From Rhodobacterales bacterium 56_14_T64 (GTDB lineage Bacteria; Pseudomonadota; Alphaproteobacteria; Rhodobacterales; Rhodobacteraceae), in the NCBI GenBank assembly GCA_002162795.1, contig MAAY01000072.1, positions 1 through 41,328 of the forward strand: a stretch of 41,328 nt of DNA, given 5' to 3'. The notes beneath the pieces are model-generated. The model ran no database searches and was not told the origin of the DNA. It worked only from the letters and a program-made list of their open reading frames with translations. Position numbers and translations under genes: made by a program. This document shows positions 1 to 41,328 of the stretch, one piece after another (the first letter of the stretch is position 1; each line of letters opens with the position of its first letter).

Positions 1-467
1 CCGATATCGGCAACCTTGCCCGCCTCGAACCCTTCGCCGATCAGATCATCCAGGGCCCGCAGACAGCCCAGCGTGGTACCGTGGTGGCCGGTGCCAAAGG
101 CCATTGCCGCCTCGATCAGCAGCGGGATCTTGTCACCGGGCAGCTTGTCGGCGTCATGGCTGCCATAGACAAAGAACCGCCCCGCCTCGACCGGAGCCAA
201 CTCGCGGCGCACATGCGCCACCCAGTCGGTGTCTGGCAGTTCGGAAACGGCAAACGGCCTGGCATTGTGCAGGGTCGCCAGCAGTGCCAGCCCGGCCTCG
301 TCGGGCGCTTCGGTGAAATAGCCACCTACCTCCCAAAGCCCGGATGCATCTTCGAGATCGAGGACGCCAACGCCCGTGGGTTCAGGCAGCAACCGCTCCA
401 TCGCCTCGCCCAGCGCTTCGGCGGCGGCTCGTCCGGATAGGGTGGTGAGGGCGGTAAAGGTGGGCAT
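1..467 (-). CDS. prmA: Ribosomal protein L11 methyltransferase (N-terminal part, cut by window edge)
   Basis: The first 155 codons of a minus-strand gene are visible. The family trimethylates ribosomal protein L11 in the cytoplasm using S-adenosylmethionine. Near residue 122 the protein carries AFGTGHHGTT, the family form of the AdoMet-domain entry (AFGTGxHxTT in E. coli PrmA), preceded by an acidic and hydrophobic N-terminal substrate-recognition domain. The methyltransferase core lies mostly outside the window. The ATG is chosen because AGGAG stands about six bases upstream. The next gene on the same strand (MFS permease) lies upstream across an 88-base gap with no clear terminator, so the two could be cotranscribed. 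Confidence 0.9.
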   Translation of the reverse strand, partial: MPTFTALTTLSGRAAAEALGEAMERLLPEPTGVGVLDLEDASGLWEVGGYFTEAPDEAGLALLATLHNARPFAVSELPDTDWVAHVRRELAPVEAGRFFVYGSHDADKLPGDKIPLLIEAAMAFGTGHHGTTLGCLRALDDLIGEGFEAGKVADI

Positions 468-555
468 CGTATACTCCTGAAACTGATCAGATGCGCCTAG
501 GCTGGCTGGGCCGAGAGGTCAAGCAAACAAGAGATGTAACCGATCACCAGTGCCG

Positions 556-1791
556 TTACTCCGCCGGCGCAGGCATCGCATATTTGCTCAGCACCGTCTC
601 GTTGCCCGGTTCAGGATGGCGCGGCACCAGCAGCGACAACCCCAGCGAGGTCAACGCCATCAGCGATGCCAATCCAAACACCGCCGCCGGAGACACCATC
701 CACAGCAGCCCAAGCAGCACCGGCAGGAACACCGCCGCGATATGGTTGATGGTAAAAGCCACCGCCGCTGTCGGAGCGATATCCGCCGGATCGGCAATCT
801 TCTGGAAATAGGTCTTCAGCGCCAGCGCCAGCCCAAACAGGATATTGTCGATCACATATAACACCGAGGCAAACAACACGCCCCAGCCGAACCAGTAGAT
901 GCCACCATAGGCCATGAACACCAGCGTCAGCCCGACATATTCCCAGATCAGCGTGCGGCGTTCACCAAAATGCCCGACGGCCTTGCCCAGGAACGGCGCA
1001 ACCAGCATCTTGACCACCAGATTGACCAGATACAGCCCGGTCAGCTCGTGCACATCAAAGCCAAATTTTTCGACCATCATAAAACCGGCAAAGACCATAA
1101 AGATCTGCCGCCGCGCACCAGCCATGAACTGCAGCGCGTAATACAGCCAATAGCGCTTGCGCAGCACCATGGTTTTGTTTTGCGGCGTCGGCGATTCAAA
1201 CTGCGGGTAGGCAAACAGCGCAAATAGCGCCAGCCCGGCGGTGGTGAAGCCCGCACACATGAACACGATGTTATAGCTCAGGTTCAGCGTCTCCCACATC
1301 AGCACGATCAGGATAAACACCACCAGCGTCACCGCTGATCCCATCCCCAGCAACCAGCCCAGAATTTGAGGCGCGCGGTCCTTGGGCAACCACTGCAACT
1401 GCAGCGACTGATTCACCGTCTCGTAATAGTGAAAGCCAAGCGAGCTGAGAAAGGTCAGCGTCAGGATGCCGGTCAGGCTGGGGAACCAGGCGGTAAAGGC
1501 CGTCGCCACGCCAAGCAGCGCCAGCGACACCATGCCCAGCACCTGCTCGCGCACAAACAGGATGATGGCAATTACCCCGATGGCAAAAAAGCCCGGGATC
1601 TCGCGCACTGTGTGCAACAAGCCAATATCCGAGCCATCAAACCCCGCGGCCTCGATGACAAAATTGTTCAGCAGCGCATACCAGGTGAAAAACGCAATCG
1701 GCATCGCGGCCGACATCAGGAACAACAAGGTCATCGGACGGCGCCAAAACGGCAGGTGCGATGAATCGGCAAGGAGGAATGGTTTGAACAT
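556..1791 (-). CDS. Major facilitator superfamily permease
   Basis: The 411-residue product has about twelve hydrophobic segments and the overall pattern of an MFS transporter in the inner membrane. The substrate cannot be read from the sequence. The open frame extends 35 codons further upstream, but that extension is not hydrophobic, carries Cys and Pro residues untypical of MFS N-termini, and runs into the divergent promoter region, so the ATG at 1791 with a purine-rich GAGCGAGGG just before it is preferred. It is transcribed away from the YeeE-type permease, and the two share a 129-base control region containing a strong dyad. The pairing might mean related substrates, but that is inference. 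Confidence 0.8.
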   Translation of the reverse strand: MFKPFLLADSSHLPFWRRPMTLLFLMSAAMPIAFFTWYALLNNFVIEAAGFDGSDIGLLHTVREIPGFFAIGVIAIILFVREQVLGMVSLALLGVATAFTAWFPSLTGILTLTFLSSLGFHYYETVNQSLQLQWLPKDRAPQILGWLLGMGSAVTLVVFILIVLMWETLNLSYNIVFMCAGFTTAGLALFALFAYPQFESPTPQNKTMVLRKRYWLYYALQFMAGARRQIFMVFAGFMMVEKFGFDVHELTGLYLVNLVVKMLVAPFLGKAVGHFGERRTLIWEYVGLTLVFMAYGGIYWFGWGVLFASVLYVIDNILFGLALALKTYFQKIADPADIAPTAAVAFTINHIAAVFLPVLLGLLWMVSPAAVFGLASLMALTSLGLSLLVPRHPEPGNETVLSKYAMPAPAE

Positions 1792-1881
1792 CCCTCGCTC
1801 ATACGCCTGAAACGGAGCATGCGGTAGAGCCAACAAGCGGATGCACATCTGATCTGCATCAATGCAGGTCTGAGCACTAAC

Positions 1882-1907
1882 CAATACACATCGCAATATG
1901 TGAATTG
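1882..1907. promoter_or_regulatory. 26-bp inverted repeat in the divergent MFS / YeeE control region
   Basis: Two 10-base arms, CAATACACAT and ATGTGAATTG, flank a 6-base centre and match at nine of ten positions. The right arm ends four bases before the GGAG ribosome site of the YeeE gene, so a bound protein would cover the transcription or translation start. No regulator gene is adjacent. It is a candidate operator; the binding protein is unknown. Confidence 0.5.
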
Positions 1908-1920
1908 ATTGGAGTATTTC

Positions 1921-2979
1921 ATGGACCTGATCACCCTGGTTGAGCGTATCGGCGAAGCCCCTACCGCTGCCCTGTTCGGGCTGCTCACCGGACTGGTGTT
2001 TGGCGTCTCCGCCCAGCGATCAAAGTTTTGTCTGCGGGCTGCCACAGTCGAATTCGCCCGAGGCCGCCTGCAAGACAGCATTGCAGTCTGGCTCCTGACC
2101 TTCTCGACCGCGCTGGTTTGGGTTCAAGGCGCACAGATGCTGGGGCTGATGGATGCCTCCAGCGCCCGGATGATGGCGGTCCCCGGCAGCTGGTCAGGTG
2201 CTATGATCGGCGGGCTGGTGTTTGGCATCGGCATGGTGCTGGCCCGAGGTTGCTCGGGGCGCCTTCTGGTGCTCGCCGCCACTGGCAACCTGCGCTCGGT
2301 GGTGTCAGGGCTGATCTTTGCCGTTGTGGCGCAGATGAGCCTGTCCGGCATTCTGTCGCCGCTGCGCAGCCAACTGGCCGGGCTCTGGATCACCGATGGG
2401 GGCCGCAACGTGGATCTGTTGGCCGCCACCGGGTTGCCGCATTATTCCGGCTTGCTGATCGGCGCTGCAATTGCGGTTCTGGCCTTGACCCTTGCCCGAC
2501 GTAACCGGATCGGCGCCTCTCGTTTGATCTTTGCCTCTGGCGTCGGATTTGCCGTGGCTCTGGGCTGGGTGCTGACCTATGCGCTAAGCCAAGTGGCCTT
2601 TGACCCAGTGCAGGTCGAAAGCGCCACCTTCACTGGTCCCTCGGCCAACACGCTGATGTTCTTTCTAGAGCACGGCTCAGTGCTGGAATTTGACATCGGC
2701 CTGGTGCCCGGTGTGTTCATCGGCGCCTTGGTCGCGGCTTCGCTGGGGGACGAGTTGAAATTTCAGGCCTTTGACGACGCCCCCACCATGCGCAAAGCAA
2801 TGACCGGAGCTGCGCTGATGGGGTTCGGCGGTATGCTGGCCGGCGGTTGCGCCGTCGGTGCTGGCGTCACTGGTGGGTCGGTGTTTGTTGGAACCGCCTG
2901 GCTTGCCCTGTTTTGCATGTGGATTAGCGCAATGGTGACGGACTGGCTGGTGGATCAGCGTGGCGCAGTGAGTATTTAA
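1921..2979 (+). CDS. YeeE/YedE (TsuA-type) sulfur-compound transporter
   Basis: A 352-residue polytopic membrane protein of the YeeE/YedE family, whose characterised members (TsuA) import thiosulfate. The protein shows the duplicated architecture of the family, with the conserved cysteines that pass thiosulfate through the pore: SKFCLRAA (Cys37), RGCSGRLL (Cys111) and, in the second half, GGCAVGAG near residue 310. About nine to ten hydrophobic helices are visible. The start at 1921 has GGAG seven bases upstream, better than an in-frame TTG four codons earlier. A hairpin follows directly after the stop. The thiosulfate substrate follows from the family; another sulfur anion is possible. Confidence 0.85.
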   Translation: MDLITLVERIGEAPTAALFGLLTGLVFGVSAQRSKFCLRAATVEFARGRLQDSIAVWLLTFSTALVWVQGAQMLGLMDASSARMMAVPGSWSGAMIGGLVFGIGMVLARGCSGRLLVLAATGNLRSVVSGLIFAVVAQMSLSGILSPLRSQLAGLWITDGGRNVDLLAATGLPHYSGLLIGAAIAVLALTLARRNRIGASRLIFASGVGFAVALGWVLTYALSQVAFDPVQVESATFTGPSANTLMFFLEHGSVLEFDIGLVPGVFIGALVAASLGDELKFQAFDDAPTMRKAMTGAALMGFGGMLAGGCAVGAGVTGGSVFVGTAWLALFCMWISAMVTDWLVDQRGAVSI

Positions 2980-2980
2980 G

Positions 2981-3027
2981 GCAAAAAGAAACTTCAAAGC
3001 AGTGAACCCACTTGTGTTTCTTTTTGC
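2981..3027. terminator. Hairpin between YeeE and priA
   Basis: Perfect 12-base arms, GCAAAAAGAAAC and GTTTCTTTTTGC, start right after the YeeE stop, with a second small stem (AGTG/CACT) in the loop. The A-rich and T-rich arms give U-tract-like sequence on either strand, so it may serve both convergent genes. The stem is AT-rich, hence only moderate confidence as an intrinsic terminator. Confidence 0.6.
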
Positions 3028-3070
3028 TAAAAATACTCAAAATCCAACGTTCACAACGAGCACCTTGTGG

Positions 3071-5266
3071 TCAAAAGAAATTCTGCGGATCAATGTCCAC
3101 ATTCAGCCGCAGATCTCCCTTCAACCGACAAGGCGCAATCCAGCGCGAGATTGCCTTTTGCAACGGCACGTCCTTGGCAGCCTTAATCAACAAGCGCACC
3201 CGATGGCGGCCGCGAATACGGGCGATGGGGGCTGGTGCCGGGCCATAGACCTGCGCGCCGATGGCGCGCAGCGGACCATCATTGCGGGCCAGTGCATTGC
3301 CCAGATCAAACACCTGCGCCAGATCAGGCCCTGACAGGATAATCCCTGCCATACGGCCGTATGGCGGCACTCCTGCGGCCTGACGCTCTGCCGCTTCGGC
3401 CTTCCAGAAGCCTTCTTCATCGCCCGACAAAATGGCGCGGATCACCGGGTGCTCGGGCTGGAAACTCTGCAACAGGGCCTCTCCCGGCTTCTCGGCCCGG
3501 CCTGCCCGGCCTGCCACCTGCCGCATCAGCTGAAAGGTGCGCTCGGCGGCGCGCAGGTCTGATCCCTGCAGTCCCAGATCCGCATCGATCACTCCAACCA
3601 GGGTCAGCAGCGGAAAGTTGTGCCCCTTGGCCACCAGCTGGGTGCCTAAGATTATATCCGCCTCGCCCTTGACGATCTCCGATATCCGCTCTTTCAACGC
3701 ACGCGCCGAACCAAACAAATCTGAGCTGAGCACGGCAATCCGCGCATCGGGAAAAACGCTTGCGGCTTCTTCGCCCAACCGCTCGATGCCGGGGCCAACC
3801 GGGGCCATCTTGCCCTCGACCTCGCAGGACGGACAGACGGTGGGCAGTGGCTTGGTCTCGCCACACTGGTGGCACATCAGACGGTTCTGGAACCGGTGTT
3901 CGACCATGCGCGCATCGCAATGATCGCAGGCTACCTGATTGCCGCAGGCCCGACAGATGGTCACTGGCGCAAAGCCGCGTCGGTTCAGGAACAACAGCGA
4001 CTGCTCGCCGCGTTCCAGCCGTTTGCCCATGGCCGTGCGCAGGCTGGGCGAGATCCAGGTCGCCGACGCCAGCTTTTCGGTGCGCATATCGATGGACCGC
4101 ATTTCCGGCAGCACTGCCGCACCATAGCGCGCGGCCAGATCAAGGCGGCGGTATTTGCCCGCTTCGGCATTGACCCAGCTTTCCAAGGACGGCGTGGCCG
4201 AAGCCAGCACCACCTGCGCCGAGCACATATTCGCCCGCAGCACCGACATGTCGCGGGCGTTATACAACACGCCCTCTTCTTGCTTGTACGACGTGTCGTG
4301 TTCCTCATCGACAATGATCAGGCCCAGATTTTGGAACGGCAAAAACAGCGAGGAACGCGCGCCGATCACCAGTTGCGCATTGCCCTGCCCCACCATCCGC
4401 CAAACCCGGCGGCGTTCGGTCATCGTCGCGCCGGAATGCCACTCTGCTGGGGTGGCGCCAAAGCGCGCCTCGACACGGGTCAGAAACTCGGCGGTCAGAG
4501 CAATCTCGGGCAGCAGTACCAGCGCCTGCCGACCCGCACGCAGACAGGCCGCGACAGCCTCAAGATAGACCTCCGTCTTACCCGATCCGGTCACCCCCTT
4601 CAGCAGGGTGGTGCCGTAGGCGCCGCTTTGCACCGCCTCTGCCAAAGTTGCGGCGGCCTCGGCTTGATCCTCGTTCAGGGTCTTGCCCGGCATGTCCGGA
4701 TCCAGATGCGGATAAGGCAGATCGCGCGGTGCCTCTTCCTCGCGCAGCACACCCTGCTTCACCAAGCCTTTGATCACCGAAGGCGTAACCCCAGCCAGAT
4801 CCGCCAATTCTTTGGGAGTGAAGGCCAGCCCAGCGTATTCGTCCAGTGCCGCCAGCACCCGCCCCCGCGCATAGGTCATCCGCTCGGGCTCAGACGCACC
4901 ACGGCGCAGGATCTTGCGCATCGACACTGGGTCCGACAAGCCCGGCGCCCGCGTCGCCAGTCGCAGCATCGCAGACAGCGGCGTCAGGGTGTAATCAGCA
5001 GCCCGGCTCAGAAACTGGCGCATCTCGTCGCGCATCGGGGCCACGTCCAGCACCCGGTTCACTGATCGCAGCTTGGCCGAATCAAAATCGCCCTGCCCCG
5101 GCCCCCAGATCACCCCTAAAACTTTTCGCGGCCCCAATGGCACTTCGACATAGGCGCCACGAAAACAGCCGCCCTCAGGGGCGCGGTAATCCAGAACCCG
5201 ATCAAGCGGTTGCGTGGTCAGAACCCCGACCCGCTCGCCTGCATGAAAAAACTCCTGTGCGCTCAC
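3071..5266 (-). CDS. priA: Primosomal protein N' (replication restart helicase PriA)
   Basis: A 731-residue superfamily 2 DNA helicase that reloads the replisome at stalled forks. Visible in order are the N-terminal DNA-binding domain, a winged-helix segment around residues 135-175, Walker A GVTGSGKT at 224-231, the DEEH box at 320-323, and four CxxC pairs between about 438 and 481 that form the two zinc sites, followed by the second helicase lobe with the VAGRAGRAEKPG stretch. The length is typical. The start is GTG with AAAGG eight bases upstream. It is divergent from the transaldolase gene and convergent with the YeeE gene. Confidence 0.97.
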   Translation of the reverse strand: MSAQEFFHAGERVGVLTTQPLDRVLDYRAPEGGCFRGAYVEVPLGPRKVLGVIWGPGQGDFDSAKLRSVNRVLDVAPMRDEMRQFLSRAADYTLTPLSAMLRLATRAPGLSDPVSMRKILRRGASEPERMTYARGRVLAALDEYAGLAFTPKELADLAGVTPSVIKGLVKQGVLREEEAPRDLPYPHLDPDMPGKTLNEDQAEAAATLAEAVQSGAYGTTLLKGVTGSGKTEVYLEAVAACLRAGRQALVLLPEIALTAEFLTRVEARFGATPAEWHSGATMTERRRVWRMVGQGNAQLVIGARSSLFLPFQNLGLIIVDEEHDTSYKQEEGVLYNARDMSVLRANMCSAQVVLASATPSLESWVNAEAGKYRRLDLAARYGAAVLPEMRSIDMRTEKLASATWISPSLRTAMGKRLERGEQSLLFLNRRGFAPVTICRACGNQVACDHCDARMVEHRFQNRLMCHQCGETKPLPTVCPSCEVEGKMAPVGPGIERLGEEAASVFPDARIAVLSSDLFGSARALKERISEIVKGEADIILGTQLVAKGHNFPLLTLVGVIDADLGLQGSDLRAAERTFQLMRQVAGRAGRAEKPGEALLQSFQPEHPVIRAILSGDEEGFWKAEAAERQAAGVPPYGRMAGIILSGPDLAQVFDLGNALARNDGPLRAIGAQVYGPAPAPIARIRGRHRVRLLIKAAKDVPLQKAISRWIAPCRLKGDLRLNVDIDPQNFF

Positions 5267-5317
5267 GCCAATGCCTTTCTGCCTCAGGGGTTTTTAATGC
5301 CTCGCTATTGCGTTAAA

Positions 5318-5361
5318 GGCTAGCGCAAACCTAAACCGCTGCAGTAATGGTTAGCGCAAAC
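5318..5361. promoter_or_regulatory. Two LacI-type boxes upstream of transaldolase
   Basis: GGCTAGCGCAAAC (5318-5330) and GGTTAGCGCAAAC (5349-5361) are direct repeats 31 bases apart, about three helical turns, in the priA / transaldolase divergent region. Each is a near-palindrome centred on GC (TTAGC|GCAAA), the form bound by LacI-family repressors; in Rhodobacterales the LacI-family regulator CceR controls central carbon genes. Assignment to CceR is inference. Confidence 0.5.
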
Positions 5362-5391
5362 AACTGCCAACCCATCCAAAGGATCCTTCAC

Positions 5392-6045
5392 ATGAAGTTT
5401 TTCGTAGACACCGCCGAGATCGACGCCATTGCCGAGCTGAACGATCTGGGCATGGTTGACGGTGTGACCACCAACCCATCGCTGATCAAGAAATCCGGCC
5501 GTGACATCATCGAAGTCACCAAAGAGATCTGTGCACTGGTCGATGGCCCGGTATCCGCCGAAGTCACCGCCATTGACGCCAAAACCATGATCGCCGAAGG
5601 CCGCAAGCTGCTTGAGATCGCCGATAACATCACTGTCAAAGTACCGCTGACATGGGACGGCTTGCAAGCTTGTAAGGCCCTCACCGACGACGGCCACAAG
5701 GTCAACGTCACCCTGTGCTTCTCAGCCAATCAGGCGCTGTTGGCCGCCAAAGCTGGTGCGACCTTCATCTCGCCTTTCATCGGTCGTTTGGATGACATCA
5801 ACCTGGACGGCATGGAGCTGATCGAAGACATCCGCACCATCTATGACAACTACGGTTTCGACACCGAGATCCTGGCTGCGTCAATCCGCTCGGCGAACCA
5901 CGTTCTGGACTGTGCCCGCCTCGGCGCCGACGTGATCACTGCACCGCCTGCCGTGATCAAGGCCCTGGTCAACCACCCACTGACCGACAAAGGTCTGGCA
6001 GCATTCCTGGCAGATATCAAAGCGGCAGACATCAAAATCCTGTAA
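5392..6045 (+). CDS. tal: Transaldolase (short, TalC/Fsa-like type)
   Basis: A 217-residue member of the small transaldolase / fructose-6-phosphate aldolase family, a cytoplasmic Schiff-base TIM-barrel enzyme of the non-oxidative pentose phosphate pathway. The N-terminus [10 protein letters not shown], the TNPSLI strand near residue 28, the active-site lysine in NITVKVPLT (near residue 85) and the late [10 protein letters not shown] and DVITAPPAV stretches are all family hallmarks. The internal ATG is chosen because it starts the conserved MKFFVDTA and has AAAGGA eight bases upstream; the longer open frame adds 15 non-conserved residues. It ends at a strong hairpin. The transaldolase/Fsa distinction cannot be settled by eye. 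Confidence 0.93.
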
Positions 6046-6062
6046 GCGATATCTCAATTGAA

Positions 6063-6100
6063 CATACAAAGGAGGCACCAGTTGGCGCCTCCTTTGTATG
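6063..6100. terminator. Bidirectional terminator after transaldolase
   Basis: Perfect 14-base arms, CATACAAAGGAGGC and its complement, close a 10-base loop. The AAAG and CTTT arm ends give a U-rich run on both strands, and the element sits between the convergent transaldolase and ferric-reductase-like genes. Confidence 0.85.
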
Positions 6101-6126
6101 GTGTGCACATAGGCCTAGATACGCCG

Positions 6127-7410
6127 CTAGCGGTCGAGCACCCACTGGGCAAGGCGTCTTAGGCCAACGCCTGTCCGGAATTCGAATTCTTCATACTGAA
6201 AGCGCCGCGCGGTGACTCCATAGCGGCTTAGGCCAGCTTGCAGCGCTCTACGCAATGAAACTGGACCACAGAATGAAACTGTGACTTGCGCCAAATTGGT
6301 GTCGGTTGATTGCGTGATCACCTCTGCCGACAACCGCTGCCCTTCGGTAGAAACGATCATGTGCAGATGAAGGTTAGGCTTTGCCTGCGCAATCTGCTCC
6401 AACTCGGCCAGATGTGGGGCGTCGGTGCGTGACTTTACACAGTAGAAGAGATCAATCTGTTCGGCATCAGCAGAAAGAGCGTCAGCCCAGGCCAGAAACG
6501 GGGTAATGCCAATGCCAGCTGCGATCCAAATTTCACGCCTTTTGGCAGACAGCTTAAACTTGCCAAAGGGCCCCTGAATGCGCACCCCTTGGCCGGTTGC
6601 GACCGTTTTTGCCAAACCAGTGGTAAAATCACCAAGGCCTTTGACCGTTACTCGAAGCGATCCGTCACTACCGATTTTAGAGAAACTAAATGGGTGGGGT
6701 TCAGAGTTGACAGAACCAACGAAGCGAAGCACGCCAAATTGACCCGGTTTCGCGCTGATCTGTTTGGTATCCGGGGTCATCGTAATGGCCAAAGCCCCAC
6801 CTGTTTGTTCCAGCTTTGTAATTTCGTAATTCCGCGAAGGGCGCATATCTTCGGGCAGCAACATCCAAATATAGGCCGCAAGCCCGGCAGCGCAAAAGAC
6901 GCCTGTATACAGTCCCGCAGGGTCTCCAATCGCAAAGGGCTTCAGGATGAATACAAAATGGAACACACCTGCGGCAAACATAGCCCCCATGGCTTTGTGG
7001 GTCCATTTCCACAGATGATAGGGAATGAAAGTCGCGATCGAGATTACCACCAGGATCAAAAGCCCATAAAGGCTGAGCTCTCCCAAAGTTTCCGCAAACT
7101 CGGTCAAAACTGTTTCTCGACCAAGTCCACGCATTTCTGCGTCTACCGTATCGTGCACTAGAATGGCGACCATCGCTGAGATACCGGCCCATTTGTGCAG
7201 AACGTAGACACGGTCCAGGCCACCAAAAATTGCCTCAACCCCGGGAAGGCGGGTCGACAAAATTTGCCCCCATGCCATCAAGATAAGTGCTGCTAGGCCA
7301 AGATACTGAGAGAAAAGAGCTATTTGATCGGCCACATTTGGTAGAGAGCAAAGTTGATAAGCGGGGAAAAGTGTCGTGATGACGATCAGTAATAGTCCAA
7401 AGAGAGGCAT
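6127..7410 (-). CDS. Ferric reductase-like membrane flavohaem oxidoreductase
   Basis: The 427-residue product has an N-terminal half of about six membrane helices with histidines in the positions used for haem b (YVLHKWAG near 72, ILVHDTV near 84, KWTHKAMG, GVFHFVF), like the ferric reductase/NADPH oxidase transmembrane domain. The second half is a ferredoxin-NADP-reductase-type module: HPFSFS for FAD, GPFGKF, the nucleotide-binding AGIGITPFLAW, and a C-terminal YEEFEFR. It should move electrons from NAD(P)H through FAD to haem across the inner membrane; the acceptor (ferric iron, oxygen or other) is unknown. It sits on the opposite strand between transaldolase and DUF484-xerC, which are usual neighbours in the group, suggesting an insertion. 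Confidence 0.85.
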   Translation of the reverse strand: MPLFGLLLIVITTLFPAYQLCSLPNVADQIALFSQYLGLAALILMAWGQILSTRLPGVEAIFGGLDRVYVLHKWAGISAMVAILVHDTVDAEMRGLGRETVLTEFAETLGELSLYGLLILVVISIATFIPYHLWKWTHKAMGAMFAAGVFHFVFILKPFAIGDPAGLYTGVFCAAGLAAYIWMLLPEDMRPSRNYEITKLEQTGGALAITMTPDTKQISAKPGQFGVLRFVGSVNSEPHPFSFSKIGSDGSLRVTVKGLGDFTTGLAKTVATGQGVRIQGPFGKFKLSAKRREIWIAAGIGITPFLAWADALSADAEQIDLFYCVKSRTDAPHLAELEQIAQAKPNLHLHMIVSTEGQRLSAEVITQSTDTNLAQVTVSFCGPVSLRRALQAGLSRYGVTARRFQYEEFEFRTGVGLRRLAQWVLDR

Positions 7411-7709
7411 CGAAAGTCCTTATTGAGCCGAAGATTTAGTGGCCACGTCATTATCCATCAACTCCCCCCATGCCAAGTATCGATACCTTCCAGCCGCTGA
7501 ATTTAACTTCAATTTCCTATAGTCTTCGCGTCTGAGCAGATTGACTGGATACCATCACGGTCCCACCGGTGCAGGCCCTTCGTCCAGCAACCTTGATACG
7601 AGGCAATGTTTTTCCCGCACTGCGCAAAAACCCGCGCCTGCGCAAATTTTCCCCACTTTTCGTTAAATCTCGTGTTATACACTGCGCCAAACCCACCAGA
7701 GGTCAAAAT

Positions 7710-8420
7710 ATGAGCAGCAGCAGCCCCGTCCTAGAAGAATCCCTGCGTCAAGCGATTGTCGCCAAGCCCGATGCGGTGCTTGACGATCAAACGGCCATGA
7801 ACGCGTTGGTCTCGGCCAACGAGCGTGCAATGGGGGCCAATATCGTTGATCTGCGTGGCATCGCCATGGAGCGGATGGAGGCGCGGCTGGATCGGCTGGA
7901 AGACACCCATCGATCGGTGATTGCTGCCGCCTATGACAATCTGGCGGGCACCAATCAGATCCACCGGGCTGTGCTGTCGCTGATGGATCCGACCAATTTT
8001 GAGGGTTTCCTGAAAAATCTGCGCGGTGATCTGGCGGAAATCCTGCGACTGGATGCAGTCACACTGGTGCTGGAAACTGTGCAGGATGACCAAAACCCAG
8101 CCGTCAAACGCATGGGCGAAGTGCTCAACATCGTCGAGCCCGGCTTTATCGACGACTACATCAGCCAGGGTCGCGGTGGCATGATCCGCCCCGTCACCCT
8201 ACGCCAAATTCAGGGTGCCTCGTCGCAGCTCTTTGGTGACAAAGCCGACTGGATCCGCTCCGAGGCCTGTCTGAAACTGGACTTCGGAAATGGCCGCCTG
8301 CCCGGATTGCTGGTGATGGGCGCCGAGGATCCGCACCAGTTCACCCCGCAGCATGGCACCGACTTGCTGACCTTCTTTAGTGGCGTGTTTGAACGGTCGA
8401 TGCGTCACTGGCTATCGTGA
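7710..8420 (+). CDS. DUF484 family protein
   Basis: A 236-residue cytoplasmic protein of the DUF484 family, a GAF-like fold commonly encoded just before xerC in proteobacteria. Visible features are the early coil LDRLEDTHRSVIAAAYDNL, typical of the family, and a GAF-like second half that includes the stretch from LRLDAVTLVLE to FGNGRLPGLLVMGAEDP. The start at 7710 is preceded by AGAGGT at suitable spacing; the open frame runs 47 codons further upstream, but that part is rich in Arg and Pro and not conserved in character. The stop overlaps the xerC start by four bases, so the two are translationally coupled. The biochemical role is not known. Confidence 0.85.
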   Translation: MSSSSPVLEESLRQAIVAKPDAVLDDQTAMNALVSANERAMGANIVDLRGIAMERMEARLDRLEDTHRSVIAAAYDNLAGTNQIHRAVLSLMDPTNFEGFLKNLRGDLAEILRLDAVTLVLETVQDDQNPAVKRMGEVLNIVEPGFIDDYISQGRGGMIRPVTLRQIQGASSQLFGDKADWIRSEACLKLDFGNGRLPGLLVMGAEDPHQFTPQHGTDLLTFFSGVFERSMRHWLS

Positions 8421-9337
8421 GCCTGATCTCGCCAGCCTGTCGCGATGCGCTGCAACATTGGCTGGCCAGCCAAAAGGCCCTGAACGGCTCGGCCGACAAT
8501 ACCCTGACCGCCTATCGCGGCGACGTGGGCGAGTTCCTCTCGTTCATGACACTGCATTTTGCCGCGCCGCAAGGATTGGGCGCACTGCAGACCATCACCA
8601 CCGCCGACATGCGCGCCTGGATGGCAAAGACCCGCAACTCCGGCACCGGTGCGCGATCTCTTGCTCGCAAACTGTCGGCGGTGAAAAGCTTCTACCGTTG
8701 GCTGGCTGAACGCGAAGGCTTTGAGCCGACCTCAGTCCTGATGGCTCGCGCCCCCAAGTTTCAAAAGAAACTGCCCCGCCCTCTGGCTGCCGAAGCCGCC
8801 AAGGCGGTGTTGGACACAGTCGAGCATCAATCCAACTCGGATTGGGTGGCCGCGCGCGACGTTGCCGTTGTCACGCTTTTGTATGGTTGCGGCCTTCGGA
8901 TATCCGAGGCGCTGGGGTTGCTCGGCAAAGACGCTCCCATCGCAGCCGTGTTGCGGATCACCGGTAAGGGTGGCAAGGAACGTATCGTTCCGGTCATCAG
9001 AGCCGCCCGAGACGCCGTCGACCGCTACCTGACGCTTTGCCCCCACCCACAAGAAGAAGATTTGCCACTGTTTCGCGGCGTACGTGGTGGCGCGTTGAAC
9101 CCGCGACTGATCCAGGGCGTGATGGCCAAGACCCGCGCCCAACTAGGCCTGCCTGCCACCGCCACTCCGCATGCGTTGCGCCACAGCTTTGCAACACATC
9201 TTCTTGAGGCCGGCGGCGATCTACGCACAATTCAAGAGCTGCTGGGACATGCCTCGCTGTCAACAACCCAGGCCTATACCGCCGTCGACACCGCGCATTT
9301 GATGGAAGTCTACAACCGCACCCACCCCAAGGCCTGA
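8417..9337 (+). CDS. xerC: Tyrosine recombinase XerC
   Basis: A 306-residue site-specific recombinase that, with XerD, resolves chromosome dimers at dif during division. An N-terminal SAM-like core-binding domain (about 10-105) precedes the catalytic domain. All six catalytic residues are present: Arg161 (GLRISEA), Lys184 (TGKGGKER), His252 and Arg255 (HALRH), His278 (LLGHAS) and nucleophile Tyr287 (TQAYT). Translation starts at a GTG overlapping the DUF484 stop. XerC is preferred over XerD because of the DUF484 partnership. Confidence 0.95.
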   Translation: MSLISPACRDALQHWLASQKALNGSADNTLTAYRGDVGEFLSFMTLHFAAPQGLGALQTITTADMRAWMAKTRNSGTGARSLARKLSAVKSFYRWLAEREGFEPTSVLMARAPKFQKKLPRPLAAEAAKAVLDTVEHQSNSDWVAARDVAVVTLLYGCGLRISEALGLLGKDAPIAAVLRITGKGGKERIVPVIRAARDAVDRYLTLCPHPQEEDLPLFRGVRGGALNPRLIQGVMAKTRAQLGLPATATPHALRHSFATHLLEAGGDLRTIQELLGHASLSTTQAYTAVDTAHLMEVYNRTHPKA

Positions 9338-9439
9338 CCGCGTCACGGGCTTGTGTACCATCGTGCACTGTGGATCATCCGGAAACCTGTAGATTTGTGA
9401 AACCAAGCTGGTGATAGCAAAACGACAGGAGCCAACACC

Positions 9440-10027
9440 ATGAACCCTCTCTTGAAACTTGCGGCAGTCCTATCCGTCGCCCTGGTCGCCAACACTGCCG
9501 CACAGGCGCAGGATTGTCAGGTTTCGACCACCGAACCGTTTGATCTGACCGAGGCTGATATCGCCAGCATCTACGACTGCATCGGCGACCGGATGGTCGA
9601 TGCTTACTCTCAGGGCGGCGATATGGTGGCCAAGAACTACCGCAACTGGACCATTACCGGCACCCGGCACGGCGTGGCCGGTGCACATGGCAACCGCTTG
9701 CTGCTGACTTACGCCAATGACATTGCCGCCGAACAGTATCTAAAGTTCGCCGAAGAAGGCGTGGTGATGCCGGTCGGCTCGCGACTGGCCAAGGAAAGCA
9801 TCAATATCAATAAAAAGAAAAACGCCGCTGTGGTTGGCCCGTTGTTCATCATGACCAAGCTGGAAGCTGGGGCCGCCAATGAGACCAATGACTGGCTCTA
9901 TAGTGGCATACAACCCAACGGCAAACCTTTGAAATTCAAGCAATCGTTCTGTCATGACTGCCACCAAGGCTGGGAAGATCAGGATTTCCTTGCCTATCCG
10001 CTGGAAGAAGTCCGCGTTAGTAACTGA
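9440..10027 (+). CDS. Cytochrome P460-like periplasmic c-haem protein
   Basis: A 195-residue protein with a cleavable signal peptide (hydrophobic to residue 20, AQA-type site near 23) and a single haem c motif, CHDCH, at residues 171-175 near the C-terminus. The stretch YLKFAEEGVVMPVGSRLAKES resembles the beta-sandwich core of the cytochrome P460 family. Characterised P460s oxidise hydroxylamine or bind nitric oxide through a lysine-crosslinked haem, while the related cytochrome c'-beta branch lacks the crosslink; which applies here cannot be judged. CAGGAG precedes the ATG. A long hairpin follows. Periplasmic location and single haem are read directly; the ligand or substrate is unknown. Confidence 0.75.
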   Translation: MNPLLKLAAVLSVALVANTAAQAQDCQVSTTEPFDLTEADIASIYDCIGDRMVDAYSQGGDMVAKNYRNWTITGTRHGVAGAHGNRLLLTYANDIAAEQYLKFAEEGVVMPVGSRLAKESININKKKNAAVVGPLFIMTKLEAGAANETNDWLYSGIQPNGKPLKFKQSFCHDCHQGWEDQDFLAYPLEEVRVSN

Positions 10028-10033
10028 TAGTCT

Positions 10034-10070
10034 CTCGCGACCTTGCCTGCCCCCGAGACAAGTTCGCGAG
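10034..10070 (+). terminator. Hairpin after the P460-like gene
   Basis: Arms CTCGCGACCTTG and CAAGTTCGCGAG pair at eleven of twelve positions seven bases after the stop. No U-run follows, so it could be a terminator aided by Rho or an mRNA stabiliser. Confidence 0.5.
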
Positions 10071-10167
10071 GCAGTACAATTCCAGGTTACTTTTTCGCAA
10101 CTTAGCAACCTGAGGTTAAACATTTTCGGGTGTCTTGGCCCTGTATTATTCCAGAAAGGATGCCAAG

Positions 10168-10473
10168 ATGACTATTTCCGCTACCACATCTCTCGCCAAC
10201 AACACGCCCCCTGCTGCCGCCAACCAGCCCATCGCGCTAAAAGATCAGTTAGGTCAGCTCGACTTTAGTCAGGTATTGAAAGAGCTCGACCTTGATGGCG
10301 ATGGCCAGATCTCGGACCAGGAATTTGATTTCTACCGCGCCGGCAAGGCCGCACGTGGAGAATTCGTTCCGGCAGATGGTCCGGATGGCCAGGCCACTGG
10401 ACGTAAAGCTGCCAGTGATATGACCGAAACCCTGTTTCACAAAGCGATGGAAAAACGCATCTCAGCTAGCTGA
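10168..10473 (+). CDS. Small EF-hand protein
   Basis: A 101-residue acidic protein with one clear EF-hand loop near residues 46-58, DLDGDGQISDQEF, carrying calcium ligands at the canonical 1, 3, 5, 9 and 12 positions. There is no signal peptide, so it should be cytoplasmic unless exported by another route. The low-complexity N-terminus (ATTSLANNTPPAAAN) resembles a flexible linker. ATG 10168 has AGAAAGGA seven bases upstream; an in-frame start 11 codons earlier lacks this. It lies between the P460-like gene and phosphatidylcholine synthase on the same strand. Calcium binding is likely; the biological role is unknown. Confidence 0.75.
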   Translation: MTISATTSLANNTPPAAANQPIALKDQLGQLDFSQVLKELDLDGDGQISDQEFDFYRAGKAARGEFVPADGPDGQATGRKAASDMTETLFHKAMEKRISAS

Positions 10474-10512
10474 GCACTTGCAGCCTGAGGGGAAATTCGG
10501 CATCACGGTTTA

Positions 10513-11220
10513 ATGACTCCTCAGATCCGCGCCCTTTGTGTTCATCTTTTCACCGCCACCGGCGCCGTTTTGGCGATGTTGGCGATGCTTGCTGCTGTTG
10601 AACAAGAGTGGAGCCTGATGTTCCTTTGGCTGGTGGTGGCCTTTGCCGTTGACGGCATTGATGGACCATTGGCGCGGCGGTTTGACGTCAAAACCTATGC
10701 GCCTGAATTCGACGGGGTGCTGCTGGATCTGATCATCGACTACCTGACTTATGTGTTCATCCCCGCCTTTGCTCTGTTTAACTCAGGCCTGATGGCAGGC
10801 TGGACCGGCTGGTTTGCAATCATCGTCATCACCTTTGCCAGCGCGATGTATTTTGCCGACACCCGGATGAAGACCAAGGACAACTCGTTTTCCGGCTTTC
10901 CCGGCTGCTTTAACATGCTGGTGTTGGTGATTTTTGCACTGCAACCCAGCCACTGGACCAGCCTGGCGCTGGTCACCGTGCTATCCGTTGCGATGTTCCT
11001 GCCACTAAAGTTCGTGCATCCGGTCCGTACCGAGCGCTGGCGCTTGGTCACGCTGCCAATGGCGCTGGCCTGGACCTTCTTTGCCGGTTGGGCCGCTTGG
11101 GTGGATTTCCATCCGCAAAGCTGGGCGCATTGGGGGCTGGTTGTGACCTCACTCTATTTGCTGTTTGTGGGCGTTGTTCAGCAGGTCGTTCCGGTTCAGT
11201 CTAAAGCTGGGAACAGCTGA
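10513..11220 (+). CDS. pcs: Phosphatidylcholine synthase
   Basis: A 235-residue inner-membrane enzyme with about seven to eight helices. It carries the CDP-alcohol phosphotransferase signature in the Pcs form, DGIDGPLARR then FDGVLLDLIID (residues about 47-80), with the metal-binding aspartates. Pcs condenses choline with CDP-diacylglycerol to make phosphatidylcholine in one step (EC 2.7.8.24), a route found in many host-associated and marine alphaproteobacteria that take up choline. The length is typical. The gene begins 39 bases after the EF-hand gene, so cotranscription is plausible. Confidence 0.9.
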   Translation: MTPQIRALCVHLFTATGAVLAMLAMLAAVEQEWSLMFLWLVVAFAVDGIDGPLARRFDVKTYAPEFDGVLLDLIIDYLTYVFIPAFALFNSGLMAGWTGWFAIIVITFASAMYFADTRMKTKDNSFSGFPGCFNMLVLVIFALQPSHWTSLALVTVLSVAMFLPLKFVHPVRTERWRLVTLPMALAWTFFAGWAAWVDFHPQSWAHWGLVVTSLYLLFVGVVQQVVPVQSKAGNS

Positions 11221-11272
11221 GAAGATAGCGACACCCGTAGTGGCGCAACTTGGGCCGTAAGGCGTAGCCGCA

Positions 11273-11364
11273 CGGCCCGCGCCTGACCTTCCCCGTCAAA
11301 CCAAAGGTTTGCCTTCGGCAAAACGGATAGGCACTTCGCACCTCCCCAAGGTCAAGCACGGGCC
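11273..11364. repeat. Interspersed palindromic repeat, copy A
   Basis: The left side reads GCGCCTGACCTTCCCC and the right side CACCTCCCCAAGGTCAAGC, so GACCTT and AAGGTC pair across about 55 bases, with a smaller AACC/GGTT-type hairpin inside. The right half closely matches copies at 16627-16758 and 22685-22762. It fills the gap between the convergent pcs and EamA genes. Confidence 0.65.
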
Positions 11365-11388
11365 TCTGTATTTCTCGGCTGGCCCAGC

Positions 11389-12225
11389 CTAGATCCGCGT
11401 CAGCACCACACCGCCAACAATCAGCACGGTCGCCACCGCCTTGGCGCGATCAAACCGCTCGCGAAACACCACCACGCCAATCAGCACCGCAAACAGGATC
11501 GAGGTCTCTCGCAGCGCTGTCACCAGTGCAATTGGCGCCTGTGTCATCGCCCAGACCGCAATCCAATACGCCCCCAGCGAAGCCCCACCGGCCATACATC
11601 CGCGCAACCAGACCCGACGCCGTGCCGCCAGCACAGATGGCCCTCGTCGCCACAGCGCCCAGGACCCAAAGATCACCCCGTCGATCAAGAACATCCAAGC
11701 GACAAATACCGTGGCATCGCCTGCCACCCGCGCGCCCAACCCGTCGATCAGCGAATAACAGGCCGTCATCAGCGCCGAGGCAATGGCAAAACGCAGCATA
11801 TGCCGGCTCTCGCCATTGCTGAACACGCCGCGAGCCATAGCAATGATACCAGTGCCCAGCGCAGCAATCCCAAGGTATTCGAGCGTCGACAATTCATCGG
11901 CCAAGTAGAACACCCCGACCAGTGCCACCAGCATCGGCGCCAACCCGCGGGCAATCGGATAAACCCGGCTCAGATCGCCGTGCTCATACGCCGAGCTCAG
12001 AAAAAATTTGTACAGCGAATGCACCACCCCAGACGCCAACAACCACAGCCAGACCTGGCCCTGAGGCAACGGCAGGACAAGGGTCATCAACAGCCCCATC
12101 GCCCCCTGCGAGGTGGACAGGATGAACATCGCCTGAAACTTGTCGCCACCGGTCTTGACCAGCGCGTTCCAGCCCGCGTGCAAAAAGGCGGCAAATAATA
12201 CCGCCAGAAAAATCGTCGCGTTCAT
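11389..12225 (-). CDS. EamA/DMT family transporter
   Basis: A 278-residue inner-membrane protein with ten hydrophobic helices arranged as two five-helix EamA repeats (first about 5-135, second about 145-278), the drug/metabolite transporter architecture. GWNALVK and the AYEHGDLSRVYPIARGLAP stretch are characteristic of one DMT subfamily. Substrates range from amino acids to metabolites and cannot be deduced. Its start lies seven bases after the stop of the methyltransferase gene upstream on the same strand, so the two form an operon. Confidence 0.85.
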   Translation of the reverse strand: MNATIFLAVLFAAFLHAGWNALVKTGGDKFQAMFILSTSQGAMGLLMTLVLPLPQGQVWLWLLASGVVHSLYKFFLSSAYEHGDLSRVYPIARGLAPMLVALVGVFYLADELSTLEYLGIAALGTGIIAMARGVFSNGESRHMLRFAIASALMTACYSLIDGLGARVAGDATVFVAWMFLIDGVIFGSWALWRRGPSVLAARRRVWLRGCMAGGASLGAYWIAVWAMTQAPIALVTALRETSILFAVLIGVVVFRERFDRAKAVATVLIVGGVVLTRI

Positions 12226-12232
12226 GCAGCCC

Positions 12233-12685
12233 TCAAATCAGTAATCCGCCAGCGCCTTCATGCTTTAGCAGCGCCACCTTGGTCTCGACCCCGCCAGCGC
12301 CCGAGAACCCGCCCAGACCATTGGCCCCCAGCACCCGGTGGCACGGGATGATCACCGGGATAGGATTGGCGCCGCAGGCATTGCCAACAGGCTGCGCTGC
12401 TCCGCCCAACTCGCGCGCGATATCGCCGTAAGTGCGGGTCTCGCCAAACGGAATCGCAAACATGGCGTCACACACGCGCCGTTGAAAATCGGACCCATCC
12501 ACCTGCAGTGGCAGATCAAAGACCTGCAATTCCCCGGCAAAATAAGCCCGCAACTGATCCAGCGCCACATCCAGCAATGCAGATCGCGCAGTCCCATCCG
12601 CAGACCAGTCCAGCCGCACAATAGCGCCATCGCGCTCTTCAACTGAGAGCAAACCAACGGGAGTTTTGAGCGAGGCTACGGGCAT
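12233..12685 (-). CDS. ogt: Methylated-DNA-[protein]-cysteine S-methyltransferase
   Basis: A 150-residue suicide DNA-repair protein that removes methyl groups from O6-methylguanine. The active-site motif IIPCHRVLG carries acceptor Cys115. The preceding NACGANPIP and TYGDIARELG stretches form the DNA-binding helix and arginine-finger region of the family. The chosen ATG has GAGGG at good spacing and begins MPVASLKTPVG, which fits the family start; an ATG six codons upstream (12703) has only an abutting GGA. The gene is followed closely by the EamA transporter. Confidence 0.9.
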   Translation of the reverse strand: MPVASLKTPVGLLSVEERDGAIVRLDWSADGTARSALLDVALDQLRAYFAGELQVFDLPLQVDGSDFQRRVCDAMFAIPFGETRTYGDIARELGGAAQPVGNACGANPIPVIIPCHRVLGANGLGGFSGAGGVETKVALLKHEGAGGLLI

Positions 12686-12799
12686 GGGCGCACCCTCATT
12701 CATTCCAACAGCCTGCGCAAGGGCGCGCCGACATTAATACATTTACTAACGCCCTCAAGAGCCGCGCCAACAGGTACGGGCTTCCGGGTCGAACGCGCG

Positions 12800-12813
12800 T
12801 TAACCTTTATTAA
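12800..12813. promoter_or_regulatory. CtrA-like TTAA repeat upstream of the triple-repeat protein
   Basis: TTAACC followed by TTAAG gives TTAA-N6-TTAA, one base short of the CtrA consensus TTAA-N7-TTAA, about 70 bases before the gene at 12882. CtrA controls motility and cell-cycle genes in the order. The spacing mismatch keeps this weak. Confidence 0.25.
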
Positions 12814-12881
12814 GATTACGTCCCAGTTTGGCTAAAATTCGCGTAAAACATATGAAGGATTTGAAACCAAAGGTGCAGCAA

Positions 12882-13388
12882 ATGATCTCGGCAGTCTCCA
12901 GCAACATCCAAACTTACACGCCCATTCAGCAGGCTGCCAAAGCTGCGATTATTCAGGTCGAAACTGTTATCGCCACGGGAAAAAGCAATCAGATTGACCG
13001 TGATGTCGCTGCGTCCAAAGCTATCGAATATGCGCGCCAAAAATTCCTGCAGACGCAATACGTTGGACCGGCCCGTGCCTCTGCCCGCCTGGCTGCACAG
13101 GGAAATGAACGCCCGCAAGATCTACCGGGGCAGCAGATTGGGTCTGCTCGCACCCTGGCCCGTGATATCGCTCTGGGCAAAACCGACCCGCAGGACCAGC
13201 TGCCACAGAACGCTGGACCAGCCCGCAAAGCGGCGCGCCTTGAGGCCCTGAATATCGATCCAACAGGCGTCAAAAACATTCAGTCATCCTATCAGGATCT
13301 GCGCTCGGGCTGCCACGCAGGCCCGAAGCCTGTCAGCATCATCACCGCAGAGCTGCAGTACCGTCAGATCCTAAATATCGTAGTGTAA
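12882..13388 (+). CDS. Unrecognised protein with three GPARxxAR repeats
   Basis: I do not recognise this 168-residue protein. The N-terminal 60 residues are alpha-helical in character. Residues about 60-135 hold three imperfect tandem repeats of roughly 25 residues, each built around a core: VGPARASARLAAQG, IGSARTLARDIALG and AGPARKAARLEALN, joined by Pro/Gln-rich linkers (PQDLPGQQ, PQDQLPQN). No signal peptide or membrane helix is seen, and there is one Cys. The start at 12882 has AAAGG seven bases upstream; a TTG 18 codons earlier is the other option. A convergent terminator separates it from ileS. Function unknown. Confidence 0.7.
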   Translation: MISAVSSNIQTYTPIQQAAKAAIIQVETVIATGKSNQIDRDVAASKAIEYARQKFLQTQYVGPARASARLAAQGNERPQDLPGQQIGSARTLARDIALGKTDPQDQLPQNAGPARKAARLEALNIDPTGVKNIQSSYQDLRSGCHAGPKPVSIITAELQYRQILNIVV

Positions 13389-13436
13389 GACCCAAAACAC
13401 CCTGACAGGATCGGGGAGGAATTAATAACAAACGCC

Positions 13437-13461
13437 GCCCTTCCCCATCAACGGGAAGGGC
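13437..13461. terminator. Terminator between the triple-repeat gene and ileS
   Basis: GCCCTTCCC and GGGAAGGGC form a 9-bp stem with a 7-base loop between two convergent genes. The flanks are not T-rich, so efficiency is uncertain. Confidence 0.55.
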
Positions 13462-13497
13462 AGCGCATAAGACTTCTGAAAAGTAGGCGCTACTGGA

Positions 13498-16443
<2,946 letters not shown>

Positions 16444-16587
16444 GGCGGGCGTCCTTTGGATGGTCTGTTCTGGAATATCAAAAAGCGGTCGGTGCGAGGG
16501 ATCAAACACCTTTGCCCGGCGTCTCATCGATCAGAGAGCCGGGGATATAATTCGAATAATGATGGCCGCACGATGGGTCATAGCGGC

Positions 16588-16616
16588 GTTATAGGCTGCG
16601 CAGACGCCAGTATGAA
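16588..16616 (-). promoter_or_regulatory. Candidate ileS promoter
   Basis: On the minus strand TTCATA, a 17-base spacer and TATAAC resemble -35 and -10 boxes, implying a leader of about 140 bases before ileS. No T-box is seen, nor is one expected in this group. Confidence 0.35.
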
Positions 16617-16626
16617 GCGGTTTTTT

Positions 16627-16758
16627 GCCCGGTACCGCCGGGCAGCGCCCATAGGCTCCGCCTGTTCGTTCCTGAAATGATCCCCCGGATCATTTCCTAG
16701 ACGGATCTCACTCCCCACGGGAAGGCGCTTTGCACCTCCCCAAGGTCAGGTGCTGCCC
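16627..16758. repeat. Interspersed palindromic repeat, copy B
   Basis: It starts with a hairpin (GCCCGG...CCGGGC) followed by AGCGCC, has a central insert containing the dyad AAATGATCC/GGATCATTT, and ends with a 32-base block (16719-16750) identical to 22723-22754 in copy C. It occupies most of the 353-base gap between ileS and the Lrp-type gene; apart from it and the ileS promoter I see nothing there. Confidence 0.7.
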
Positions 16759-16796
16759 AATTTTTCATGTCTAATTCGCAGTGAAGTACGGCCTGC

Positions 16797-17297
16797 TCAG
16801 GCCTCTCTCGCCAGCCGCTCTTCAAGCACCTCGAACGGCACGCCCGGTTCATCCTTGGCTCCACGGATCACCAGCGAAGTCTTAACCGAGGCCACATTCG
16901 GCGTGGTCAGCAACCCACCGGTCAGGAAACTCTGAAAGGTGCTCAGATCCGGGGCGACACATTTCAGAATGAAATCCACCTCGCCGTTCAGCATGTGACA
17001 CTCGCGCACCAGTGGCCAGTTGCGGCATTTCTCTTCAAAGGCGCTCAGCTCGACCTCGGCCTGGCTTTCCAACCCGACCATGGCAAACACCTGCACCTCG
17101 AATCCCAATTCGCGCGCATTCACATCGGCATGATACCCTTGAATATACCCGGATTCTTCCAGTGTCCGCACCCGACGCAGGCAGGGAGGAGCCGAAATAC
17201 CCACGCGTTTGGCCAGCTCGACATTGGTCATGCGCCCATCTGCTTGCAGCTCTGACAGGATCTTGCGATCGATCGAGTCCAGGCGTGTCGTGACCAT
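16797..17297 (-). CDS. Lrp/AsnC family transcriptional regulator
   Basis: A 166-residue regulator with an N-terminal helix-turn-helix (residues about 5-65, including IDRKILSELQADGRMTNVELAKRVG in pieces and SAPPCLRRVRTLEESGYI) and a C-terminal RAM/AsnC ligand-binding domain (about 70-150) with GEVDFILKCVAPDLSTFQSF. Lrp-type proteins form octamers and respond to amino acids. The start is chosen for GGAGAG seven bases upstream; the extra 32 codons of open frame upstream are Cys-rich and unlikely. It is divergent from trxB, and Lrp proteins often autoregulate. The ligand and targets cannot be read. Confidence 0.9.
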   Translation of the reverse strand: MVTTRLDSIDRKILSELQADGRMTNVELAKRVGISAPPCLRRVRTLEESGYIQGYHADVNARELGFEVQVFAMVGLESQAEVELSAFEEKCRNWPLVRECHMLNGEVDFILKCVAPDLSTFQSFLTGGLLTTPNVASVKTSLVIRGAKDEPGVPFEVLEERLAREA

Positions 17298-17324
17298 GTT
17301 CAGCTCTCCGTTAAATTTGCGTTT

Positions 17325-17352
17325 CTTATAGCAGCAGCCGCAGAGCACGCAA
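17325..17352 (-). promoter_or_regulatory. Candidate promoter of the Lrp-type gene
   Basis: On the minus strand TTGCGT, a 16-base spacer and TATAAG lie 28 bases before the start codon. A further GTTAGCGCAA box at about 17364-17373 resembles the boxes ahead of transaldolase. Confidence 0.35.
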
Positions 17353-17510
17353 TTATATTTCACGTTAGCGCAATAATCTTTGCTGACCGGCAACCCAGCG
17401 ACATTCGCGCACCCGCGTCATTTCGAGGGGTTTAAGCCGCCCTGCCGGATCGCTATATGGGTGCCAACCGGCGGCTTACCCGCCTTGCTGCTAAATTTGG
17501 GGATACTTCG

Positions 17511-18455
17511 ATGACTGAGACGCGCCACACCAAGGTTCTGATCATTGGCTCAGGGCCTGCGGGTTATACCGCCGGCGTCTACGCCAGCCGCGCCATGCTG
17601 GAGCCCATTCTGGTGCAGGGCATCGAGCCCGGCGGCCAGTTGACCACCACCACCGAAGTCGAGAACTATCCCGGCTACACCGAGGTGCAAGGCCCGGACC
17701 TGATGATCAAGATGCAGGATCACGCGCAAGCGATGGGCTGCGAGATCATCGGTGACATCATCACCGAACTGGACACCAGCAAACGCCCGTTCACCGCCAA
17801 AAGTGACAGTGGCACCATCTACACGGCTGATGCCGTCATTCTGGCCACCGGTGCGCGCGCCAAATGGCTGGGGATGGAGAGCGAAGAAAAGTTCAAAGGT
17901 TTTGGCGTCTCGGCCTGTGCCACCTGTGACGGATTCTTTTATCGTGGTGATGAGATCGTGGTTATTGGTGGCGGCAATACGGCCGTCGAGGAAGCCCTGT
18001 TCCTGACTAAATTTGCCTCCAAGGTGACGCTGATCCACCGCCGCGACGAGTTGCGCGCCGAGAAGATCCTGATCGACCGGCTGATGAAGAACGACAAGAT
18101 CGTGCCGCTGTGGTTCAACACTCTGGTAGAGGTTGTCGGCACCGAAAACCCACTGGGCGTCGAAGGCGTCGTTACCAAAAACGTCAAAACCGGCGAGATC
18201 ACCGAGATCCCATGTAAGGGCGTGTTTGTCGCCATCGGCCATGCCCCAGCCAGCGAGCTGGTCGCGGATTCGCTGGAAACTCACTCTGGCGGTTATGTCG
18301 TGACCGAACCGGGCACCACCAAAACCAGCATTCCCGGCGTGTTTGCCGCTGGTGATCTGACCGACCACATCTATCGCCAGGCTGTGACCTCGGCTGGTAT
18401 GGGCTGCATGGCAGCGCTGGATGCAGAAAAGTTCCTGGCTGAACAAGACGGCTGA
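17511..18455 (+). CDS. trxB: Thioredoxin-disulfide reductase
   Basis: A 314-residue cytoplasmic flavoprotein that passes electrons from NADPH to thioredoxin. The FAD-binding GSGPAG is at residues 13-18, the redox-active disulfide CATC at 136-139, the NADPH-binding GGGNTAVEEA near 153, and the C-terminal GVFAAGDLTD completes the FAD site. The length and motif order are those of the low-molecular-weight bacterial enzyme. The chosen ATG starts the conserved N-terminus; 18 further codons upstream are open but not conserved. A hairpin follows the stop. Confidence 0.95.
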   Translation: MTETRHTKVLIIGSGPAGYTAGVYASRAMLEPILVQGIEPGGQLTTTTEVENYPGYTEVQGPDLMIKMQDHAQAMGCEIIGDIITELDTSKRPFTAKSDSGTIYTADAVILATGARAKWLGMESEEKFKGFGVSACATCDGFFYRGDEIVVIGGGNTAVEEALFLTKFASKVTLIHRRDELRAEKILIDRLMKNDKIVPLWFNTLVEVVGTENPLGVEGVVTKNVKTGEITEIPCKGVFVAIGHAPASELVADSLETHSGGYVVTEPGTTKTSIPGVFAAGDLTDHIYRQAVTSAGMGCMAALDAEKFLAEQDG

Positions 18456-18475
18456 CACCAGACCTAAGAAATCAA

Positions 18476-18513
18476 GGACAGCGCCTTCCCGTGGGAACGG
18501 TCAGGCGCTGTCC
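18476..18513 (+). terminator. Terminator after trxB
   Basis: Perfect 10-base arms GGACAGCGCC and GGCGCTGTCC enclose CTTCCC and GGTCA elements like those in the interspersed repeats, so the terminator may derive from that family. No U-run follows. Confidence 0.55.
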
Positions 18514-18605
18514 GGTCTGTTGAGCAAGCAGTTCACACAGCTTGACCGATCCCTGGCCAAGCCGCACAGTCATCCCATGACGGCACCCTATCAGGATACA
18601 GACAG

Positions 18606-20282
18606 GTGAGCGACCTGTGGCGCGGCGATTGGGCCACGCGAACCCGGATCATCACCGGGCTGATCCTGTTCACTTTTTCCTTTTTCCATTTCCTCAACCT
18701 CGGCCTCGGTCTGTTCTCGGACGAGGCCATCGACTGGGGACAAGACACTCGGCAGGTGATCACCCGCAACGTGCTGGGAGAAACGATCATTCTGGCGGCG
18801 CTGCTGACCCATGCGGGCCTGGCAATTGCCAAGCTTGCGGCCCGGCGCACCCTGCGCATGCCCGCCTGGGAGGCCACTCAGGTCGTTTTAGGCCTATCCA
18901 TCCCACTCTTGCTGATCAAACACATTGTCCACACACGGGTGGCGCATGAGGTTTTTGGGGTCAATGACGAATACGGCTATATCACTGTATTGCTGTGGGA
19001 CACAGTGGATGGTGCCTGGCAGTCGGTACTGCTGTTGATCGTCTGGACACATGGCTGCATGGGGCTGCATTTCTGGTTGCGCGCCACAGCTTGGTGGCGA
19101 CGCTGGTTCCCGGTTCTGGTTGGCTTTGCCATGCTGCTGCCCGGCTTTGCCCTGTCCGGCTTCCTGACCCAAGGCCGCCGGATGCTCTTGCTGTTTCAGG
19201 ACGACGAGACCCGCTGGGACCTGATGGAGGATTATCACTGGCCGGATCGCGACACCTTTACCACTCTCATCACGATAGCCGATTATCTACTCTACGCATT
19301 TTGGGTGATCCTGGCGCTGGCCACTTTGTTCTACGCAACTCGCAGGATTCTAAACTGGCGTAAATCGGTACGGATCCGATACACCAATGGCCCCGAGATC
19401 TCGGCCACCAAGGGGCTAACATTGCTGGAAATATCACGGGTTCACGGGGTTCCACACACCGCGTTATGTGGCGGTCGCGGTCGCTGCACCACTTGCCGAG
19501 TGATCATCGAGCAGGGTGGCGACCGATTGCATCCGCCCAGCGCCGCCGAAGCGCACAGCCTGGCGGCGGTCAAAGCCCCCGCTAACGCCCGGCTGGCTTG
19601 CCAAATCCAGCCAAGCCATCCGCTGACCGTATTGCGGGTGTTCCGCCCCGATGGCCGTCGCGACCGCGCCCATGCCAGCCAGGGCGAGGAACGACGGTTG
19701 GCAATCCTGTTCCTCGACATGCGCGGATTTACCGCCCGCACCACCGGCCAGTTGCCTTACGACGTGGTATTCCTGCTGAACCGGTTCTTTGACGCCATTG
19801 TTCCCGGCATCATTGGCGCCAATGGCACGGTGGACAAGTATTTGGGCGACGGGCTGCTGGCGGTGTTTGAAACCGAGGATGAAAAGTCTTCGGCGCGGGC
19901 CGCATTGAAAGCCGCCGAAAATATCAGCACAGCCCTGTCCGAGTTCAACACAAAACTGGTCGAAGAGGGTGGCGCCCCCGTGGCCATCGGAATCGGTCTT
20001 CATCTCGGGGATTTGGTTCTGGGGGAAATCGGCGCTGCTGGCAACGCTCCTCGCACTCTGATCGGGGATAGCGTCAACACGGCCAGCCGACTGGAAAGCC
20101 AAACCAAGGAACTAGGTGTGGAACTGCTGATCTCTGCCAGCCTATTGCAGGCAGCAGGCCACGCCACGGACTGCCTGCCGCTATGCGTACTTCAACTCAG
20201 GGGCGTTTCAGAACCATTGGCAGCCCTGCCAGTAAAACAGGCGACCGCCCTGCCCCGCATCCTGGCCTCGGAACAGAGTTAG
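18606..20282 (+). CDS. Membrane-anchored class III adenylate cyclase with 2Fe-2S domain
   Basis: A 558-residue three-part protein. Residues 1-250 form about six membrane helices with histidines at 28, 69, 106, 109, 114, 149 and 155, the pattern of a haem b anchor like SdhC/cytochrome b proteins. Residues 252-345 are a plant-type ferredoxin domain with Cys288, Cys294, Cys297 and Cys332 (C-x5-C-x2-C-x34-C). Residues 362-550 are a class III cyclase domain with metal aspartates Asp371 and Asp415, the adenine-specifying Lys411 (DKYLGDG), and transition-state Asn491/Arg495 (NTASRLES). All catalytic residues are present, so it should make cAMP. S. meliloti CyaC is a redox-regulated cyclase with a dihaem-b anchor. 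The start is GTG with AGGA upstream. It lies 150 bases after trxB. Confidence 0.88.
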   Translation: MSDLWRGDWATRTRIITGLILFTFSFFHFLNLGLGLFSDEAIDWGQDTRQVITRNVLGETIILAALLTHAGLAIAKLAARRTLRMPAWEATQVVLGLSIPLLLIKHIVHTRVAHEVFGVNDEYGYITVLLWDTVDGAWQSVLLLIVWTHGCMGLHFWLRATAWWRRWFPVLVGFAMLLPGFALSGFLTQGRRMLLLFQDDETRWDLMEDYHWPDRDTFTTLITIADYLLYAFWVILALATLFYATRRILNWRKSVRIRYTNGPEISATKGLTLLEISRVHGVPHTALCGGRGRCTTCRVIIEQGGDRLHPPSAAEAHSLAAVKAPANARLACQIQPSHPLTVLRVFRPDGRRDRAHASQGEERRLAILFLDMRGFTARTTGQLPYDVVFLLNRFFDAIVPGIIGANGTVDKYLGDGLLAVFETEDEKSSARAALKAAENISTALSEFNTKLVEEGGAPVAIGIGLHLGDLVLGEIGAAGNAPRTLIGDSVNTASRLESQTKELGVELLISASLLQAAGHATDCLPLCVLQLRGVSEPLAALPVKQATALPRILASEQS

Positions 20283-20436
20283 GCTGGCCCCACCTTATCC
20301 AAAACAAATGTTCCTCCGATCTGAAACGACCCGCGAAATATGCCCTAATGGCCAAGCTTCAGGGGAATAATTGCCAGCCGACCATCCCTATTGCAGCAAT
20401 GCCACACGGCAGAAAACCGCCAATTCGATCCAATTT

Positions 20437-20464
20437 TTGCTTTGATTCCACATCGGGCTATGCA
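20437..20464 (+). promoter_or_regulatory. Candidate promoter of the winged-helix::Sat-CysC gene
   Basis: TTGCTT, a 16-base spacer and TATGCA resemble -35 and -10 boxes, placing transcription start on the adjoining 14-bp palindrome. Confidence 0.3.
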
Positions 20465-20468
20465 ATGC

Positions 20469-20482
20469 GTTCACGCGTGAAC
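20469..20482. promoter_or_regulatory. Perfect 14-bp palindrome, candidate operator
   Basis: GTTCACGCGTGAAC is fully self-complementary and lies 22 bases before the start codon at 20505, just after the candidate -10 box. A natural hypothesis is autoregulation by the winged-helix domain encoded immediately downstream. Confidence 0.5.
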
Positions 20483-20504
20483 ACACATTGATCAAGCCGA
20501 GCCT

Positions 20505-22577
20505 ATGTCGATAGACCTCAATCCTACCACGACCGAAGAGGATCTTCTCTTCCGCCTTTTGCGCCAGCTGGATCTGGCGCCTGAAGCGTCACAACGCGCC
20601 ACTGCGGCTGCGCTGGGTATTTCGCTGGGAAAATTGAACACTCAACTTCGCACTGCGGCCGCGCTGGAACTCATTTCCATTAGCGACAGACCCGGCCCCG
20701 ACAAGCGGCAGCGCTATACCTATACGCTGACCCGCCGCGGGGCCTCTGAAAAATTACGTCTTACCGATCAATTTCTTGCTCGCAAACTTACCGAATACAA
20801 CACGCTGCACGCCGAACTGACCGGCACCGCCAGCGGACTTCCTCATATCAAGCACAGGACACATCCAATGCAGAACAACTTGGCACCAATCCCCGAGCTG
20901 TATGTCTCATACGACTCCGCCCAGAAATTGAAAATCGAAGCGGGTAACCTCAAAAGCCACGATCTGACTCCGCGCCAAATCTGTGATTTGGAGCTGCTGA
21001 TGAACGGTGGTTTCAACCCACTGAAAGGTTTCCTGTCCGAGGAAGACTATAACGGTGTTGTTGAAAACATGCGTCTGGCAGATGGCCAGCTGTGGCCAAT
21101 GCCCATCAACCTTGATGTCTCAGAAGACTTCGCAGCGTCATTGGAAGAGGGCGAAGACATTGCCCTGCGTGACCAGGAAGGCGTCATTCTCGCGACCATG
21201 ACCGTCACTGACAACTGGCAGCCGAACAAAGCCCGCGAGGCCGAGAAGGTCTTTGGTGCGGATGACGATGCCCACCCTGCGGTCAACTACCTGCACAACC
21301 AGTCTGGCAAGATCTATCTGGGCGGCCCGATCATCGGCATCCAACAGCCAGTGCACTATGATTTCCGCGGTCGCCGCGACACCCCAAACGAGTTGCGCGC
21401 CTATTTCCGCAAGCTGGGCTGGCGCAAAGTTGTAGCGTTTCAAACCCGCAACCCGCTGCACCGTGCACACCAGGAACTAACTTTCCGCGCCGCCCGCGAA
21501 GCCCAGGCCAACCTGCTGATCCACCCGGTCGTCGGCATGACCAAACCAGGTGACGTCGATCACTTTACCCGCGTGCGCTGCTACGAGGCGGTGCTGGACA
21601 AGTATCCAGCCGCCACCACCAGCATGAGCCTGCTGAACCTGGCGATGCGTATGGCGGGCCCACGTGAAGCAGTCTGGCATGGTCTGATCCGCGCCAACCA
21701 CGGCTGTACTCACTTCATCGTAGGCCGCGACCACGCTGGACCCGGTAAAAACTCAGCCGGTGACGATTTCTACGGCCCCTATGACGCTCAGGATCTGTAC
21801 CGCGAGAACCAGGCTGACATCGGCTGTGAAATGGTCGATTTCAAGCACATGGTCTACGTGCAGGAACGCGCCCAGTACGAGCCCAACGACGAGATCGAAG
21901 ACCGCGACAATGTCACAGTCCTGAACATTTCAGGTACTGAACTGCGCCGCCGTTTGGCCGAGGGCCTTGAGATCCCCGAGTGGTTCTCGTTCCCTGAGGT
22001 AGTGACCGAGCTGCGCAAAACCAAACCTGCCCGCTCCAAGCAGGGGTTCACCGTGTTCTTTACCGGGCTGTCTGGCTCTGGCAAATCGACTATCGCCAAC
22101 GCGCTGATGGTCAAGCTGATGGAAATGGGCGGTCGCCCGGTGACGCTGCTGGACGGCGACGTTGTCCGCAAAAACCTATCCTCGGAACTGGGGTTCAGCA
22201 AAGAGCACCGTGATCTGAACATCCGCCGCATCGGTTATGTTGCCTCTGAGATCACCAAGAACGGCGGCATCGCCATCTGCGCCCCAATCGCGCCCTATAC
22301 CACAACCCGGCGTCTGGTCCGCGAAGACATCGAAGCCTTTGGCGCCTTTGTCGAAGTGCATGTGGCAACCACATTGGAAGAATGCGAACGTCGCGACCGC
22401 AAGGGTCTGTATGCGCTGGCACGCGCAGGCAAGATCAAGGAGTTCACCGGTATTTCCGATCCCTACGAGATGCCTGCCAACCCCGAGCTATCGGTAGAAA
22501 CCGAAAACGTCGAAGTCGACAACTGCGCTCACCAGGTACTGCTGAAGCTGGAGAGCATGGGGCTGATTTCAGGCTGA
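20505..22577 (+). CDS. Winged-helix (EPS-associated MarR type) domain in frame with bifunctional ATP sulfurylase / APS kinase
   Basis: One open frame of 690 codons. Codons 1-110 encode a winged-helix domain like the MarR-family EPS-associated regulators (ATAAALGISLGKLNTQLRT, YTLTRRGASEKLRLTDQFLARKL). Met122 (20868) then begins a canonical 569-residue sulfate-activation enzyme: ATP sulfurylase with QTRNPLH (192-198 from Met122) and GRDHAGPG (286-293), and APS kinase with P-loop GLSGSGKST (400-408) and DGDVVRKNLS. It converts sulfate and ATP to APS and then PAPS for sulfate assimilation or sulfation. AGGA precedes Met122, whereas the upstream ATG has only a poor ribosome site. Either a fusion protein or two products from one frame are possible. 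Confidence 0.9.
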   Translation: MSIDLNPTTTEEDLLFRLLRQLDLAPEASQRATAAALGISLGKLNTQLRTAAALELISISDRPGPDKRQRYTYTLTRRGASEKLRLTDQFLARKLTEYNTLHAELTGTASGLPHIKHRTHPMQNNLAPIPELYVSYDSAQKLKIEAGNLKSHDLTPRQICDLELLMNGGFNPLKGFLSEEDYNGVVENMRLADGQLWPMPINLDVSEDFAASLEEGEDIALRDQEGVILATMTVTDNWQPNKAREAEKVFGADDDAHPAVNYLHNQSGKIYLGGPIIGIQQPVHYDFRGRRDTPNELRAYFRKLGWRKVVAFQTRNPLHRAHQELTFRAAREAQANLLIHPVVGMTKPGDVDHFTRVRCYEAVLDKYPAATTSMSLLNLAMRMAGPREAVWHGLIRANHGCTHFIVGRDHAGPGKNSAGDDFYGPYDAQDLYRENQADIGCEMVDFKHMVYVQERAQYEPNDEIEDRDNVTVLNISGTELRRRLAEGLEIPEWFSFPEVVTELRKTKPARSKQGFTVFFTGLSGSGKSTIANALMVKLMEMGGRPVTLLDGDVVRKNLSSELGFSKEHRDLNIRRIGYVASEITKNGGIAICAPIAPYTTTRRLVREDIEAFGAFVEVHVATTLEECERRDRKGLYALARAGKIKEFTGISDPYEMPANPELSVETENVEVDNCAHQVLLKLESMGLISG
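20856..20870 (+). promoter_or_regulatory. Internal ribosome binding site and start for Sat-CysC
   Basis: AGGA eight bases before ATG 20868 supports separate initiation of the 569-residue enzyme inside the longer frame. The protein from here starts exactly where the conserved ATP sulfurylase N-terminus (LAPIPELYVS) starts. Confidence 0.55.
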
Positions 22578-22599
22578 TCCCTTTCACACACGAACTAGC

Positions 22600-22626
22600 A
22601 ACGGCCCGCCAATCTGGTGGGCCGTT
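22600..22626 (+). terminator. Terminator after sat-cysC
   Basis: ACGGCCCGCC and GGTGGGCCGT, extended by one A:T pair, form an 11-bp stem with a 5-base loop, followed by TTTGCGTTTG. Confidence 0.7.
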
Positions 22627-22684
22627 TGCGTTTGAATTGTGCTGTTTCGGCCGACAAGAGGTTTCGCTTTGTAGCGCCACTATC

Positions 22685-22762
22685 GCCCGGCGGCACGCCG
22701 GGCAGCGCCTGACCTTCCCCCCGGGAAGGCGCTTTGCACCTCCCCAAGGTCAGGCGCGACCC
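22685..22762. repeat. Interspersed palindromic repeat, copy C (most complete)
   Basis: It consists of a leading hairpin (GCCCGGCG...CGCCGGGC), then GCGCCTGACCTTCCCC, a short CCGGG turn, and a right side ending CCCCAAGGTCAGGCGC. GCGCCTGACCTT and AAGGTCAGGCGC are perfect complements, so the whole unit folds as a long stem. The block 22723-22754 is identical to one in copy B. Confidence 0.75.
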
Positions 22763-22790
22763 TCATTGCTTTGTTGCGACAGTTAGCCCC

Positions 22791-23651
22791 CTACAGACTG
22801 CCCTGCAACGCCAGCGCAGCCCGTGTTTCCAGATGATCAAATCCTGCAGCCACGTCTTTGATCGCCTGCAACGCAGGTAAACGGCGCGCGTAATCCTCGG
22901 CATTGGCACTCGCAATCGCCGCGCGCATCTCACCCTCATTTTGACAGATCACCATGCCCGAGGTCTCCATGAAATCACCGATATTTGGACACCCCCAATA
23001 GATCGGCACGCAGTCACACAACACTGCATCAATCAGCTTTTCACTGAAATAATTGCGCTGCTGGACGTTCTCGATCACCACGGAATACCGAAACGGCACC
23101 AACCCGTCGGATTTCTCCTCAAACGGAGTATAGCCGCGCCCCATTACCTCAACTTCGGGATGCTCGGCACGCACAAATTCCACCAGATTATGGCGCAGTT
23201 TATGTCCGGGATGATCCCGCTTGGATGAGGCGATCAGCGATACTTCTGCGCTCTTTTCGATCTGCAAATCCCGCCAGTTCGGTACCCAAGTGGTGCCATA
23301 AGGCAGGAAGATTCCATTCGGCACTCGGTTCAGGAAATCCTCATCATAGCTGAACACCCGAAAGAACCGCCGATGCGTCAGCCGCAGCCAGCGCAGGTGA
23401 TGGCCATGCATGATATTTGGCTCTACCACCATAATCGACACCTGCGCCGGACAGTGCCAGTCCAGCTGAAAGTGCATTGCAGTTTTGGGATAGACGATCA
23501 GATGGTCCGAGACCTCCAGATCGCGCAGCCGTTTGCCCTGCAATCGTTCGGAACAGCCCAGCGGCCAGTTCAGCTCGGACAAAGGCCGATCCGCCTGCTT
23601 GGCCCCCAAGCGGCTGCCATAAGGCAGTACGGCAATCGCGGGATCTGGCAT
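22791..23651 (-). CDS. Glycosyltransferase family 10 (fucosyltransferase-type) protein
   Basis: A 286-residue predicted cytosolic glycosyltransferase. The C-terminal third carries the GT10 signature: FRYSVVIENV, YFSEKLIDAVLCDCVPIYWGCPNI and GDFM (residues about 186-230), which bind the GDP-sugar donor in bacterial alpha-1,3-fucosyltransferases. The N-terminal half is divergent, as is usual for acceptor recognition. ATG 23651 has AGGA eight bases upstream; two TTG codons before it are less likely. It stands alone apart from PhzF upstream on the same strand, with a 15-base gap, so the two may share an mRNA. Acceptor and sugar are unknown; surface-glycan decoration is inferred from the family. 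Confidence 0.85.
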   Translation of the reverse strand: MPDPAIAVLPYGSRLGAKQADRPLSELNWPLGCSERLQGKRLRDLEVSDHLIVYPKTAMHFQLDWHCPAQVSIMVVEPNIMHGHHLRWLRLTHRRFFRVFSYDEDFLNRVPNGIFLPYGTTWVPNWRDLQIEKSAEVSLIASSKRDHPGHKLRHNLVEFVRAEHPEVEVMGRGYTPFEEKSDGLVPFRYSVVIENVQQRNYFSEKLIDAVLCDCVPIYWGCPNIGDFMETSGMVICQNEGEMRAAIASANAEDYARRLPALQAIKDVAAGFDHLETRAALALQGSL

Positions 23652-23666
23652 CAACAATGTCCTTGG

Positions 23667-24551
23667 CTACAGAGCATCCGGCAGATCTACCGTACCGCGC
23701 ATCAGGATAAAACCTTTACCGGCCACTTGAACACCCGTCATTGCCTCGGCCAGTCCAACACGGGTGACACGCGCCTGTCCCGGCCGCCCCAACCCATGCC
23801 CCTGCTCGGCAATGAATGTATCCTTTTCCATCAAACCATTGCGCCACAGATAGGCCGCCATAGCACCCGTAGCTGACCCGGTGAACGGATCCTCGGGCGG
23901 GCTGGGCGGCGCCATCAGCAGCCGCGAATAGGTATCACCCTGCGCCGTGGCACCCTGCAATGTCACCAGAAACGGCTCCATCATGTCGATGCCATCAGCA
24001 CCCAGCGATTGGCCCAGTACCGCCAGCGCATCGACATTTAGCGCGGCAGCTTCCAGCGCAGCCTGATCCTTGAGCACGGTGATACAGAACGGCAACCCGG
24101 TTGAGACCTTCTGCGGCTGGCCAACAATGGCCTTCGCCGGCAGGGAAACCGCTGCCGCCACCAATGCGGGGTCTGCCAGCGGGCCAAATTCAGGCGCTAC
24201 CTGCGTCATCTCGATCATGTTACCGTCCAGCGACACCGCCACCAGACCAGCGCCGGTCTCCAGCACCAGATCATTGCCACTGATCAAACCGCGATCGCGC
24301 ATTGCAGCAACGGTGGCAATTGTCGGATGGCCAGCAAAAGGGATCTCGCGACTGGCAAGGAAATAACGCACGCGGATGTCAGCAATGTCGGACGGTCCGG
24401 TGAACGTACACTCCACCAGCGAAGTCTCGCGAACGTAAGCCGTACAGACCGCTTCGGGCAAATGGGCCCCACCATGCACCACTGCGCAGCCATTGCCACC
24501 AAAGGCGCAGTCGGAAAACGCGTCAACCCAATCGAAGTCAAATCTGCTCAT
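23667..24551 (-). CDS. PhzF family isomerase/epimerase-like protein
   Basis: A 294-residue protein with the two-fold diaminopimelate-epimerase-like fold of the PhzF family. Visible motifs are FGGNGCAVV (residues 17-25), the catalytic-glutamate region RETSLVECTF (Glu47), IPFAGHPTIAT, and EDPFTGSATGAMAAY in the second half. PhzF itself isomerises an intermediate of phenazine synthesis, but most family members are stand-alone enzymes of unknown substrate, and no phenazine genes are nearby. The start at MSRFDFDWVDAF fits the family; a GTG 15 codons upstream is the alternative. Confidence 0.88.
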   Translation of the reverse strand: MSRFDFDWVDAFSDCAFGGNGCAVVHGGAHLPEAVCTAYVRETSLVECTFTGPSDIADIRVRYFLASREIPFAGHPTIATVAAMRDRGLISGNDLVLETGAGLVAVSLDGNMIEMTQVAPEFGPLADPALVAAAVSLPAKAIVGQPQKVSTGLPFCITVLKDQAALEAAALNVDALAVLGQSLGADGIDMMEPFLVTLQGATAQGDTYSRLLMAPPSPPEDPFTGSATGAMAAYLWRNGLMEKDTFIAEQGHGLGRPGQARVTRVGLAEAMTGVQVAGKGFILMRGTVDLPDAL

Positions 24552-24611
24552 AGCAACCTGCCCATGCCAAACGATCCCGCCCGCGTGGCAACGCACTGGG
24601 ATCAGCCAAAA

Positions 24612-24839
24612 TTATTGTACTGGAACCGGAGCATAATCGTTCTGCCGCGCCAGCACAAAGGCCATGTGACGATCCGCAACCAGCGCCAGTTGTTCGCCCT
24701 CTGCGTCATGCAGCGCATAGAGATGCTTGCGTCCCTTGGCCCCCTTCTGCACTTCTTCGGGCAGATCAGCGACATCGACGGTTTTCACATAGGCCACGCG
24801 CTGCTCAACATCGCCATTTTCGCTAGCATCCTGCATCAT
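24612..24839 (-). CDS. DUF1150 family protein
   Basis: A 75-residue protein of the DUF1150 family, usually encoded directly after a small heat-shock gene in alphaproteobacteria, as here: its ATG overlaps the hsp20 stop (ATGA). The stretch VADLPEEVQ followed by LYALHDAEGEQLALVADRHMAF is the family core. It is acidic with no signal peptide. Function is unknown; coupling to hsp20 suggests a heat-shock-associated role. Confidence 0.85.
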   Translation of the reverse strand: MMQDASENGDVEQRVAYVKTVDVADLPEEVQKGAKGRKHLYALHDAEGEQLALVADRHMAFVLARQNDYAPVPVQ

Positions 24840-25252
24840 TCGCTCTTTCTGATATTGATGGTCTGCACCACAGTTTCCGGCCGCGACCGGGTCAGATCGA
24901 CATGGAGCAAGCCATTTTCCATAATGGCCTCACCCACTTCGACACCATCCGCTAATACAAACATGCGCTGAAACTGACGCGCGGCAATGCCCCGGTGCAA
25001 AAACACCCGCCCATCGCTGTCCTCGCCTTGCCGACCGCGGATCACCAATTGACGGTCCTCGATGGTGATCGCCAGATCCTCTTCGGCAAACCCGGCCACG
25101 GCCAAGGTGATGCGATACGAAAAATCCGAGGTTTGTTCTATGTTGTAAGGGGGGTAGCCTTCGTTGCCCGACTTGGCCGAGCGCTCGAGCAGGCGTTCCA
25201 ACTGCTCGAACCCAAGCATATGTGGGTAAGAGCCCAGAGTGAGTTTTGACAC
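24836..25252 (-). CDS. Small heat-shock protein Hsp20 (alpha-crystallin domain, IbpA-like)
   Basis: A 138-residue ATP-independent holdase that binds unfolded proteins under heat stress. The alpha-crystallin domain spans about residues 35-125 (YNIEQTSDFSYRITLAVAGF, then RQLVIRGRQ, VFLHRGIAARQFQRMFVLADGVEV, and MENGLLHVDLTR), ending with the short C-terminal INIRKSE tail that links oligomers. The start is GTG with AAGGA eight bases upstream. A sigma-32-like promoter lies about 70 bases upstream. It is translationally coupled to DUF1150. Confidence 0.93.
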   Translation of the reverse strand: MSKLTLGSYPHMLGFEQLERLLERSAKSGNEGYPPYNIEQTSDFSYRITLAVAGFAEEDLAITIEDRQLVIRGRQGEDSDGRVFLHRGIAARQFQRMFVLADGVEVGEAIMENGLLHVDLTRSRPETVVQTINIRKSE

Positions 25253-25318
25253 GTATATCGTCCTTCAAAGCGTAAGCGACGGTGAGAGCAGGCCCCATTG
25301 CGGCGACCTGCGCAGTGA

Positions 25319-25347
25319 ATATGGGAAGAAACTATCATTTTAACAAG
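25319..25347 (-). promoter_or_regulatory. Sigma-32-like promoter of hsp20
   Basis: On the minus strand CTTGTT, a 15-base spacer and TCCCATAT match the RpoH pattern (CTTGAAA / CCCATNT), followed by a leader of about 65 bases. I did not see a clear ROSE-type RNA thermometer in that leader. Confidence 0.55.
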
Positions 25348-25430
25348 AGCAAGGGTTACAGGGACTAGGCGAAAAGAGTGTAAACGCGTAGTCTTTGGCG
25401 ACGTCTTTTCCCACTTTAGTCGAGTCGCCA

Positions 25431-25655
25431 ATGAACGCCCCCACTGATATTTCAATGAAAACCGATGACGTGCTGAAGGTCGAACTGGAAGTGTTCCGCC
25501 GCCAGCACCGCGATCTGGACGAGGCGATACATGCGCTGCAAGACAAGGGCACCGGCGACCAGCTGACCATTCGCCGGTTGAAAAAGCAAAAGCTGTGGCT
25601 GAAGGATATCATCGCCCAGATCGAAGACCGCCTGTTGCCGGATATTCTTGCCTGA
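25431..25655 (+). CDS. DUF465 (YdcH) family protein
   Basis: A 74-residue, highly charged, helical protein of the DUF465 family. The core VFRRQHRDLDEAIHAL followed by LTIRRLKKQKLWLKDIIAQIE is the family signature and predicts a helical hairpin or coiled coil. The start ATG has only a weak purine stretch; an in-frame ATG eight codons later is possible. It is divergent from hsp20 and followed by a good terminator. Function unknown. Confidence 0.88.
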   Translation: MNAPTDISMKTDDVLKVELEVFRRQHRDLDEAIHALQDKGTGDQLTIRRLKKQKLWLKDIIAQIEDRLLPDILA

Positions 25656-25672
25656 GGTCAAACCGGATCACA

Positions 25673-25704
25673 AAAAGGCGCCCATTTTTCAACATGCGCC
25701 TTTT
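25673..25704. terminator. Terminator after DUF465
   Basis: AAAAGGCGC and GCGCCTTTT form a 9-bp stem with a 14-base loop; the A and T ends give a U-run on both strands, fitting the convergent gene pair. Confidence 0.8.
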
Positions 25705-25773
25705 CAGTTTGTCTTCAGCAGCTTGGGCGCGCTCGGGGAACGGCTGAAACACCCAGGCTGGTTCAAGTGGCAA

Positions 25774-26031
25774 CTAGAACTTGAGCAGGGAAAAGCTGCC
25801 GCTGGTTTTGCCACCATTCTGGGTCACGGTGCCGCCCGAAGGGGCCTTGGACCCCGTTGTTGCCAGCACAATCAACCCAATCGCGGCCAAGCCCAAAAGG
25901 ATCAGGCCTCCGCTGCTGCTACTACTAGATGTAGGCGCGGCAGGGACTGCCTGAGCGGATACCGGGGCAACACTGGTAAGGGTCAAGCTGGCCGCGACAA
26001 GTGCCGTCGCAGAAATTTTCCGTAGGTTCAT
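25774..26031 (-). CDS. Small exported protein, GSFxLLKF family, copy 1
   Basis: An 85-residue protein with a signal peptide (MNLRKISATALVAASL..., cleavage near AQA at 27), a Ser/Pro-rich stretch, one hydrophobic helix (residues about 42-59, GGLILLGLAAIGLIVLATTG), and a short C-terminal tail NGGKTSGSFSLLKF. A paralogue lies at 27285-27548 with the same layout and C-terminal GSFxLLKF. The start has AGGAA eight bases upstream, and the leader AATAGGAAT is shared with the paralogue. Likely a single-pass membrane or envelope protein; function unknown. Confidence 0.75.
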   Translation of the reverse strand: MNLRKISATALVAASLTLTSVAPVSAQAVPAAPTSSSSSSGGLILLGLAAIGLIVLATTGSKAPSGGTVTQNGGKTSGSFSLLKF

Positions 26032-26176
26032 TTAGGGAATTCCTATTAAAGTCTGATTGAAACAGGCGACATCGCGCGCTTTGCCGCCAAAATACAGAAA
26101 CGTTGTTAGCGCCACATTAGGTCAAAAACCAAGCGTTTTCAGCATGGAATCACTATTCGGCATACAAGGAGACGTC

Positions 26177-26239
26177 GTGTCAGCTGCGTTTTCAGGCTGC
26201 GTGGTCTGCGAATGTGCGCGCCAATCATCTTGGTCGTGA
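26177..26239 (+). CDS. Candidate 20-residue Cys-rich leader peptide
   Basis: A GTG start with AGGAG five bases upstream opens a 20-codon frame (MSAAFSGCVVCECARQSSWS) ending about 100 bases before the hydroxylase start. Three cysteines at positions 8, 11 and 13 are striking for so short a peptide. It may be a regulatory upstream frame or chance. The rest of the 308-base gap between 26031 and 26340 shows nothing else I can name. Confidence 0.3.
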   Translation: MSAAFSGCVVCECARQSSWS

Positions 26240-26339
26240 AGAAAGCAGGTCATCTGTCGTCTTTATGTGGGTTTCAGGTTGTTTACCCCTGGAGCCAATC
26301 TGGCTAAGGAACTCTCACTCAAATTTTGAACGGCAGCCA

Positions 26340-27272
26340 ATGCTTGAAACTCTTTCAAACCTCTACATAAGCTTCTTTGGCGCATCAGTCATTGTGGCGC
26401 CCGAATTCCTGGTCTTATCAGTGCTGATCGCCTGGGCACTCTATCGCCTGCGCGGCGAGACGCTTGGCTTTTGGAAATGGCTGCTGCCAAAAGACGTCTA
26501 TAGTCACAAATCTCACTGGCTTGATCTAAAGCTCTTTGTGCTTGGCCGGTTGACCGCATTCAGCGGGCTCTTTGGCCGGATCTCACTGGTTACAGTGACA
26601 GCCTATGGCACCTCTCAAGTCTTTTCCGGCGGGTTCCTGAACACGTTTTCGCCCAGCCCCATTGCGCTGGCCCTGATGCTTTGGCTTATCTCGGATTGCG
26701 CAACTTACTGGGTTCACCGCATCCACCACAATCAGCGTGTTCTGTGGTCACTACATTCAGTGCATCACAGTGCTCAGGTGATGTCTCCCTTCACCGCCTA
26801 CAGACAACACCCGCTGGGCTTCCTCATCATCGTTCCCTTTCACTCGGTGCTGACCGGAATAGCACAAGGCCTGTTGATTGGCCCACTGGCACCAGAGACT
26901 GCAGTTGCTGAAATCGCCGGAGTAAATGCCTTTATTGTCGTAGCAAATGCCGCGATGGCGAATTTCCATCACTCACACATCTGGATCAGTTATGGACCGG
27001 TGCTGGAACGGATATTTATTTCCCCTGCACAACATCACATTCATCACAGTGACAGACCTGAGCATTTCAATAAGAACTTTGGTCAAACTCTGGCCATCTG
27101 GGACTGGATATTTGGGACGTTGTTTGTGATCCGTCGAAAAGAGGACCTCTCGTTTGGTCTGGGACAAGCGGAAACACAAAAAATGGGTGACCATCGTTTG
27201 GTGGACACCCTTATGCACCCTTTCCGAAGCACCTTCAGACGCAAGGCAAAAACCGGCGCCCGCCCGGAATAG
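26340..27272 (+). CDS. Sterol desaturase / fatty acid hydroxylase superfamily protein
   Basis: A 310-residue inner-membrane diiron enzyme of the fatty acid hydroxylase superfamily. It shows the three histidine boxes expected for the di-iron site: HRIHH followed by HSVHHS, a central NFHHSH, and QHHIHHS. About four to five hydrophobic helices surround them. Family members hydroxylate or desaturate lipids; the substrate here is unknown. The ATG at 26340 begins a natural membrane-protein N-terminus but lacks a good ribosome site; the open frame extends 42 codons further to a start no better supported. It is flanked on both sides by oppositely oriented GSFxLLKF paralogues, with only 12 bases to the downstream one. 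Confidence 0.82.
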   Translation: MLETLSNLYISFFGASVIVAPEFLVLSVLIAWALYRLRGETLGFWKWLLPKDVYSHKSHWLDLKLFVLGRLTAFSGLFGRISLVTVTAYGTSQVFSGGFLNTFSPSPIALALMLWLISDCATYWVHRIHHNQRVLWSLHSVHHSAQVMSPFTAYRQHPLGFLIIVPFHSVLTGIAQGLLIGPLAPETAVAEIAGVNAFIVVANAAMANFHHSHIWISYGPVLERIFISPAQHHIHHSDRPEHFNKNFGQTLAIWDWIFGTLFVIRRKEDLSFGLGQAETQKMGDHRLVDTLMHPFRSTFRRKAKTGARPE

Positions 27273-27284
27273 GTCTTGTGACGT

Positions 27285-27548
27285 TCAGAACTTGAGCAGC
27301 GTGAAACTGCCGGTGGTGGAGCCACCGTTCCGCGTGACTGTCATGCCCGAATTGTCTTTCTTTTTTGCAGAGCCGGTCGTGACCCAAGCAAACAATCCAA
27401 TAAGTAGCAAGGCTCCCAGCGCCATTTCAGCACTGTTGCCTCCGCTGGATATTGGTGCCACTGGCATGCCAGCGGAGGCAGGCGCCGCGCTGGACAAAGC
27501 CAAGCTGGCTGCAACAAGAGCAGCGGTTGTCGTTTTGCGAAGGCTCAT
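27285..27548 (-). CDS. Small exported protein, GSFxLLKF family, copy 2
   Basis: An 87-residue paralogue of the protein at 25774-26031: signal peptide (MSLRKTTTAALVAASLAL, cleavage near ASA at 26), a Gly/Ser stretch, one hydrophobic helix (about 42-58), a lysine cluster, then VTRNGGSTTGSFTLLKF. The two share MxLRK, AALVAASL, the TTGS after the helix, VTxNGG and GSFxLLKF. The upstream DNA is also similar (TCAACCAGATT then AATAGGAAT against TCAATCAGACTT then AATAGGAAT), so the duplication covered the leader. Function unknown. Confidence 0.78.
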   Translation of the reverse strand: MSLRKTTTAALVAASLALSSAAPASAGMPVAPISSGGNSAEMALGALLLIGLFAWVTTGSAKKKDNSGMTVTRNGGSTTGSFTLLKF

Positions 27549-27770
27549 AGACAGTATTCCTATTGTAATCTGGTTGACCTAAAACGGCGGCGATAACTCG
27601 TTGAACAGGCAATATAATTTAGCCTTAACCTTTGAGTGATTGAAAAATCAAGAATTTTCAGCAGCAAAGCTGTCCAAACCCGCTGCTTATGGCAACGGTC
27701 TGTGGTCGAACCCAACCTTAGACATCCGGGCCGGTTGCAACTACGTCGCACCTCAAAAGGCAATGCTGCA

Positions 27771-27798
27771 TTGCGCAGCCCACCGGTATCCCTATAGT
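27771..27798 (+). promoter_or_regulatory. Candidate purE promoter
   Basis: TTGCGC, a 16-base spacer and TATAGT lie about 70 bases before purE. The remainder of the 318-base gap 27549-27866 holds nothing else I can support. Confidence 0.45.
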
Positions 27799-27866
27799 GC
27801 CCGCTTCTCTTTCACCCCGGCGGAAGCATCCCGCGCACCGCAGTAAAACAAGGGACAGGGCAAAAT

Positions 27867-28355
27867 ATGGCCGACATCAAAGTGGGTATCATCATGGGCA
27901 GCCAATCGGATTGGCCAACCATGAAAGAAGCCGCCAATATTCTGGACGAGCTGGGCATCGCATATGAGGCCAAGATCGTCTCGGCCCATCGCACGCCCGA
28001 CCGGCTGTGGAGCTATGGCAAATCTGCCGCCGACCGGGGCTTGCAGGTGATCATCGCCGGCGCCGGTGGTGCTGCGCATCTGCCCGGCATGGTGGCCTCC
28101 AAGACCCGAGTTCCTGTGGTTGGTATTCCGGTTCAGACCCGTGCGCTGTCTGGGGTCGATTCCCTGTATTCCATCGTGCAGATGCCCAAGGGCTTCCCTG
28201 TGGCCACCATGGCGATCGGCGCTGCGGGTGCCGCCAATGGCGCCTTGATGGCGGCTGGTATCCTTGCACTGCAAGACACCGATCTGGCCAAACGTCTAGA
28301 CGATTGGCGCGCGGCCCTGTCCGCCTCAATCCCCGAGGAGCCAGTAGATGACTGA
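27867..28355 (+). CDS. purE: N5-carboxyaminoimidazole ribonucleotide mutase
   Basis: A 162-residue class I PurE that moves the carboxyl group of N5-CAIR to give CAIR in purine synthesis. Motifs in order are GSQSDWPTM (11-19), SAHRTPDRL with the catalytic histidine, and [14 protein letters not shown], all in the positions of the octameric bacterial enzyme. It overlaps purK by eight bases, the usual purEK operon. Confidence 0.96.
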
Positions 28356-29424
28356 GCCCCTGAACCCCGGCGCCACCATTGGCATCTTAGGCGGTGGCCA
28401 GTTGGGCCGGATGCTGTCGGTTGCCGCTTCGCGCCTTGGCTTTGTTACTCATATCTATGAACCCGGTGCCAACCCACCTGCGGGTCAGGTTGCCGATCGC
28501 GTCACCACGGCTGGCTATGAAGATGTTGACGCGCTAACCGCCTTTGCGGACTCGGTGGATGTGATCACCTATGAATTTGAAAACATCCCCACTGCTGCTC
28601 TGGACATTCTGGAGAGCCACCGCCCGATCCGTCCGGGCCGTGAGGCGCTGCGGGTCAGTCAGGACCGTCTGACCGAGAAGAATTTCCTGCAAGGTTTGGG
28701 CCTGAAAACCGCACCGTTTGCCGATATTACGGATCAGGCAAGTCTGGATGCAGCACTGGCTGACATCGGCGCGCCTGCCATCCTGAAGACCCGTCGTTTT
28801 GGCTATGACGGCAAAGGGCAGGCCCGGATTAAAACACTAGAGGATGCCCCTCAGGCGCTGGCGGATATGGCCGGTGCCCCTGCCCTGTTGGAAGGCTTCA
28901 TCACTTTCAGCCACGAGGTCTCGGTCATTGCGGCGCGCGGATTGCAGGGCGATGTGGCCTGCTATGATCCCGGTGAAAACGTCCACACCGACGGTATTCT
29001 GGACACCACAACCGTGCCGGCCAAATTGTCAGCTGGCCAGCGCATGGATGCGGTTCTGTTGGCCGCCAACATCCTGAACGCGCTGGACTATGTTGGTGTC
29101 ATGGGGGTTGAACTGTTTGTCACGCCGCAAGGCTTGGTGGTGAACGAGATCGCGCCGCGGGTGCACAACTCGGGCCACTGGACCCAGAACGGCTGTACAG
29201 TGGATCAGTTCGAACAGCACATTCGTGCAGTGGTCGGCTGGCCATTGGGCGATGGCCAACGTCACAGTGATGTGGTGATGGAAAACCTGATCGGCGACGA
29301 CATGGACCGGGTGCCGGAATTGGCAAAAGAGCGCGACTGCGCGCTGCACCTATATGGCAAGGTCGATGTCAAACCGGGCCGCAAGATGGGCCATGTGAAC
29401 CGGGTGGTCCGGACCAAAGCCTAA
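28348..29424 (+). CDS. purK: N5-carboxyaminoimidazole ribonucleotide synthase
   Basis: A 358-residue ATP-grasp enzyme that carboxylates AIR to N5-CAIR using ATP and bicarbonate, supplying Pur[12 protein letters not shown] opens the N-terminal domain, [11 protein letters not shown] is the ATP-grasp lysine and glycine loop, and [14 protein letters not shown] contains the metal and substrate residues. Translation is coupled to purE through the overlap. A GC-rich hairpin follows. Confidence 0.96.
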
Positions 29425-29434
29425 TTGGAAACAT

Positions 29435-29458
29435 CCGCCTGGCCGATAGGCCGGGCGG
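29435..29458 (+). terminator. Hairpin after purK
   Basis: CCGCCTGGCC and GGCCGGGCGG form a 10-bp stem with one G:U pair and a GATA loop, followed by CGCCTGACC, the start of the interspersed repeat core, so it looks like a truncated repeat copy reused as a terminator. Confidence 0.6.
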
Positions 29459-29470
29459 CGCCTGACCGGC

Positions 29471-30271
29471 TCACTGCGTCTTCTCTACTCCCTCTGCCCC
29501 ATCACAGCTCGCCCCTTGGCAAGCCTCTTCGATGGTGCCGAACACCGAATCCATCCAGCTCATACTGTCGTTAAAGCGGCCAAATTCAATGTAGTGCAGG
29601 GTCTGCGCAATGACGCGCGGATTGTTCATCATGAAAGTATGGGTGACCGGCAGGGTCAGGTGATCCGACATGCCCTCGACCTTGGTGGATGCAACCGAGA
29701 CTTTGCCGTCATCCAGGCCTTCAATCAGATTGGAAAACACCGGGCTGATCGATTTGTTGCCCGCGATCACACCCACAGGAAAATCCACTGGCGGCAGTTG
29801 CGCTGGAATGCCCTCGGGCCCGGTGCCCAGCTGCATGCCTGCCGGGCCATTCAACATGCCAAACACCTCCCAGTCGCCCAGCTCATCCACCAGCTCGCTG
29901 CCGTGGTTGGGCGGTCCCAGCATCACAGTGCGCCCCAACTGCGCGGGGCGATGATCCTGCAGCCAGTAACGCAACAGAATGCCGCCCATCGAATGGGTGA
30001 CAAAATGCACTTGCAGATCACCACATTCAGCCACCGCCCCCGGCAGCGTCTGCGCAGCCAGCGCCGGGATCGGTAAATCGGTCGAGGGGTAGCCTGGGGA
30101 CAAAACCTTGTAGTCCCGCGCCCGCAGCACCTGCTCCATCACCGCAAACGACGCATCGCTGCGGGCCAGACCATGCAACAGAATCACACATCCCTTATCT
30201 GCGGCTTGGGCCAGAGACGGAGATACCACCATTAAAACGGCGGCCAGAATACGGGTTTTGAAATCTAACAT
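29471..30271 (-). CDS. Exported alpha/beta hydrolase (lipase/esterase-like)
   Basis: A 266-residue protein with a signal peptide (hydrophobic to about 20, AQA site near 23). The mature start CVILLHGLARS holds the oxyanion-hole HG, and VTHSMGG carries the nucleophile serine in GxSxG form; the catalytic His is probably in THTFMMNNP. PNHGSELVDEL resembles the lid-proximal region of triacylglycerol lipases. Secreted or periplasmic. The start is uncertain: ATG 30271 is chosen, with a TTG three codons upstream as an alternative. The substrate is unknown. Confidence 0.82.
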   Translation of the reverse strand: MLDFKTRILAAVLMVVSPSLAQAADKGCVILLHGLARSDASFAVMEQVLRARDYKVLSPGYPSTDLPIPALAAQTLPGAVAECGDLQVHFVTHSMGGILLRYWLQDHRPAQLGRTVMLGPPNHGSELVDELGDWEVFGMLNGPAGMQLGTGPEGIPAQLPPVDFPVGVIAGNKSISPVFSNLIEGLDDGKVSVASTKVEGMSDHLTLPVTHTFMMNNPRVIAQTLHYIEFGRFNDSMSWMDSVFGTIEEACQGASCDGAEGVEKTQ

Positions 30272-30313
30272 ACCCTGCAAAGTAGGGTCAAAACGGCACC
30301 GGGAAAACCCTGC

Positions 30314-31162
30314 TTAGCCCGCTTTTCGCGGCGCCATGACGATGACCAGCGCAATACCGCCCAGCACCGCCAGTGTCCCAATGACCAATCGCAGCGACAA
30401 CACCTCTCCCAATCCAGCCACGCCTGCCAGCATGGCAATCACCGGCACGCTCAGCTGCACCGTCGCCGCCACTGCCGGCTGCAACTGCGGCAGCACCCGG
30501 TACCACAGCGCATAGCCCAGCCCCGAGGTCACCGCACCGGACACAATCGCCAACCCGGCCCCAAGCACGGATATCGCAATCGGTTCAGCCAGAAACCAGA
30601 CCAGTGGCAGCACAATGACGCTGGCCCAAATGAAATTCATCGTTGTCGCCGCCAAGGGAGACTGCACCTGACGCCCCAGCAGACTGTAGATCGCCCAGCC
30701 CAAACCGGCAGCCACCATGAAGGCAGCACCAACCAGCGGCACCTGAACTGCGCCCGCAGGCCAAAGCACATAAGCCAGCCCGCCAAAGGCCACCGCAGCC
30801 CCCAGAACCTGCCCCGGTGCCACCACCGCGCCCCGCAGCGCGCCCCAGCCAAACATGGTGATCTGCACGATACCAAACAGGATCAACGCGCCCAACCCGG
30901 CATCCAGACTGCGATAGGCCAGTGAAAACCCGATCATATACAGCGCCAATGACCCGCCACCGATCAGGCTCAGCCGTGGGGATTGAGAGATGCTTTGCTG
31001 CCGCCAGCGGCACAGCGCCAGCAACATCAGCGCCCCGGCCAGCAGCCGGATTTGCGCAAAGCCCATCGCGCCGATCTCACCCGAACCAACAGCCAAGCGG
31101 TTCAGCACAGAATTCCCCGCAAAGGCCATCATGACCACCACAGTCAGTACGATCAGCCGCAT
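30314..31162 (-). CDS. EamA/DMT family transporter
   Basis: A 282-residue inner-membrane protein with ten hydrophobic helices in two EamA repeats (about 5-130 and 140-275). The SLDAGLGALILFGIVQITM and SGLGYALWYRVLPQLQPAVAATVQLSVPV stretches, seen in parts, are typical of the RhaT/YdcZ-like EamA exporters. It is distinct in sequence from the EamA protein at 11389-12225. It runs in the same direction as the downstream lipase gene 42 bases away. Substrate unknown. Confidence 0.88.
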   Translation of the reverse strand: MRLIVLTVVVMMAFAGNSVLNRLAVGSGEIGAMGFAQIRLLAGALMLLALCRWRQQSISQSPRLSLIGGGSLALYMIGFSLAYRSLDAGLGALILFGIVQITMFGWGALRGAVVAPGQVLGAAVAFGGLAYVLWPAGAVQVPLVGAAFMVAAGLGWAIYSLLGRQVQSPLAATTMNFIWASVIVLPLVWFLAEPIAISVLGAGLAIVSGAVTSGLGYALWYRVLPQLQPAVAATVQLSVPVIAMLAGVAGLGEVLSLRLVIGTLAVLGGIALVIVMAPRKAG

Positions 31163-31302
31163 GCCCGACCCTCGCTTGCAGGCCGGATCTGCCCGGCTCA
31201 GTTGTTCACAATACGCAGATCGATATCACCTTGCCCGCAGCTAGAACAGCAGCCATCGCAGCCGCTGCCTGCTCCTTTTCGGGTGAAACTACCAACACAG
31301 AC

Positions 31303-31359
31303 TTGAAGAAGGAAAATCTCCGCCCATATAGTTAGCACCCTAACCATATAGAGATTTTC
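31303..31359. promoter_or_regulatory. Promoter and MarR-type operator of the monooxygenase-marR operon
   Basis: TTGAAG (31303-31308), an 18-base spacer and TATAGT (31327-31332) form a promoter. Overlapping the -10 box is a dyad ATATagTTAG-CACC-CTAAccATAT (31326-31349), flanked by a second pair GAAAATCTC (31312-31320) and GAGATTTTC (31351-31359). The layout predicts repression by the MarR protein encoded two genes along. Confidence 0.65.
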
Positions 31360-31362
31360 TCC

Positions 31363-31656
31363 ATGTCCGAATTCAGCTTGTTTGCCACCATCACTCCCAA
31401 ACCCGCCCACTATGCTGACGCGCTTGCCGCGCTACAGGGGATCATTGCGCAAACCCGCGCCGAACCTGGGTGCCTAAGGTTTGAGCTGAACACCGGCCAG
31501 GGCGGTGATGCCAATCTGTATCTGGTGGAACACTGGGCCAGCCCGCAGGCACTGGATGAGCACTATGCGCAGCCCTACTCGGCTGCTGTGTTCGAGGCCT
31601 ATCAGGATTGGCTAGCCATGACGCCCAAGATCGTCAAAATGGACCGCAACAGCTGA
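31363..31656 (+). CDS. Antibiotic biosynthesis monooxygenase (ABM) domain protein, YgiN-like
   Basis: A 97-residue single-domain ferredoxin-like dimeric protein of the ABM family, whose YgiN branch oxidises menaquinol or related quinols without metal or flavin. The pattern is clear: SLFATITPKPAH, ALQGIIAQTRAEPGCLRFELN, LYLVEHWASPQALDEHYAQPY. It shares one base with the marR start, so the two form a coupled operon behind a MarR-type operator, a common arrangement for quinone or electrophile response. Quinone substrate is inference. Confidence 0.88.
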   Translation: MSEFSLFATITPKPAHYADALAALQGIIAQTRAEPGCLRFELNTGQGGDANLYLVEHWASPQALDEHYAQPYSAAVFEAYQDWLAMTPKIVKMDRNS

Positions 31657-32081
31657 TGTTCTTTCTCAAGGACCTGCCAACCCGCGAGATGATCACTGGC
31701 TATGCGCAAACCCATGCGGTTGTGGACGTCCAGAAAACCAATGATGCGCTGCAAATGTTACGTCAGGCCAGCTTGCTAATCCGGCGGCTAGAGCGCTATT
31801 TTGCATCGCACGGCCTATCGCAGACGCAGTTTCTGGTGCTGATGATCCTGCACCGTGACAAGACCAAGACCAGCCATCTTGCGGCCGAAATCAGCGCAAA
31901 AATGGACGTCTCCAAACCTGTGCTCAGCACCGCTCTGAAGACCATGCAGAACCGCGGGTTGATCTCCTATAGCGGCAAGACCGGGGATGCACGCGCCAAA
32001 CCCCTGCAGATCTCGGACAGTGGGCGGGATCTATTGCTCAAATTGCTGCCAGAGTATTTCGAGATCCTGCAATCGGGCTGA
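31656..32081 (+). CDS. MarR family transcriptional regulator
   Basis: A 141-residue winged-helix regulator: the central HTH lies around LSQTQFLVLMILHRDKTKTSHLAAEIS and KMDVSKPVLSTALKTMQNRGLI, with the wing ISYSGKTGDARAKPLQIS, and flanking dimerisation helices. The ATG overlaps the last base of the preceding stop (TGATG). It very probably binds the dyad at 31326-31349 and represses its own operon, with release by a small phenolic or quinone-like ligand or by oxidation; the ligand is inference. It contains no Cys in the winged helix. Confidence 0.9.
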   Translation: MFFLKDLPTREMITGYAQTHAVVDVQKTNDALQMLRQASLLIRRLERYFASHGLSQTQFLVLMILHRDKTKTSHLAAEISAKMDVSKPVLSTALKTMQNRGLISYSGKTGDARAKPLQISDSGRDLLLKLLPEYFEILQSG

Positions 32082-32135
32082 ATGCAGCCAGATTGCAGAA
32101 ACGGTCATGGAGCCGCCAAGAGGCGACCCCATTTG

Positions 32136-32366
32136 TCAAAACCGCATCGGCAGTGGCACTGGTGGTCGATCACTCAACGGTGGCAGGCCGATGTCTTTAC
32201 GCATATGCGCGTTCAATGGTGGCGCCAGCATTGTGACCCGCCTTTTGCGAATGAACAGCTGACGCAGCAAGGCGCTGAGCACCCGCCATTTGCCAAAGTC
32301 AGAAGTGATTTGCACCAAGGCAGCGTTGAGGTCGGCAAAGGTTGAGACAGAATCGAGTCGTGTCAT
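32136..32366 (-). CDS. DUF1127 (YjiS-like) small protein
   Basis: A 76-residue protein with the Arg-rich DUF1127 motif near its C-terminus: LFIRKRRVTMLAPPLNAHMRKDIGLPPLS. DUF1127 proteins are widespread in alphaproteobacteria; some bind RNA and influence stress, phosphate or RNA turnover. GGAGG stands ten bases before the ATG, inside a palindromic GGAGGCCTCCG element. A 25-codon gene with the same CACAGGAGGC leader lies upstream on the same strand. Confidence 0.82.
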   Translation of the reverse strand: MTRLDSVSTFADLNAALVQITSDFGKWRVLSALLRQLFIRKRRVTMLAPPLNAHMRKDIGLPPLSDRPPVPLPMRF

Positions 32367-32505
32367 GATGGTTTCGCCTCCGCATAAACGGAGGCCTCCT
32401 GTGATAATGAGAGGTGAGGGATGGGGGCTGGCAACACGGCACGTAGCCGCAGGTCAGGCCTAGTTAGACTTCAGCTGTGAAGAAAAGTGGTCCGCCGCCA
32501 ACGGC

Positions 32506-32583
32506 TTAGCCGGTTCGCAACGCAAACATCGCTATCCAATTGCCACCCAAATAGAGGCGGTAATACGCTGATACATTGATCAT
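32506..32583 (-). CDS. Candidate 25-residue small protein with strong ribosome site
   Basis: An ATG preceded by AGGAGG at 6-7 bases opens a 25-codon frame with the product MINVSAYYRLYLGGNWIAMF and then ALRTG. The composition (aromatic and hydrophobic, with few charged residues) is protein-like and could be amphipathic or membrane-associated. The leader CACAGGAGGC repeats that upstream of the DUF1127 gene. It is too short for usual gene calls. The rest of 32367-32840 holds only the inverted repeat listed separately. Confidence 0.5.
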   Translation of the reverse strand: MINVSAYYRLYLGGNWIAMFALRTG

Positions 32584-32727
32584 GAGACGCCTCCTGTGGC
32601 TAGGGATGGAACACAGGGTTGCAAGTAGCACACCCGTTCAGCAATCATAGGTTGAATATGCTGATGGAGAAATACTGGATCAATTTGGCCACACCTCCAG
32701 ATCGGCACGGCACGACGAACACTTGAC

Positions 32728-32743
32728 CTCAAGCTAACTTGAG
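32728..32743. promoter_or_regulatory. Inverted repeat upstream of the Bcr/CflA-type exporter
   Basis: CTCAAG-CTAA-CTTGAG is a perfect 6-4-6 dyad overlapping a TTGACC (-35-like) box about 100 bases before the exporter gene. Candidate operator; the regulator is unknown. Confidence 0.35.
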
Positions 32744-32840
32744 CAATTACCCTCCCAGAATCGCATTCTGTTTCGACCTGAAGGGACAGATCTTATTAGT
32801 GACCATAACGTTTCATGGTGCCTAAAACTGCACCGCAACA

Positions 32841-34094
32841 ATGGATTGTTTTATGCCTGTTCCTCCAGCCCCAAAAAGAGAATTTTTGACAATTTTGGCC
32901 ATGTTGATGGCCCTGCCCGTCTTATCCATCAACATTGTGTTGCCCGCCTATCACCAGATCACGATGGACTTTGGTCTATCATCAGCCAGCCAAGTCGGCC
33001 TGATGGCATCAATGATCTACCTTGGCTTGGCCGCTGGACAGATCCTGTTTGGGCCAGTTTCAGACAGTATTGGCCGCAAACCCACACTGATAATCGGGAT
33101 TTTAATCTTTTTGATCGGCTGCCTGATTTCCGGACTGGCCATTGATTTTCGCGTCCTTGTGATCGGACAGATCGTACAGGGACTGGGGCTCGGCGCACCC
33201 AGGATTTTGACACTCGCAATCCTACGCGACAAGCTGTCTGGCGCGGCAATGGCCAGTGCAATGTCCTTTGTCATGATGATATTTGTAATTGTCCCAACCC
33301 TGTCCCCCTATCTCGGCCAGATCATTGTCTCAACCGGAGGCTGGCGAGTTATCTATGTTGTTTTGATTGGCATGGGAATTTCACTGGCCCTCTTTGCATT
33401 TCTGCGCCTGGAGGAAACACTGCCAGTGGCCAAGCGAGCCGATTTTTCGCCCGGGTCTGTGCTGTCTTTATATCTGAGCGTGCTTCGCAATAGATTTGCA
33501 TTGGGGTATGCCGTTGCACTGGGGCTGATGTCAGGTCCGTTCCTCGCCTATCTGAACCTGTCGCAGCAGGTTTTTGAATTCCAATACAGTCTAGGCTCGA
33601 AATACCCCCTTATGTTTGCATTGCTATCGCTTTGGGTTGGAGTCGCCTCCTTTACCAACGCACGCATCGTTCAGAGAATTGGATTGAGAGCCCTCACGTC
33701 GATCACCTTCACCGTGGTCCTTGTTGCGTCCTTGCTGGCTATAGGGGCCCTGACCTTCTCAGATTTGCCGTTCTGGGCCTTTACAGCCTATATTAGCTGC
33801 CTTCTGTTTTGTATTGGCCTGCTCGTCAGCAATTTGAACGCCCTCGCAATGTCGAGCTTGGGCGAAACAGCAGGAACCGGAGCCGCGCTGATTGGCGCGA
33901 CCTCCACTCTGGTTTCAATCCCTATCGCCATTTTCATCGGCCACTTTTATGCCGGATCAGTTCTACCGATTGTCCTTGGGTTTGGACTTGGCGCAGTGGC
34001 ATCTTTGCTGCTTCACCTTCGCCTTCAAATGGAAAAAAACCTTCTGCCCCCTTTTGAAAACCCCTTAGTGACGAACGTCCCACCCCTCAAATAA
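32841..34094 (+). CDS. Bcr/CflA-type MFS multidrug exporter
   Basis: A 417-residue protein with twelve membrane helices. Motif A between helices 2 and 3 reads GPVSDSIGRKPT, and the first helix ends INIVLPAYHQI, as in the Bcr/CflA drug:proton antiporters (DHA1 group). ILRDKLSG and PTLSPYLGQ are the motif B/C regions of that group. Substrates of relatives include bicyclomycin and chloramphenicol analogues; none can be assigned here. The start is uncertain: ATG at 32841 or 32853, neither with a good ribosome site. Base composition is somewhat more AT-rich than the neighbouring genes. Confidence 0.85.
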   Translation: MDCFMPVPPAPKREFLTILAMLMALPVLSINIVLPAYHQITMDFGLSSASQVGLMASMIYLGLAAGQILFGPVSDSIGRKPTLIIGILIFLIGCLISGLAIDFRVLVIGQIVQGLGLGAPRILTLAILRDKLSGAAMASAMSFVMMIFVIVPTLSPYLGQIIVSTGGWRVIYVVLIGMGISLALFAFLRLEETLPVAKRADFSPGSVLSLYLSVLRNRFALGYAVALGLMSGPFLAYLNLSQQVFEFQYSLGSKYPLMFALLSLWVGVASFTNARIVQRIGLRALTSITFTVVLVASLLAIGALTFSDLPFWAFTAYISCLLFCIGLLVSNLNALAMSSLGETAGTGAALIGATSTLVSIPIAIFIGHFYAGSVLPIVLGFGLGAVASLLLHLRLQMEKNLLPPFENPLVTNVPPLK

Positions 34095-34100
34095 CAAAAA

Positions 34101-34122
34101 GGGGCCGCCCGAAGGCGACCCC
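34101..34122 (-). terminator. Terminator of groES-groEL
   Basis: GGGGCCGCC and GGCGACCCC form a 9-bp stem with one mismatch. Read on the minus strand it is followed by TTTTTG, so it terminates groEL; it may also stop the exporter transcript from the other side. Confidence 0.75.
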
Positions 34123-34185
34123 AAATTCATCCGGTAGGATGGCGTGATATCCCTTGCGGGCCTCACAGGTCTAAACGACCTGTGA

Positions 34186-35865
<1,680 letters not shown>

Positions 35866-35898
35866 TTAGCGATAGTGGGATCAGAGAAGCCGGGTGGC

Positions 35899-36186
35899 TT
35901 ACTCGATGATGCCCATGATGTCGCTTTCTTTCATCATCAGCAGCTCTTCGCCGTCGACAGTGACTTCGGTGCCGGACCATTTGCCGAACAGGATGGTGTC
36001 GCCAGCTTTTACAGCCATTGCGATCAGCTCACCGCTGTCTTTGCGTGCGCCTTCACCAGTTGAAACAACTTGGCCTTCGCTTGGCTTTTCTTTAGCGGAT
36101 TCAGGAATGATCAGTCCACCAGCAGTTTTTTCGTCGCTCTCAGTGCGACGAACCAGCACGCGGTCGTGAAGCGGTTTAAGTGCCAT
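35899..36186 (-). CDS. groS: Co-chaperonin GroES
   Basis: A 95-residue co-chaperonin that caps Gro[16 protein letters not shown] is the conserved start, [18 protein letters not shown] contains the mobile loop that contacts GroEL, and [16 protein letters not shown] closes the barrel. It is the first gene of the operon behind a CIRCE operator. Confidence 0.98.
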
Positions 36187-36252
36187 CTTTGATGCTCCTT
36201 AAGGCTCAAAGGTTATTATCCTTGCGATCCCCGTCGGTAATGCCAGGGACCG

Positions 36253-36279
36253 TTATCACTCACACGGGGCGAGTGCTAA
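36253..36279. promoter_or_regulatory. CIRCE operator (HrcA) of groES-groEL
   Basis: TTATCACTC, exactly nine bases, then GAGTGCTAA matches the CIRCE consensus TTAGCACTC-N9-GAGTGCTAA with a single change in the left arm. HrcA repressor binding here would block the promoter next to it. Confidence 0.92.
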
Positions 36280-36286
36280 CGAGGGA

Positions 36287-36315
36287 TAGCTAGGCAGTGC
36301 ATAGGCATGAGTCAA
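36287..36315 (-). promoter_or_regulatory. groES promoter
   Basis: On the minus strand TTGACT, a 17-base spacer and TAGCTA resemble a housekeeping promoter, with the CIRCE site beginning eight bases downstream of the -10 box. Confidence 0.6.
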
Positions 36316-36334
36316 TATCGCGGCGGCAGTTTTT

Positions 36335-37018
36335 TTAGACCCCGGCAGCAGGAGTGCTGTAGGCCCAGTGTTTTAAGCCTTCTGAGCCCTGGTCCGTTAG
36401 CGCATAAACACCAACCGCAACCTTCTCAAACCAGCCATAATGGTTATCACGCATTAACCCAGTCGCCACGACAACACCAGTTGCCTTGGCGACGTCTCGC
36501 CCACGTGATGGGCTATTTTCCGCTAAATAGGCGGCGCATTTCAGCGCATCCTGACGATACCCGGTCACAATTCCATGACGCGTCGCCCCACCGGCATTCG
36601 GGTCACCCTGCAAGCGGTCAAACTCCCGCAACAAACGCGCCTGTTTTTTCTTGGATTTACGTGGGGCATAGGGGCCGGGATCACATTGCACCTCGGTCCT
36701 GCCATCGGGCAGAACCGTGATTAACCCTAATCCCAGACGGCGACACATCGCCAGATTGTCCTTCAACATCCGCTGTGCCTGTTTGCCCTTGGGTTTGGGC
36801 ACCGCGATATAAACTAAATCCGTCACCGACAATCGCGTAATGGCCTGATGAAACAGCGACAGCGAAAACCGCAGCTTCAGCTCAACCACCACCGGATCCT
36901 CGTCGCCGCGATAGGCAACCACATCCGCCGCGCCGACCTCGCCTTTGACGGTATAGCCCTGACGTTCCAGCAGTGCCTTGATCGGCGGGTAGAGATCTGT
37001 TTCCGAGTTTTGCGTCAT
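36335..37018 (-). CDS. DUF2161 family protein (PD-(D/E)XK nuclease-like)
   Basis: A 227-residue protein of the DUF2161 family. The N-terminal 100 residues carry a PD-(D/E)XK-like core: GAADVVAYRG then DPVVVELKLRF, giving the D...ExK metal and catalytic residues. The second half, after an Arg/Lys-rich linker (PRKSKKKQARLL), resembles a winged-helix (SRGRDVAKATGV ... VYALTDQG). Nuclease activity is predicted from the fold only. It reads in the same direction as groES but ends just before the groES promoter. Partner and substrate unknown. Confidence 0.82.
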   Translation of the reverse strand: MTQNSETDLYPPIKALLERQGYTVKGEVGAADVVAYRGDEDPVVVELKLRFSLSLFHQAITRLSVTDLVYIAVPKPKGKQAQRMLKDNLAMCRRLGLGLITVLPDGRTEVQCDPGPYAPRKSKKKQARLLREFDRLQGDPNAGGATRHGIVTGYRQDALKCAAYLAENSPSRGRDVAKATGVVVATGLMRDNHYGWFEKVAVGVYALTDQGSEGLKHWAYSTPAAGV

Positions 37019-37186
37019 GCGGCAGACCTACTGGGTTATTCGGCAGTTGCCAAATGTGACCTGTGGCCACCTCTTAGCCTATGCACATAGTGGGACCCTG
37101 AAATGCTCAGGACTACAGGGGCGTGACAAGCCGCTCGACCGCCCCTATAAGGCGCGCAAACTCCCCGTTGTTATTAGGATCGCATG

Positions 37187-38107
37187 ATGACCATCCAGAT
37201 TTTTGGACATAAATCCCCCGATACAGACTCCACCGGCTCGCCCATCGTCTGGGCTTGGTATCTGAACGAGATCAAAGGCATCGCTGCCGAGGCAAAACTG
37301 CTGGGCGAGCCCAACACCGAAGCACTGTTCATGCTGGATCGCTGGAACCTGGATAAGCCAGAAATCATCGCAGACGTGGCTGACGATCAGCCGGTTATCA
37401 TCGTTGACACCAATAACCCGGCCGAGCTGCCCGCCAACATCAATGGCGCGGACGTGCAGGCGATCATCGATCACCACAAACTGGTTGGCGGTCTGGAAAC
37501 CAAAGGCCCAATCGACATCACCATCCGTCCATTGGCCTGTACCGCCACCATCATGCTGGACCTGATCGGCGACGACGCTGCCAAGATGCCAAAAGAGATC
37601 ATGGCCGCCGCCCTGACCTGCATCCTGTCCGACACGCTGGAATTCCGCTCGCCCACCACCACCGATCACGACCGTGCCACAGCCGAAACGCTGGCTGCTG
37701 ATCTGGATCTCGACATTCCGACTTACGCCGCTGAAATGTTCGCTGCCAAATCCGACGTCTCGTCGTTCTCGGACGCTGAACTATTGCGGATGGACAGCAA
37801 GGAATATGCGGTTGAGGGCACCAAATTCCGTGTGTCCGTGCTCGAAACCACCTCTCCGGATGTTGTGCTGGACCGCAAGGCCAGCCTAATGGAGAGCATG
37901 AAAACCGTGGCAGCCGAGGACGGTGTTGAGCAGGTTCTGCTGTTTGTCATCGACATCCTGAACGAAGAGGCCACCCTGCTGGTGCCCAACGATCTGGTCA
38001 AAACCGTCGCCGAGAAAAGCTTTGGGGTTTCGGTCAACGGCGATACTGTTGTCCTGCCGGGCGTGATGAGCCGCAAAAAGCAGATCATTCCAAACCTGAA
38101 ACTCTGA
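37187..38107 (+). CDS. ppaC: Manganese-dependent inorganic pyrophosphatase (family II)
   Basis: A 306-residue soluble DHH-superfamily enzyme that hydrolyses pyrophosphate, unrelated to the common family I enzyme. Metal ligands His8, Asp12 and Asp14 lie in GHKSPDTDS, Asp74 in VDTNNPAE, and the DHH motif is DHHK (His96, His97); the second domain ends with SRKKQIIP, which binds the substrate phosphates. No CBS regulatory insert is present. The second of two adjacent ATGs is chosen because AGGA then has a seven-base spacing. A terminator follows. Confidence 0.95.
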   Translation: MTIQIFGHKSPDTDSTGSPIVWAWYLNEIKGIAAEAKLLGEPNTEALFMLDRWNLDKPEIIADVADDQPVIIVDTNNPAELPANINGADVQAIIDHHKLVGGLETKGPIDITIRPLACTATIMLDLIGDDAAKMPKEIMAAALTCILSDTLEFRSPTTTDHDRATAETLAADLDLDIPTYAAEMFAAKSDVSSFSDAELLRMDSKEYAVEGTKFRVSVLETTSPDVVLDRKASLMESMKTVAAEDGVEQVLLFVIDILNEEATLLVPNDLVKTVAEKSFGVSVNGDTVVLPGVMSRKKQIIPNLKL

Positions 38108-38132
38108 CTGGTCGCTTCATTTTGAATACTGG

Positions 38133-38156
38133 AAAGGCGCCTTATGGGGCGCCTTT
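38133..38156 (+). terminator. Terminator after ppaC
   Basis: AAAGGCGCC and GGCGCCTTT form a perfect 9-bp stem with a 6-base loop followed by TT, a classical intrinsic terminator. Confidence 0.88.
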
Positions 38157-38257
38157 TTCTATTGCCGTCTATTATTCATTGCCACACCATTTTGATAAAG
38201 CCTAACCTGACCCGCGAGCCCCACCATTTGGGGGCATCGTTTTTTTGAGGGTACATT

Positions 38258-38812
38258 ATGAGTAGATTTCTTTTGGGCGTCATATCCGCATTGGCGCTGA
38301 CATCAACCGCTGCCCATGCAGGTGAATGCGAAGCTTTGTGTCAGGCAGAGTTTTATCAAACTGCAACAGCCGAGACGGTGCAACAGCTGATAGAAGGTGG
38401 CGCAGACGTCACCGCACAGGATAGCGATGGCAAAACACCGCTGCATTGGGTCTCTAAGGCTGATCCTGACGTGATTAATGCCCTGATCGCGGCTGGCGCT
38501 GATGTGAATGCAACCGACAATCTGGATCGCGCACCGCTTCATTTTGTATCAGCCATGGCCGCGCCAGACATCGTCGCTCTGTTTATCGAGGCCGGGGCAG
38601 ACGTGAACGCCAAGACCGCAAACGATTGGACACCGTTGCATGGCGTCGCCAAATTCGGCTCGCCTGAGAACATCAGGGGGCTGCTGGATGCCGGAGCTGA
38701 TGCATCTGCAGTCAACGAAATGGGCGAAACCCCGTTTGATCTGGCAGCCTCTAACGAGCGTGTAAAGGATTCACCTGAGTATCAGGTTCTGCAAGACGCG
38801 AAGGGGCAATAG
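38258..38812 (+). CDS. Periplasmic ankyrin repeat protein
   Basis: A 184-residue protein with a signal peptide (cleavage near AHA at residue 21) and two cysteines just after it (CEALC, possibly a disulfide). Four ankyrin repeats follow at about residues 37-165: GGADVTAQDSDGKTPLHWV, AGADVNATDNLDRAPLHFV, AGADVNAKTANDWTPLHGV and AGADASAVNEMGETPFDLA. GAGGG precedes the ATG at good spacing. Ankyrin repeats bind other proteins; some exported bacterial ones accompany catalases or toxins, but none are here. It may act alone in the periplasm; the partner is unknown. Confidence 0.88.
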   Translation: MSRFLLGVISALALTSTAAHAGECEALCQAEFYQTATAETVQQLIEGGADVTAQDSDGKTPLHWVSKADPDVINALIAAGADVNATDNLDRAPLHFVSAMAAPDIVALFIEAGADVNAKTANDWTPLHGVAKFGSPENIRGLLDAGADASAVNEMGETPFDLAASNERVKDSPEYQVLQDAKGQ

Positions 38813-38815
38813 AAT

Positions 38816-38839
38816 TTGGCGGCGGGGAAAGCTCGCCAA
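38816..38839 (+). terminator. Weak hairpin after the ankyrin gene
   Basis: TTGGCG and CGCCAA form a 6-bp stem with a 12-base loop, followed by AAAGGAC rather than a U-run, so termination is doubtful. Confidence 0.3.
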
Positions 38840-38911
38840 AAGGACAAGTTTTGCCTTCGCATCCGAGCTGAGGCATAAGCAGGGCAAACTCAGCATCATG
38901 AAAGCCCGCCC

Positions 38912-39787
38912 ATGACCCAGATCATCACCTCCCTCACCGAAGTCTCTGACCGCTACAGGGCGTTGTTTGTCGATCTTTGGGGCTGCGTGCACAACGGCAT
39001 TACCGCTTATCCCGAAGCCATCGCAGCCTTGCAGGCCTATCGTGCGACAGGGGGGATTGTGGTGTTGGTGACCAACTCTCCCAAACCGCGCGCCGGAGTG
39101 GGTGAGCAGTTGTCGCAGTTCAATGTGCCGGCGGATGCCTATGACACCATCGCCACATCGGGCGATTCTGCGCGCTCGGCGCTGTTCACCGGCGCGGTCG
39201 GCGAAAAAGTGTATTTCATGGGCGACTGGGAGCGTGACGAAGGATTTTTTGAACCGTTGCATGTGATCGATGCCCCAATCAATATTACCCGTGTGCCACT
39301 GGCCGAGGCTGAGGGGATTGTCTGTTGCGGCCCGATGGATCCTTATGCCGACCCTGCGGAAAACCGCGCTGATTTCCTGTTTGCCAAGCAAAAGGGCATG
39401 AAGCTGCTCTGTGCCAACCCGGATATCATCGTGGACCGGGGCGAGACTCGCGAGTGGTGTGCCGGTGCGTTGGCGCAGCTTTATACTGAAATGGGCGGGA
39501 CCAGCCTGTATTTCGGCAAGCCCTACCCGCCGATCTATGACCTTGCCCGCCGTCGTTTGATGGAAATTGGTCAGGACATTCCCGATGGCGACATTCTGGC
39601 CATCGGCGATGGCCCACACACGGATATCGACGGCGCGATTGGCGAAGGCATCGATTCTCTGTTCATCTCGGGCGGGTTGGCCGCAAAAGAAACCAAAACC
39701 GCGCCACAACCAGACCCCGAGGCGCTGAAACTGTATCTGGAACAGGAAAACTCGGCCCCGACCTATACAATCGGACGGTTGCGCTAG
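38912..39787 (+). CDS. HAD superfamily class IIA hydrolase (TIGR01459 type)
   Basis: A 291-residue cytoplasmic haloacid-dehalogenase-superfamily protein of the NagD-like class IIA, in the alphaproteobacterial TIGR01459 group. Motif I is FVDLWGCVHNG: the nucleophile Asp21 is present, but the usual second aspartate (DxD) is Trp23, as is normal in this group. Motif II is VTNSPKPR, and GDGPHTDIDGA supplies the metal-binding aspartates of motif IV. The loss of the general acid makes ordinary phosphatase activity uncertain. The substrate is unknown. Confidence 0.88.
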   Translation: MTQIITSLTEVSDRYRALFVDLWGCVHNGITAYPEAIAALQAYRATGGIVVLVTNSPKPRAGVGEQLSQFNVPADAYDTIATSGDSARSALFTGAVGEKVYFMGDWERDEGFFEPLHVIDAPINITRVPLAEAEGIVCCGPMDPYADPAENRADFLFAKQKGMKLLCANPDIIVDRGETREWCAGALAQLYTEMGGTSLYFGKPYPPIYDLARRRLMEIGQDIPDGDILAIGDGPHTDIDGAIGEGIDSLFISGGLAAKETKTAPQPDPEALKLYLEQENSAPTYTIGRLR

Positions 39788-39829
39788 CCCGATTGGCTCT
39801 TGATTTTCTGCAGCTGCGAAGTAATAAAG

Positions 39830-39859
39830 TTGCGGAACGTCACAATGTGACGCTAGATA
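39830..39859 (+). promoter_or_regulatory. Promoter with operator dyad upstream of the MaoC gene
   Basis: CGTCACA-A-TGTGACG, a perfect 7-1-7 dyad (39838-39852), lies in the spacer between TTGCGG and TAGATA (18 bases apart). A protein bound there would control the MaoC-family gene. The half-site TGTGA resembles CRP/FNR halves but in the opposite arrangement, so another regulator is more likely. Confidence 0.5.
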
Positions 39860-39887
39860 ATTTCAAGAGCATCTGCACGGAGGCGAT

Positions 39888-40331
39888 ATGTTGGACAACC
39901 AGCCACGCGGAACCATCTGCATCGAAGACATCGAAATGGGCATGACTCGCTCGTTGCAAAAAGTGGTGACGGATCGCGATATCGAGCTGTTCGCCGAGGT
40001 CTCGACCGATCGCAATCCGGTGCATCTGGATGACGACTATGCCCGCGACACCATCTTTCAGGGTCGTATTGCGCATGGCATGCTGACCGCCGGGTTGATC
40101 TCGGCGGTGATTGGCGAGCAATTGCCGGGTCATGGCACCGTCTATATGGGGCAAACGCTGAAGTTTCTGGCGCCGGTGCGCCCTGGCGACATGGTCTACG
40201 CCGAGGTGAAGGTGATCGACATCGATATCTCCAAGCGTCGGGTCAAGCTGGATTGCCATTGCAGCATTGACGGCAAAAAAGTTCTGGTCGGTGAGGCCAT
40301 GGTGCTGGCGCCGTCGCGCAAGTTCGACTGA
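39888..40331 (+). CDS. MaoC family dehydratase / (R)-specific enoyl-CoA hydratase-like
   Basis: A 147-residue hot-dog-fold protein. The hydratase-2 motif is complete: STDRNPVHLDDDYA with catalytic Asp41 and His46, then IFQGRIAHGMLTAGL, and YMGQTLKFLAPVRPGDMV. The family hydrates trans-2-enoyl-CoA to (R)-3-hydroxyacyl-CoA, feeding polyhydroxyalkanoate or acting in fatty-acid or branched-acid breakdown. GGAGG precedes the start closely. No other fatty-acid genes are adjacent, so the exact substrate is open. Confidence 0.92.
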   Translation: MLDNQPRGTICIEDIEMGMTRSLQKVVTDRDIELFAEVSTDRNPVHLDDDYARDTIFQGRIAHGMLTAGLISAVIGEQLPGHGTVYMGQTLKFLAPVRPGDMVYAEVKVIDIDISKRRVKLDCHCSIDGKKVLVGEAMVLAPSRKFD

Positions 40332-40341
40332 TCCAGACTGC

Positions 40342-40361
40342 GGTGCGTGCCAGCACGCACC
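40342..40361. repeat. REP-like perfect hairpin after the MaoC gene
   Basis: GGTGCGTGC-CA-GCACGCACC is a perfect 9-bp stem with a two-base loop, followed by CTACGC. Read on the minus strand, GTAGGGTGCGTGC... resembles a short palindromic element that I recall from other proteobacterial genomes. It may also act as a terminator. A GGGCA/TGCCC hairpin follows about 20 bases on. Confidence 0.5.
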
Positions 40362-40495
40362 CTACGCATCTCGCAGGCGGGGCAATTATCTGCCCATACT
40401 TGTTTATCTTGTTGCCTGTGCCTGTCCCGACGTTACAACTTCAGCTGCCCGGTAGATTAATAGCCGGTGCGTATTTGTGACTTTGAGGACTAGAT

Positions 40496-41008
40496 ATGTT
40501 TAATTTGAAAGCACTTTCTGTGGTGGCTGGGCTGACCGCTCTGACGGCAACTGGCGCGGTTGCTGAGGATGCTCCATTTTTGAAATATGGCGAAATTGAA
40601 GGTTGGGGCGTCTTTATCGACACCGCCAAGAAATCCTGCCTGATCGAGAAAACCGATGATATGGGCAATGTGGTGCAGATGGGTCTGACCGAGGACCGCA
40701 GCATTGGCTATGTCGGCGTATTCACCACCGCCGAGACTGACATCAAACGAGACGACACACAGGCGGTTCTGATATCGTTGGATGGCAACCTGTATGCCGG
40801 TGAAGCCAAGGGCATGCGCGGCAATATCACCAAAGGCTATTCAGGTGGTTATGTGCTGTCGGATGATCCACAGTTTGTCGATGATCTGGCCCGCAAGCAC
40901 GTCATGGAAGTGTTCCCAGAGAAAGCTTATGGATTTTCGGTCAATCTGGCTGGCACCTATAAGGCCATCGAACTGGCGCGCACCTGCAATAATGAACAGA
41001 TGGGCTGA
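40496..41008 (+). CDS. Secreted/periplasmic protein of unknown function
   Basis: I do not recognise the family. The 170-residue product has a signal peptide (MFNLKALSVVAGLTALTATG, cleavage near VAE at 23). The mature part begins with an aromatic stretch (YGEIEGWGVFIDTAKKSCLIEK) and has only two cysteines in the mature chain, one in KKSCLIE and one in the C-terminal ARTCNNEQ, which could form a disulfide. The C-terminal AYGFSVNLAGTYKAIELARTC looks like a closing strand-helix unit, faintly like the invasion-associated-locus-B proteins, but that is not secure. GAGGA precedes the start. A terminator follows. Confidence 0.78.
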   Translation: MFNLKALSVVAGLTALTATGAVAEDAPFLKYGEIEGWGVFIDTAKKSCLIEKTDDMGNVVQMGLTEDRSIGYVGVFTTAETDIKRDDTQAVLISLDGNLYAGEAKGMRGNITKGYSGGYVLSDDPQFVDDLARKHVMEVFPEKAYGFSVNLAGTYKAIELARTCNNEQMG

Positions 41009-41055
41009 GCCACATCACCGCCATGGCCCCGGGGCCTGGCTATTCGGCACAATGA

Positions 41056-41090
41056 ACCGCCGCCTCGGAAATGTCCGGGGCGGTGGTTTT
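41056..41090 (+). terminator. Terminator after the secreted protein gene
   Basis: ACCGCCGCCTCGGA and TCCGGGGCGGTGGT pair over 14 positions (two G:U pairs) with a 4-base loop and are followed by TTTT. Confidence 0.85.
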
Positions 41091-41263
41091 GCGTTTCGCT
41101 ATGTCTAAGCCATTATCAGGTGGTTGAAATGACGGTACCGCCATATGCGGAAATCGGAACAGGGCGTTACCCCTGCCCGGCCAAAACGGTTGGTCGGAAC
41201 CCGTGCCACGGGGCCCTGCTTCGGTAATCCCCCCCCGAAACTAAGGGTGATGGCTTCAGCCGG

Positions 41264-41328
41264 TCAGCGCATGACCTGCTCTAATCTATGTGATGGGGAC
41301 TGGAAGCCCAAGGTTTTTCGTGGACGAC
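41264..41328 (-). CDS. IS30-family transposase, C-terminal end (partial)
   Basis: The last 20 codons before a TGA on the minus strand read RPRKTLGFQSPSHRLEQVMR. RPRKTLGF(x)xP is the characteristic end of IS30-family DDE transposases, just after the catalytic glutamate region, so the body of the gene lies outside the window. The 41091-41263 stretch between this stop and the preceding terminator should contain the element's end; it shows a run of eight C at about 41229-41236 and small hairpins, but I could not define the terminal inverted repeat or a target duplication. Whether the copy is intact is unknown. Confidence 0.65.
   Translation of the reverse strand, partial: RPRKTLGFQSPSHRLEQVMR

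Follow-up and report, generated by a model that had tools for sequence, protein, structure and literature searches.

The window analysed here, a stretch of 41,328 nucleotides from Rhodobacterales bacterium 56_14_T64, raises the question of whether sulfate activation is tied to DNA binding within a single gene. Cells spend ATP when they activate sulfate to APS and PAPS, and roseobacters are prominent among the bacteria that cycle sulfur in the sea. From the letters alone, the original prediction had offered two alternatives for a continuous frame in which a winged-helix domain runs into ATP sulfurylase-APS kinase (Sat-CysC): a fusion acting as a trigger enzyme, or one frame giving a long and a short form. 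Comparison with related loci supports both alternatives, which we favour together, and we consider it likely that this is a self-regulating two-start sulfate-activation gene, which could make a long DNA-binding enzyme resembling a trigger enzyme and also an enzyme-only form. The features on which the argument turns are collected in Table 1.

Table 1. Features of the fused sulfate-activation gene and their positions in the window
Feature	Position	Strand	Length or basis
Long frame: winged helix, ATP sulfurylase and APS kinase	20505..22577	+	690 aa plus stop (TGA)
Predicted winged-helix DNA-binding domain, residues 11-106	20535..20822	+	TIGR04176 HMM, AlphaFold2, Foldseek, dN/dS
Linker of constant length, residues 107-121, containing the internal ribosome-binding site	20823..20867	+	Gap-free in 107/107 loci; pLDDT drop
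Internal Shine-Dalgarno AGGA, within codons 118-119	20856..20859	+	AGGA in 106/107 loci, CGGA in 1
Short frame, enzyme alone, from the internal ATG	20868..22577	+	569 aa plus stop; NF004040
ATP sulfurylase part, residues 129-505	20889..22019	+	PF14306 PUA-like 129-280, PF01747 catalytic 291-505
APS kinase domain, residues 513-664	22041..22496	+	PF01583; P-loop GLSGSGKS in the sequence
Operator-like palindrome GTTCACGCGTGAAC, core GTTCA-N4-TGAAC	20469..20482	.	14 bp; core counts in fused, unfused and standalone loci

The long frame contains no internal stop, continues for 8 more open codons upstream (698 codons in total), and is the sole match at E ≤ 0.001 in the 4.3-Mb source genome. Its enzyme part belongs over its full length to NF004040 / PRK05537 (bifunctional sulfate adenylyltransferase/adenylylsulfate kinase, Sat-CysC), scoring 1029 bits at residues 120-689 against a curated cut-off of 669. 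The translation carries the motifs FQTRNPLHRAH, VGRDHAGPG and GLSGSGKST, which we take to be the Sat-CysC catalytic-site motifs QxRNPxHxxH, GRDHAG and P-loop GxxGxGKS, and nearly all of their residues are invariant or close to it in 59 aligned sequences. The stop-free run from a winged helix into a full-length Sat-CysC is therefore borne out, with HMM matches to both parts, and the positions given earlier for the enzyme's own AGGA and ATG, and for its 569 codons, hold. Among solved enzymes, the nearest by sequence are the fungal ATP sulfurylase structures 1i2d and 1m8p, then the bifunctional Sat-APS kinases 2gks and 3cr8, all with the same domain order and near full-length similarity. They differ in the N-terminal region: the best stretch reaches residues 1-121 in none of the 36 matching solved-structure sequences (second stretches, present in 3, are not included), and the winged-helix domain alone has zero matches among solved-structure sequences at E ≤ 1.

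Elsewhere in the window, the gene directly upstream (18606-20282, +) encodes 558 aa with 2Fe-2S ferredoxin and adenylate/guanylate cyclase domains and, by eye, a hydrophobic N-terminal part; judged by its domains, the product is possibly a redox-sensing cyclase. Two small open reading frames at 25774-26031 (-) and 27285-27548 (-) resemble each other in a signal-like segment at the N terminus and in the C-terminal sequence TVTxNGGxTxGSFxLLKF, and perhaps represent a small paralogous secreted family.

The N-terminal domain had been called EPS-associated and MarR-type. The winged helix and the likeness to MarR_EPS both stand, and formal membership does not, since residues 11-106 score 74.4 bits within the whole protein and 79.1 bits alone (74-79 bits) on TIGR04176 MarR_EPS, under the cut-off of 88. 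Three other fused domains, at 78.7-82.6 bits, likewise fall under this value, so that all four fused domains scanned fail, whereas the four standalone regulators scanned all pass. The fused domain is a diverged MarR_EPS relative that is not filed as a TIGR04176 member; what it has in common with MarR_EPS is the winged-helix fold, seen in a model, and the operator-like palindrome, seen by sequence comparison. Modelled with AlphaFold2, residues 1-121 (pLDDT 85.1) form a winged helix in the order H-H-H-E-E-long helix, the last being a 30-residue C-terminal helix at residues 77-106, and model confidence drops in the linker from residue 111 onward. The full-length AlphaFold2 model was poor (pLDDT 66) and was left out of interpretation. 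In Foldseek, MarR-family structures lead by E-value, the best being HcaR (4rgu; E 8.5e-05, TM 0.52), and the highest TM among the matches listed is that of Sso10a-2 (4hw0), 0.62. Pooled dN/dS is 0.17 for the winged helix, 0.34 for the linker and 0.11 for the enzyme (1237 non-independent pairs). The value for the winged helix indicates that this domain is translated and under purifying selection as a protein, and the comparison reveals selection on both protein parts.

How widely the joined frame occurs was estimated from one genome per genus of Rhodobacteraceae. The winged helix was present in 91 of these 295 genomes and the joined frame in 57 of the 295 genera, plus one (G032) in which it ends at a contig edge. 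The 58 high-identity domain matches comprise 57 in frames of at least 690 codons and the contig-cut one, while the 47 weaker matches (≤48% identity) sit in frames of 120-393 codons. The Sat-CysC enzyme query gave matches, some of them weak, in 277 of the 295 genera, and among the enzyme matches listed many strong ones have frames of 570-620 codons. Of 289 alphaproteobacterial genomes drawn and searched at E ≤ 1e-150, a threshold at which distant fusions would be missed, 7 gave an enzyme match; the domain was covered in only 2, both from Rhodobacteraceae, the window's genome being one. Scanning genome contigs contributed 80 loci, each aligning across the domain-enzyme junction. The full collection, which counts the window's own locus, numbers 107 unique fused loci, being 111 minus the exact duplicates L002, L045, L067 and L105. 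Because the 80 contig-scan loci and 30 loci from the genus draw were retrieved with queries containing the winged helix, counts such as 107/107 are conditional on a match being found, and the frequency estimate comes from the 295-genus draw alone; in 29 of the 107 loci, from the genus draw, the enzyme is covered only to about residue 621.

Across this collection the two parts are never separated. A stop between the domains (residues 11-122) occurs in 0 of the 107 loci and the linker is gap-free in all of them, and in the 77 relatives with a complete gene the frame stays open through the end of the enzyme. Each locus offers an average of 2.8 single-base changes that would put a stop in the linker. 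A stop codon between the domains in relatives had been named as the observation that would point to a sequencing error; the continuous frame is instead real and represents a conserved fusion. A sequencing error or missed stop is thus out, given that no locus has such a stop and no split copy occurs among the 58 high-identity matches, and a chance open frame in GC-rich DNA is excluded by homology and dN/dS. We also considered that the enzyme might be made from its own start and the winged helix act as a regulator, their attachment having no role. The strong conservation of the internal start described below, and the position at which unfused relatives start, near the homologous site, would fit such nested genes, but the linker stays open and gap-free in every locus despite the stop-making changes available, and 20 of 20 standalone relatives of the domain end at their own stop; we therefore judge a functionless attachment quite improbable. 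In favour of a fusion that matters as such, we read the frame as most likely one long protein with a second start inside it.

Two irregular frames were seen along the way. G525 has a 1101-codon frame around Sat-CysC that on visual inspection resembles GC-rich noise and shows no further domain that could be recognised. In a genome with the fusion, G237, a TAG lies inside an enzyme match (C33:278552-280255), which may reflect either a copy in decay or a mistake of assembly. In the literature covered (titles and abstract openings, partial in coverage and with subscription journals mostly outside), a fusion of a winged helix to Sat-CysC was not found described.

The linker carries the most telling signal of the whole analysis. 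Residue 118 is Arg in 107 of 107 loci and is encoded by AGG in 106 and by CGG in one, while AGG makes up 30 of 5036 Arg codons (0.6%) elsewhere in the same frames and reaches a top count of 5 in the 46 other Arg-majority columns. Residue 119 varies (T 87, N 9, S 7, I 2 and M 2), with every codon beginning with A; all seven Ser codons at this position are AGY, a class that accounts for 23% of Ser codons elsewhere. Eight bases past the AGGA there is a start codon in every locus, ATG in 100 and GTG in 7. Canonical Shine-Dalgarno 4-mers precede 106 of the 107 internal starts, as against 298 of 3642 other in-frame ATGs of the enzyme. As the AGGA word is kept while the encoded protein varies, the internal start appears to be selected as DNA, and this codon-level pattern identifies an internal ribosome-binding site and start under nucleotide-level selection, the strongest result obtained here. 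Estimated duplex energies follow the expected order, with means of -4.27 kcal/mol at the internal start, -1.92 at the long start and -2.78 at random sites, and they discriminate poorly, since at a cut-off of -4.5 random sites (24%) pass more often than internal starts (16%).

Such conservation bears directly on the idea that the AGGA-ATG is a leftover from before the fusion, or serves another role such as mRNA structure or pausing, and that only the long protein is made. It is general knowledge that translating ribosomes can occlude a ribosome-binding site inside a coding region, which would lend this idea some plausibility. Nevertheless, AGGA persists in 106 of 107 loci despite much synonymous change (enzyme pS is 0.44 even in pairs with dS under 0.8), and only initiator codons occur at the start. 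Moreover, AGGA stands before 2 of 40 unfused Sat-CysC starts, and any canonical Shine-Dalgarno 4-mer before 3 of 40, so that AGGA is not a shared heritage of the enzyme start. We hence regard a leftover as highly improbable and retain the internal start as a probable site of initiation.

The long start is a different matter. When it is taken as the first in-frame ATG past the palindrome, or otherwise GTG or TTG, just 3 of 106 long starts have a canonical Shine-Dalgarno 4-mer, and a TTTGAG word with conserved GAG lies ahead of the long start. Since canonical 4-mers are rare at the working starts of unfused enzymes too (3/40), their absence does not prove weakness, and the claim that the long start is weak stays a soft one. 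The unfused Sat-CysC starts (L120-L159) are themselves mostly preceded by GAGAG- or GAAAG-like words rather than by canonical AGGA or GGAG, a habit that start-site predictors may miss.

The 14-bp palindrome of the original prediction is present, at 20469-20482, and it precedes the fusion's own start rather than a separate upstream gene, to which it had been assigned. Of the 107 fused loci, 105 have the strict core GTTCA-N4-TGAAC in the 150 bp that precede the domain; of the two exceptions, L068 ends at a contig edge and L082 carries, at the usual position, a version with one base changed. The relaxed core GTTC-N6-GAAC occurs in 106 of 107 (L082 counted through a second, upstream site), compared with 2 of 419 control windows farther upstream, and 22 of the 107 loci have two relaxed-core sites. 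For 40 unfused Sat-CysC loci, picked roughly by rank among the enzyme matches listed, the upstream stretch of about 600 bp contains neither form. Among 20 standalone MarR_EPS-type genes, drawn from the 47 non-fused domain matches in the 295 genera, 8 have the strict palindrome no more than 400 bp upstream. A matrix derived from the sites of the fused loci and applied to 200-bp upstream regions scored above 95% of shuffles in 106 of 107 fused, 13 of 20 standalone and 0 of 40 unfused loci, the other 7 standalone genes having no site above the shuffle threshold within that distance. Comparison of the loci thus establishes a palindrome that tracks the domain, and the joint occurrence of domain and site in two gene contexts is the usual comparative argument for an operator, from which GTTCA-N4-TGAAC is very probably the operator of the winged helix. 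A median of 19 bp (about 20 bp in the window) separates the end of the palindrome from the long start, and 61 of 105 loci have a CTTT box whose first base lies 29 bp ahead of that start. A scan for sigma-70-like promoters gave zero matches, and a scan for terminators found nothing.

A larger regulon, though conceivable, did not emerge from the sites listed. The source genome contains 8 strict palindromes, against 3 for a reversed-pattern control, and the seven others all overlap an open reading frame by mechanical calls, six of them lying inside a longer one only. When 14 genomes (11 fused and 3 unfused) were searched with two mismatches allowed, the matches listed covered 6 of the 11 fused genomes, and in all six the Sat-CysC promoter had a site with 0-1 mismatch. 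Other 1-mismatch sites among the matches listed were one each in G238 and G257 and one each in the unfused G128 and G073. Because unfused genomes, too, have more sites than the control, the excess carries no information, and no recurrent second target was seen among the matches listed in the source-genome and 14-genome searches. The remaining one of the seven other strict palindromes in the source genome, GGGTTCAAACGTGAACCC near position 1501 of L118, also lies just ahead of a 172-aa open reading frame, whose product presumably resembles an ArdA-type antirestriction protein.

The operator and domain evidence (105/107 fused, 0/40 unfused, 8/20 standalone) would also serve a plain autorepressor, in which only the long protein matters, repression occurs whatever the state of the enzyme, the enzyme provides dimerization and the internal start is minor. 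The modelled helix at residues 77-106, which may resemble a dimerization helix, and a long start that may be stronger than its missing canonical Shine-Dalgarno implies, are also compatible with it. This explanation, however, leaves unaccounted for the AGGA of 106 and the ATG or GTG of all 107 loci, and we regard it as unlikely compared with a gene that uses both starts.

The standalone relatives offer some indication of where the domain came from. The 20 standalone MarR_EPS-type domains have 36-49% identity to the fused winged helix, and their genes all end at their own stop, 94-142 codons after the match start. Within 200 bp upstream, 18 of these 20 genes (L160-L179) have a GCGG(T/C)AGC element, found in 0 of the 107 fused loci, which we take to be JUMPstart-like and to function in antitermination, suggesting that the standalone regulators head exopolysaccharide operons with an antitermination element. 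The TIGR04176 regulators are therefore kin to the fused domain by a homologous winged helix and, in 8 of 20 cases, by the same upstream palindrome, but they are free-standing, mostly preceded by the JUMPstart-like element and, in the four scanned, above the family cut-off, and the fused domains (four scanned for the cut-off) differ on each count. In a FastTree phylogeny from few columns, the fused winged helices group together to the exclusion of the 20 standalone ones (support 100).

The enzymes tell a less simple history. One fused and one unfused enzyme clade were not found; the tree, a weakly resolved product of a quick search with 47 of 115 inner branches open, requires 23 parsimony changes, at least 5 of them forced by the starred branches. 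Fused and unfused enzymes are intermixed, so that some lineages do without the domain, and a single origin of the fusion with repeated later loss would be the simplest reading, with transfer as the alternative. On plasmid pRLO149_63 of Roseobacter litoralis (L220), an unfused Sat-CysC, annotated with 571 codons including the stop and without a domain match, lies amid dTDP-rhamnose and glycosyltransferase genes. Similar plasmid Sat-CysC copies were seen in other Roseobacter records and in Sulfitobacter pontiacus, their presence hinting at sulfated polysaccharide. Given the JUMPstart-like elements of the standalone genes and the neighbours of the R. litoralis plasmid copy, it is plausible that the original joining took place in an exopolysaccharide setting. 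In a proteomics table for R. litoralis, bifunctional Sat/CysC is entered with the value 64.39, here taken as kDa (PMC4103551); as the plasmid Sat-CysC of this species is unfused, the value says nothing on the long form.

According to the above comparisons, a mechanism for the gene can be proposed. Initiation at 20505 would give a protein of 690 residues, its MarR_EPS-type winged helix flexibly tethered by a short linker to ATP sulfurylase-APS kinase, and initiation at the AGGA-ATG (20868) would give the 569-residue enzyme alone; we infer that both products are made, and that the short form is probably the more abundant, owing to the stronger Shine-Dalgarno at its start. The winged helix would bind GTTCA-N4-TGAAC at 20469-20482, most likely repressing its own gene rather than activating it. 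The long and short forms could probably co-assemble through the enzyme oligomer, and occupancy by substrate or product may alter DNA binding in the fashion of a trigger enzyme. The likeliest signals would be PAPS or APS, proposed because the enzyme of 1i2d and 1m8p is, as we presume, a fungal hexamer regulated by PAPS. A more elaborate version, in which the trigger enzyme dilutes itself, is put forward tentatively and with some doubt: the ratio of long to internal starts would set the number of DNA-binding arms per oligomer, and a mixed complex from one gene would sense PAPS or APS, dock at its own promoter, and both catalyse and repress, with an arm recruited from the exopolysaccharide regulator family.

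Known systems provide precedents for the parts. BirA carries a winged helix at its N terminus, and in NadR a DNA-binding part is joined to both an adenylyltransferase and a kinase. The present gene is like these and PutA in joining a metabolic enzyme to a gene-controlling DNA-binding domain, here a predicted one; at the level of the open frame, a complete enzyme and this predicted domain are encoded as one polypeptide. Trigger enzymes have been defined and five of them listed for E. coli K-12, with BirA, NadR and PutA among the comparators used here, and ATP sulfurylase-APS kinase is absent from that list as given in the part of the source consulted (PMC8249747). Unlike those enzymes, the gene has a DNA-binding part that is MarR_EPS-like and a conserved internal start that appears to give an enzyme-only form. 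In the consulted parts of two further sources, pairs of in-frame N-terminal proteoforms in bacteria arise from nested starts with a common stop codon (PMC11005335), and phage endolysins yield two proteins from nested in-frame starts (PMC9430671). The fused loci have the corresponding conserved internal ribosome-binding site and initiator (AGGA in 106/107, ATG or GTG in 107/107), and their two forms would differ from such genes within genes in that the difference is a DNA-binding domain aimed at the gene's own promoter. The new element is a gene that, besides a likely trigger enzyme, seems to yield the catalytic part of that enzyme without its DNA-binding arm.

Many marine roseobacters thus have a sulfate-activating enzyme with its own DNA-reading domain, which could let the enzyme control its own supply, and the fusion offers a single-gene case for how the state of an enzyme reaches transcription. 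Since either form should be removable by one start change, the roles of the two would be separable genetically. Furthermore, the operator assignment predicts binding sites for MarR_EPS-type regulators at their own genes.
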